Below are positions 1-43,574 of a DNA stretch of 43,574 nt, piece by piece. This stretch comes from Granulosicoccus sp. (lineage in GTDB: Bacteria; Pseudomonadota; Gammaproteobacteria; Granulosicoccales; Granulosicoccaceae), in the NCBI GenBank assembly GCA_020627685.1, contig JAHDGK010000005.1:1-43574 (forward strand), read 5' to 3'. How positions within the stretch are numbered: position 1 is the first letter of the stretch; each line of letters starts with the position of its first letter. The position numbers and the translations under genes were made by a program. The notes under the pieces are model-generated. The model was not told the origin of the DNA and did not search any database. It worked only from the letters and a program-made list of their open reading frames with translations.

Positions 1-279
1 TTCAACGCGCGAAGGGTAGGTTTTTAGATTTTCATCTGCAGGTTCGTCCAAGACCTGGCCTGTGCGTATATCAAATTCACTTCCATGCAGTGGGCATCGT
101 AGTCGATGTTCACACAAGACGCCCAATGATAGTGATACGTCTTCATGTGTACACATATCCTGTACAACGTGTACTGAATCATCGACCCGACAAAGTAGGA
201 TGCCTTGTCCCTCTACATCAAAGCGTTTTGGAATGCCGTTTTCTAATGTATCGAACTGAATGATTTTATGTGTTTGCAT
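1..279 (-). CDS. Rieske [2Fe-2S] ferredoxin-like protein, 3' part outside window
   Basis: The minus strand is open from an ATG at 279 to the window edge, giving 93 residues without a stop. The translation contains the Rieske cluster signature: CTH at about residues 45-47 and CPLHG at about 64-68, which supply the two Cys and two His ligands of a [2Fe-2S] centre. The short length and absence of a signal peptide fit a soluble ferredoxin of the BphF/NirD type that passes electrons to a reductase or oxygenase. It lies 57 bases downstream of cysG on the same strand, so it may be co-transcribed and serve a sirohaem-dependent (nitrite or sulfite) reductase. That partner is inferred and not in the window. 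Confidence 0.85.
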   Translation of the reverse strand, partial: MQTHKIIQFDTLENGIPKRFDVEGQGILLCRVDDSVHVVQDMCTHEDVSLSLGVLCEHRLRCPLHGSEFDIRTGQVLDEPADENLKTYPSRVE

Positions 280-336
280 AAGTGTGTTTAGCAATACCTG
301 TAGTACTGAGGCTAGGTATATCAGTCATTAATGCAA

Positions 337-1761
337 CTATTCTCTAGTTTCAAACCAAGCGAGCTTCTCGCGTAGTGAGACAACATTCCCCACAATGATT
401 AACGTCGGCGGTTTAATAGCCTGAGACTTAATAGTCTCCGGCAGTGTTTCTAGAGTGCCAGTTAATACTTGTTGGCTTTGTCGTGTGCCTTCTGCGACTA
501 AAGCAATTGGGTGATCTGACGGCAGGCCGTGTTTTATGAGCTGCTCGCAGATAACGGGAAGCCCTACTAAACCCATATAGATGACAACTGTCTGATGCGG
601 TCTTGCCAAGGCCGGCCAATCAAGATTTACGGTGCCATCTTTTAAATGTCCCGTTACAAAAATACAAGCCTGAGCATGATCACGATGAGTGAGCGGGATA
701 CCGGCATAGCTTGCGCAACCAGCTGCAGCGGTAACGCCTGGTACCACCTGAAAAGAAACGCCTTCCTCTGCTAAGGTTTCAATTTCTTCTCCGCCTCGAC
801 CGAAAATGAAGGGGTCTCCGCCTTTAAGTCGAAGGACCCGTTTGCCCTGTTTTGCGTGTTTTACGAGTAGGGCATTAATAGACTCTTGAGGTACCGCATG
901 ATCGTTTCTTCGTTTGCCAACATAGACTCGCTCGGCTTCGGAATTAACGAGCTGCATAATGGGTTCTGAAACAAGGCGATCAAAAAGTACAACGTCGCAT
1001 TGCTGCATTAATCGCAGAGCGCGGAAACTTAAGAGGTCAGGGTCACCAGGACCTGCGCCCACCAAATAGACTTCACCACTGTGCGGGTTTTCGCTGTGTT
1101 CAGTCAATGCAGCATCCATAGCTTGCTCCGCTGACTTGAATCGACCTTGCAGTATCAATTCTCCAATGCGGCCATTGAGCAAACGCTCCCAAAAGCGTCG
1201 GCGTTGACGCCAATCGCCGACGTGTTGTTTTATTTTGTCTCGATAGTTCTCTGCCAGTCGCCCTAAGTCAGAATAGGTATGCGGTAGGAAAGCATCGATT
1301 CGTGACGTCAGAAGACGGGCTAAAACCGGTGATACACCACCACTGGAAATAGCAACCAGCAGTGGAGAACGATCCACAAGTGAGGGTATTAGGAAATTGC
1401 TAAGCTCCGGCTGATTGGCGACGTTAACCCAGACTCCTGCCTCGTGAGCTGTTTGAGCAATAGCCGTGTTGTCTGCGGAGCTTTCGGTGGCCACAATAAC
1501 TAAGGAGCCAACTTGGAAGTCGTCTTCCCGGTGCTTGCGATTTTCGTGAACGACTTGTTCTCCTTCGGTACGCTGGTGTAGCTCATCGGACAGCTGTTCT
1601 GCAATGATGGTGACTTTGGCGCCACAGGCTGCAAGGCGACGGTATTTACCGGCCGCTTTCGCACCGCCGCCCACCAAAATGACTGATTTCCCGTAAAGGT
1701 CGAGAAAAGCTGGAAAACCGTGACTGCGTTTTCTGTGTGACTGCTTTTGTTCGGAAATCAT
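337..1761 (-). CDS. cysG: Sirohaem synthase CysG (dehydrogenase/ferrochelatase plus SUMT)
   Basis: This 474-residue protein has the two-module layout of CysG. Residues about 15-215 form the precorrin-2 dehydrogenase/sirohydrochlorin ferrochelatase module, with a dinucleotide loop VGGG at 30-33 and the SSGG turn at 139-142. Residues about 228-470 form the uroporphyrinogen-III C-methyltransferase, with VGAGPGD, GKR and GGDPFIFGRGGEE motifs. Together they make sirohaem from uroporphyrinogen III in the cytoplasm. Aligned by eye without gaps to E. coli CysG, the residue matching the catalytic Asp104 is Asn116 (codon AAT), and the ATDD motif reads ATES. The first module may therefore be impaired or use another residue. 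The N-terminus is about 12 residues longer than in E. coli. Confidence 0.95.
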   Translation of the reverse strand: MISEQKQSHRKRSHGFPAFLDLYGKSVILVGGGAKAAGKYRRLAACGAKVTIIAEQLSDELHQRTEGEQVVHENRKHREDDFQVGSLVIVATESSADNTAIAQTAHEAGVWVNVANQPELSNFLIPSLVDRSPLLVAISSGGVSPVLARLLTSRIDAFLPHTYSDLGRLAENYRDKIKQHVGDWRQRRRFWERLLNGRIGELILQGRFKSAEQAMDAALTEHSENPHSGEVYLVGAGPGDPDLLSFRALRLMQQCDVVLFDRLVSEPIMQLVNSEAERVYVGKRRNDHAVPQESINALLVKHAKQGKRVLRLKGGDPFIFGRGGEEIETLAEEGVSFQVVPGVTAAAGCASYAGIPLTHRDHAQACIFVTGHLKDGTVNLDWPALARPHQTVVIYMGLVGLPVICEQLIKHGLPSDHPIALVAEGTRQSQQVLTGTLETLPETIKSQAIKPPTLIIVGNVVSLREKLAWFETRE

Positions 1762-1823
1762 CTAGGTTCCGTTACTATAGTGAATGAACCGAGAGCAAAC
1801 TTTTGCCCTGACACTGATAGCTT
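1762..1823. promoter_or_regulatory. Divergent intergenic region between cysG and the TrpD2-like gene
   Basis: These 62 bases separate two divergently transcribed genes and must hold the promoters for both unless transcription starts inside a coding region. An AT-rich TATAGT on the minus strand near 1775 could be a -10 element for cysG, but I see no convincing -35 partner. No ribosome binding site stands out before the ATG at 1824. Confidence 0.35.
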
Positions 1824-2933
1824 ATGACAGACGAAGAATTTATGCGCGATGTGCTTCAGCGCATTGCAACGGGTCCCACACTAAGTAAGGACTTAAGCCG
1901 CGGTGATGCCGCACGTGCCATGCAGATTATCCTGGATGGAAAAGCTGACGACGTACAGGCAGGAATTTTTCTCATCGCTTTGCGTATGAAGCGAGAAACC
2001 GATGATGAACTAGCCGGTATTCTTGATGCAATAAATTCAAGCCTTACGCCCCAGCCAGTCAACGTTGATCATTTGCTGACGATTGTAGACCCGTACGACG
2101 GGTACCTGAGAGGCACTCCAGCTGCACCGTTTTTGCCACCCGTACTAGCGGCTTGTGGAGAGCGAGTGGTCACGCATGGTATGGCATCAGTAGGGCCGAA
2201 GTTTGGTGCAACCCATGAGCGTGTGCTAACTGCTACTGGGTATCGCCTACCCAGCGGCACTGCGGACGTTGCGACACGACTTGAAAACGATGATATCGGT
2301 TGGTGCTATGTCTCTCAAGATGTTTTGGCTCCCAGCTTGGCGGCGCTGCTGGACCTTCGCACTCGAATTGTTAAGCGTCCATGTTTAACAACGATAGAAG
2401 TCGCTGTGAACGCGCTGCACCCCGTAAAGGGCAATCACCTTGTGACAGGTTTCGTTCATAAGCCGTATCCGCCTGTCTATGCAGCATTGGCAAAGGCGGG
2501 CGGTTTCGACAGTTCTCTTATGGTAAGAGGCGTTGAGGGTGGGGTTGTGCCATCGCTAACGCAAGCCGCAAGGTTTTTCACCAGTGAAGACGGTGAGAAT
2601 CTGACTCAAATAGACATTGAACCTACCACGGTGAATATAGCGCGTAGTGAACGAGCGACGCCATTACCTGATGCTTTGCAAAACAATGATGTGCGCTCTG
2701 TGAAAGCACCTGAAAACCCGTTTGCTTTCGAGTTGTCATCGCATGCAGCCGCGTTAGGTCTTGCTGCACTGTCAGGTGAAGACGGCTACACCCGCGATTC
2801 CCTAGTGTATTCGGGGGCCGTCATTCTTCACGCAAGGGGTAAAGCAAACTCTTTAACGTCTGCTGCCAATTTAGTGAAAGAGGCTTTAGACAGCGGCTCG
2901 GCTCTTAAGCGCTTTAATAGTGCACTAGCTTAG
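1824..2933 (+). CDS. TrpD2/YbiB-type glycosyltransferase family 3 protein (anthranilate phosphoribosyltransferase paralogue)
   Basis: The 369-residue protein has the fold markers of anthranilate phosphoribosyltransferase: a helical N-terminal domain with the LxGxAD..Q.G.FL..LRMK pattern at about 37-56, and the THGM...K.G motif near 112-122. The PRPP-binding loop GTGGD of true TrpD is replaced by a DPYDGYLRGT segment at about 89-98. This is the hallmark of the TrpD2/YbiB subgroup, whose E. coli member YbiB binds nucleic acid instead of making phosphoribosyl-anthranilate. No tryptophan gene is nearby. It is divergent from cysG, an arrangement I associate with nitrate/nitrite assimilation neighbourhoods, though its role there is unknown. 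The 3' end overlaps the convergent psuG by nine bases. Confidence 0.8.
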   Translation: MTDEEFMRDVLQRIATGPTLSKDLSRGDAARAMQIILDGKADDVQAGIFLIALRMKRETDDELAGILDAINSSLTPQPVNVDHLLTIVDPYDGYLRGTPAAPFLPPVLAACGERVVTHGMASVGPKFGATHERVLTATGYRLPSGTADVATRLENDDIGWCYVSQDVLAPSLAALLDLRTRIVKRPCLTTIEVAVNALHPVKGNHLVTGFVHKPYPPVYAALAKAGGFDSSLMVRGVEGGVVPSLTQAARFFTSEDGENLTQIDIEPTTVNIARSERATPLPDALQNNDVRSVKAPENPFAFELSSHAAALGLAALSGEDGYTRDSLVYSGAVILHARGKANSLTSAANLVKEALDSGSALKRFNSALA

Positions 2934-3833
2934 TGCGCAAGCAAGCTCACCTGCTAAACGGGCGTTGTTCTTGATCAACGCCTGATTGGTTTTGAGGCTC
3001 TTGCCATTGCTGAGTTCTACAATGCGCCCTAACAACCAGGGCGTTACGGCTTTACCGTGAATACCTTGTTCTTGTGATTCCCTGACGGCTTGATCGATAA
3101 GCTTCGACATCTCGGGTCTAGGAATTTCACTCTCAGAGGGCACCGGATTGGCGATCAAGACTCCGCCGTCTATATTCAAGGCATCTCTGGCTCGCATGAA
3201 ATCAACAATTTGGTTGATAGTGTCGACTCTTAATGGTGAAGCCAGACCGCTCTCGCGTGACCAAAAAGCGGGTATGTCATCCTGCTGATACGTGAGCACA
3301 GGAACGCCTAGCGTTTCTAATACTTCCAGAGTTTTCGGTATATCAAGAATGGCTTTTGCGCCTGCGCATATGACAGTGACTTTTGTTCGCGACAGCTCTG
3401 TTAAATCTGCGGAGACATCGAAACTGAGTTCGGCGCCTTGATGAACCCCACCAATCCCACCGGTGGCAAAAACTTTGATACCTGCTAGATCAGCAGCAAT
3501 CATTGTCGCAGCGACTGTAGTTGATCCCATTGCACCGCGAGACACAGCCATGGCCAAGTCAGCGCGAGATAGTTTCATCGCATCGTCTGTTGTTGCCAGC
3601 GTTTCAAGCTGCGACTCTGTTAAGCCTACTGTGATTTCACCGTTAAGGATGGCGATAGTTGCAGGGACAGCTCCCGATTCACGCACGGCTTCTTCAACTT
3701 GCACAGCAGTATCGCGGTTTTGCGGGTAGGGCATACCATGCGTAATGATGGTGCTCTCAAGGGCCACAACACCACGCCCCTCATATAGAGCCTGCTGCAC
3801 TTCTTCGCTGATATGTATAGCCGGGTTTTTCAT
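2925..3833 (-). CDS. psuG: Pseudouridine-5'-phosphate glycosidase
   Basis: PsuG cleaves the C-C glycosidic bond of pseudouridine 5'-phosphate to uracil and ribose 5-phosphate in the cytoplasm. The 302 residues match the family from end to end, including VALESTIITHGMPYPQN at 23-39, the SRGAMGSTTVAATM stretch near 98-111 and ATGGIGGVH at 123-131. Residues matching the E. coli catalytic set (Glu31, Lys93, Asp149, Lys166) are Glu26, Lys87, Asp143 and Lys160, with near-identical spacing. The gene follows the kinase psuK by 31 bases on the same strand, so the two steps of pseudouridine catabolism are probably one transcript. Confidence 0.95.
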   Translation of the reverse strand: MKNPAIHISEEVQQALYEGRGVVALESTIITHGMPYPQNRDTAVQVEEAVRESGAVPATIAILNGEITVGLTESQLETLATTDDAMKLSRADLAMAVSRGAMGSTTVAATMIAADLAGIKVFATGGIGGVHQGAELSFDVSADLTELSRTKVTVICAGAKAILDIPKTLEVLETLGVPVLTYQQDDIPAFWSRESGLASPLRVDTINQIVDFMRARDALNIDGGVLIANPVPSESEIPRPEMSKLIDQAVRESQEQGIHGKAVTPWLLGRIVELSNGKSLKTNQALIKNNARLAGELACALS

Positions 3834-3864
3834 TGATGTTTATCCATGGCTCGGGCAGGTGATT

Positions 3865-4812
3865 CTACACATGATTGATACCGTTCGGATTGTCTATGAG
3901 CGGGGGCGTATAGCGGCCGGTAACAATATCGGCGGACGCTGCCACGCCAACTTGTGCTACTGCATCTACAAGACTCAAGCCACTGGCCCAGGCTGCGAAT
4001 GTGGCACCCGCTAACGCGTCTCCGGCGCCATTGACATGATGCGTACAGTCAACGTGCTGGACACTAACGCGTGTCGCTTTAGTCCCTTGTTTAATCAGAA
4101 TGGGTTCGTGACCATCGGTCAAGACTAATTGATTAAATCCAAGCTCGAGAAGACCCTCGGCCAGGATATCCAGATCCGCTGAGACGGGTTCGATTTCCAG
4201 CATGGCAACCGCTTCGCGTCGGTTGCAGATTAGCAAATCTATTTCCCCAGCCAATGCTACGAGGCGTTGTGTTTTAACAGGGGAGACGCTCATGGCCGCT
4301 ACCGGTATTTTATGTTCGGTGGCTTTTTTTACTAGAGCTTTTAAACACGTCTGTGAAAGGTTCGCATCTAATACTACAGCTTCGACCCCATTCCAATCGG
4401 TCAATTCATTTACCATTGATTCGGTCAATCTCTCGGCAAGTGATACATCGGATAATCCAATGTATAGTTCACCGTCGTGATTCATTACGGCGCTGTATCG
4501 CCCAGTGCTCGTGTTGTCGAATTGTTTGAATCGAGTGTGTACATTCAATGCGCCCAACGACTGTATAAGTTGCTGGGCAGTGGCATCGTCACCTACTGCT
4601 GCCAGAAATTCGACGGAAAGTTGCTTGGATTTGTTCAAGCTTCGCGCTGCAGAACAGGCTGCATTTGCTGCGACCCCTCCGATATAACGCGTCCAGGTGA
4701 CAGGGTTGGAAGCCCTGGGTACGAGTGCGGTATCCGGTCTTGCAATGTCATCGACGTGAACAGCACCGATGACCAGCAAGCATTTTTGGCTTATTGGAAC
4801 TGGATTCTTCAT
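3865..4812 (-). CDS. psuK: Pseudouridine kinase, PfkB family
   Basis: This 315-residue PfkB-family carbohydrate kinase has the N-terminal GGVAANAA motif at about 45-52 and the C-terminal NGAGDALAGA motif at 261-270, in which Asp265 is the expected catalytic base. PfkB kinases act on several sugars and nucleosides. The pseudouridine assignment rests on the adjacent psuG, whose substrate is the kinase product. The start is the ATG at 4812, and the only upstream sequence is an 84-base gap to a divergent regulator. No pseudouridine transporter gene is next to the pair, so the substrate may come from RNA turnover or a distant permease. Confidence 0.88.
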   Translation of the reverse strand: MKNPVPISQKCLLVIGAVHVDDIARPDTALVPRASNPVTWTRYIGGVAANAACSAARSLNKSKQLSVEFLAAVGDDATAQQLIQSLGALNVHTRFKQFDNTSTGRYSAVMNHDGELYIGLSDVSLAERLTESMVNELTDWNGVEAVVLDANLSQTCLKALVKKATEHKIPVAAMSVSPVKTQRLVALAGEIDLLICNRREAVAMLEIEPVSADLDILAEGLLELGFNQLVLTDGHEPILIKQGTKATRVSVQHVDCTHHVNGAGDALAGATFAAWASGLSLVDAVAQVGVAASADIVTGRYTPPLIDNPNGINHV

Positions 4813-4896
4813 CCATTAGTCCAGTTATGGCTAGTTTGCCCAACAGTTTACCCTCAGACAGGTATGCTGGGAGGGTTGTAACTCAGGAGTGGCCGC
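4813..4896. promoter_or_regulatory. Divergent promoter region, psuK / Lrp-family regulator
   Basis: This 84-base gap lies between two divergent genes and should hold both promoters. An AGGAG ribosome binding site sits seven bases before the regulator ATG at 4897. Divergence from psuK suggests the Lrp-type protein may bind here, but I could not identify a clear Lrp-type operator. Confidence 0.4.
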
Positions 4897-5334
4897 ATGC
4901 TCGATCAGTTTGACCGTTCAATCATATCGATTCTGAAGACTGAAGGACGAATCACGCTAACGGAGTTAGCCTCTCGAGTAGGGCTAACGAAAACCCCTTG
5001 TGCCGCCCGCGTCAAACGACTCGAATCAGATGGCTATATTCTCGGTTATCGCGCCATCGTCGATAGCGAGAAACTGGGTCTGGGCCATGTGGCCTTTGTC
5101 GAGATGAAACTTACCGATACCAAACTCAGTGCTTTAGAGGCGTTTAGTGAGGCCGCAAGAGAAATTCCGGAAATTGAACAAATGCATTTGATTGCCGGAC
5201 CGTTCGATTATCTGGTGAAAGTGAGAACAGCAGATATAAATTCATTTCGACTAGTATTAGGGGAGAAACTATCGGCCTTGCCGTATGTTGCCCACACATC
5301 TACGTTTGTGGCAATGAGTACGGTTGTAGACTAA
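4897..5334 (+). CDS. Lrp/AsnC-family transcriptional regulator
   Basis: The 145-residue protein has the standard Lrp/AsnC architecture. A winged helix-turn-helix spans residues about 2-60, beginning LDQFDRSIISIL and including a recognition-helix region LTKTPCAARVKRLE. An AsnC/RAM ligand-binding domain spans about 65-142, with an AGPFDYLVKVRT segment typical of the ligand-binding fold. Such proteins form dimers or octamers and answer to amino acids or related small molecules. It is divergent from psuK and has a good AGGAG site. Control of the psu genes is plausible, but the family usually controls amino-acid genes, so the ligand and target are open. Confidence 0.9.
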   Translation: MLDQFDRSIISILKTEGRITLTELASRVGLTKTPCAARVKRLESDGYILGYRAIVDSEKLGLGHVAFVEMKLTDTKLSALEAFSEAAREIPEIEQMHLIAGPFDYLVKVRTADINSFRLVLGEKLSALPYVAHTSTFVAMSTVVD

Positions 5335-5359
5335 CCACCGTACTGTTTGGAGTGTGCCT

Positions 5360-6181
5360 GTGAACTGGCTGGACTATGTTGAAAATTGGCCAACGCTGGC
5401 TATTGAGTACGGATTGAAATTTGTTGCTGCTATTGCCATTTTCTTTGTTGGAAAATGGATTGCAAGGCGTCTGGTCAATTTTACCGCGACGCTTATGGCG
5501 AGGCGTTCTATCGATCCCACGGTAGGCGGATTTGTTTCCAACATTCTCTACATGCTGCTCTTGCTGCTTGTCAGCATTGCGGCACTCGCACAACTGGGAA
5601 TTCCGACGGCACAGTTTATAGCGGTAATCGGTGCGGCCGGTCTTGCTATTGGTCTGGCGCTTCAAGGGTCACTCTCGAATTTCGCCTCGGGTGTGTTGTT
5701 AGTGTCCTTTCGACCTTGCAAAGTAGGGGATTACATTGAGGCGGGTGGCGTCTCAGGTAGTGTGGACAGAATCACGGTGTTCAGTACAACACTCATCACG
5801 CCGGATCGTCGAACCATCACGGTTCCCAACTCAATCATTATGGGTGGCCCCATCGTCAACTATTCAACGTCTTCCTCTCGTCGTTTAGATCTTGTCGTGA
5901 GCGTGGGCTATTCAAGCAACCTGGCTGAGGTTAAGACTTTGCTCCGTGAAATAGTGGAGTCAGACGAGCGAGTGCTTGAATCACATAAGCCGGTTCAGAT
6001 TGGCGTGCTGGCTCTGGCAGATTCTTCAATCAATATTGCTGTTCGCCCGTGGGTGGCTTCTGCAGATTACTGGCCACTGCACTTCGACCTGCACGAGCAG
6101 ATAAAAATGCGATTCGATGACGCTGGAATTGAGATTCCTTTCCCACAATTAGATGTAAACATCGAAAAAGCGACAGGCTGA
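5360..6181 (+). CDS. mscS: Small-conductance mechanosensitive channel, MscS family
   Basis: This inner-membrane channel opens under membrane tension and releases solutes during osmotic down-shock. The protein has three N-terminal membrane segments; the third is the glycine/alanine-rich pore helix GAAGLAIGLALQGSLSNFA, nearly the same as in E. coli MscS. The beta domain follows (FRPCKVGDYIE, then TVPNSIIMGGPIVNYS) and an alpha/beta C-terminal domain ends the protein. I prefer the GTG at 5360 (273 residues) over the in-frame GTG at 5354, because the GGAG at 5349-5352 is correctly spaced only for the later codon. At this size it is a minimal MscS without extra domains. The gene follows the Lrp regulator by 25 bases and may share its transcript. 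Confidence 0.95.
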   Translation: MNWLDYVENWPTLAIEYGLKFVAAIAIFFVGKWIARRLVNFTATLMARRSIDPTVGGFVSNILYMLLLLLVSIAALAQLGIPTAQFIAVIGAAGLAIGLALQGSLSNFASGVLLVSFRPCKVGDYIEAGGVSGSVDRITVFSTTLITPDRRTITVPNSIIMGGPIVNYSTSSSRRLDLVVSVGYSSNLAEVKTLLREIVESDERVLESHKPVQIGVLALADSSINIAVRPWVASADYWPLHFDLHEQIKMRFDDAGIEIPFPQLDVNIEKATG

Positions 6182-6254
6182 CGTTTTCAGAACAGTTAGC
6201 TCCTAAGTCTTTAAGCTACCATCGCGCACATTTAATTTTTGACCGTGCACGATC

Positions 6255-7421
6255 ATGTCGAATGCCCCCCGCATAGCCATTTCCAGGCGTTTAAGAAAAT
6301 CTCCTTTTACCTCGCGAGCCATGGCTCAGGGCGCTAAGGCGTTTACCGTTTACAACCACATGTTGCTGGCAACCGAATTCGAGTCTCTCGAATATGACTA
6401 CTGGCATTTATGTGAATCGGTACAGGTATGGGATGTTGGCGTAGAACGTCAGGTGAGTATCAAAGGCCCCGATGCCGGCAAACTGGTGCAGTGGATGACA
6501 CCTCGTTCTATTGAGGGGGTTGCCGATGACCGTTGCGTCTACTTACCTCTTGCTGATGAAAACGGCAAACTCATTAATGACCCAGTGGGTATAAAAATCG
6601 CCGAGGATCACTGGTGGTTGTCGGTAGCTGACTCCGATGTGATTTTGTGGGCGAAAGGATTGGCGCGGGGCGCTGGTCTGAATGTCATTGTTGACGAACC
6701 CGATGTATGGCCATTGGCTATTCAAGGCCCGGATGCTGAAACTCTAATGGCGCGAGTTTTCGGTGACGCAGTAAAAGATATCCGCTTCTTTCGTTACAAG
6801 AGGCTTGCGTACAAAGGGCATTCTTTTATCGTTGCGCGCTCCGGTTGGAGTAAACAGGGCGGCTTTGAAGTTTACGTAGACAATGTTGAAAAAGGCCAGG
6901 CCTTGTACGACGAACTTTTTGAAAAGGGTGACGATTTAAATGTCCGACCGGGTTGTCCTAATCTTATTGAACGGCTGGAAAGTGGTTTGCTTTCCTACGG
7001 TAATGATATGGATAGCCGGCATTCTGTTTTGGAGTCGGGACTAGGTGCTTTCATTTCTTTGGATAAGGATGTCGATTCTTTGTCCCACGATGCTTTACGC
7101 GCGGAGGCAGCCAAAGGCCTTTCTCGCCGTCTAGTCGGATTGGTGCTGCCTAAATCAGATGCGCCCATGCCGCTGGCGGAGCAACCTTTCGGGACAGAGC
7201 TGGTTGAGGCCATTCCTCAGCAAAACGATTTGGGGCATTGCCTTGGCTCGCAGTGCTGGTCGCCGCGATACAAAGTGCAAATTGCCACCGCTGTGCTCGA
7301 GGAACCCTTGGCCTCAGAGGCCTCCTGTGAAGTGCTATTGGCTGATGGCAGAACCGTAACAGCTGCTATTACGTCAGTACCATTTGACTTTGAGCAGCTG
7401 GGCCTCAAAGCACAGGTATAA
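6255..7421 (+). CDS. dmdA: DmdA-like dimethylsulfoniopropionate demethylase (GcvT-fold aminomethyltransferase family)
   Basis: The 388 residues belong to the GcvT fold, which transfers one-carbon units to tetrahydrofolate. They follow the remembered sequence of Pelagibacter DmdA through most of their length: an N-terminal SRRLRKSPFTSR region, TVYNHMLL at 31-38, VQVWDVGVERQV near 56-67, SVADSDV, ARSGWSKQGGFEVYV and GCPNLIERLESGLLSYGND. DmdA demethylates DMSP to methylmercaptopropionate in the cytoplasm. Several GcvT-like relatives act on other methylated compounds, so DMSP is likely but not proven. The next gene, 31 bases downstream, is an acyl-CoA hydratase/dehydrogenase fusion that could act on the CoA-bound product. 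The start fits the family N-terminus, although no clear ribosome binding site is visible. Confidence 0.78.
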   Translation: MSNAPRIAISRRLRKSPFTSRAMAQGAKAFTVYNHMLLATEFESLEYDYWHLCESVQVWDVGVERQVSIKGPDAGKLVQWMTPRSIEGVADDRCVYLPLADENGKLINDPVGIKIAEDHWWLSVADSDVILWAKGLARGAGLNVIVDEPDVWPLAIQGPDAETLMARVFGDAVKDIRFFRYKRLAYKGHSFIVARSGWSKQGGFEVYVDNVEKGQALYDELFEKGDDLNVRPGCPNLIERLESGLLSYGNDMDSRHSVLESGLGAFISLDKDVDSLSHDALRAEAAKGLSRRLVGLVLPKSDAPMPLAEQPFGTELVEAIPQQNDLGHCLGSQCWSPRYKVQIATAVLEEPLASEASCEVLLADGRTVTAAITSVPFDFEQLGLKAQV

Positions 7422-7452
7422 TCACCTTTTACTCCAAGTAGGTAGTTGCAAC

Positions 7453-9753
7453 ATGTTCAAGCGTATCGCTGTTATCGGCTCTGGCACTATGGGCGCAGGC
7501 ATCGCCGGGCAAATTGCCAACGCCGGTCACCCGGTTCTGCTACTCGACCTACCTGGAAAAAACTCACCTAATGAGGTGACGGAAGCCGCGGTTCAGCGTC
7601 TGCTGCGTTCCGATCCTCCGGCTCTAATGCACAAAAGCGGTGCAGAACTCATAACCGTCGGCAACATCGAAGACGATTTTGAAAAGCTCGCCGATGCCGA
7701 TTGGATTGTTGAAGCCATCGTTGAGCGCTTGGATATCAAACGTGATTTATACCAGCGATTAAACGACGTCATTCCTGATGATTGCATTGTGACGTCAAAT
7801 ACCTCAACCATTCCAATCAGCTTGTTGGTTGAAACGATGCCAGAGAGTTTCCGCCAACGTTTTGCAATCACTCATTACTTTAATCCTGTTCGCTACATGC
7901 GATTGTTGGAACTCGTGCGCGGTCAAGACACACGCGCAGATGTCATGACACGCCTGGCAGATTTTAACGATCGTGAACTCGGTAAAGGCGTGGTGAGCTG
8001 CAACGATACCCCGGGCTTTCTTGGAAACAGGGTAGGCGTGTTTGCGTTGCAAGTGGGTATCGATGAAGCCTTGAAACTGAATCTGCCTATTGAAGTGGCC
8101 GATGCATTAATGGGGCGACCTATGGGCATTCCTAAAACAGGTGTGTTCGGTTTGTACGATCTCATCGGTATCGATTTAATGTCAGATGTTGTGAGATCCC
8201 TGCGCAGTATCCTACCTGCCGGCGATGCGTTCCACGCTGTGGGTGCTGAAAGCGACATGATCAACGGCATGGTTGAAGCTGGCTATACCGGTAACAAAGG
8301 CAAGGGTGGTTTTTACCTGGAAGGTAAAGAGGGAAAACGTCTGGCCCGTCAGCTTCAAAGTGGAGAGTACACAGACGCGAATGAAGCTCTGCCTGAAAGA
8401 GCGCTTATTGCAGCACAACGGACAGCAGACCAGCAAGAACCGTTGACTGAACTTATTAAAGGTGACGATCTAGAAGCCCGTTTTTGCCAAAATGTATTGG
8501 GGCGGGTGCTTGGATATGCTGCGAGCTTACTGGGCGAGGTTACCGACTCTGCACAAGACATCGACGATGCGATGAAGCTGGGATTTAATTGGCTTCGTGG
8601 CCCCTTCGAAATGATAGATGCATTGGGAGCCGACACTGTGGCAACGCTATTAGCGTCGACGGGTGCCGATGTGCCAGAAGCATTAAAGCGTAATCAGCTC
8701 TTTTATTCCGTCTCTGGAACCGAACTGCAAGTGCAACATGCGGATGGTAGTTACCAGCCGGTCAATCTGCCAGAGGGCGTTGTACGCTTTCACTTAACGC
8801 GTCAAACCTTAAAGCCTCTTTACAGTAACCGCGCTGCCAGCGTATTCGCCATAGAAGATGATCTTCGATTAATTGAATTCCATTCAAAAGCGAATGCCCT
8901 AACAGATGAATCTATGCAGATGGTTCTCAAAGCTGCGCAAGATCCTGGTAAGGGAATTCTGGTTCACAACGATTCCCAACACTATTCAGCCGGTGTCGAT
9001 CTCAATGCATTTTTAGCGCTTATCGATGCACAAGACTGGGATGGCATTGATCAGTTCCTAGCTCGATTTCAAGAAGCGGTTGCTGCCCTGAAGTACGCGA
9101 ACGTTCCCGTCGTTGGCGCACCTTCAGGTTTATCTTTAGGCGGTGGTTTTGAAGTGCTGTTGCACTGTGACCGGCTGGTCATGCATAGCAATTCTGTTGT
9201 TGGACTGGTTGAAAGCGCTGTCGGTGTTGTACCTGCAGGTGGTGGTGTTAAAGAAACCTACCTTCGCTACTATGAAGCAACCGGCGATTGGAGCACTGCC
9301 GCTTGGAATGCTTGGATGAAGCTCGGTTATGGTGCTACGGCCTCGTCTCCTAAAACAGCTGAGCGCATGCAGTATTTCAAGCCGGGCCATGACGTTGAAG
9401 TCATGAATCGAGATCGTTTGTACACGCGTTCCGTTCAGGAGCTTTCAGCATTGGCTGAAAATTACTCGCCTAAGAGTGAGCCTGAATTTAAGCTTGCCGG
9501 CGGCGATATTCTTGAACGTATGGCAGCGTTTATGGATGAGGGTGTGGCAAAGGGAGATTTCTTCCCGCATGACAAAACAGTCGCCATGCAAATTGCCTCG
9601 ATCATGTGCAGCGATGATGGAGTGGAACAAGATGCCACCGAACAAGATCTGTACAAGCGAGAGCGGGACGCCTTTATCCGATTAGCGAAGACACCGGAAA
9701 CTCGTGCACGAATCAACGGACTACTTCATGGTGGTGGTGCTGTTCGAAACTGA
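7453..9753 (+). CDS. FadN-type 3-hydroxyacyl-CoA dehydrogenase / enoyl-CoA hydratase fusion
   Basis: The 766-residue bifunctional beta-oxidation enzyme has its domains in the order seen in Bacillus FadN, the reverse of E. coli FadB. Residues 1-190 are the NAD-binding dehydrogenase domain, with GSGTMGAGIA at 9-18 and the His141-Glu153 catalytic pair in HYFNPVRYMRLLE. C-terminal dehydrogenase repeats follow to about 410. Residues about 460-700 are a crotonase domain in which Glu567 (GGGFE) and Glu587 lie 20 apart, as the two catalytic glutamates do in enoyl-CoA hydratase. I chose the ATG at 7453 because the longer frame from 7384 would overlap the previous gene. Being 31 bases behind dmdA, it may process a thioester from DMSP breakdown, or simply fatty acids. 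Confidence 0.88.
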   Translation: MFKRIAVIGSGTMGAGIAGQIANAGHPVLLLDLPGKNSPNEVTEAAVQRLLRSDPPALMHKSGAELITVGNIEDDFEKLADADWIVEAIVERLDIKRDLYQRLNDVIPDDCIVTSNTSTIPISLLVETMPESFRQRFAITHYFNPVRYMRLLELVRGQDTRADVMTRLADFNDRELGKGVVSCNDTPGFLGNRVGVFALQVGIDEALKLNLPIEVADALMGRPMGIPKTGVFGLYDLIGIDLMSDVVRSLRSILPAGDAFHAVGAESDMINGMVEAGYTGNKGKGGFYLEGKEGKRLARQLQSGEYTDANEALPERALIAAQRTADQQEPLTELIKGDDLEARFCQNVLGRVLGYAASLLGEVTDSAQDIDDAMKLGFNWLRGPFEMIDALGADTVATLLASTGADVPEALKRNQLFYSVSGTELQVQHADGSYQPVNLPEGVVRFHLTRQTLKPLYSNRAASVFAIEDDLRLIEFHSKANALTDESMQMVLKAAQDPGKGILVHNDSQHYSAGVDLNAFLALIDAQDWDGIDQFLARFQEAVAALKYANVPVVGAPSGLSLGGGFEVLLHCDRLVMHSNSVVGLVESAVGVVPAGGGVKETYLRYYEATGDWSTAAWNAWMKLGYGATASSPKTAERMQYFKPGHDVEVMNRDRLYTRSVQELSALAENYSPKSEPEFKLAGGDILERMAAFMDEGVAKGDFFPHDKTVAMQIASIMCSDDGVEQDATEQDLYKRERDAFIRLAKTPETRARINGLLHGGGAVRN

Positions 9754-9772
9754 TGAACAGCGATAAACCGTA

Positions 9773-10426
9773 CTAGCGTATGGCAGGCTTACTACCCTTT
9801 TTCGCTGCTGGAAGGGTAGTAGACGAGGACTTGGACGGGTTTGCGTTGTCTGAGTCAGAGTCTGACGGGTAAGGCACAACACGTATTAGACTGTCCGGCT
9901 TCATGATGGGCTCGAGAAGACCCGTCAGTTGGGCAAAGGATTGTCTTTCAGTGTGTAATGCGTAGCCTGCAACGTCGACCGGAGGCGATTTACGCAGTAG
10001 AACATTACCCGCGATGACATAGCGTCTAGGGGCATTGTCATCGACATAATTCACACCGCTGCGCGTCAGCCACGCAATCATTCCGAATTCGCCTTCCTGT
10101 ATTTGCTCACGAGTGAGTAGTGGTACCCGCTGAGCGACATTCAGCGCGTCGCCCCGTGCCAGCAATGTCAATCGTCGACCACCGTCCGTATCGCAATGAA
10201 TAAGCATGCGAGAGCCGGCACCATCGACATTGGCGTCGATAATCGTTTTTCCGGATTGAACCAGAGCATCGACAGTCAGTAGGCAAGAACCGTCTGCATA
10301 AAACGCAGCATCGAGCGGAGCATCTGCAACGGTAATACTGGGCTCATTCGCCGTTGCCAAGCCGGGCAGTAACCCTAAGCCTGCTATTAGCAACAATTGG
10401 CGCATGGATGGCTTCAATTTCAACAT
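9773..10426 (-). CDS. Putative secreted protein of unknown function
   Basis: I do not recognise this 217-residue protein. From the ATG at 10426 it begins with a typical signal peptide: positive residues MLKLKPSMR, then a hydrophobic LLLIAGLGLLPGLA and an ATA-NE cleavage site. A longer frame from a GTG at 10453 would add nine residues before the signal and is less likely. The mature part has two cysteines about 34 residues apart that could form a disulfide. It ends in a polar Ser/Asp/Asn/Pro/Lys tail that looks disordered. A periplasmic or surface location is inferred from the signal peptide only. It converges on the FadN-type gene and is 80 bases beyond the deaminase-like gene. Confidence 0.65.
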   Translation of the reverse strand: MLKLKPSMRQLLLIAGLGLLPGLATANEPSITVADAPLDAAFYADGSCLLTVDALVQSGKTIIDANVDGAGSRMLIHCDTDGGRRLTLLARGDALNVAQRVPLLTREQIQEGEFGMIAWLTRSGVNYVDDNAPRRYVIAGNVLLRKSPPVDVAGYALHTERQSFAQLTGLLEPIMKPDSLIRVVPYPSDSDSDNANPSKSSSTTLPAAKKGSKPAIR

Positions 10427-10533
10427 GACGCTCGTACCCTGATTCGCCCGCACAGCTCAGCGATTACCACACAGCGACTGGCTGCGGGACATTCTGAGCG
10501 TATGTGAGAGGTTGGTGAATACACGATATTGGG

Positions 10534-11151
10534 TCAATTTAGCGGAATTTGATTGTTGGCTTTGCCGGACTGGTAATGATCGGATGCAAGTACGTAGCGG
10601 CTTTTTATTGCCTGAATTTTCGCATGCAGCTCCTCTTGAGTGTGGCTCTGCAGTGAATGTTTACAATCCTGAAACCAACCCTGAATACCGTGAGAATCCC
10701 AAAACGCGTTAGTGCGCCGGTACTGCCCGGGGTCTACATCGAACACTTCCTTCAGTATTTTCAGATCATGGGGGATTTCAAACTCATCCCTGGAATCCTC
10801 ATGGCTGAAGAAATAATAGAAATTATCAAAACCGCTCCAGGTGATTGCTGACAAACACAAGCTACATGGCTCATGTGTGGTTAAAAACAACAACTCAGAG
10901 GGTGGCAAGCGCGTAGCGGCATCCTGCTCAAAATAGCGCTTTAACAAGTGCATTTCGCCATGATGCAGCGGGCTTTCTATTTCGTTGTTGGTTTCAGCCA
11001 GATAGGTGCTGAAATCAGATTTTCGAAGCAGCGCAGCGCCAAATATTTTATTGCCCAAACCAACCGACTTTTCAGTCAGCGGGAGGATGTCCTCAGCAAT
11101 TACGTCGAGTAACCGGGTGGCTAGCTGGACGTCAATTTTCGGTGCGCTCAT
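10534..11151 (-). CDS. Cytidine/deoxycytidylate deaminase-fold zinc protein
   Basis: The 205-residue protein carries the zinc motifs of the CMP/dCMP deaminase fold: HGE at 64-66 and PCSLC at 95-99. His64, Cys96 and Cys99 are the zinc ligands and Glu66 the proton shuttle. The flanking EPCSLCLSAI resembles guanine deaminase and TadA-like members. The C-terminal third, from about residue 120, is rich in aromatic and acidic residues and does not match the short housekeeping deaminases I know. The nucleobase, nucleoside or RNA substrate cannot be predicted from the motif. There is no purine or pyrimidine operon around it. Cytoplasmic, because no signal peptide is present. Confidence 0.8.
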   Translation of the reverse strand: MSAPKIDVQLATRLLDVIAEDILPLTEKSVGLGNKIFGAALLRKSDFSTYLAETNNEIESPLHHGEMHLLKRYFEQDAATRLPPSELLFLTTHEPCSLCLSAITWSGFDNFYYFFSHEDSRDEFEIPHDLKILKEVFDVDPGQYRRTNAFWDSHGIQGWFQDCKHSLQSHTQEELHAKIQAIKSRYVLASDHYQSGKANNQIPLN

Positions 11152-11323
11152 GTGTCGGGTTAAAGCAAATCGGGTAGCTGCAAGCTTACAGTTTACTAAG
11201 GTTTAAGGGTAGTGACTGCCAGCTCAGTGTGATGGTGTTGGCCGTGATCGGGTAAAAACACCGCTTTCACCGTATTCGTTCAATAGAAGATAGACACTGA
11301 TATCAGATTTTCTGTGACGTGCG

Positions 11324-11728
11324 TCAAGAAAACGATTTTTGGATGGCGCTGATCAAATTTTGTACAGAAGTCAGATTGTTGTCATAGCTGACAGTTGATT
11401 CAAAACCCCAGACGGGTGCGGGCCAATTTGGGTCTCCCGGGTTTCTGGCCACGACATGGCAGTGGAGTTGCGAGACGACGTTGCCGAGCATGGCCACGTT
11501 GACGCTCTGGCACTGAGTGGTCACGTGCACAACCCGGCTGACCTGATTCACATCTGCCATAAAACCTTCACGCTGTGTGTGTGTCAGGTCGTGGAGTTCT
11601 TCCACATCGCTTTGTTTTGGAATCAGAATTACCCAAGGCCAGCGACTGTCGTTCATTAAGCGCACATAGGCAAAGTTAGTTTCACAAATAGTGAGGGTGT
11701 CGGCTTCTAGTCTTGGGTGTAGGCTCAT
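11324..11728 (-). CDS. HIT-family nucleotide-binding hydrolase
   Basis: The 134 residues form a histidine-triad protein. The active-site segment reads QLHCHVVAR at 87-95, so the first histidine of the classical triad is Gln87, while His89 (the expected nucleophile position) and His91 remain. This Q-x-H-x-H version, followed by NPGDPNWPAPVWG, is typical of a proteobacterial HIT subgroup, so it is probably not a defect. HIT proteins hydrolyse phosphoramidates or dinucleoside polyphosphates, but the true substrate here is unknown. The start is 20 bases after the stop of the DUF2461 gene on the same strand, which suggests a two-gene transcript. Confidence 0.88.
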   Translation of the reverse strand: MSLHPRLEADTLTICETNFAYVRLMNDSRWPWVILIPKQSDVEELHDLTHTQREGFMADVNQVSRVVHVTTQCQSVNVAMLGNVVSQLHCHVVARNPGDPNWPAPVWGFESTVSYDNNLTSVQNLISAIQKSFS

Positions 11729-11748
11729 GACGGCAGGCTACTGCAAAC

Positions 11749-12423
11749 TCAGAAGGAAAGGTCGTCGGCTGTACAAAGAAACTGCATGAGTGGCGCGGAT
11801 GCTTTCATGAGTTTTGCGATTTGCTTTGGAAAGTCGGCTTCAGAGATTGTCGATACCGATAGCGGGTGAACCGCAATGAAGTCCTTACGTTTTAATTCTT
11901 CTATGAGAGGGTGATCTATTGGGAATCCTTTGGGCGCTCGTTTTAACGAATCGCCTTGAAGTTCGAAATCACTGCGCGCAGTCAGTTTCCTTTTGATGCT
12001 CAACCATTCTTTCGGATGTTCGTCTATTAGTGTTCTGATGGCTTTTAGTGAGCTGCTTTCCGGGCGCCATATTCCGGCTCCAAAGAAAACGTCCTTCGGT
12101 TCTATGTGTACATAGAATCCGGGTGCATGAACATCTTTTGCGCGTACGTGTCTGAAATGAATTCCGATATTGGTTTTGTATGGCGTTTTGTCATTCCCAA
12201 ATCGGGTATCCCGATATACCCGCATTAACGAGCCGCCAACTTTTTTAGCTTTAGCATCGAAGTAGGGCGACACCTTGTGCAAAGCCGGGCCCATGGCTTC
12301 AATAAACTCCAACGCCGGGCTTCTCACATCATCTTCGTAACGATGCTTATTGGCATTGAACCAATCGCGATTATTATTTTTTTCCAGATCCTTTAAAAAT
12401 TTGACGGTCTTTTTCGAAAACAT
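11749..12423 (-). CDS. DUF2461 (TIGR02453) family protein
   Basis: The 224-residue protein matches the DUF2461 family by eye: FLKDLEKNNNRDWFNANKHRYED near the start, then SLMRVYRDTRFGNDKTPYKTNIGIHFRH and a GAGIWRPES segment. The family is widespread in bacteria and some eukaryotes, is cytoplasmic, and has no established activity that I know. I chose the ATG at 12423; the frame extends upstream to a GTG at 12465, but those 14 residues are not typical of the family. It probably heads a transcript with the HIT gene. The 231 bases between 12423 and the divergent MFS gene should hold its promoter. Confidence 0.85.
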   Translation of the reverse strand: MFSKKTVKFLKDLEKNNNRDWFNANKHRYEDDVRSPALEFIEAMGPALHKVSPYFDAKAKKVGGSLMRVYRDTRFGNDKTPYKTNIGIHFRHVRAKDVHAPGFYVHIEPKDVFFGAGIWRPESSSLKAIRTLIDEHPKEWLSIKRKLTARSDFELQGDSLKRAPKGFPIDHPLIEELKRKDFIAVHPLSVSTISEADFPKQIAKLMKASAPLMQFLCTADDLSF

Positions 12424-12654
12424 ATGAATACCGCGAAGATGAAGAATCGTTACAGTTTCTAACACTCGGTCTTTTCTGGCAAGTACATGACTAAACTTGT
12501 CAAATTATGACGCGGTGCGCCGCATTCTGAACACTGTTTCAAATGCACACTAAAGAGCCTGCTATATGAGCTTAGGGGGATTCATTCTTAAACAAAGCCT
12601 CTTTAGCGTTTCTCTCCATCCTTCAAAAGCTGTGTTTTCCAAGGATCATTAACT

Positions 12655-13842
12655 ATGTTCCATCGTCGCCCCGTTGCGCTGAACCAGATTTCGGGAAACA
12701 CCAGTGTCAATCTGGCACGGATGTCAGCAATAGAGGGGTTCTCGCGTTCCGTGCTGGTCAGTATCGTACCCCTGGTGGCTTTAGAAACCTTAGGGAGCAA
12801 AGAGAACGTAGCCTTGGCCTATCTAGCTGCCGGCATACTCACCTTATGTATAACTTTAAATTTGGGCACGCTGGAACGTTTAATACAGCGCCGATGGCTG
12901 GTGACACTGGGGGCTTTTAGTTTGATGTTGGCAGCCGCTTTTTTGTTTGCCCGCACCACATGGTTGCTTCCATTGGGTATTGGCCTACGCTCGGCGGCTG
13001 CATCGATCTACACCGTCTGTATGTCCCTGTACATCATGGACTACATTGGAAAAAAAGAGCTGACACTGAATGAATCCAGGCGCATGCAGTACACGGGTGC
13101 GGCTTGGCTTATTGGTCCGTTTGCCGGATCTTGGCTAGTAGAAAACGACTTGAGGGATTTGCCATTCCTCTTGTCGATCATCGCCGCAGCAATGATGCTG
13201 GGCTACTTTTGGAAGTTACGCCTTGGCGATAACAAAGTACTCGCTCAAGCTCAATCAAAAGCGAAGAATCCGTGGCTAGCCATAAAACGATATTCAGGGC
13301 AGAAGCGCCTAAGAATTGCTTATGGCATCACGCTTAGCCGATCCTGCTTCTGGGTCACGCTCTTTGTTTACGGACCCATTTATTTAATTGAGTCTGGCTT
13401 GCCGGTATGGTCAGCGGGTGTTTTACTATCCGGTGTCTCAGGGCTATTGTTCTTTAGCCCCAGCATTGCAAAGGCCTCACAACGGTTCGGAACTCGTACA
13501 GTCATCTATGTGGGTTTGATCCTTACCGGGCTTAGTCTAATGGGGCTGGGTTTCTTAGGCGAGCCAACGCCCTGGGCCATCGTATTCTGGATTACCGGTG
13601 CTCTAGGAGGCGTACTACTGGATGTATTAGGCAATATCCCGTTTATGCGGAGCGTAAAACCCCGGGAACGCATCGCCATGACCGCCGTTTTTTCAACCTG
13701 GAGAGAAGCATCTGAGTTGTTAACGCCTTTATTGGTGAGTGCCGTACTTGTTTTGTTCCCATTTCATGTATTCTTTTTCATTCTCGCGTTCATGCATTTT
13801 TCATCGGCCGTGTCCACAAGCTTTCTACCCCGACGCCTATAG
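12655..13842 (+). CDS. Major facilitator superfamily transporter
   Basis: The 395-residue protein has about twelve hydrophobic segments split by a central polar loop at about 190-215, the usual MFS plan in the inner membrane. The segment between helices 2 and 3 is short and lacks a textbook GxxxDRxGRR motif, so it is a divergent member. Substrate and direction cannot be told. An AAGGA site lies before the ATG at 12655. The EamA-family gene starts 25 bases after the stop on the same strand, so the two transporters are likely co-expressed. An exporter is my guess from this pairing. Confidence 0.85.
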   Translation: MFHRRPVALNQISGNTSVNLARMSAIEGFSRSVLVSIVPLVALETLGSKENVALAYLAAGILTLCITLNLGTLERLIQRRWLVTLGAFSLMLAAAFLFARTTWLLPLGIGLRSAAASIYTVCMSLYIMDYIGKKELTLNESRRMQYTGAAWLIGPFAGSWLVENDLRDLPFLLSIIAAAMMLGYFWKLRLGDNKVLAQAQSKAKNPWLAIKRYSGQKRLRIAYGITLSRSCFWVTLFVYGPIYLIESGLPVWSAGVLLSGVSGLLFFSPSIAKASQRFGTRTVIYVGLILTGLSLMGLGFLGEPTPWAIVFWITGALGGVLLDVLGNIPFMRSVKPRERIAMTAVFSTWREASELLTPLLVSAVLVLFPFHVFFFILAFMHFSSAVSTSFLPRRL

Positions 13843-13867
13843 GCATCTAATACATTAACTGCAATTC

Positions 13868-14737
13868 GTGTCGTCACTCACATTCGGATACTTGCTGATG
13901 CTGCTGGCCTTTTTGTGCTTTGCGGTGATGGATACTACGGCCAAATGGTTGGTGGGTGCCGCTGTACCGGTTCTGCAAGTGGTGTGGCTTCGTTACTTCG
14001 TCCATTTTGTGTGTACCGTGGTGGTGTATGCACCCACTCAGGGTGTCAATATCGCGAAGTCTAATCGTCCTCGATTGCAAACTGTCCGGGCACTGTTTCT
14101 TTTAACGTCGACAGCGCTAAATTTCACGGCCTTACAGTATTTACCGTTAACAATCACTATTGCGATATTTTTTGTCGCGCCGCTGACTGTCTGCTTACTC
14201 AGCATTCCAGTACTCGGTGAGAAAGTCGGGCTGAAGCGTTTGTTGGCAGTACTGGTTGGATTCCTTGGTGTACTTATTATCGTTGAACCCTGGAGTCAGC
14301 GTTTCGATCCGCATGTGTTTCTAGCCATTGGTGCTATGTTGTGTGCCAGTGGCTATTTCGTCATGAGTCGTGTCATTGCAGGCGTCGATGAAAACTCAAC
14401 GGTTCAGTTTTATGTATCCGGTGTGGCCACTGTGCTGTTAAGCCCATTTGCCTATTATGTATGGCAATGGCCGGACAGCTGGCAGACGTGGTTTTTACTG
14501 TGTCTTATCGGTAGCCTGGGTATGTTGGGGCATTCATTCCTTACCCGGGCACATCAATATGCTCAAGCGTCTGTATTAGCGCCTACGGTATATTCTCAGG
14601 CGATATACATCGCCTTGTTAAGCTGGATTATTTTTAAGCAGCCACCGGACTACACCACCGTGCTAGGAACACTCATTATTGTTTCCAGTGGTCTCTTTAT
14701 CTGGTTTAGAGAAAGGCAGCTAGAGAAAGCCACCTAG
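13868..14737 (+). CDS. EamA/DMT-family transporter
   Basis: This 289-residue drug/metabolite transporter superfamily protein has ten predicted membrane helices arranged as two EamA repeats, residues about 5-140 and 150-280. Typical stretches include FAVMDTTAKWL in helix 1, and helix-4/5 positions near IFFVAPLTVCLLSIPVLGEKVGLKR, the E-K/R signature at the end of the repeat. Such proteins usually export metabolites or amino acids. The start is a GTG at 13868, which places the first helix correctly. It shares a strand with the MFS gene 25 bases upstream and converges on an SDR gene with 48 bases between the stops. Confidence 0.88.
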   Translation: MSSLTFGYLLMLLAFLCFAVMDTTAKWLVGAAVPVLQVVWLRYFVHFVCTVVVYAPTQGVNIAKSNRPRLQTVRALFLLTSTALNFTALQYLPLTITIAIFFVAPLTVCLLSIPVLGEKVGLKRLLAVLVGFLGVLIIVEPWSQRFDPHVFLAIGAMLCASGYFVMSRVIAGVDENSTVQFYVSGVATVLLSPFAYYVWQWPDSWQTWFLLCLIGSLGMLGHSFLTRAHQYAQASVLAPTVYSQAIYIALLSWIIFKQPPDYTTVLGTLIIVSSGLFIWFRERQLEKAT

Positions 14738-14785
14738 GGGCGCAAGGTCGTTTTCAGATCGTAGCTGGCTAACAGGTGTAATCAA

Positions 14786-15616
14786 TTACATGGACAGTAC
14801 TTTGTCCATCCAGCGTGTACTGAGAACACGTTTAAGAACGCCGGCCACGTGTGTAGGTGTTGTCACGTAATAGCGCGGTTTGGGGCGAGAGCTTTCAATG
14901 GCGTGAATGAGTTTGTCCGTTACCGCACTGGGTGGTAGTTCAAAGCGGTCTTTCTTTTCGGTCGGCTTATATAAACGAGGTATCAAGCCGGTTTCATATT
15001 TTTGTCGTTGTGCAGATGCTTCCCAGTTTATCCATTGTTCAAACGGGGGAATGGCCTTCTCTCTTATCATCGTTCCGATTGGGCCAGGTTCGATGAGTAT
15101 TATGTCGATAGGTGAGTCGGCTAATTCCAAGCGCATCGTATCGCTTAAACCTTCCATGGCGAATTTCGTGGCGTTGTACGCACCCCGGAAAGGTTGTGCT
15201 GCAAACCCCAGCACGGAGGAGCAATTAACGATACGACCTTGCCCACGCGCTCGCATTGCGGGTAGCAAGCAGTTTATTAGTTCAAATTGGCCGAAAAGAT
15301 TTGTGTTGAATATAGCCTGCAGGGCTTCCCGGGATAAGTCTTCTACAAGGCCCGGTATGGCATAAGCGCCATTGTTAAACAACGCATCGATTTTGCCGTC
15401 GGAAAGATGCAGTGCTTCATTTGCACCGTTCTTTACGCTATCAGGGCAGTTGTAATCGAGTACAAATGACTCCAAGCCCTCGGAACGCAGTTGTTCACAG
15501 TCTTCTTCGCGACGGCAAGTTGCAAGCACGCGCCAGCTTCGTTTTGAAAGTGTGCGAGCGGCATCCAGCCCTATACCTGAGGAACAACCGGTTATTAATA
15601 TTGTGCGCTGAGCCAT
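14786..15616 (-). CDS. Short-chain dehydrogenase/reductase
   Basis: The 276-residue classical SDR has the cofactor motif TGCSSGIG at 9-16, NNGAY at 81-85, the catalytic serine in NCSS (133/134), and Tyr147 with Lys151 in YNATK. The arginines following strand beta-2 (ATCRREED) suggest a preference for NADP(H). The extended C-terminus after about residue 190 resembles retinol-dehydrogenase-like members. The substrate is unknown. The ATG at 15616 is preferred over a TTG nine bases upstream. It lies between exporter genes and the glycan genes without a clear link to either. Confidence 0.87.
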   Translation of the reverse strand: MAQRTILITGCSSGIGLDAARTLSKRSWRVLATCRREEDCEQLRSEGLESFVLDYNCPDSVKNGANEALHLSDGKIDALFNNGAYAIPGLVEDLSREALQAIFNTNLFGQFELINCLLPAMRARGQGRIVNCSSVLGFAAQPFRGAYNATKFAMEGLSDTMRLELADSPIDIILIEPGPIGTMIREKAIPPFEQWINWEASAQRQKYETGLIPRLYKPTEKKDRFELPPSAVTDKLIHAIESSRPKPRYYVTTPTHVAGVLKRVLSTRWMDKVLSM

Positions 15617-15658
15617 CTTGTCCAAACTGTTCTTTGCAGAACGGTTTAGTGTACAGAC

Positions 15659-18139
15659 TCATAAGCAAATGTCAGCTTGTATTCGGGAGTCACCCACAAT
15701 AAAGTCTTCTGCATTTTTTATAGCGGATGGCTGTGAACAAGACTCTAGACACCCAAGCAGACGTTTTGCGTATTCCTTAATTTGATAGTGCTGTTCGATG
15801 AACAACGATCTTTGGATGCGTTTATCGGCCGAATCGGTTTGCAACGCACGCATAATCGCTGTGTCTATCTCTTCGGCGTTTTGCAGCTCAGCGATTTCCA
15901 TGAAGCCAAGCAATTCATCGTTATATCCCGTAGCCCCTTGATGGACAACGACAGGAATGCCCAAGCTCATGGCCTCAAGAGCCACGCTAGGGAAGGGGTC
16001 TTCTCTGGAGCTTAAATATAGGCAGTCTGATGCTGCGTACCATTGTGAGATGTTCGGGGTGAAATCTATAAGATGTAATCTGTTTTTAAGCTTTCGCCCC
16101 ACGTGCGTCTTCAACCATCGGCTCATCTCTTTAGAACGTTTACCGACCCAGCAATAGTGTAAATGCGGATTTTTCTTATGATTGCGAAGAGCACTCTCCA
16201 CAAAGGTATCAAAACCTTTACGCCGGTCTGCATAACCGACATTAAGAATCAGTGAGTCTGTCGTTTCCAAACCGAGTTGTTCTCTCACGGCCTGACGGTC
16301 TGATGCATTCATGACAATGCTTTTATACAAACCTTGAGGGTACAGTGACGTGTTACGACGAGTCGTTGCCTGAAACGATTGAAAACCGGTTTTAACATGA
16401 GTGGAAGGAAACACAATGTGGTCGGCCTGTTTTGCAATCGCACTGATGTGTGGACGCAGACCATACTCGTTGATCAGTTCTGGTAGTTCGTGGACTAGCG
16501 ACAAACACTGTATACCCGCATCCTTAGCCGCCCACATGATGTCGCCCGTAACACTGGTATTGAAAATGGCACGATTCGCACCTGTACTAGAGCACCAGTG
16601 AGTCAAGCGATCTGGCGCGATGTCGTCCAGTAGTGTTGTCGGAGCGATATAGCGATAGTCTTCCAGCAGAGCGCCTCCGGACTTGAGCAGTATGCTGACT
16701 CGCATTCCTAAGTCGTTGACGAAATGCGTTGCTAACGCCAACAGAAGCATTTGCGCACCGTTTGCATGGGCGTCGTGGCCCACTAGCAAAAGTTCAGTGT
16801 TCGCTGAATTGTTGTACGCATTAGCCGGATCGGTCAGGACTCTATAGGTTGTATTCAGGTAGGCATGCCCATAATGGACATCGGGTTCCAGGTACGCCGC
16901 TTCTGCCCACTCATTCCATGCGTTTATAAAGACGAGCGGTTCAGAACCCACGGGGTTTTCTCTAGCGAAGTCAATAGCGCCAGAGAGCCATTGACCATAA
17001 GCTGCAGGCGTTGAACCTTGAAAGGTGACACCGCTACCTTCACGTCTAGCATCATTGTCCCATGATGGTGAAACGGTTTTGATGAGAGGGTAGTTCGGTG
17101 CTGCCTCCGTTAAGGATTTCGCAACGACATCTTTGTAAGCGCGAATCTGTCCGTTAAAGTTCGGATCGAAAATCTCATGTTCTTTGTTGCGCCGCTTAAT
17201 GTCCTTGGATACTTTGTGCGGAGGGAATTCCAAGGCTCCGTCGCAACCATAGCTTACCGGGTCTCTGTCGTTGTAACTTTGAACCATAAATATCAATGGC
17301 TCAATGCCCAGTATCGCGGTCCACTTCTTTCGCCACCGCACAAGCGTGTTTTTCGTATCGGGTATGAGTGACGCCCGGTAGAGAATAAACAAAGGCCTAC
17401 CGTCAACCGTCATATAGCGAGGATGAGCCATGTACTTGGCCGTATCCTTTAGGAAATCATCCTCGTCGTCTACATCATAGTCTTGCGCGATGAGAACATC
17501 ATTCTCCCGACCGTCCCACCGTCGGGTCCAGTTTTCATTCGCCCACATGATGCAGAACTCCTGGTCAATCTCTGTATCTGCAAACAAGTCCAACGGCTTG
17601 TCCATGAGCCGTTGCCCGTTAAACCAGTAGTAGTAAAAACAGAATGCATTGATGCCCGCAGCACGGGCCAAAGCAGACTGAGCCTTTATCGTTTCAGCGT
17701 TGGTTAAGTTGTAGAAGCCCAGATCTCTAGGAATTCGAGGTTGATAGTGTCCTTGATACCGGGGAGTTCCTCGCGATACGTTCCGCCATTCTGTAAAGCC
17801 GTCTCCCCACCACGCATCGTTCTGCTCGAATGCATAGAATTGCGGCAGGTAGAAAGCGACTGTCTTGGCGGAGGTCGATGTGGGTGGCGTCGCGGGTGTA
17901 CATCGTTCCTCGAAGCCCGGGCCAGGGTTTGCGAAATATCGGATGCTGTTGGCGTGGTCCGCCGGGGTTTGCCTGGCATTTTGTTGTGGAAAAGCGGCAA
18001 GTATTTTATCGGTGTTCGATGTGGAAGCTTTTGATTCTCCGGCAATTTGTTTAACCCAGCCGCGTAGTCTTTCGCGCTTGGAAGGCACAGATTTTCCAGC
18101 AATCGTACTGAGAGCAGTATTTAGCCGTTGAGTGCGCAT
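15659..18139 (-). CDS. WbsX/GH99-like domain fused to a GT4-type glycosyltransferase
   Basis: This 826-residue protein has two parts. Residues about 92-430 match the WbsX (glyco_trans_WbsX, GH99-like) domain found in polysaccharide loci: AFYLPQFYAFEQNDAWWG, GFTEW, FCFYYYWFNG, IMWANENWTRRWDG and FINAWNEWAEAAYLEPD. Residues about 450-815 form a GT-B glycosyltransferase, with a KGFDTFVESA segment and the ED..PSVALEAMSLGIPVV nucleotide-sugar motif. WbsX domains occur in O-antigen and rhamnan assembly genes, but their reaction is poorly defined. No signal peptide is present, so it is cytoplasmic. The divergent GT2 gene supports a role in surface polysaccharide synthesis. The first 85 residues look linker-like. 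Confidence 0.85.
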   Translation of the reverse strand: MRTQRLNTALSTIAGKSVPSKRERLRGWVKQIAGESKASTSNTDKILAAFPQQNARQTPADHANSIRYFANPGPGFEERCTPATPPTSTSAKTVAFYLPQFYAFEQNDAWWGDGFTEWRNVSRGTPRYQGHYQPRIPRDLGFYNLTNAETIKAQSALARAAGINAFCFYYYWFNGQRLMDKPLDLFADTEIDQEFCIMWANENWTRRWDGRENDVLIAQDYDVDDEDDFLKDTAKYMAHPRYMTVDGRPLFILYRASLIPDTKNTLVRWRKKWTAILGIEPLIFMVQSYNDRDPVSYGCDGALEFPPHKVSKDIKRRNKEHEIFDPNFNGQIRAYKDVVAKSLTEAAPNYPLIKTVSPSWDNDARREGSGVTFQGSTPAAYGQWLSGAIDFARENPVGSEPLVFINAWNEWAEAAYLEPDVHYGHAYLNTTYRVLTDPANAYNNSANTELLLVGHDAHANGAQMLLLALATHFVNDLGMRVSILLKSGGALLEDYRYIAPTTLLDDIAPDRLTHWCSSTGANRAIFNTSVTGDIMWAAKDAGIQCLSLVHELPELINEYGLRPHISAIAKQADHIVFPSTHVKTGFQSFQATTRRNTSLYPQGLYKSIVMNASDRQAVREQLGLETTDSLILNVGYADRRKGFDTFVESALRNHKKNPHLHYCWVGKRSKEMSRWLKTHVGRKLKNRLHLIDFTPNISQWYAASDCLYLSSREDPFPSVALEAMSLGIPVVVHQGATGYNDELLGFMEIAELQNAEEIDTAIMRALQTDSADKRIQRSLFIEQHYQIKEYAKRLLGCLESCSQPSAIKNAEDFIVGDSRIQADICL

Positions 18140-18310
18140 AATTACCCGCTAGAATTCCTTCGTGTTTGTAAAACGTGCGACTCTCGACCGATGGCCTGAT
18201 CGTGAGGTTCAACACACGGTTGGGATTGCCTTGTTGGGGTTACTCGGTGCAAGGAGTGGGCCACGTTTTTCGACTCACCGCACTGGCCTTCTAATTGCTG
18301 AAACCGTTAA

Positions 18311-19333
18311 ATGCCAATTACCCACACAGCTTTGTCTCAGTCTCCTGCGGTGGCTATCGTTGTGTGCACGTACAACGGGTCGCAGTATATTGAGTCGCAG
18401 ATAGAGTCGTTATTGGCTCAGTCACATGAGGTCTCAATTCATGTTTCTGATGATGTGTCGAGCGATGACACCGTTGCGAAAGTGTCCGACAAGATGAGAT
18501 CTGGAATTGACACGTTACACGTCAATCCTGATAACACCGGTTTTGTCCGAAATTTCGAACAGGGGCTGAAACGAGCCGTCGAGTCGCACGCAAGATACGT
18601 TGCATTGTCTGATCAGGACGATATCTGGGATGAGCAGAGAATTGCTGCCGGTATGCAGGCCATGTCAGATTTAGAAAGTATTCATGGCTGTGATATACCA
18701 CTGCTGGTTCATTCCGATTTAAAACTCATCGATAAGAACGGGGAGCAGTCGCATCCATCGTTCTTGGCCTATCGCAAGTACCGTATTACGTCCCGCCGAT
18801 GCTTAAACACCATTCTGGGCGAGAACGGTGTAATGGGAAATACGGTGTTAATGAATAGGGCACTGGCAGAATTATGCCTTCCATTTCCTGAGAGCCTGCA
18901 TGTGCATGACTATTGGATAGCGCTAATGGCTGAGTTGTTTGGTCATCGGGTGATGCTTAATAAACCCTTGGTGAATTACCGCCTTCATGAAAACAATGCA
19001 AGTAACACGGCTGAGTCTATGAGCCGTGGTTTGTTTACCAGCATAGGGAATATCAATTGGCGAATGCTTCTGGCTCGGGATTTTAAGCTACCGTTTAAAG
19101 AAGATAGTCGGATGCTGGTATTGAAAGAAGTGTTAGCCAACGCGGATGACTACCCGGCATTGTCAGAAGAGCAAATGCACAGCATGAATCTGTTTGTGGA
19201 TTATCTTGATTTCAGTCAACCGCGCTTAAAAAGTCTGGCTTATCTGATGAACTCTGGTGTGGCCAGATCGGGCTTGCGTTTCAGGATACGGCTTATTTTT
19301 GCCGTGTTACTCACCACGCGTTATGCGAGATAG
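18311..19333 (+). CDS. Family 2 glycosyltransferase (rhamnosyltransferase-like)
   Basis: The 340-residue GT-A fold protein begins with VAIVVCTYNGSQYIESQI at about 14-31, has the SDDVSSDDT nucleotide-sugar motif at 46-54 and the metal-binding DQDD at 101-104. SDQDDIW is characteristic of the rhamnosyl- and glucosyltransferase subgroup that builds O-antigen. It has no membrane helices in the first 300 residues; a hydrophobic stretch near the C-terminus (about 325-335) may associate with the membrane. The donor sugar cannot be read from sequence. It is divergent from the WbsX-glycosyltransferase fusion across a 171-base gap, which suggests both act on one glycan. Confidence 0.9.
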   Translation: MPITHTALSQSPAVAIVVCTYNGSQYIESQIESLLAQSHEVSIHVSDDVSSDDTVAKVSDKMRSGIDTLHVNPDNTGFVRNFEQGLKRAVESHARYVALSDQDDIWDEQRIAAGMQAMSDLESIHGCDIPLLVHSDLKLIDKNGEQSHPSFLAYRKYRITSRRCLNTILGENGVMGNTVLMNRALAELCLPFPESLHVHDYWIALMAELFGHRVMLNKPLVNYRLHENNASNTAESMSRGLFTSIGNINWRMLLARDFKLPFKEDSRMLVLKEVLANADDYPALSEEQMHSMNLFVDYLDFSQPRLKSLAYLMNSGVARSGLRFRIRLIFAVLLTTRYAR

Positions 19334-19537
19334 CTCTGCAGCAGGTTCTCTGCAGGCGATTAACCCCTGTTACTAGAGATTCCATGTTATGCGATTCAAT
19401 CGTCGTATATAGCTCTAAAGATCAAGGTATTACTGTTTGCGAAACTAGAACCGGTCGACTCCCCGAATTAGAATTTCTGCCGATAACGGTGGGATACAGA
19501 GGTATTTTCTTTCTAATTTACTGTGGAGTAGCAGTTA

Positions 19538-21112
19538 ATGATCCTGCTGGTGTCGAGGTTTAAGTCTCTAGTTGCATGGGTTGTACTAGTTCAAGTGGCG
19601 CTGATATCGAGCGTTATCGCCGATACACGGATCACTGATGACTACATAGCATTGGTTGTCGAAGCTGAGGACGATGAGACACGCGGTGAGCGGTGGGTGC
19701 TGACGAATTCTGAGACCGGCACGCAAGAGAACGACCCGGATGGCAATCATTCCGACGGTGCTGCGGGAGGTGCATACATTGAACTACTCCCGGATATGCG
19801 TGTGACGCACGATGATGAATTCGGTCCGCCAACAGCGTATTGGGATACTCCGGGAACTGGACCTCAAGCTGTCTACCCAATGACGTTTCCTGAGGCTGGT
19901 CGCTACTACGTTCATATAAGAGCGTATTCCACCGGTACCGAGGACAATGGTATTCACGTTGGACTCAACGACACCTGGCCTCAAAGCGGCGCACGCATGC
20001 AATTTTGTACGGCTGGGCAAGGTTGGCAGTGGTCAGGCCGCCAGCGTGACGCAGGCGGTGTCGGTCCTTGCGGTGCTAAGAAGACGATTTGGGTAACTGT
20101 TGAAGAGCCCGGCGAGCATCGGTTTATGATCAGCGCCAGAGAAGATGGCTTTGAAGCTGACAAGATCATGTTGATCAAAGATTTAACCGACAACACACGC
20201 ATTTGTAGCCCAAGCGGCGCCGACGATATCACGTGTGTTAACGGCAGCTTGGAAAATGCAGATGAAGTTGTGGATATGGAAGTGACGTCTTCGGTGAGCG
20301 CTTCTGACATTGGTATTGATGGTTCGGTGGTTGTGTCAGTTGTCGTTCGTAACGATGACGGCTACGACGCTGCAACAAATGTTGCCTTAACGCTTGATGC
20401 GAATATTGGCACTGTGTGGAACGCATCGGAAGTCTCTGAAGGTTGTGAGGTGAGCGGGACAGACATCGTGTGTGCCATTGGTTACGTATCTCCATCGGGC
20501 CCGGAAGGAGAAAAAGAATTCGAGTTTACGCTCGAGCCTCTGCAGGCAGGCGAGTTAGCTATCCCTATAGCGGTGAGTACTGACAGCGTCGATGGCATGC
20601 AAGGTAACGATTCTGCCGACTTGAGTGTTGTTGTCGATGATTCAGATACATTGGCGCAGTTGTCACTATCGTGGAACGATCAGACACTAACGTGGGAAGC
20701 GGAGATGGAAACAACCGTCACTGCTACTGTCGCCAACGCAGGACCCGCGGATGCTCAAAACGTGGTCTTAAGTGTCAGTATTCCTGCCGGGCTCTCAGTC
20801 ACTACACAGCCGGATACCTGTACGGGTGTCAATGAGCTTGAATGTAGTCTCCCTCTCATCGCGTTGGATGGAAACGCGGAATTAAGTCTAGGGATCACGC
20901 CGTCAGCGGCTGGCATGTACTCGATCAGTATCTCAGCGGACGCTGCAAACTTAAGTGGTGAGGCTGTGAACAGCACTATCATTATTGAAGCGCAAGAGGC
21001 CGGGACTGCAGCTGCGAACAGTGCCTCTGGTGGTGGTGCTGCTAGCGGATGGTCATTATTGCTGCTGATGTCACTCTTAGGTTTTCGCCGCAAGGCACGA
21101 TTTGCGGCTTAA
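19538..21112 (+). CDS. Secreted protein with CBM-like domain, DUF11-like repeats and GlyGly-CTERM tail
   Basis: The 524-residue protein starts with a signal peptide (1-28, ending VIADT). Residues about 35-220 look like a carbohydrate-binding, malectin/GH115-C-like beta-sandwich: it opens with a VVEAED element and contains GRYYVHIRAYSTGTEDNGIHV. Two Ig-like DUF11-type repeats at about 245-365 and 370-480 have the NxGPxDAxNVxL pattern and paired cysteines. The last 28 residues read SGGGAASGW, a run of leucines, then RRK, matching the GlyGly-CTERM sorting signal cut by rhombosortase after type II secretion. This predicts a surface or exported glycan-binding protein. The preceding 204-base gap holds a GGAG site before the ATG, and CTCTGCAG occurs twice just after the GT2 stop. 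Confidence 0.8.
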   Translation: MILLVSRFKSLVAWVVLVQVALISSVIADTRITDDYIALVVEAEDDETRGERWVLTNSETGTQENDPDGNHSDGAAGGAYIELLPDMRVTHDDEFGPPTAYWDTPGTGPQAVYPMTFPEAGRYYVHIRAYSTGTEDNGIHVGLNDTWPQSGARMQFCTAGQGWQWSGRQRDAGGVGPCGAKKTIWVTVEEPGEHRFMISAREDGFEADKIMLIKDLTDNTRICSPSGADDITCVNGSLENADEVVDMEVTSSVSASDIGIDGSVVVSVVVRNDDGYDAATNVALTLDANIGTVWNASEVSEGCEVSGTDIVCAIGYVSPSGPEGEKEFEFTLEPLQAGELAIPIAVSTDSVDGMQGNDSADLSVVVDDSDTLAQLSLSWNDQTLTWEAEMETTVTATVANAGPADAQNVVLSVSIPAGLSVTTQPDTCTGVNELECSLPLIALDGNAELSLGITPSAAGMYSISISADAANLSGEAVNSTIIIEAQEAGTAAANSASGGGAASGWSLLLLMSLLGFRRKARFAA

Positions 21113-21115
21113 GCA

Positions 21116-22168
21116 TTAAGAGAGCGGTGGTTGGCAATTTAAAGGTACCTGCCGGGCGACGGTTGAGACCGGAGAAAGATCAACTTGTTGATCGTACATA
21201 CGGTGGAAAAGTAAGCTCATCCTGGGGCCATCGATATTAATAGCGCGCTGGCGAGTCTTTATGGCTTGCCAGTCGCCATCGCTCCATTCCGCGATTTCAA
21301 ACTCGAAGACATAATCGTCTTCAATTCCCATGCGTAGGTCTGAGGCTATTAGCTGATTATCTTGGACGCTTAGGGCGAATGCCCCTTCGGTAAACCAGTC
21401 CAGTCTGTCAATAGGCCAATGGCTGAGCCAAGTATTGCACTCTTGTTTGCCATTGCTATAGCTATCAAGAACCAAAGAGGTGTCTTCGTCGAGCAGTGAG
21501 GTAAACCCTTCCTTATATTGAGTGTCAGTCACAATGACCACACGCCACAACAATGAAAACGGAAACGGCGCCAACACGACGCGCTCGGGCTTCAAACCCT
21601 CAGCACTTACCAGAGACTCAACGCGCTGCCGGGCGGTATTCTGCGAAACGAGAGTCCAAAGCAGGTAGGCGGTGCTTAATGCTAACCCTCCAATGACATA
21701 CGGTTTTGCTCGAACGTAGTCTCGCCGATAGGCCATTGCAACACCCACAATAAGGGGCAGGGTGTACAACGGATCTATAATAAAAACCGACCCCCACGCT
21801 GTGGGAGGTACCGTCAGTGGCCACAGTAGTTGTGTGCCGTAGATAGTAAATCCATCTAACAGCGGGTGGGTGATGAGCACAAGCCAACAACCTAGCCACC
21901 AATTAAACAACGGTACCTGTTTAGATCGCATGACTTGCTGAAAAAGCCAGGCTATAGGAAAGCTGACAAGCGTCAATACAAATAGTGAGTGGCTAAAACC
22001 TCGGTGATAGGTGAAATTCTCGATAGCACCGTCGTAGGGAATGAGTACATCAAGATCGGGGAGCGTGCCTAATGCAGCTCCAACGAGCAAAGCAGAGCGG
22101 CCCAAGCGCGATCCTAGCGTCACATGAGCGACCGATGCTCCCAGTACCATCTGAGAAACAGAATCCAT
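21116..22168 (-). CDS. YdjM/DUF457-family membrane-bound metal-dependent hydrolase-like protein
   Basis: The 350-residue protein starts with the features of the YdjM family: TLPDLDVL with Asp38 and Asp40, and HRGFSHS with His55 and His60, the presumed metal ligands, followed by several membrane helices up to about residue 185. The C-terminal 160 residues are soluble and probably periplasmic, rich in Trp and acidic residues. In E. coli YdjM is LexA-regulated, but the family's reaction is uncertain. It starts 17 bases after the RND permease stop on the same strand, so it may be the third gene of that transcript. It ends three bases from the convergent secreted-protein gene. Confidence 0.85.
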   Translation of the reverse strand: MDSVSQMVLGASVAHVTLGSRLGRSALLVGAALGTLPDLDVLIPYDGAIENFTYHRGFSHSLFVLTLVSFPIAWLFQQVMRSKQVPLFNWWLGCWLVLITHPLLDGFTIYGTQLLWPLTVPPTAWGSVFIIDPLYTLPLIVGVAMAYRRDYVRAKPYVIGGLALSTAYLLWTLVSQNTARQRVESLVSAEGLKPERVVLAPFPFSLLWRVVIVTDTQYKEGFTSLLDEDTSLVLDSYSNGKQECNTWLSHWPIDRLDWFTEGAFALSVQDNQLIASDLRMGIEDDYVFEFEIAEWSDGDWQAIKTRQRAINIDGPRMSLLFHRMYDQQVDLSPVSTVARQVPLNCQPPLS

Positions 22169-22185
22169 AGTGTGCGGGCGTGTCC

Positions 22186-25100
22186 TTACTGTGCGGTGGC
22201 TTGTTGTAATTCGTCGTTAAGTCGTTTGTCGCTGATCGCTTTTGGTGCTGAAAACCCAGCGAGTAAACGATAGGCTACCGGCGTTAGAAACAACGTAAAG
22301 AACGTTGCGATGCCCAACCCTCCAACAATGACCCATCCGAGCGCGATTCGTGCTTCAGCGCCGGCACCTGATGCGAACACTAACGGCACACCACCCAGAA
22401 CCGTAGAAAACATGGTCATGGTTACCGGTCGTACTCGTCTTGTCGCTGCTTCCAGTGCTGCCTCTTTTACGCTCATACCTTCGTCGCGTAGCTGATTAGC
22501 AAACTCAACGATCAGTATGCCGTTCTTTGCCATGATACCCACAAGCAACACCAATCCTATTTGACTGTAGATATTTAGGCTTGTACCTGAAAAATATAAT
22601 GCGAATACGGCACTTGCCAATCCGAAGGGGACAGTAAACATAATAATCAGGCTGCTTAAGAAGCTTTCAAATTGCGCGGCTAATACTAAAAACACAATGA
22701 TGACGGCAAAGCCAAATGTCAGTGCAAGCCCGCTGGATGTTTCATTTAAGGTTGCCGCTTCAGCTAACGGAATTAAACGCATATCGGCATCAAGCAATGG
22801 AGCCGCTAGCCGTTCCATTTCGTTCATGCCTTCTCTGAGTGACATTTCATCGGACAGGCTGGCGGTCACTGTGACTGCGCGAAAACGCTCTTCGCGAGGA
22901 AGTGACGGCGCTATGGATGTCTCATTCAAAGTAGCTATGGATGACATCGGGACTATCCTGCCATCTTGTGTTTTCAAGAACAGATTGGCCAGGTCGGTTG
23001 GGTCGTTGATGGGCTGCGTGGTTGAAACAAGTTTTACCGCAACTGCCCGATCGTCAATGAATACATCGCCCAGTGTTCTTCCATCAAGAACTGATTGCAT
23101 AGCGGCGGCCAGTCCATCGATTTCGATACCGAGGTCTGCTGCGCGTTCGCGGTTGATATTGATACTGAGTTGAGCCTGACTGGTCTCGTAGCTGAGGTTA
23201 ACCCGGCCAAAGCGGGAATCCTGCTCCAAGGCTTCAACGAGTTGATCGCCGCGTTTCGCCAATTCCTCATAGCTGTTACCGGCAATGGCCACTCTCAGAC
23301 CGTTGCCCGCACCGCGAATGCCCAAGCTATTCGGTTGTATAGCAAACGCGCGTACGCCCGGTATGCTGGAAAGTCCACGATTCAATTCGCCGACAATTTC
23401 TCCTTGGCTTCTTTCCCGTTCATCCCAGGGCTTTAGTGTGAGTACCATGAATCCGCCATTGGTACTTCCCCCACGACCAGAGATAGAGAAAACATTTTTC
23501 GCTTCGCCGTTGTCCATGAACGGTTGAACCAGCTCTTCAATTTTCTGTAGTTGCGAGGTGGTGTAATCCAGACTTACCCCTTGAGGTGCCGACACTCTCA
23601 GTAGTGCTACTGAGCGGTCTTCTCTGGGTAGAAGCTCTTCTGGAACTGCCGATAACGTTTTCCAGGCTAAGCCTCCTATGGCAAGCGCGAAGATAACAAT
23701 TACTATTGGAACGTTTAAACAAACACGAAGCAGCCGTTTGTAAAGTGCTGCACATCGATGCCCAAACCGTCTAACAACGCCGGCAATGCCTTTGGCTTCA
23801 TGGGCTGCAACAACACTGGATGAATTTGACAGTATCTTTGAGGCAAGCATAGGGCAGAGCGACAAAGCCACTATGGAGGAGATAGTGACAGCAATGGCTA
23901 GGACAAATCCAAACTCTCTAAACAGGCCGCCCGCTTTGCCGGGAAGAAAAGATAGCGGAATAAAGACCGCAGCTAGTACGGCAGTTGTGGTAATGACGGC
24001 GAAGAATACTTGACGAGTACCAATGACCGCAGCTGCTCTGGAACCCATCCCCGCATTGCGTCGGTTGACAATGTTTTCTAAAACCACAATGGCATCATCA
24101 ACGACCATGCCTGTGGCTAGCAGCAATGCCAGTAACGTCAGTATGTTGATGGAAAAACCTGCCAGCCATACTCCTGCAACCGTACCAATCAACGCAACCG
24201 GCATAGTGATGGCTGGTATCAGTGTGGCTCGCCAGTTCAATAGAAAAATAAAGATAATGGAAATAACGATAGTGATAGCCAAGCCCAGTGAAAATAGGAC
24301 TTCCTTTATTGACCCATTAATAAATACCGCATCATCACTGGTGACTTGAATATCCATCCCAGGCGGTAGGGTAGGTCGCAATTCATCAGCGGCTTCGTGC
24401 ACGGCCTTGGAAATGTCGAGCGTGTTGGAGCCTGCTTGTTTCAAAATGCCAAGACCAATACCCGTGCGACCGTTGGCTCGAAGCGCTGTGGCACCCGTAT
24501 CAGCGCCTAAGGTGACTGATGCGACATCACCGATGCGTGTTCGCTCATTGATTAATAGTTCTTGAAACTCACTGGCAGATGCCACAGTGGCACTGGCTCT
24601 GACAGATAAATTTTGAGTGTCGCTCGATAAAGAACCTGCCGGCGTATCAAACGCTGCATTGGATAGCGCGCGGGTTAGGTCAGCAACGCTTAAGCCGCGG
24701 CTGGCAAGTTTTGTCTGGTCGACATCGATTCGAAACACTTGCTCCCGATCACCGTATACCTGCACGTCGGCAACACCGTTAATAGCGGTGAAATTATCGA
24801 GCACCTGGTTTTCGACGATGAGCGTCATTTCTTCTGCGCTTAGGGTTGCAGATGTAATCGCTAATCGTAAAACTGGCTGCGCATCGCTATCGGCCTTTAC
24901 GATTCGCGGATCATCAACATCATCGGGCAAGTCTCTTGATACTCTGGCGATTGCATCTCGCATGTCTGAGGCTGCGAAATCTAAATTGACTGATTCGCGA
25001 AAATCGACGGTGACGCGGCTTCGTCCAAAAGACGATGAGGAAGATATAGATTTTACGCCCGGGACTCGTCCGGCAGCCGATTCAATAATGGCTGTGACTT

Positions 25101-25338
25101 CTCTGTCAATGGTTTCAGGTGATGCGCCACTGTAGGTTGTTGTGACGGTGATAATCGGGCTGTCTACTGCAGGAAGTTCGCGTATCTCTATACCCGTGAT
25201 AGCTGCTATGCCTGCAACAATAATGAGTAAGCTCAGTACTAATGCCAGAACAGGGCGGCGTACGAATATAGCGGTGATTCCTTCACCCGCAGATTGTGCG
25301 ATTTTATCGTTCAGCGGATTTGCCTGAGAGTCACTCAT
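22186..25338 (-). CDS. RND-family (HAE1-type) efflux permease
   Basis: The 1050-residue protein has the twelve-helix RND layout with two large periplasmic loops. The proton-relay aspartates are in helix 4 (VVDD, Asp414/Asp415) and the matching lysine is in the helix-10 motif GIMAKNGILIVEFANQ. The N-terminal FVRRPVLALVLSLLIIVAGI is the usual first helix. Such pumps form trimers that export drugs, dyes, solvents or bile-like amphiphiles through a tripartite complex. The ATG overlaps the adaptor gene stop as ATGA, so the two are translationally coupled. No outer-membrane TolC-type gene is adjacent, so the pump probably shares one encoded elsewhere. Substrate unknown. Confidence 0.95.
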   Translation of the reverse strand: MSDSQANPLNDKIAQSAGEGITAIFVRRPVLALVLSLLIIVAGIAAITGIEIRELPAVDSPIITVTTTYSGASPETIDREVTAIIESAAGRVPGVKSISSSSSFGRSRVTVDFRESVNLDFAASDMRDAIARVSRDLPDDVDDPRIVKADSDAQPVLRLAITSATLSAEEMTLIVENQVLDNFTAINGVADVQVYGDREQVFRIDVDQTKLASRGLSVADLTRALSNAAFDTPAGSLSSDTQNLSVRASATVASASEFQELLINERTRIGDVASVTLGADTGATALRANGRTGIGLGILKQAGSNTLDISKAVHEAADELRPTLPPGMDIQVTSDDAVFINGSIKEVLFSLGLAITIVISIIFIFLLNWRATLIPAITMPVALIGTVAGVWLAGFSINILTLLALLLATGMVVDDAIVVLENIVNRRNAGMGSRAAAVIGTRQVFFAVITTTAVLAAVFIPLSFLPGKAGGLFREFGFVLAIAVTISSIVALSLCPMLASKILSNSSSVVAAHEAKGIAGVVRRFGHRCAALYKRLLRVCLNVPIVIVIFALAIGGLAWKTLSAVPEELLPREDRSVALLRVSAPQGVSLDYTTSQLQKIEELVQPFMDNGEAKNVFSISGRGGSTNGGFMVLTLKPWDERERSQGEIVGELNRGLSSIPGVRAFAIQPNSLGIRGAGNGLRVAIAGNSYEELAKRGDQLVEALEQDSRFGRVNLSYETSQAQLSININRERAADLGIEIDGLAAAMQSVLDGRTLGDVFIDDRAVAVKLVSTTQPINDPTDLANLFLKTQDGRIVPMSSIATLNETSIAPSLPREERFRAVTVTASLSDEMSLREGMNEMERLAAPLLDADMRLIPLAEAATLNETSSGLALTFGFAVIIVFLVLAAQFESFLSSLIIMFTVPFGLASAVFALYFSGTSLNIYSQIGLVLLVGIMAKNGILIVEFANQLRDEGMSVKEAALEAATRRVRPVTMTMFSTVLGGVPLVFASGAGAEARIALGWVIVGGLGIATFFTLFLTPVAYRLLAGFSAPKAISDKRLNDELQQATAQ

Positions 25339-26690
25339 GGTCTTCTACCGCCTTGAGTGCGAACCGTGGCACCGGGCCTTAAAGAGAGTAAGCCTTCAAT
25401 AACGATTGCATCTCCAGGTTCCAGTTCTGCATCGACGAGCACAGACTCAGGGTTTCGCTGAATGATTGTCACAGGCACACGCGACGCTTTGTCTTCCACT
25501 ATTTTCCAAATGTACGACCCGTTGGAGTCCCATTGAATCGACAAAGGATTAACGGCTGGGTATTCCTGGCCGGCAAAGCGCAGTTGAAGTTCAAATGACA
25601 TGCCGGGTCGTAGTGAGTCAGAGTCATTGTTTAACGTAGCCTGCACCGGCAGCGTTCGGCTATCTGTTTCTATACGGCTGCCAATACCACTAATAAAGCC
25701 ATCGTAAGTTTTACTCGGATTCGCCAGTGCGACTGCTTCGACAGGCTGCTTTATGGAAACTTGATTGGCAAAGCTTTCCGGAACCCAGAATTCTACGATG
25801 ATCGTGGAGCGGTCATCGATGGTTGAGAGTTCGGTTTGCGTCGTGACGTAATTACCTTTATCGACGGGGACGATGCCGACGATCCCTGAAATAGGTGCAG
25901 TTATCGTACGTCTTGATAGTTTCAATTCTGCTTCACGCAATGCCAGTTCTGCATCAGCCAGTGTTGCTCTGGCTCTGTCCAGTTCCACACTGGTAGCCGT
26001 ATTGGATCGAACCAGCTTGGCTATACGGTTAGCATCGTTTGCGGCATCTGCAACCGTGCGAGCAGCGCGGTCTCTGGCAATGAGTTCAGATTCGTTATCA
26101 ATTTTTGCCAGTACATCGCCACTTTTCACGCGTTGCCCTGAGTCAACCAGTACCTCTGTCAGCATACCGCTGGATAACGGTACAACGCTGACTGAGGCCA
26201 TTGCGGTTCCGCTACCGACTGCCTTTAACCGGTCGTTAATTAATGCCATCGTGGCGGGGCGTGTAACGACCAACGGGGGCGGCCTGCCTCCACCGCGTCT
26301 TCCGCTGCCTTGGGCTTGACGGCCACTATTGCCCGCTTGAGCCGGTCGTCCACCACCTTCACCTGCTTGGTTGGGTCTTCCGCCTCCGCCCGCTTGATTC
26401 GGTCTTCCACCCTCTGAAGCCTGATTGGGTCTTCCGCCTTGCGCGTTCTGGCGGCCTTGTCCACCCTCGGATGATCCCTGCGATGGACGTCCGTTTCCTT
26501 CTGTAGGTCTACCGCTGCGTGGGGTATCAGACTGATTGCCCGCCTGCGCACGCTGCGCAACTGAATTTTCGGTATTGCCCTGTGAAGGTGCAGGCTGCGA
26601 GGTGCTAATGTCCTGCGGGGCGCCATTTATCTTAAACCAAAGAAAAGCCGCAAGAGCTACGACAACACCCAGGCTAGTAAGCTTCCACAT
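25335..26690 (-). CDS. RND membrane-fusion (adaptor) protein with a Gly/Gln/Pro-rich linker
   Basis: The 451-residue periplasmic adaptor links the adjacent RND permease to an outer-membrane channel. An uncleaved N-terminal membrane anchor covers residues about 4-20. Residues 21-139 are low-complexity linker, with repeated GGRPNQA-type units between about 60 and 139. The conserved core runs from about 140: a lipoyl/barrel-sandwich half (SVVPLSSGMLTEVLVDSGQRVKSGDVLAKID), an alpha-helical hairpin at about 205-255, the second lipoyl half (ITAPISGIVGIVPVDKGNYV), a beta-barrel and a membrane-proximal domain. Adaptors normally enter the lipoyl domain within 30-60 residues, so the linker is unusually long. 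Gene order adaptor-permease with ATGA overlap is standard. Confidence 0.92.
   Translation of the reverse strand: MWKLTSLGVVVALAAFLWFKINGAPQDISTSQPAPSQGNTENSVAQRAQAGNQSDTPRSGRPTEGNGRPSQGSSEGGQGRQNAQGGRPNQASEGGRPNQAGGGGRPNQAGEGGGRPAQAGNSGRQAQGSGRRGGGRPPPLVVTRPATMALINDRLKAVGSGTAMASVSVVPLSSGMLTEVLVDSGQRVKSGDVLAKIDNESELIARDRAARTVADAANDANRIAKLVRSNTATSVELDRARATLADAELALREAELKLSRRTITAPISGIVGIVPVDKGNYVTTQTELSTIDDRSTIIVEFWVPESFANQVSIKQPVEAVALANPSKTYDGFISGIGSRIETDSRTLPVQATLNNDSDSLRPGMSFELQLRFAGQEYPAVNPLSIQWDSNGSYIWKIVEDKASRVPVTIIQRNPESVLVDAELEPGDAIVIEGLLSLRPGATVRTQGGRRP
26274..26513 (-). repeat. In-frame low-complexity repeats in the adaptor gene
   Basis: This stretch encodes adaptor residues 60-139, made almost only of Gly, Arg, Pro, Gln, Asn, Ala and Ser. 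GGRPNQA occurs three times (about 85-91, 94-100, 103-109), followed by GGRPAQA, and looser GRP units lie on both sides. The DNA copies are imperfect, so the array has had time to diverge. Slippage or recombination between units could change linker length. Confidence 0.85.
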
Positions 26691-26947
26691 AATTGATAGC
26701 TTTTATGAAATGGTTAGCGGTACGAGAGTACGCTGTGGGAAGGCAAAAGTGCAATAGTGAGTAATGAACTTGCACATTTTTTACTTTGTCGTAAATGTGA
26801 CATCAATGACGCCTATTCGTGCCGGTTGCATTCTGTAACTTAAAAAGGGTGCCGGAAACTCCCGCCTAATTGTGGAAAATGATGAATAGGTATCCATTTG
26901 CCTCTTTGTAAATTACCTGTGGCCGTGAAGTCCGTAAACTGGCGTTT
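26691..26947. promoter_or_regulatory. Divergent intergenic region, RND operon / secreted hydrolase
   Basis: These 257 bases lie between the divergent RND adaptor gene and the hydrolase gene and must contain promoters for both unless one is internal. A TTGCAC near 26770 followed 17 bases later by an AT-rich hexamer could be a plus-strand promoter, but it is weak. I see no clear palindromic operator, no TetR/MarR-type regulator gene beside the pump, and no Shine-Dalgarno sequence before the hydrolase ATG. Confidence 0.3.
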
Positions 26948-29326
26948 ATGATTAATACTGTAAAAACTGTGTTCGAGTTTCGTTGGCTAAGGCACAGTAG
27001 CTTCCTAATAACGGCCCTGTTTTTCGCGTTCTTCAATTCAGCCAAAGCAGAGGTAATCAGTGTCTCGATAGCCGAACTTGATAATGCTATTTACGATATG
27101 GAGTCCCGACCGGATGCGCTAGCGACACTTGCACTTAGGCGTATCCAACAATCATTAGATGACGCCAACCTGACTCTTGGAAACGGTGAGATCCTTTACC
27201 GTGATATCCAAACCGATCTTGATGTCGATTCTGGCTGTACTCGTACGGAAATCCGTTCTCTGGATACAACGATTGTGCTGGAGTCAGGATCGGGGCTAAC
27301 ACTGAGCCTTGAAAACTTATATCAACCGATTCAACTAACTATTGAGCTGGATACCCGAATTTCTGTAGTGGGGCGAGCTAAGCAAATAATAGGCTTTCGT
27401 TTAGGAAGCTGTCAGGAGTTAGCCAACGATAACTTCGATTTTTCTGCCAGTGGTAATGCAAGACTACATTTGCAACTGACACTGAGTATGAACCCGACTA
27501 TCAACACAGAGGCGCAAACGCTGACGCTTCGTCCCAGTGTTTCTCTCGACGGTCAATTAGAAAAGCAGAACATCAATGTTGATGTTGATGATTCATTACT
27601 TAAAAGCCTCTTAGAAGACTTCCTGGAAGATGAAATTGATGATGCGTTTGCCGATTCGCGAGTCGTGCAAAGTATTGATGACTTGGAAAGCGCTCTTATT
27701 GAATCGCTTGAAGAAAATTTAACGCAGGGTGCAGTTGTGCTAGAACTGCCCACACCCACTGATGAACAAATTACGGCTCTCTATAATTTGCTCACGCCTG
27801 AAGGGGATTTCTCTCTTTCTCTGGGCTACATGCGTACCCATAGGATTGAACTCTTAGCGGCACTTCTGCTCGGAGATACGGCAGGCATCAGTCGTGTAAC
27901 CAGTGATGCCGTTCAGTGTCAGGCTGCAAGTGTTCTGCAAACGTCTATGTTGCATACACCTGTGTTTGAGCTGAACAACGCAGGGTGTCAGTTAATACAA
28001 ATTCCGAATCAGCAGGTAGCGGGTGCTTTCACTACTATTTATTCCGATGCCCAGTGTCTCAGCGCTATCGATTATTTCGCAACGGATACCGTAGACTACT
28101 GTACACAGGTGTTGGACGCTGAGCGATTAGGTAATGCTGCTTCATTTCCTGAACAACTGAATCAATGGACCTTGTCACCCGGAACACGCTTTGATATCGG
28201 CGCTTTGTCGTTGGCGGGTAAGCTTCAGCCTTTTACGCAGCGAATAAACTATCGAACCGTCACTACCGATATGGGTGAGTGTCAGTTAGAAATGCGCATC
28301 CACTCGGCGCAACCGACTTCTCAGGGGACTTCGTCTAGCTCGCCACAGAAAGCGCTCATAGCGTTTCACGGCGGTAGCTGGCAGCGACGTTCTTCCGGTG
28401 CACTTGGCATTGAGGCACTCGCTGCCCAGTTTGTTAATGAGGGCTTCGTTGTATTTGCGCCTTTTTATCGCCTAATTGGTACGGCGGAAGGTAATGAAGC
28501 GTGCAACAACGCAACCTTAGATCAAGTATTGGACGATGCTCATGAAGCGCTTAGCTGGGTACAAGAGAACGGCTCGAATTATGGGGTTAGCGATAAGCCT
28601 GTTTTATTCGGGCAATCAGCGGGCGGTCATCTAGCTGCGGTACTAGCGGTAGAGCGCCCCGCGGAAGTTGCCAGCGCTGTTTTGTTTTATGCACCTTCAG
28701 ACTTTGCAGAGTTTGCCCGCCTAATCATCGAGGGTGAAATTGAGACAGAGACGGGCCAGGACATTCTAGAGACGGTGGTTGGCCAAACTCTGGACACTCT
28801 GGATGTGCAGTCGCCGCTGATACAACGCAACTCATTATCTCCGCGTGTGGTTAATCGTGAAGGATTAGCTCCACCATTGTTTATTCTGCACGGCGCTAAA
28901 GATACTGTGTTGCCTGTCAGTCAATCAGTACGGCTGTGCAATGCTTTAGCGGGAAATCCGGAGAGTGGTCCGGCGTCAAATCTAGTTGAGTCGAGTAGTG
29001 AGCTGAGACACATCGTTAGCTGTGGGCGCGATGGAAGTGAGCTTCATTTGATCACCGAAGGTGAACATGCATTGGATTTATGTATCGCTGAAGAACTGTG
29101 CTTATCAGGGTCTCCAGAGAGCGCCGCACTGACGGCAGATTCGATGAATAAAATGCTTGAATGGATTCAAGTGGCGAGCCCCGATTCTGGGCTACTGGCA
29201 GATGGACCTTCGACAAGTTCTTCGGTATCCAGAGGAGGGAGTGTCAGTGGTATCGCGTTATTATTGTTGCTGATGAGATACGCATACACGCTTACGGGTA
29301 TTCGCAGGGTTGCTATCGCAGCTTAG
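26948..29326 (+). CDS. Secreted alpha/beta hydrolase with large uncharacterised N-terminal region and GlyGly-CTERM-like tail
   Basis: The 792-residue protein begins with a signal peptide (cleavage near NSAKA-EV, about residue 36). Residues about 40-420 are not recognised; they are rich in Asp, Leu and Ser, with several cysteines that may form disulfides. Residues about 440-735 form an esterase/lipase-type alpha/beta hydrolase: the oxyanion HGGSW begins at His474, the nucleophile elbow GQSAGG carries Ser557, and Asp652 (GAKDTVLP) and His707 (EGEHAL) complete the triad. The tail SRGGSVSGIALLLLL followed by RR resembles a GlyGly-CTERM sorting signal, so type II secretion and surface attachment are likely. 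The substrate is probably an ester, but this is not readable. An SDR starts 12 bases downstream. Confidence 0.8.
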   Translation: MINTVKTVFEFRWLRHSSFLITALFFAFFNSAKAEVISVSIAELDNAIYDMESRPDALATLALRRIQQSLDDANLTLGNGEILYRDIQTDLDVDSGCTRTEIRSLDTTIVLESGSGLTLSLENLYQPIQLTIELDTRISVVGRAKQIIGFRLGSCQELANDNFDFSASGNARLHLQLTLSMNPTINTEAQTLTLRPSVSLDGQLEKQNINVDVDDSLLKSLLEDFLEDEIDDAFADSRVVQSIDDLESALIESLEENLTQGAVVLELPTPTDEQITALYNLLTPEGDFSLSLGYMRTHRIELLAALLLGDTAGISRVTSDAVQCQAASVLQTSMLHTPVFELNNAGCQLIQIPNQQVAGAFTTIYSDAQCLSAIDYFATDTVDYCTQVLDAERLGNAASFPEQLNQWTLSPGTRFDIGALSLAGKLQPFTQRINYRTVTTDMGECQLEMRIHSAQPTSQGTSSSSPQKALIAFHGGSWQRRSSGALGIEALAAQFVNEGFVVFAPFYRLIGTAEGNEACNNATLDQVLDDAHEALSWVQENGSNYGVSDKPVLFGQSAGGHLAAVLAVERPAEVASAVLFYAPSDFAEFARLIIEGEIETETGQDILETVVGQTLDTLDVQSPLIQRNSLSPRVVNREGLAPPLFILHGAKDTVLPVSQSVRLCNALAGNPESGPASNLVESSSELRHIVSCGRDGSELHLITEGEHALDLCIAEELCLSGSPESAALTADSMNKMLEWIQVASPDSGLLADGPSTSSSVSRGGSVSGIALLLLLMRYAYTLTGIRRVAIAA

Positions 29327-29338
29327 GAAAACAACGCT

Positions 29339-30064
29339 ATGTATATAGTTACAGGGGCCTCCTCGGGAATTGGGCAGGCTATTGCACTGGAGTTACTCGC
29401 ACGCGGAGAAGTGGTGCTGGCTGTCGCCAGACGTGAGGATGCCTTTACAGCCCTAGAACACATCCATAGCCATAACCTTATCGGTGTTCAAGCTGATGTG
29501 AGTCATCAGGATGGTATCGAGCGCATTTATCGTGCGGCATCCGGTCAGCCTCTAAAAGGCATCGTTCATTCCGCTGGCTCATCTATTCCCGTAGGGGACT
29601 ACGCATCGGTGAGCCCAGAGAACTTAGTGCACGATATGGCTGTACATGTTGCAGCCCCCATGGCATTGAATAATCGATTTTCAAATCAGCTTGAGCAAGC
29701 GCGTATTGTCTATATCGATTCCTATTCGGCAAGTGATCTCAGAGTCGGTTGGTGCGGCTACTCTATCGTAAAAGCAGCCGCTCAAATGGCTGCCAAGGCC
29801 GCTAAGGTCGAACTCGCACCCGCTGAAATAGTTCGTGTATTTCCTGGTGGGGTGAGAACACCGCTGGTAGAAGCCGTACTGGATTCTGCAACGGACTCAC
29901 CCACATCTGCGATATTCAAAGCCCTGGATGCTGCAGGAAAGCTAGTGCAGCCGATACAGGTAGGTCGTTTTGTCGCGGACATTTTGTTGCACGCAACTGT
30001 TGAACAGTTGGCGGCAAGAGACTTCTGGGATATCAGCAACACGGCTGATAACCCGGTTCGTTAA
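29339..30064 (+). CDS. Short-chain dehydrogenase/reductase
   Basis: The 241-residue SDR has TGASSGIG at 5-12, HSAG at 77-80, a serine in the DSYSAS segment (128-132) and the catalytic Tyr141 and Lys145 in YSIVK. The second beta strand ends in ARRED, which suggests NADP(H) use. The gene begins 12 bases after the hydrolase stop, so the two are probably one transcript, although one product is secreted and this one is cytoplasmic. It could act on the alcohol or acid released by the hydrolase, but nothing in the sequence proves this. It converges on the doeA-like gene with 33 bases between the stops. Confidence 0.88.
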   Translation: MYIVTGASSGIGQAIALELLARGEVVLAVARREDAFTALEHIHSHNLIGVQADVSHQDGIERIYRAASGQPLKGIVHSAGSSIPVGDYASVSPENLVHDMAVHVAAPMALNNRFSNQLEQARIVYIDSYSASDLRVGWCGYSIVKAAAQMAAKAAKVELAPAEIVRVFPGGVRTPLVEAVLDSATDSPTSAIFKALDAAGKLVQPIQVGRFVADILLHATVEQLAARDFWDISNTADNPVR

Positions 30065-30097
30065 AGGCGGCCCAAGTAAAGCACCTAAAGTGAACGT

Positions 30098-31261
30098 CTA
30101 CTTGACAGCCAATTTCCTAGGTGTATTACACAAACACTCAACACCTGTCTCAGTAATTAAGATGGGTTCGGTCACTTCTAAGCCACCGTCATCTAGCCAC
30201 AGTGCCGGCATAAAGTGAAACGTCATACCTGCCTGCAAGACGGTTTGATCATTGCCGCGGAATGACATAGTTCTCTCGCCCCAATCGGGCGGATAAGAGA
30301 GCCCGATAGAGTAGCCACAGCGGCTGTCCTTTTCAAAACCTAGCTTGTTGAGTGTGGAGTTAAACGCGTTGGCAATATCCGCACAACGATTTCCAGGCTT
30401 GGCTTGTGCAAGCCCTGCCTCAACGGCCTCTAATACGGCAGCCTCTGCTCGCTTATATTTATCGGGTGGTTCACCTAAAAATAATGTGCGCGATTGAGGG
30501 CAGTGGTATCGCTTGTGAACTCCGGCTATTTCAAAAAACGTGCATTCACCGGACTTCATTGGGCTGTCATCCCAGGTGAGATGTGGCGCCGTCGCATCCA
30601 TGCCGGAAGGTGTTAAAGGTACGATTGCCGGGTAGTCGCCCCAGGCATCTCCGACCCCTTCGATACCTGCTGAATAAATGGCCGCGACCAATTCATTTTT
30701 TCTGAGGCCCGGCTCTGCGCGTTCAAGAATGGTGCGGTGCATATGTTCGACTATGCTGGCAGCTTTACGCATGTAGCTAATCTCGGCGGGACTCTTAACA
30801 GCACGCTGCCAGTTAACGAGGCCGGTCGCATCGACAAATTGGCTATCCGATAAATGAGAACTTAGGCTCGCATGTGCAGCGGCTGAATAGTAGTAGTTAT
30901 CCATTTCCACGCCGACGTGGGACGCACGCCACCCACGCTGCTTTATCAGTGCGGCCAGGGTTTCCATCGGGTGTTTGTCTGGATTCTGTACGTAACTGTC
31001 CTCATACCCGACAACGTTCTCATCGGCCATGATCACAGTACGCAGTGCGCCGAGCGCATCCATACCACGTCCCCACCAAACGGGCTCGCCATCGCTACTG
31101 ACGATGACGCATTGGTGTGTATAAAAGGACCAGCCATCGTATCCGGTTAACCACGCCATATTCGACGGGTCTGATACGAGGAGAAGGTCTATACCTTTCT
31201 CCTGCATCGAATGGCGAGTATTGGCTAAGCGACTCGCATATTCTTCTAAAGAAAAGTTCAT
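30098..31261 (-). CDS. doeA: Ectoine hydrolase-like M24-fold enzyme (DoeA/EutD type)
   Basis: The 387 residues have a creatinase-like N-terminal domain (1-150) and a pita-bread M24 domain (155-385). Long stretches match remembered Halomonas DoeA: DPSNMAWLTGYDGWSFY at 31-47, GVEMDNYY at 117-124, VNWQRAVKS at 149-157, GDYPAIVPL near 208-216, APHLTWDD at 225-232 and GLSYPPDWGERTMS at 320-333. The canonical M24 metal ligands are missing (FEIAG and CPQSRT replace the two Asp motifs; YSIGL replaces the HGIGL His), as in DoeA and creatinase. DoeA opens the ectoine ring to N-acetyl-diaminobutyrate. A GAGGA site precedes the ATG, and the start is 21 bases after the second permease gene, making it the last gene of the transporter operon. 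The deacetylase doeB is not in the window. Confidence 0.82.
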   Translation of the reverse strand: MNFSLEEYASRLANTRHSMQEKGIDLLLVSDPSNMAWLTGYDGWSFYTHQCVIVSSDGEPVWWGRGMDALGALRTVIMADENVVGYEDSYVQNPDKHPMETLAALIKQRGWRASHVGVEMDNYYYSAAAHASLSSHLSDSQFVDATGLVNWQRAVKSPAEISYMRKAASIVEHMHRTILERAEPGLRKNELVAAIYSAGIEGVGDAWGDYPAIVPLTPSGMDATAPHLTWDDSPMKSGECTFFEIAGVHKRYHCPQSRTLFLGEPPDKYKRAEAAVLEAVEAGLAQAKPGNRCADIANAFNSTLNKLGFEKDSRCGYSIGLSYPPDWGERTMSFRGNDQTVLQAGMTFHFMPALWLDDGGLEVTEPILITETGVECLCNTPRKLAVK

Positions 31262-31282
31262 GGAAGTCCTCTGGCAGGGGTG

Positions 31283-32140
31283 CTAGCTGGGCGAGAGTCC
31301 GCGTAGTCGTTCTGAACGTCTTCGAAGCAGTTCCAAGACAGTCAGCAGAATAATAGAGATGGCGACCATGATCGTTGCAACCGCCAGTATGGTGGGTGAA
31401 ATCTGTTCGCGCAGGCCGGTAAACATTTGCCAAGGCAGAGTCTTCTGTCGGGCTGAACCCATGAACAGCACCACGACGACTTCATCGAAGGAGGTAATAA
31501 AAGCGAAAAGAGCACCGGAAACAACACCGGGGATAATCAAAGGCATTTGGACCTTGAAAAACGTAGTAACCGGGTCTGCACCAAGGCTGGCGGCTGCTCG
31601 CGTTAAAGAGCGATCGAAACCAACCAGTGTGGCTGTCACTGTAATAATGACAAACGGCGTACCTAAGGCAGCATGCGCCAGAATGATTCCTAAGTACTCA
31701 CCTTGAAGACCAATTCGGCTGTAAAAAAAGAACATGCCGGCAGCGGAAATGATCAATGGAACGATCATGGGCGAAATAAGAATAGCCATGATGGTTCGGC
31801 GAAAAGGCACGTGGCTTTGAGATAAGCCAATGGCTGCCAAAGTGCCCAATGACGTTGCAATAAGTGTCGCCGCAGGCGCAATGATAAATGAGTTCTTTAA
31901 CGCCTTCTGCCAATCAGAGTTTGTAAAGAAATCATTGTAGTGTTTAAGAGAGTAACCATCTGGACTCAGCGACAGCATCTCAGGTGTAAACGTAAAGAAA
32001 TCCTGTGCATTAAATGACAGAGGGATGATGATGAGAATGGGAGCTATGAGAAAAAACAATATGCCTGCACAAATGACATACCGGAAGGTATAGAACCAAA
32101 TCCGCTGACCTGTAGTTGCATAGGGAGGTAGTGCACTCAT
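31283..32140 (-). CDS. ABC transporter permease, PotC type
   Basis: The 285-residue inner-membrane protein has six predicted helices and the cytoplasmic EAA loop RAAASLGADPVTTFFKVQMPLIIPG at about 195-220, which docks the ATPase. It matches the PotC/YdcV branch of polyamine- and opine-type importers. It pairs with the unusual PotB-type permease upstream (69 bases between them) and is followed by the doeA-like gene after 21 bases. The order ATPase, binding protein, permease, permease, hydrolase makes one complete uptake-and-catabolism unit. Specificity cannot be inferred from the permease alone. Confidence 0.9.
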   Translation of the reverse strand: MSALPPYATTGQRIWFYTFRYVICAGILFFLIAPILIIIPLSFNAQDFFTFTPEMLSLSPDGYSLKHYNDFFTNSDWQKALKNSFIIAPAATLIATSLGTLAAIGLSQSHVPFRRTIMAILISPMIVPLIISAAGMFFFYSRIGLQGEYLGIILAHAALGTPFVIITVTATLVGFDRSLTRAAASLGADPVTTFFKVQMPLIIPGVVSGALFAFITSFDEVVVVLFMGSARQKTLPWQMFTGLREQISPTILAVATIMVAISIILLTVLELLRRRSERLRGLSPS

Positions 32141-32209
32141 GACAAACCATCCTGAATAATCATTAGAAGACGTTGAGCGTTCGCGATTATAGTGAGTTGC
32201 ATTAGATTG

Positions 32210-33829
32210 TTATCCCAGCTTGACGTTGTCGATGCCGACAATGCGATCGTAGGTCCAGTACAGCGCCAATACTAAGACGAGCAATATGGTGCCAAGAGCT
32301 GCGGCTAATCCCCAGTTCAATGACGAACTGATGTGGTAGGCAATCTGATTAGATATGAATACGCCTTTGGTGCCACCGACCAATGCTGGCGTAATGTAGT
32401 AACCGATAGCGAGGATAAAGACCAAAATGGAACCCGCTCCAATACCGGCAATAGTGTTTGGAAAGTAAATTCTCCAGAAGGCGAGAGTATCGCTAGCGCC
32501 CATGGATTTGGCGGCTCTCATGTAGCTCGGAGAGATTGTCTTCATGACCGAGTAAAGCGGCAAAATCATAAACGGCAAGAGTATGTGAGTCATCGCAATG
32601 ATGGTGCCTGTCATGTTGTTGATCATCACTAGCCGGCCATCATCAGCGACTAAGCCTATCCAGACCAGTAGATCGTTGATGACCCCTTGCTGTTGTAACA
32701 GTACCTTCCAAGAGCTGGTTCGCACGAGTAGCGATGTCCAGAAAGGAAGCAAAACCAGAATAAGAATTAAATTGGATGAACGTACTGAAAGTGTTGCCAA
32801 TAAATAGGCAATGGGGTAGCCCAATAAAATACAAGCTAGGGTAATGACGATACTTAGAACAATGGTGCGTACAAACAGTGTGACGTAGAATCGTTCGTTC
32901 GCTGGTTTTTGTTGTACACCGGCTTCGGTTCTTTCGGAATCAACAGCTGCTAAAAAGTAGCTGTCAGTAAAGGCCGGGGACAGGCGTTTGATGGCTTGCC
33001 AGTTCTGAATGTTCACCCAACCTTTTTCAATGTCGGCGAATTGGCCTTTAAAGTCATCCGTTGGAAAGTTATCGATCGCATCAGGTACGCCTGCGAACAA
33101 ACTCGCAATCGCTGAATCAGAGCTTTTAGCTAGATTATTAAGCGCGCCGTTTTCCATGCTTGAAAGATCATGAAACAAATTGGCGTAAGTAAAACCATAA
33201 GGCACTTGAGTGGAAGGGTCTATATCGTCGCCTTCCTCTGATGCCAGCCACGCTTTCCAATTATCAAATGCGATGGCTGTTTGTGGAAAACTTTCAGGCC
33301 ATTGCGCAGAGCTTGTGAGGGTCGTCCATGCGTCAGGGGTGCCCCAAGCTGCATTGAGAGCAATAAACGCATCCTTGGAGGCGTCGCTGTCCAGTCTCTT
33401 TATTCTTCGGCCGGATTTACGAAATACGCTGGATATGCCTGGTTGGTCGTAATTGATACGAGTACCAATTCGCGTATGAATCTTTAGTTCTTGCGCTAGC
33501 ATCATGTCATCGGCCAGTGCGCTAAAAACGCGTTCACCAGGAACTTCATCCGACTCAGAATCCCAATCTTGCAACGCGACTACCGTACCTGGCAGCGTCT
33601 TTTCCACAATAGAGTTCTCGACAGAGCGAAACAGCATATCGCCAATCGGGAAAATGAACGTAATAAGGACGAATGCCAACAACGGCAGGATGAGGAAAAG
33701 GGCCCTGATTTTTTCGCGCCTTAGCGCTCTACCCAAACTACGTTTGAGAGGCTGCCCGTCTTTTGTGGTTAACGGTGCGCCTTGGGCAAGCTCGGAGGTA
33801 TTTGAATCTAGTGCAGTGGATGCGGTCAC
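32210..33829 (-). CDS. ABC transporter permease, PotB type, with large periplasmic insert
   Basis: This 539-residue permease is nearly twice the usual PotB size. Helix 1 is at about 43-63. Residues about 64-318 are polar and follow it directly, so they should face the periplasm. The remaining helices start at about 322 and include the EAA loop MRAAKSMGASDTLAFWRIYFPNTIAG. Ordinary PotB-type permeases have roughly 50 residues between helices 1 and 2, so the insert is about 200 residues. It contains many Trp, Asp and Ser residues but no cysteine, and I do not recognise a domain. It could help the binding protein dock or contact substrate. Start is a GTG at 33829 with a GGAG six bases upstream. 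Confidence 0.85.
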   Translation of the reverse strand: MTASTALDSNTSELAQGAPLTTKDGQPLKRSLGRALRREKIRALFLILPLLAFVLITFIFPIGDMLFRSVENSIVEKTLPGTVVALQDWDSESDEVPGERVFSALADDMMLAQELKIHTRIGTRINYDQPGISSVFRKSGRRIKRLDSDASKDAFIALNAAWGTPDAWTTLTSSAQWPESFPQTAIAFDNWKAWLASEEGDDIDPSTQVPYGFTYANLFHDLSSMENGALNNLAKSSDSAIASLFAGVPDAIDNFPTDDFKGQFADIEKGWVNIQNWQAIKRLSPAFTDSYFLAAVDSERTEAGVQQKPANERFYVTLFVRTIVLSIVITLACILLGYPIAYLLATLSVRSSNLILILVLLPFWTSLLVRTSSWKVLLQQQGVINDLLVWIGLVADDGRLVMINNMTGTIIAMTHILLPFMILPLYSVMKTISPSYMRAAKSMGASDTLAFWRIYFPNTIAGIGAGSILVFILAIGYYITPALVGGTKGVFISNQIAYHISSSLNWGLAAALGTILLVLVLALYWTYDRIVGIDNVKLG

Positions 33830-33841
33830 TTAGTGCTCCGG
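33830..33841 (-). promoter_or_regulatory. Ribosome binding site of the PotB-type gene, repeated in an upstream hairpin
   Basis: On the minus strand the bases read CCGGAGCACTAA directly before the GTG start; GGAG is the Shine-Dalgarno core, six bases from the start. The first 11 bases (CCGGAGCACTA) occur again as the 5' arm and loop start of the hairpin at 33953-33975. The hairpin's 3' arm is therefore an exact 9-base complement of this site and could mask it. Confidence 0.7.
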
Positions 33842-33952
33842 ATGACATGCCGAACAATCAAGTTGCAAAGGTAGCGAGCTGCCTCTGAAACCAAAACGTG
33901 GACAATCAAGAAATTAATATCAGACCAGAAGATTACCAGCCTTTAACGCAAA

Positions 33953-33975
33953 CCGGAGCACAAATAGTGCTCCGG
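33953..33975 (-). terminator. Perfect 9-bp hairpin between binding-protein and permease genes
   Basis: CCGGAGCAC, a five-base loop, and GTGCTCCGG form a perfect stem 63 bases after the binding-protein stop. Only three T residues follow on the transcribed strand, so it is at best a weak intrinsic terminator. It may instead protect the 3' end of the binding-protein message, a common way to make more binding protein than permease. Its 3' arm is also complementary to the downstream ribosome binding site at 33833-33841, so an alternative pairing is possible. Confidence 0.7.
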
Positions 33976-34038
33976 CGGGTATTACTGCTTCAATATCGCT
34001 AATACCGCGTCGATATCAAAGTGACTTATTGCGAAAAC

Positions 34039-35169
34039 TTACTGAGAAAGCCAAGTTTGGAATTTCGCGTCAAGATCGTCACGGTTGTCAGCCCACCACT
34101 CGTAGTTGTACAAGAAGGTGTTCTTAGCGTTGTTAGGATCGGTAGGCATGTGTGGAGCCATATCGATACCGAGCTCCGCGTGCTTACCAACCAAAGGCGC
34201 TGAAGATGCACGAGCAGGACCGTAAGAGATGTACTTAGACTGGTCAGCTAGGCGCTGAGTGTCTGTAGCAAATTTTACGTAGTGCAGTGCGCGAGCTGTA
34301 CGAGCTTCGTCAAGACCAGTAGGGATGATCCAACCGTCAAGATCGAATACCTGTGCGTCCCACAACATAGCGACTGGTTGCTTCTGCTCTTCGATGAGTG
34401 AGAAGAAACGGCCGTTGTAGGTAGAACCCAACAGAGCTTCAGAATCGGCTAGCAGCTGAGGAGTTTCAGCACCTGCTGACCACCAGATAACGTCGTCACG
34501 GATAGTGTCGAGTTTGGCTAGAGCCTGAGCAACACCTTCGTCAGTGCTTAGTACGTCGTATACGTCTTCCTTTGCAACACCGTCACAAAGCAGAGCCCAT
34601 TCAACATTGTTGATAGGACGCTTTTCTAAAGAACGCTTGCCAGGGAAAGTTTCTGTATCGAAAACTGCACATACGTCAGAAGGTACAGCACCATTCCACT
34701 CAGCTACGTCTGTGCGATAGCCCAGTGTTGTTGAGTAAACGATTTGTGGGATGAAGCAATCAGAAACGAGTAGGTCGCCGAAATCTTCTGACGCTGGCGT
34801 GCCATCTGGAGCAGCAGCTAGCTGAGTGTCAGCATCGATTTCCATGGCTAAGCCTTCGTCACAAAGACGCATGGCATCAGCAGCAACAACATCAACGACG
34901 TCCCAAGTGACGTTGTTGGCTTCGTTCATTGCACGCAACTTAGCAACCGCTTCAGCTGAAGACTCGTCGTTGACAATTTCAACGCCAGTCATTTCGCTGT
35001 AGGGGTTGTGATACGCCTGAAGCTGAGAGTTTGAGTAAGCACCGCCCCAAGAGACGATGGTCATCTGGTCCGCGCAATCTTCACAGGCGGGTAGTTCATC
35101 GGCTGCTGTCGCAACCATAGCAACTGCGCTAAGTGCAAATGCACTAGCCAGTCCGGCAGTAAATTTCAT
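34039..35169 (-). CDS. ABC transporter periplasmic substrate-binding protein, PotD type
   Basis: The 376-residue protein has a signal peptide (1-23, ending VATAA) and the PotD/SBP_bac fold, with a VSWGGAYSNSQ start of the mature domain and a GWIIPTG segment in the second lobe. The mature N-terminus has a CEDC pair, and about four further cysteines are spread along the chain, more than PotD usually has, so disulfides are likely. The ligand should be a small cationic or zwitterionic organic nitrogen compound. The doeA-like gene in the operon makes ectoine or hydroxyectoine a candidate. A strong GAGGAG site lies seven bases before the ATG. Codon choice looks more uniform than in neighbours, which suggests high expression. 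Confidence 0.88.
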   Translation of the reverse strand: MKFTAGLASAFALSAVAMVATAADELPACEDCADQMTIVSWGGAYSNSQLQAYHNPYSEMTGVEIVNDESSAEAVAKLRAMNEANNVTWDVVDVVAADAMRLCDEGLAMEIDADTQLAAAPDGTPASEDFGDLLVSDCFIPQIVYSTTLGYRTDVAEWNGAVPSDVCAVFDTETFPGKRSLEKRPINNVEWALLCDGVAKEDVYDVLSTDEGVAQALAKLDTIRDDVIWWSAGAETPQLLADSEALLGSTYNGRFFSLIEEQKQPVAMLWDAQVFDLDGWIIPTGLDEARTARALHYVKFATDTQRLADQSKYISYGPARASSAPLVGKHAELGIDMAPHMPTDPNNAKNTFLYNYEWWADNRDDLDAKFQTWLSQ

Positions 35170-35227
35170 TAAGGATCTCCTCTGTTGGTCCGCGTAAAGC
35201 GTAACATAAGCTCGGCATGAGTCCAGT

Positions 35228-35258
35228 GCCTAAACCGCACTAATACAGGGATTTAGGC
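35228..35258 (-). promoter_or_regulatory. Inverted repeat in the binding-protein gene leader
   Basis: GCCTAAA and TTTAGGC form a 7-bp inverted repeat separated by 17 bases, about 60-90 bases before the binding-protein start. It may be an operator half-site pair or a leader hairpin. A second, 6-bp hairpin (ACGACA/TGTCGT) lies at 35306-35323, nearer the ATPase stop. The 191-base gap is long for an operon and could hold a second promoter. Confidence 0.4.
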
Positions 35259-35360
35259 GGCTCATTTCACACTTGTTCGCCCATTTAATGAGCAACGGGC
35301 GGTTTACGACAGGAACGTGTCGTTTGTGGTCAAGTTGTAAACTAACGCAAAATTAATTTG

Positions 35361-36482
35361 CTAGTTGACCGGGTCGAGTGCTTTAGCGTCTTCAGCGCTC
35401 CAGCCGAGGTTGTAGGTATTGCCTTCAACCGGAATAGTGGAGCGGCCTCCATTGGGTACCTTGACGATGAACTCGTCGTTTCCAGCCACTGCCATAACGA
35501 TTCGTAAATGGTCACCCAGGTAAAGAACCTCTTTGACCACGCCTGGGACCATATTGTCTCGTTGCTCGGTGGGCTCAAGTTCGATTCGCTCAGGGCGTAA
35601 AGACAGCGTAGAGCGAGAGCCGACGTCGCCGATATTGACTGCTTGCGATTGGACTTTAGTGCCATCATCCAGCGTCATGGAGCAAATGTCGTTGTTGATA
35701 TCGGTCACTACCCCAGACAGTTTGTTGTTTTCGCCAATGAACTGCGCAACGAATGAATTTTGCGGGCTTTCGTACAAGGCATCGGGTGAGGAAAGCTGCT
35801 GAATGACACCATCCTGGAATACCGCTACCCGATCGGACATGGTGAGTGCTTCGGTCTGATCGTGTGTGACATAGACGACACTGACCCCAAGGCTTTCATG
35901 AATGTGTTTGATTTCATACTGCATTTGCTCACGCAGCTGCTTATCGAGTGCACCTAGTGGTTCGTCCATCAATACTAAGTCGGGATCGAATACCAGCGCA
36001 CGGGCTACAGCAACACGTTGCTGCTGACCGCCGGATAGTTGCGCGGGACGGCGATTGCCGAAGGCGCCTAACTCAACCATGTCCAAGGCGCGTTTAACTT
36101 TGGCGTCTCGTTCACTCTTGCCCATCTTGCGAATTTCAAGAGGAAACGCCAGATTTTCCGCCACACTCATGTGCGGGAAGAGGGCGTAGTTTTGGAACAC
36201 CATGCCGATACCGCGCTTTCTGGGCGGTACATTATTAATAGGCTTATCGTTTAAAAATATTTCCCCGTGCGTGGCAGGTTCGAAGCCTGCGAGCATCATG
36301 AGGCAGGTTGTCTTGCCGGAACCCGAAGGCCCGAGCATGGTGACGAACTCGCCCGGTGCAATGTTTAGGTTGAGGTCTTTGACAACTAAAACTTCGCCGT
36401 CGTAGCTTTTTTGCACGTGTTCAAAACGAACCGCTGCGCCTCGAATACCAGACGATGAATTTGCGTTGCTTGCTGAGCTCAT
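35361..36482 (-). CDS. ABC transporter ATP-binding protein, PotA type
   Basis: The 373-residue ATPase energises the import system. Walker A is GPSGSGKTT at 51-59, the Q-loop is FQNYALFP near 96-103, the signature is LSGGQ at 149-153, Walker B is LVLMDEP at 169-175 and the H-loop is His207. A TOBE regulatory domain covers about 250-365. The sequence is a typical PotA. It is the first gene of the five-gene minus-strand unit. The 255 bases upstream, to the SLC13-type gene, should carry the operon promoter; they contain ATATCGCCT twice and a CGCCTcaAGGCG palindrome near 36651, but no clear Shine-Dalgarno sequence before the ATG. Confidence 0.93.
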   Translation of the reverse strand: MSSASNANSSSGIRGAAVRFEHVQKSYDGEVLVVKDLNLNIAPGEFVTMLGPSGSGKTTCLMMLAGFEPATHGEIFLNDKPINNVPPRKRGIGMVFQNYALFPHMSVAENLAFPLEIRKMGKSERDAKVKRALDMVELGAFGNRRPAQLSGGQQQRVAVARALVFDPDLVLMDEPLGALDKQLREQMQYEIKHIHESLGVSVVYVTHDQTEALTMSDRVAVFQDGVIQQLSSPDALYESPQNSFVAQFIGENNKLSGVVTDINNDICSMTLDDGTKVQSQAVNIGDVGSRSTLSLRPERIELEPTEQRDNMVPGVVKEVLYLGDHLRIVMAVAGNDEFIVKVPNGGRSTIPVEGNTYNLGWSAEDAKALDPVN

Positions 36483-36737
36483 AACGTATCACTGCAGTAG
36501 TTTTTTAACGACAAGATGATCGAGGCGGACACAGGGTTTTCCACGAGAATGGGAGTTGGCTGTTAGACGCCTAGTCGCCCAGTATATCCCGCTGATTGCA
36601 TTGCGAAACAGCCCCGTGTGCTAATCATCAGTTTTGCAGACCCTACCATATCGCCTCAAGGCGCTGGGTCACAATCTTCAAAATATCGCCTGTCTGCGCG
36701 GGGTGGCTTGGTGGCTGGGCCAGCTAACAACTTCACG

Positions 36738-38591
36738 CTACATGAAGAAATTCATAACCAGCAAAGTGACGACTAGGTATAAAATTGTCATCACGCCACC
36801 GACTCGCATGAAGTCGGCCACGCTGTATCCGCCAGGGCCCATAATCAGTGCATTGACCTGATTTGTCGGAATTAGGAAGGCATTGGACGTTGAGATGGCA
36901 ACCGTCAATGCAAACATGGCGGGGTCTGCACCAATAGAGACTGCGATATTCACCGCTAATGGAACTAATAAGACAGTTGCACCAATGTTGGACATAACCA
37001 ACGTGAAAAATGTGGCTAAGCCTGCAATAACCGTTTGCATGACCCAAATGGGGACATCGCCAATAAGCGCCAGCAGGTGTCCGGCTATCCACAGTGCCGA
37101 TCCTGATTGGTCAACAGCGATGCCCAGAGGGATCAGGCATGCCAGTAGAAATACCGTTTGCAGGCTGACAGAGTTATAAGCCTCGTCGATCGTGAGAACA
37201 CCGGTCAGAATCATGCCTAATGCACCGGCGAGAAGAGAGATGGACAGTGTGTCTGTCAGCATAAAGAGCACAAGGGACAAAAAGAAAAAGAATAAGGCGG
37301 GTTTTAATTTGTCATCCCTTAAATCTTCATACTTCACATCAGTGGCGACAACAACGTCACGGTTGGCTTTGAGTTTGTTGAGGTCTTTCCAGCTTGAGTG
37401 AACTACAAGCGTGTCACCCGAGTGCAGCACCGTATCGCGAAACCCGGTTTTTATCACCTGATCGGCACGGTAAATCTGCATGATATTAGTGCCGAAGTTT
37501 CGTCTTGGTTTGATATCTCCAATTGCTTTGCCCACCAATGACGAAGCGGGCGGAATAACGATTTCGCCGATGCCGCTGTATTGCGGATTAAGTACTTTTG
37601 AAAAGCGGTCCGGTTCACCGCGTAGTTTCCAGTGGTACTGCTCACAGAATGCTTCTACTTCATCTTGATTGCCTAGTAGGCCCAGCCGCGTGTTTACCCA
37701 GACAGTCTCTTCCCGGTCGGGTGGAATCTTGACGACGTCACCGCTATACAGCGCCAGAATGAAAGGCATGTTGGGGTAGGTTTCTTCAATCTGATGAATA
37801 CTCATACCGACCATTGGGCTCTCAACGGTGATTTGAGCTTCCAGCAGCTCACCACTGATACCGTAAAGGCTCTGGAAGTAATCGTCTGTTCGGGACGTTC
37901 GATTGGAGTCAGGGTCGTGCTTGGGAAGCATGAACCTCCCGACGACCATAAAATAAAGTAGGCCGGAAAAACTCAAAGCTGCCCCGATAGGCAACACCGC
38001 GAAGAGGCCGAAGCTCTCCATGTGCAAACTCTCGGGCAATTGAGCGTTTGAAGAGACGATCAGATCGTTAAGCAGAATCAGCGGGCTTGACCCTATCATG
38101 GTAGCCGTACCGCCCAGAATGATGCAGAACCCGACCGGCATGAGCAGTCTGCTCATAGGAATTCCTGTGCGGGCCGAAACCCGGCTGACAACCGGCAGGA
38201 ACAACGCAGCTACACCGATGTTCTGCATAAAGCTTGAGGCCAAGGCCGCGATGGCCGACATGACCGGACTTACACGCGCTTCACTCTTTCCACCGATGCG
38301 TAATATGAGTTGCGCAAGGCGACCCATCAGGCCGGTTTTGTCGAGGCCACGCCCAATGATCATTACACCAATGATGGCAATGACAGCGTTACTGGAAAAC
38401 CCCGAGAAAAGCTCGTTCAGACTCAGGATGGGGTCAATTCCAGGTACGCTGGAAACCAGCCCGAGTGTGACCATGACAATCATGGCAACGACGTCAACCC
38501 GCACCTTGGAAAAGGCGAACATATAGACAGTCACTGCGAGCAGGAATAGCACGATGGCCATTTCCACTGATAGTGAGACTGTTTCGTTCAT
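36738..38591 (-). CDS. SLC13/DASS-type anion transporter with two RCK_C (TrkA-C) domains
   Basis: From the ATG at 38591 the protein has 617 residues; a TTG at 38630 would add 13 unlikely ones. It consists of membrane helices at about 10-195, two soluble RCK_C domains at about 215-290 and 305-385, and a second helical block at about 405-615. This is the layout of the divalent anion/sodium symporter (sulfate, dicarboxylate) branch with inserted regulatory domains. The TSNAFLIPTNQVNALIMGPGGY stretch near the C-terminus is the conserved transport motif, with an SSxxxI-type counterpart at about 165-180. The substrate is probably sulfate or a carboxylate. It lies 255 bases upstream of the ABC operon and could read into it. 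Confidence 0.88.
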   Translation of the reverse strand: MNETVSLSVEMAIVLFLLAVTVYMFAFSKVRVDVVAMIVMVTLGLVSSVPGIDPILSLNELFSGFSSNAVIAIIGVMIIGRGLDKTGLMGRLAQLILRIGGKSEARVSPVMSAIAALASSFMQNIGVAALFLPVVSRVSARTGIPMSRLLMPVGFCIILGGTATMIGSSPLILLNDLIVSSNAQLPESLHMESFGLFAVLPIGAALSFSGLLYFMVVGRFMLPKHDPDSNRTSRTDDYFQSLYGISGELLEAQITVESPMVGMSIHQIEETYPNMPFILALYSGDVVKIPPDREETVWVNTRLGLLGNQDEVEAFCEQYHWKLRGEPDRFSKVLNPQYSGIGEIVIPPASSLVGKAIGDIKPRRNFGTNIMQIYRADQVIKTGFRDTVLHSGDTLVVHSSWKDLNKLKANRDVVVATDVKYEDLRDDKLKPALFFFFLSLVLFMLTDTLSISLLAGALGMILTGVLTIDEAYNSVSLQTVFLLACLIPLGIAVDQSGSALWIAGHLLALIGDVPIWVMQTVIAGLATFFTLVMSNIGATVLLVPLAVNIAVSIGADPAMFALTVAISTSNAFLIPTNQVNALIMGPGGYSVADFMRVGGVMTILYLVVTLLVMNFFM

Positions 38592-38985
38592 TAGTAGAGG
38601 TCTGTGTTCGGGAAAACAGCGGGCGCGCAATGCTTAATCGATGCGCATAGAGGGTGGTTTGGCAAGTACTGCGCCAGTTCGATGGCAGTTATTCGGCCCG
38701 GCGTCGTGAAACTCAAAATTAGTGGTCTATAGTTTAATGGGTCTGGCCAACCTTCAGACGGTACAGCTGACGACCAGTCGGTGAGTGCGGGCGGTGCCAG
38801 AACGACGCCGTAGCGGTAAATTATGACACTCAATTTCGTGACTGATCGTCACGATTGGTTCCACCGATCGGCAAGTAGATGTGCCCAAACATAATTGATC
38901 AGAATTCAACCGGTTTCTAATAAAAATTTGCGGCCTGAGATGACGTTAAATAAAGACTCACTCATGAAGGCCCGCTGACAAAAAC
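38592..38985. other. 394-base intergenic region without a convincing gene
   Basis: This divergent gap lies between the transporter and the unknown gene at 38986. An 80-codon minus-strand frame from a TTG at 38833 ends one base into the transporter start, but it has no ribosome binding site or recognisable domain. On the plus strand TTGATC at 38895 and TAATAA at 38918, 17 bases apart, could be a weak promoter. A TAGTTTAATGG string near 38730 recalls a tRNA D-arm, but no T-arm follows. Confidence 0.5.
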
Positions 38986-39525
38986 ATGAAAATACAACTT
39001 TCCAGCACGTTACCGTTCACCCCCGTCCAGCTCGATGCTCACCACGTAAAGCCGCGTCGTGCCGTCGGACAGCTTTCCGGTTTTGACGGCGAGCGTGAGT
39101 ATCGTGCCGCTGTGTATGAATTCAGGCATTCAAATGATGACTCCATTCATTATCAGGTCGACCCGAACGAACGCGTGTATTTAGATGAGTTAAACGATGC
39201 TTCGGATGACAAAGCTCCAGGAAGAACTACCAGCGTACCTGAGTCATTAGAGTGGCTGGCTCATGATGAGGGAATGAGCTACAAGCCTTATTCGTTTCTG
39301 GTTATGAATGCTATGACGAAGCTCGTTGCCAATTGGGACGGTGTGGTATATCGCACACCAAGTGGTGAGCAGCTGCGCGATACCGCCGTGAACGCCACGC
39401 TCCAGGTTATCGATGCCTGCGTTTGCAACCGCTTCGGCCTGTGGGGAATGGTAAATCTGTCTGGTGACAAGCACGGCTCTTTGGGCAATACATCAAGCCG
39501 CCAGCTCGGCTGGGTACCGCTCTAA
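38986..39525 (+). CDS. Conserved-looking hypothetical protein
   Basis: I do not recognise this 179-residue protein. It has no signal peptide or membrane helix. The first 70 residues resemble a small beta-rich region with many polar residues. A PESLEWLAHDEGMSYKPYSFLVMNAMTKLVANWDG stretch (about 84-118) looks helical, and the C-terminus has two cysteines close together (CVC). It may be real because codon use looks normal and the convergent J-PilZ gene ends ten bases away. No good ribosome binding site is seen before the ATG: the nearest AAGG is 15 bases upstream, inside a four-codon frame. Confidence 0.6.
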   Translation: MKIQLSSTLPFTPVQLDAHHVKPRRAVGQLSGFDGEREYRAAVYEFRHSNDDSIHYQVDPNERVYLDELNDASDDKAPGRTTSVPESLEWLAHDEGMSYKPYSFLVMNAMTKLVANWDGVVYRTPSGEQLRDTAVNATLQVIDACVCNRFGLWGMVNLSGDKHGSLGNTSSRQLGWVPL

Positions 39526-39534
39526 GCGCCAGTG

Positions 39535-40371
39535 TTATGCGGTGGCGCTGAATACAGCGCCTGAGCCTGAAGTGATATCCAAGGTTAGGAATTCCATGCC
39601 GATGGCAAATGTCCCGGCTTGGGTGTTTTGCTTGCAATACCGGACGATGCAAATGCCATTCAACAGCCGAGTGTCCAGAACGACGATACTGCCAGCTGTC
39701 ATGGGTTTGACGCAGTCAACCGCACATCCAACGATCGACATGTCTGTCATGGTGGCTTCGACGGGAGATTGAACCGGCCATTCAGTCCAGAGACTGGCGC
39801 TGGTTTGGTGATCGTGACGATAAATTTTTCTAACATCGTCGGCTGAGTGCGTATCGATTTGCTCTATCGGTGTCGCGGCTGCCTTACACTGAGCGCATCG
39901 TTCATCCGTGGGGTAACCAATGCCGGTTGCGCGCAAGGTTGGGTAGCTAGCCTGACAGAAGGGGCATTGATCCCTTTTCGGCAGGTTCGAGAAGGTGAAA
40001 TTTTCGCGAGATGTTCCGGACGGGGGAGCCTTTCGATGTTTTTTGGCCGAATCGGATTTTGGCTCATCGGGCGTATCAGAGGGTTCACGATGCGTCGCAT
40101 CGGCCGAGTTGGACTGACGATTCCAGTCTGGTTTTCCGCCGGGTGCTGATGTGTTTTCTATGAACAGCTCTTGATCGTACGCCGCACGGGTCTCTGGGTT
40201 GCACAACGTGCTGACGGCTTCGTTGAGCAATTTTGCAGTGGACACGTCGCCACCTAAGTCAGGGTGGAGCCGCATTTTTTGCATCATGGCCCGATAGCTT
40301 GCTTTGATAACAGGCTCCGGAGCGTCCGGCTGGACATGCAATAGCTCGTAATAATTGGGTACGCTTTCCAC
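39535..40371 (-). CDS. J-domain / zinc-knuckle / PilZ fusion protein
   Basis: The 278-residue protein joins three modules. Residues 6-70 are a J domain with the HPD motif at 36-38, the element that stimulates DnaK ATPase. A charged linker at about 72-130 leads to a CxxC-x19-CxxC zinc knuckle (Cys136, 139, 159, 162). Residues 180-275 are a PilZ domain with both c-di-GMP motifs intact: RxxxR at 181-185 and DxSxxG at 210-215. No helix or signal suggests export. The inferred role is a co-chaperone whose client handling or location responds to c-di-GMP. The start is a GTG at 40371, because no other start precedes the J domain. Flanking genes give no clear partner. Confidence 0.85.
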   Translation of the reverse strand: MESVPNYYELLHVQPDAPEPVIKASYRAMMQKMRLHPDLGGDVSTAKLLNEAVSTLCNPETRAAYDQELFIENTSAPGGKPDWNRQSNSADATHREPSDTPDEPKSDSAKKHRKAPPSGTSRENFTFSNLPKRDQCPFCQASYPTLRATGIGYPTDERCAQCKAAATPIEQIDTHSADDVRKIYRHDHQTSASLWTEWPVQSPVEATMTDMSIVGCAVDCVKPMTAGSIVVLDTRLLNGICIVRYCKQNTQAGTFAIGMEFLTLDITSGSGAVFSATA

Positions 40372-40538
40372 ACTTAGGTATCGGCGCTGACTGCCGTTTA
40401 TGTGAGGGATAATAGAGGGGAGAGGGGTATTTGGTGTCTGGTTACCTCTAAATCGTGCGCGGTTTCAAAAAAGTGGATTTTTGAATAAGCTAATCAGGGT
40501 AAAAGGTTTGTGTCAGAAGGACGAAAAAGGAGGCACCC

Positions 40539-41477
40539 ATGCCTAAAGTGAATGTTGAGGCATCAATCGAAATAGCGGCATCCCGTGAGCGAGTCCATGA
40601 GGTTCTCGTCGATTTCAACACGTGGCCGATATGGTCTCCGTGGTTATACCTGGAGCCTGATGCCAGACTGGAATATCGTGGTGAGGTAGGGCAAACGGGG
40701 CACGGATACGATTGGGTCGGTCGTAAGACTGGAGCTGGCGGTATGACCTTGCTTCACTCGTCCTTGGAACGGATTGATTGTGATCTGCAGTTCCTTAAAC
40801 CCTATAAGTCGGAAGCCGAAGTCGCATTTGATCTGGAAGCCGTCGACGCATCGACAACCCGGCTGACCTGGCATATGAAGAGCAGCCTTCCATTTTTTAT
40901 GTTCTGGATGAAAGCCACCATGGTCGGGATGATTACATCTGATTATCACCGTGGTCTTGCATTGCTCAAAGATTATCTGGAGACCGGTTCAACTCATTCA
41001 TCAACCAAAATCGATGGCATCGTTGATGTGGAGGCTCTGTACTATGTGGGTGCAAAAGGCGCTGGCTTTATTCGCGAATTAGGACCGTCAATGGAGGAGA
41101 GTTTCAAAACCTTGACTGATACTTCCGCGGCACGCCAGTACTCCATAAGTGGTTTGCCATTTGTTTTGTACAACTCAATGGACATTAAAACGGGACACTG
41201 CGATTACACCGCAGCATTGCCGACGTTTGATCCAACACCGGTGGAGTCACCTCTGGTTTCCGCGCTTCGACCTGAGTGCCGCGCATTGAAAGTTATTCAC
41301 GCCGGTCCTTATAAACATTTGGGCAATGCTTGGTCGTTAATCATGGCTGAAGCGAGAGAGCAAAAACTGAAGATAAATAAGTCGCTTCCTCCATTCGAAC
41401 GGTATTTAAACGATCCGGATGAGGTTGATGAAGACGATCTCATTACGGAAATCTACCTCCCATTGAAAGCCTCTTGA
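40539..41477 (+). CDS. SRPBCC (polyketide cyclase-like) domain fused to GyrI-like effector-binding domain
   Basis: The 312-residue protein has an N-terminal START/SRPBCC ligand-binding domain at about 1-150 (SIEIAASRERVHEVLVDFNTWPIWSPW is its typical beginning) and a C-terminal GyrI/BacE-type domain at about 160-310 (ALKVIHAGPYKHLGNAWSLI and the ending TEIYLPL). Both modules bind hydrophobic or cationic small molecules, and neither has a DNA-binding part here. This SRPBCC-GyrI pairing is known in many proteobacteria, with unclear function. A strong AGGAGG site precedes the ATG by six bases. It converges on the truncated lipoprotein gene, with 45 bases between stops. Confidence 0.87.
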   Translation: MPKVNVEASIEIAASRERVHEVLVDFNTWPIWSPWLYLEPDARLEYRGEVGQTGHGYDWVGRKTGAGGMTLLHSSLERIDCDLQFLKPYKSEAEVAFDLEAVDASTTRLTWHMKSSLPFFMFWMKATMVGMITSDYHRGLALLKDYLETGSTHSSTKIDGIVDVEALYYVGAKGAGFIRELGPSMEESFKTLTDTSAARQYSISGLPFVLYNSMDIKTGHCDYTAALPTFDPTPVESPLVSALRPECRALKVIHAGPYKHLGNAWSLIMAEAREQKLKINKSLPPFERYLNDPDEVDEDDLITEIYLPLKAS

Positions 41478-41522
41478 TATCGCGATAACGCCGTATTCAC
41501 CTGGGCGCGTTTCGTCTAGGTT

Positions 41523-41708
41523 TTACAAGGGATGATTGTTGTCGTAAGAGCCGGGGACCTTCAGTTCTGCGCATCCCGTCTCTGAGTTGTTGCTGCATTT
41601 TCGCCAAACGAGTTGATGCTCATCAACCTCTACGGGGTCATTGGAGGAACAACCCGTGATGATGGCAAAGGTGAAAATGAGTGCGGCGAGCCTTAAATGG
41701 TGATGCAT
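41523..41708 (-). pseudogene. 61-residue lipoprotein, probable stump of a TAP-type (S33) alpha/beta hydrolase
   Basis: The frame encodes a lipoprotein signal (hydrophobic LAALIFTFAIITG followed by the lipobox cysteine in TGCSS) and a mature part that matches only the start of TAP/tripeptidyl-aminopeptidase-like hydrolases: the W-x-x-C, C-A-x-L-x-V-P and Y-D-N elements at about 35-58. A stop codon follows at the point where the family's catalytic domain should begin. The sequence beyond the stop, read on, does not resemble the rest of the enzyme. I infer a 3' deletion that left the head of the gene. It could still be made as a small outer-membrane lipoprotein. Confidence 0.6.
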
Positions 41709-41914
41709 TAGTGATCTTCAGTAGCCGGGCGTCTGCCTTGTTCACAGAATCTAGCCAGCTTCCCAACCACTATTGGTAACAAAGTGTTGTCACCTGAACG
41801 CGTTCGACTAGCGCTATTAATGTGAGCAGAAGCGAGATTGTTACTCACCGTTACAGATAAACTGTCGGCAGCTATTTATCGTAGGCTGAGTGCTGTTTAG
41901 TGCGGACCAAACTA

Positions 41915-42787
41915 ATGAAAACTAACTATTCCTGGATCGGGAGGGCATTACTCCTGTATCTGTGGATACTTTCAGCCCCTCTTTGGGCAGGCGATATTTC
42001 AAGCGATGTTCGCTCTACTGAGCCAACAACGTCGAACACACGCGGTGGATTTTTAGAAATCGGAATTGCTGCGGCCATTGAAGAGAGAATCCAACGAAGC
42101 CTGGACCCTTCCGAGGATGGCGACTTGAATCTTGCTATCCGCCTGTCATTGAGCGCCGGATATCGATACGACAGACTTTTTTTTGAAGCCAGTGAGAGTG
42201 GGTTTGATGGCTTGAATATGGGAGTTGTTTTGTGGGAGAACGATCGCTGGAGGTTTGATGCACTCTTGGCCAACGTCGCCGGCAATCTGACTTTGGAAAG
42301 TGACGAACCGCCCCCTCCGACGACTGAGTCGGAAAGGAATCGAGCCATTATTGAACGCGATAGCTTTTACGTCGCGGCTGGTGGGCGACTATCAGGATAC
42401 TTTGGCGATACGCTGATCCAGTTTAGACTTGTATCCGATTGGTATGATGACAATGGCTTATTAGGCAGTGCAAGGGTGGGCCGTAACTGGCAGCTGGGAA
42501 ACTGGAATATTCAAGCTGTGGCAGGAGTGCGCTACAACTCCAGCCAATTTAATAACTATCTATATGGAATTACGTCGGAAGAGCAATCTGAAAGGTTTCC
42601 TGAATTTACAACTCAGCATGCATGGATATCCGAGGTAGAGCTTGGTGCAAGCTTGCCGTTGAAAGAAAACTGGGTGTACTCATCAAGACTTAGGTTTCGT
42701 AACTATCCGGGTTCGGTTACCGATAGCCCTCTGGTCATAGATGGCGATGATGTCATATTAACCACCGCTATCCACTACGTTTTCTAG
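41915..42787 (+). CDS. MipA/OmpV-family outer-membrane protein
   Basis: From the ATG at 41915 the protein has 290 residues; a GTG at 41900 would add five. A signal peptide ends near APLWAGD. The body is made of alternating amphipathic strands. The closing region follows the MipA/OmpV pattern: NNYLYGITSEE, a long polar strand, LGASLPLKENW, then VTDSPLVIDGDD and the C-terminal aromatic HYVF needed for barrel assembly. The family forms outer-membrane beta-barrels. It is followed by DUF3019 and response-regulator genes within 20 bases each, an arrangement common in marine gammaproteobacteria and usually continued by a histidine kinase. Confidence 0.85.
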   Translation: MKTNYSWIGRALLLYLWILSAPLWAGDISSDVRSTEPTTSNTRGGFLEIGIAAAIEERIQRSLDPSEDGDLNLAIRLSLSAGYRYDRLFFEASESGFDGLNMGVVLWENDRWRFDALLANVAGNLTLESDEPPPPTTESERNRAIIERDSFYVAAGGRLSGYFGDTLIQFRLVSDWYDDNGLLGSARVGRNWQLGNWNIQAVAGVRYNSSQFNNYLYGITSEEQSERFPEFTTQHAWISEVELGASLPLKENWVYSSRLRFRNYPGSVTDSPLVIDGDDVILTTAIHYVF

Positions 42788-42803
42788 GTATTGATTCGCT
42801 GAG

Positions 42804-43208
42804 ATGCTTAGTTTGTTTTCCGTTTTCCTAAGATCGAGCGCACTGGCGTTATTGCTTGTGGCAAGCGTGTCGAAAGCAGACGAAAGATTGAGTGTTTTAA
42901 CTTTGGTTGCTAAACCGACCTCATGTGTAGCGTTGCATCGAGGTCAGATGTGCTTTCAGAAAATTCGATTCACCTGGGAATCGGATTCGTCTAATTCCTA
43001 CTGTTTGTATCAAGATGGTTTAGAAACAGCCTTGTATTGTTCCAGATCGGCAAAGAGTTCCTATATTCATGAGTATGCCTCCGAATCGTTTCAGTCTTTT
43101 TCTTTGTTAGACATAGGCTCTGGAAATATCGTGTCTACGTTAAAAATTAATACTGCCTGGGTTTACCGAACGGGGCGTCGTAGTTCAAGTGGGTGGAGGT
43201 TGTTCTAG
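42804..43208 (+). CDS. DUF3019-family secreted protein
   Basis: The 134-residue protein has a signal peptide (1-26, ending SVSKA-DE) and a mature domain with four cysteines in the DUF3019 pattern (TSCVALHRGQMC, SYCLYQDG, ALYCSR), probably two disulfides. The function of DUF3019 is not established. Its constant position between a MipA/OmpV porin-like gene and a two-component system suggests an envelope-stress or cation-sensing role, which is inference. The start is 16 bases after the MipA stop and the stop is three bases before the response-regulator ATG, so the genes form one transcript. Confidence 0.8.
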   Translation: MLSLFSVFLRSSALALLLVASVSKADERLSVLTLVAKPTSCVALHRGQMCFQKIRFTWESDSSNSYCLYQDGLETALYCSRSAKSSYIHEYASESFQSFSLLDIGSGNIVSTLKINTAWVYRTGRRSSSGWRLF

Positions 43209-43211
43209 CTC

Positions 43212-43574
43212 ATGTCAGATTCAATCGAAGATCAGCAGCACATAATGGTAGTCGAGGATGATGCGTCACTGGCGCGTTGGATGGCCGATTATCTTGAAAT
43301 GCATGATTTCGCCGTCACTGTGGCGAATCAGGGCGATATTGCGGTTGACATGATTAAATCAGATATGCCCAATGCTGTTGTTCTTGATTTAAATCTTCCT
43401 GTGTTAGATGGCTTGGAAGTGTGTCGGCAAGTACGTGATTTTTACGATAAGCCTATCGTCATGCTGACGGCTCGCGATACCGATTCCGATGAAATAACCG
43501 GCTTGGATACTGGCGCTGATGACTACCTGACAAAGCCTATCAAACCCAGCATTTTATTAGCGCGTATTCGCGCA
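43212..43574 (+). CDS. Response regulator receiver domain (OmpR/RstA-like), 3' part outside window
   Basis: The frame is open from the ATG at 43212 to the window edge, giving 121 residues. They form a complete receiver domain: the acidic pocket Glu15/Asp16/Asp17, the phospho-acceptor Asp59 in VVLDLNLP, Thr86 in MLTAR and Lys108 in LTKP. Ending LLARIRA, it runs toward a linker and probably a winged-helix output domain. By cluster context (MipA, DUF3019) it is likely an RstA-like OmpR-family regulator with a histidine kinase downstream. That output domain and the kinase cannot be seen. Confidence 0.92.
   Translation, partial: MSDSIEDQQHIMVVEDDASLARWMADYLEMHDFAVTVANQGDIAVDMIKSDMPNAVVLDLNLPVLDGLEVCRQVRDFYDKPIVMLTARDTDSDEITGLDTGADDYLTKPIKPSILLARIRA

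Follow-up and report, generated by a model that had tools for sequence, protein, structure and literature searches.

Described ectoine importers

Ectoine is taken up by amino-acid-type ABC systems (Ehu) and TRAP systems (Ueh), and both EhuABCD and UehABC/TeaABC couple binding-protein-dependent import to ectoine catabolism genes, as does the locus described here, whose binding protein is instead of the SBP_bac_8 family. According to the available part of a 2018 review (PMC5924519), 122 of 539 predicted ectoine degraders lack a transporter gene next to their catabolic genes, and there may be importers still to be discovered. A 2026 survey (PMC13188858) names, in its available part, only Ueh-, Tea-, Ehu-, ProU- and BCCT-type systems; its focus there was on genomes that have EutD, EutE and EutB jointly, and scattered pathways such as the one below could for that reason be missed. 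The publications listed, among them few subscription papers, do not describe any importer of Pot or GABA type next to doeA, the gene for ectoine hydrolase (DoeA/EutD; PDB 6twj, 6twk, 6yo9).

An importer operon ending in doeA

We examined a window of 43,574 nucleotides, contig JAHDGK010000005.1, from the draft genome of Granulosicoccus sp. (117 contigs, 99.5% complete; here G000). Open reading frames and domains confirm the five same-strand genes of an earlier note on this DNA, all on the reverse strand. The first encodes a PotA-like ABC importer ATPase with a TOBE_2 domain (35361..36482; 373 aa; PF00005 and PF08402) and the second a periplasmic SBP_bac_8 binding protein (34039..35169; 376 aa; PF13416, 178.6 bits). 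Two permeases follow (both PF00528), one with a long N-terminal part and a PotB-like core at residues 312-529 (32210..33829; 539 aa) and one PotC-like (31283..32140; 285 aa). The last gene is doeA, encoding an M24-fold ectoine hydrolase (30098..31261; 387 aa; TIGR02993), which here closes an importer operon and is not beside doeB. Intergenic gaps, computed from the ORF coordinates, are 191, 209, 69 and 21 bases in gene order, and AGAGGA lies a short way 5′ of the doeA ATG. A synteny search found the same order in five other genomes, so it is not due to chance. Presumably doeA is co-transcribed with the importer genes; candidate promoters and terminators were not enriched relative to shuffled sequence (7 vs. 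10.5, 10 vs. 9.4).

Importer proteins

The description of this ABC system as polyamine-type stands for the ATPase and permeases, as a broad family only, and fails for the binding protein. Gene content and the ATPase and permease superfamily are those of PotABCD/PotFGHI, and the ATPase passes the potA subfamily cut-off (TIGR01187, 366.7 bits against 355.6). It scores below the PotA equivalog cut-off (NF006987, 359.3 against 482), as do the permeases for PotB (NF007044, 160.9 against 348) and PotC (NF007047, 149.6 against 326). The binding protein, which matches no NCBIfam family at 0.001, is of another branch than the polyamine-binding proteins. Its best solved relative is 8jv1 (“Structure of the SAR11 PotD in complex with GABA”; Z 38.5), for which, as for 8jv2-8jv4, we found no publication; the ligands of its nearest solved relatives are GABA and opines. 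In profile comparisons it reaches 94-339 bits with the GABA/opine/SAR11 PotD group vs. 14-34 bits with the listed chains of PotD, PotF and SpuD/E type (E. coli PotD 29, PotF 19). By these comparisons it is a member of the GABA/opine branch and not of PotD/PotF.

SAR11 PotD and the GABA-binding proteins Atu4243 and Pf622 are among its best structural and sequence matches, and the Arg, Asp, Trp and Tyr of the GABA site are retained. The GABA site of the sensor iGABASnFR2 consists of W9, T13, F100, Y102 (engineered, F102Y), W202, R205, D228 and Y264, with D228 holding the GABA amino group (PMC12999171). Mapped manually on the alignment, the window protein retains W41, R254, D278 and Y316, has Y145 where the sensor has Y102, and differs at three of the eight positions (T13 to Y45, F100 to I143, W202 to Y251). 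R254 and D278, the counterparts of R205 and D228, are both invariant (30/30). A second acid, D276, stands two residues before D278, the only one of the pair with an equivalent in the sensor, and could accommodate an amidinium or guanidinium group. “Spermidine/putrescine” labels on this branch are probably wrong. In the available part of one report (PMC11113362), three SBP_bac_8 proteins with predicted polyamine ligands preferred GABA or 5-aminovalerate, and one of the three also bound spermidine weakly.

Identity and origin of DoeA

The enzyme had been called DoeA-like, and comparison with DoeA and other M24 proteins places it with DoeA, apart from creatinase and the peptidases. It is full length and passes the curated TIGR02993 cut-off in the NCBIfam profile search (648.5 bits against 613), matches solved DoeA (6twk/6twj) at 536 bits vs. 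61 bits for creatinase (1chm), and retains 81 of the 81 columns invariant among doeB-linked DoeAs (54 reference sequences). Three other M24 proteins of the genome retain 16, 31 and 21 of these columns, partly owing to shorter aligned stretches. A misread M24 peptidase or creatinase is ruled out by these results and by the tree, and on sequence grounds the enzyme belongs to the ectoine hydrolase family proper.

The DoeA scan kept 80 of 405 relatives; the tree, with matches shorter than 330 residues excluded, had 109 rows after removal of 22 identical ones. The six operon copies form a single clade (support 99), nested in a mainly alphaproteobacterial DoeA clade of 86 rows (support 99), which suggests that doeA was probably acquired from Alphaproteobacteria. 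Between the window DoeA and its five operon relatives dN is 0.14-0.17 (five comparisons, dS not computable). DoeA, and the DoeD of four genomes, lie near the same alphaproteobacterial lineage in their trees, at weak support (82 and 83). DoeB clusters with other DoeBs of its own family and the DoeD of G000 with that of G037, and this discordance rules out arrival of doeA, doeB and doeD as a single package.

Other ectoine genes

The earlier note had listed doeB and doeD as missing. No doeD is in the window; one lies farther along the same contig, 13.6 kb upstream of the operon (C42:50066-51433), and passes the cut-off of NF005684 (820.6 bits against 687), a model taken as DoeD from its place beside doeA and doeB in G020 and other loci. 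For doeB the statement held: nothing in G000 reaches the curated cut-off of 402.7, the best two proteins scoring 240.8 and 226.6 bits. Two DoeB-like deacylases (C34:40354 and C109:65261) could take over the deacetylase step. G000 thus has a doeD like a canonical ectoine catabolism cluster, and lacks its doeA-doeB adjacency.

A full Ehu or Ueh system with doe genes was not found elsewhere in G000, where neither EhuB (E≤1e-30) nor a UehA orthologue (E≤1e-40) was detected. At the same thresholds neither was detected in G021, G043, G044 and G045; in these four no DoeA other than that of the operon was found at E≤1e-60, and doeB and doeD are elsewhere in the genome, doeB without an adjoining doeA. 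Among importers, this search covered the UehA and EhuB binding proteins only. G020, a relative, has in addition to the operon a complete TRAP-type ectoine cluster of its own, and would not need the operon importer. A PhnS/U/T-type importer adjoins doeD in G000 and is close to doeB in G021, G043, G044 and G045; it was rejected as an ectoine-specific carrier because its binding protein is common across the family (36 of 48 genomes at E≤1e-60), whether or not a genome carries ectoine genes.

The operon with and without doeA

Six Granulosicoccus-type genomes, G000 included, carry doeA at the operon, and the importer itself is wider in distribution. Among the 15 genomes with the closest operons (binding protein 77% or more), six have doeA there and nine do not; doeD passes its cut-off in 6/6 vs. 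0/9 of these, and doeB in 5/6 vs. 0/9. The six are kin and give only two independent contrasts, too few for a test of this co-distribution. The binding protein has no residue that is fixed among the six and missing from the nine, and its pocket does not differ between operons with and without doeA, so that nothing shows adaptation of the binding protein to ectoine.

In the sister genome G033 (binding protein 93%) the site after the operon is empty: it has no doeA at E≤1e-60, nor doeB or doeD over cut-off, and a creatinase gene lies 21 bases before potA. Between these sisters the partner enzyme differs, with creatinase 5′ of the operon in one and ectoine hydrolase 3′ in the other. Of five near genomes with no DoeA hit, absence is visible only in G033 and G024, where downstream sequence is in view; the contigs of G034, G023 and G025 end at potC, and we do not count them as proven absences.

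Creatinase also precedes potA in G031, and in L251 it is immediately upstream of the binding-protein gene. Across 43 loci with this binding-protein family (a chosen set with unequal flanks, some ended by the contig, and with two loci from one genome, G311), creatinase is near three and sarcosine oxidase near seven, in five of these directly downstream of potC, while 27 have none of these or doeA. The creatinase- and sarcosine-oxidase-linked importers (G033, G031, G311, G015 and others) have an orthologous or homologous binding protein and mostly the whole importer in common with the window; creatinase is, like DoeA, an M24 enzyme. They differ in that the partner enzyme acts on creatine or sarcosine and not on ectoine. 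In L024, L058 and L154 doeA has other importers of PotA type, with unrelated binding proteins, directly upstream, which speaks for ectoine import at the locus described here.

Interpretation

A genuine doeA ends an importer operon whose binding protein looks suited to small amino-acid-like molecules, and for this reason the operon may be an unrecognised route for taking up and eating ectoine. The reading that we tentatively prefer, at close to an even chance, is that of a small-zwitterion importer with an added DoeA, most likely taking in ectoine, probably among other zwitterions. The binding protein of this PotABCD-superfamily importer would recognise small zwitterions (amine, amidine or guanidine plus carboxylate) and not polyamines. 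An ectoine hydrolase gene of alphaproteobacterial source would have joined the 3′ end of the operon in an ancestor of part of Granulosicoccus. DoeA would then open the ring of the imported ectoine to give N-α-acetyl-DABA, which a deacetylase and DoeD encoded elsewhere would carry onward; in G000 the deacetylase would presumably be a protein other than a DoeB over cut-off. Of the unit for ectoine import and catabolism that had been proposed, what stands is a genuine DoeA, retained at the operon in six genomes; the importer also lives without doeA.

It is a serious possibility, if a less probable one, that the importer serves creatine, sarcosine, GABA or similar compounds, with doeA inserted for expression only and ectoine entering by another carrier. 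The ligands of the nearest solved binding proteins, the creatinase and sarcosine oxidase neighbors, the unchanged pocket and the wider spread of the importer than of its doeA-bearing form all point that way. Against it, doeA is retained at the operon end in six genomes, and in four of these, which have doeB and doeD elsewhere, no other DoeA and no binding protein of Ueh or Ehu type was found. Ectoine metabolism is also chemically near that of these ligands: the available part of one paper (PMC5320631) notes common features of the GABA, ectoine and taurine pathways and treats DABA as a GABA analogue.

That doeA is a leftover in G000, with doeB lost and ectoine catabolism broken or stopping at N-acetyl-DABA, seems improbable to us. 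The low DoeB scores and the lack of all three genes in G033 are consistent with such decay; the intact invariant columns, the dN values, the doeD on the same contig, the two possible substitute deacylases and the draft state of the assembly speak against it. Still less credit is due to the view implied by the gene names, in which the importer carries polyamines and doeA is there by chance: the potA subfamily score of the ATPase fits it, but both the profile scores of the binding protein and the ligand preferences of three SBP_bac_8 proteins predicted as polyamine binders go against it. Least probable of all is a hydrolase now acting on another cyclic amidine. Horizontal arrival in a new genetic setting might have allowed this, but every invariant residue of doeB-linked DoeAs is kept and the gene occurs together with doeB and doeD.

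Since candidate importer and doeA share one operon, the ectoine question can be tested with one purified protein. More broadly, though we regard this as rather doubtful, there may be ABC importers that, as a class, take up carboxylates bearing an amidino, guanidino or amino group (creatine, ectoine, sarcosine, GABA) and in whose operons the matching first enzyme is exchanged. Were this so, such importers would add another path for ectoine uptake to Ehu, Ueh/Tea and BCCT. The operon also warns against trusting a “spermidine/putrescine” annotation in this branch of binding proteins.

Operon structure and identity of the hydrolase

The five-gene run reported in the earlier note was borne out by ORF calls and family searches: on the minus strand, from 36482 to 30098, come an ATPase, a binding protein, two permeases and DoeA, with intergenic gaps of 191, 209, 69 and 21 bases. 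A CitMHS/TrkA_C anion-transporter-like gene (36738-38630) precedes the run in the same orientation; downstream, an SDR gene (29339-30064) converges on doeA (30098-31261), ending 33 bases from it. The genome is a 4.93 Mb draft whose contig C42 carries the window at 1-43574.

The earlier naming of the hydrolase as DoeA was correct. Against the ectoine hydrolase DoeA model TIGR02993 it reaches 648.5 bits, over the cut-off of 613, and among solved structures it matches those of DoeA best (536 bits, against 61 for the creatinase 1chm). All 81 columns invariant in an alignment with 54 DoeAs having adjacent doeB are kept, as are 80 or 81 in the five operon copies of relatives, from which it differs at dN 0.14-0.17 (dN alone); the counts for three further M24 proteins encoded in the genome are 16, 31 and 21, owing in part to shorter aligned stretches. 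In a tree built by a quick method from 109 DoeAs, the six operon copies group as a single clade (support 99) nested in a mainly alphaproteobacterial clade of 86 rows (support 99), where their exact sister is weakly supported (82). A separate 14-row clade (support 100) represents the window's own family, and takes in the DoeA of the full ueh-eutABC-doeAB-doeD cluster of G020, a relative that also has the operon doeA. Because the operon copies lie within the alphaproteobacterial clade and apart from the own-family clade, operon doeA probably arrived by horizontal transfer and was passed on by descent thereafter; its presence requires at least two changes on the operon tree. The organism is a Granulosicoccus-type bacterium: among named records carrying the operon the closest is L011, from an uncultured Granulosicoccus, and its DoeA has the same sequence as that of G043, which belongs to the window's genus.

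The importer

The label "polyamine-type" was misleading. The ATPase passes the potA subfamily cut-off and falls under that of the PotA equivalog, both permeases are far under the PotB and PotC cut-offs, and the binding protein matched no NCBIfam model at 0.001. A binding-protein profile built from 30 homologues and scored against solved-structure chains gave 339 bits for 8jv1 ("Structure of the SAR11 PotD in complex with GABA"), 221 and 215 for GABA sensor chains, 201 for the GABA-binding protein Atu4243, 94-182 for other opine-type or uncharacterised chains, and only 14-34 for the listed PotD-, PotF- and SpuD/E-type chains (E. coli PotD 29, PotF 19). The predicted structure (mean pLDDT 89) also best matched 8jv1 (Z 38.5, 336 residues, 3.6 A), then mainly chains of the GABA/opine group plus some uncharacterised ones, with PotD, PotF and SpuD/E lower (Z ~25-28). 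The first permease (32210-33829) has 539 aa, with its PotB-like core confined to residues 312-529 and hence preceded by a long N-terminal stretch; full-length homologues from other families measure about 415-440 aa.

The eight residues given as GABA contacts of the sensor iGABASnFR2 (PMC12999171) correspond, mapped by eye on the alignment, to W41, Y45, I143, Y145, Y251, R254, D278 and Y316. Of these mapped positions W41, R254, D278 and Y316 are the same as in the sensor and invariant in all 30 homologues, and three of the eight are unlike it. The binding-site residues suit a zwitterion that bears a carboxylate and a positively charged nitrogen group, as ectoine does, without singling out ectoine.

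Distribution of the operon and of doeA

The binding protein was found at E<=1e-60 in 43 of the 48 genomes of the family. The closest operon form (binding protein at >=77% identity, with potA, potB and potC) occurs in 15 genomes, all of one genus, and six of these have doeA at the operon end (G000, the window's genome, and G020, G021, G043, G044 and G045). Four others (G022, G029, G030, G038) have a different DoeA located elsewhere, and five (G023, G024, G025, G033, G034) have none at E<=1e-60. In the doeA-less operons of G022 (L173:10503-11261), G029 (L174:4136-4927) and G030 (L177:3248-4036), potC is followed by an SDR-sized gene; family searches with those of G022 and G029 showed both to resemble D-xylose 1-dehydrogenase, under its cut-off.

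Among these 15 genomes doeD passes its cut-off in 6/6 with operon doeA vs 0/9 without (one-tailed table probability 0.0002), and doeB in 5/6 vs 0/9 (0.002), both uncorrected for kinship; the operon tree offers only two independent contrasts for this co-occurrence. Ectoine synthase had no match in any of the six operon-doeA genomes and was matched in G023, G024 and G025. The case for the operon as a route for ectoine is strongest in G021, G043, G044 and G045: the operon copy is their sole DoeA at E<=1e-60, searches for UehA (E<=1e-40) and EhuB (E<=1e-30) came back empty, and their separate doeB locus has no doeA, ueh or eutABC homologue within the stretch examined (in G043 the upstream neighbour of doeB is an aldo/keto reductase gene).

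In a class-wide sample the binding protein was found at E<=1e-90 in 24 of 369 genomes. The six best loci from other families have no doeA by the operon (one contig ends before passing the first permease), nor do nine further other-family loci. Of 405 DoeA relatives in genome_contigs, 80 loci were kept, and of these 80 only L011 has the operon.

Other PotA-type importers with SBP_bac_8 binding proteins stand a single gene upstream of doeA in two Alphaproteobacteria (L024 and L058, binding proteins 76% identical to each other; in L024 the intervening gene is a doeD on the opposite strand) and in L154 (G004). Their binding proteins are unrelated to the window's apart from short weak matches, and these loci lend independent support to the broader notion of recruitment of this transporter superfamily for ectoine. 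At L181 (G015) and L182 (G013), a DoeA 70-71% identical to the window's stands beside an MFS-type or TRAP-like permease gene, with no doeB near doeA; these are additional cases of a transporter gene paired with doeA.

The rest of the pathway

The earlier note listed doeB and doeD as missing. For doeD this held for the window but not for the genome, which carries it 13.6 kb upstream of potA, at C42:50066-51433; for doeB it stood, no gene in the genome passing the cut-off. Two DoeB-like proteins, which share 33-35% identity with the doeB of G020 and G021, might take its place. The nearest relative of this DoeD is in G037 and not in the remaining genomes with operon doeA, so doeD and doeA have had different histories. 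Adjoining doeD, and likewise outside the window, is a PhnS/U/T-type ABC importer (C42:45672-50036, L225), with an orthologue a few kb from doeB in G021, G043, G044 and G045; the binding protein of this importer is widespread in the family, occurring in 36/48 genomes.

Changing enzyme partners

Over C42:36738-55000 gene order agrees with contig C44 of the sister genome G033, apart from doeD, which the latter lacks, and a 518-aa gene that shows up as two ORFs. On that G033 contig potC is followed by the SDR gene without doeA in between, and a creatinase gene (L169:4637-5848) sits between the anion-transporter gene and potA, 21 bases before the latter. The enzyme partner has thus changed between sister genomes of the window's lineage. 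The G033 protein scores 514-569 bits against three solved creatine amidinohydrolases; a 73% identical creatinase precedes potA in G031 (L180:4371-5597), and in G311 a 65% identical homologue (L251:8479-9693) immediately precedes a binding protein of ~50% identity. NCBIfam gave these no creatinase label, only a weak PepQ match. The window's genome has a homologue 57% identical to that of G033 (C23:25876-26916; L003, L253), and no importer of this kind was recognised in the surrounding 19 kb. In G094 an M24-type gene (L260:4557-5747), 19% identical to DoeA, lies near a potA homologue with a 52% identical binding protein adjacent.

Sarcosine oxidase (soxBDAG-type) genes directly follow potC of homologous importer operons at L255, L263, L266, L267 and L268; at L267 soxB, soxD and soxA pass their cut-offs and soxG does not, and a MocR-family regulator gene lies upstream. 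Across 43 loci of the binding-protein family, hand-chosen, with unequal flanks, some cut by contig ends and two from G311, doeA was seen at 6, creatinase at 3, sarcosine oxidase genes at 7 and none of these at 27. Creatinase converts creatine to sarcosine. Since genes for both enzymes adjoin these importers, the wider family is linked to small zwitterions, and creatinase genes directly before the importer or its binding protein are the strongest clue to its wider ligand range.

The "ectoine import unit" of the earlier note is thus plausible but unproven: no binding-protein position was found that tells genomes with doeA from those without, and in relatives the importer seems to have other purposes. 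The chance that it carries ectoine is about even. The find is best read as a dispersed ectoine pathway whose first enzyme is encoded in a zwitterion-importer operon.
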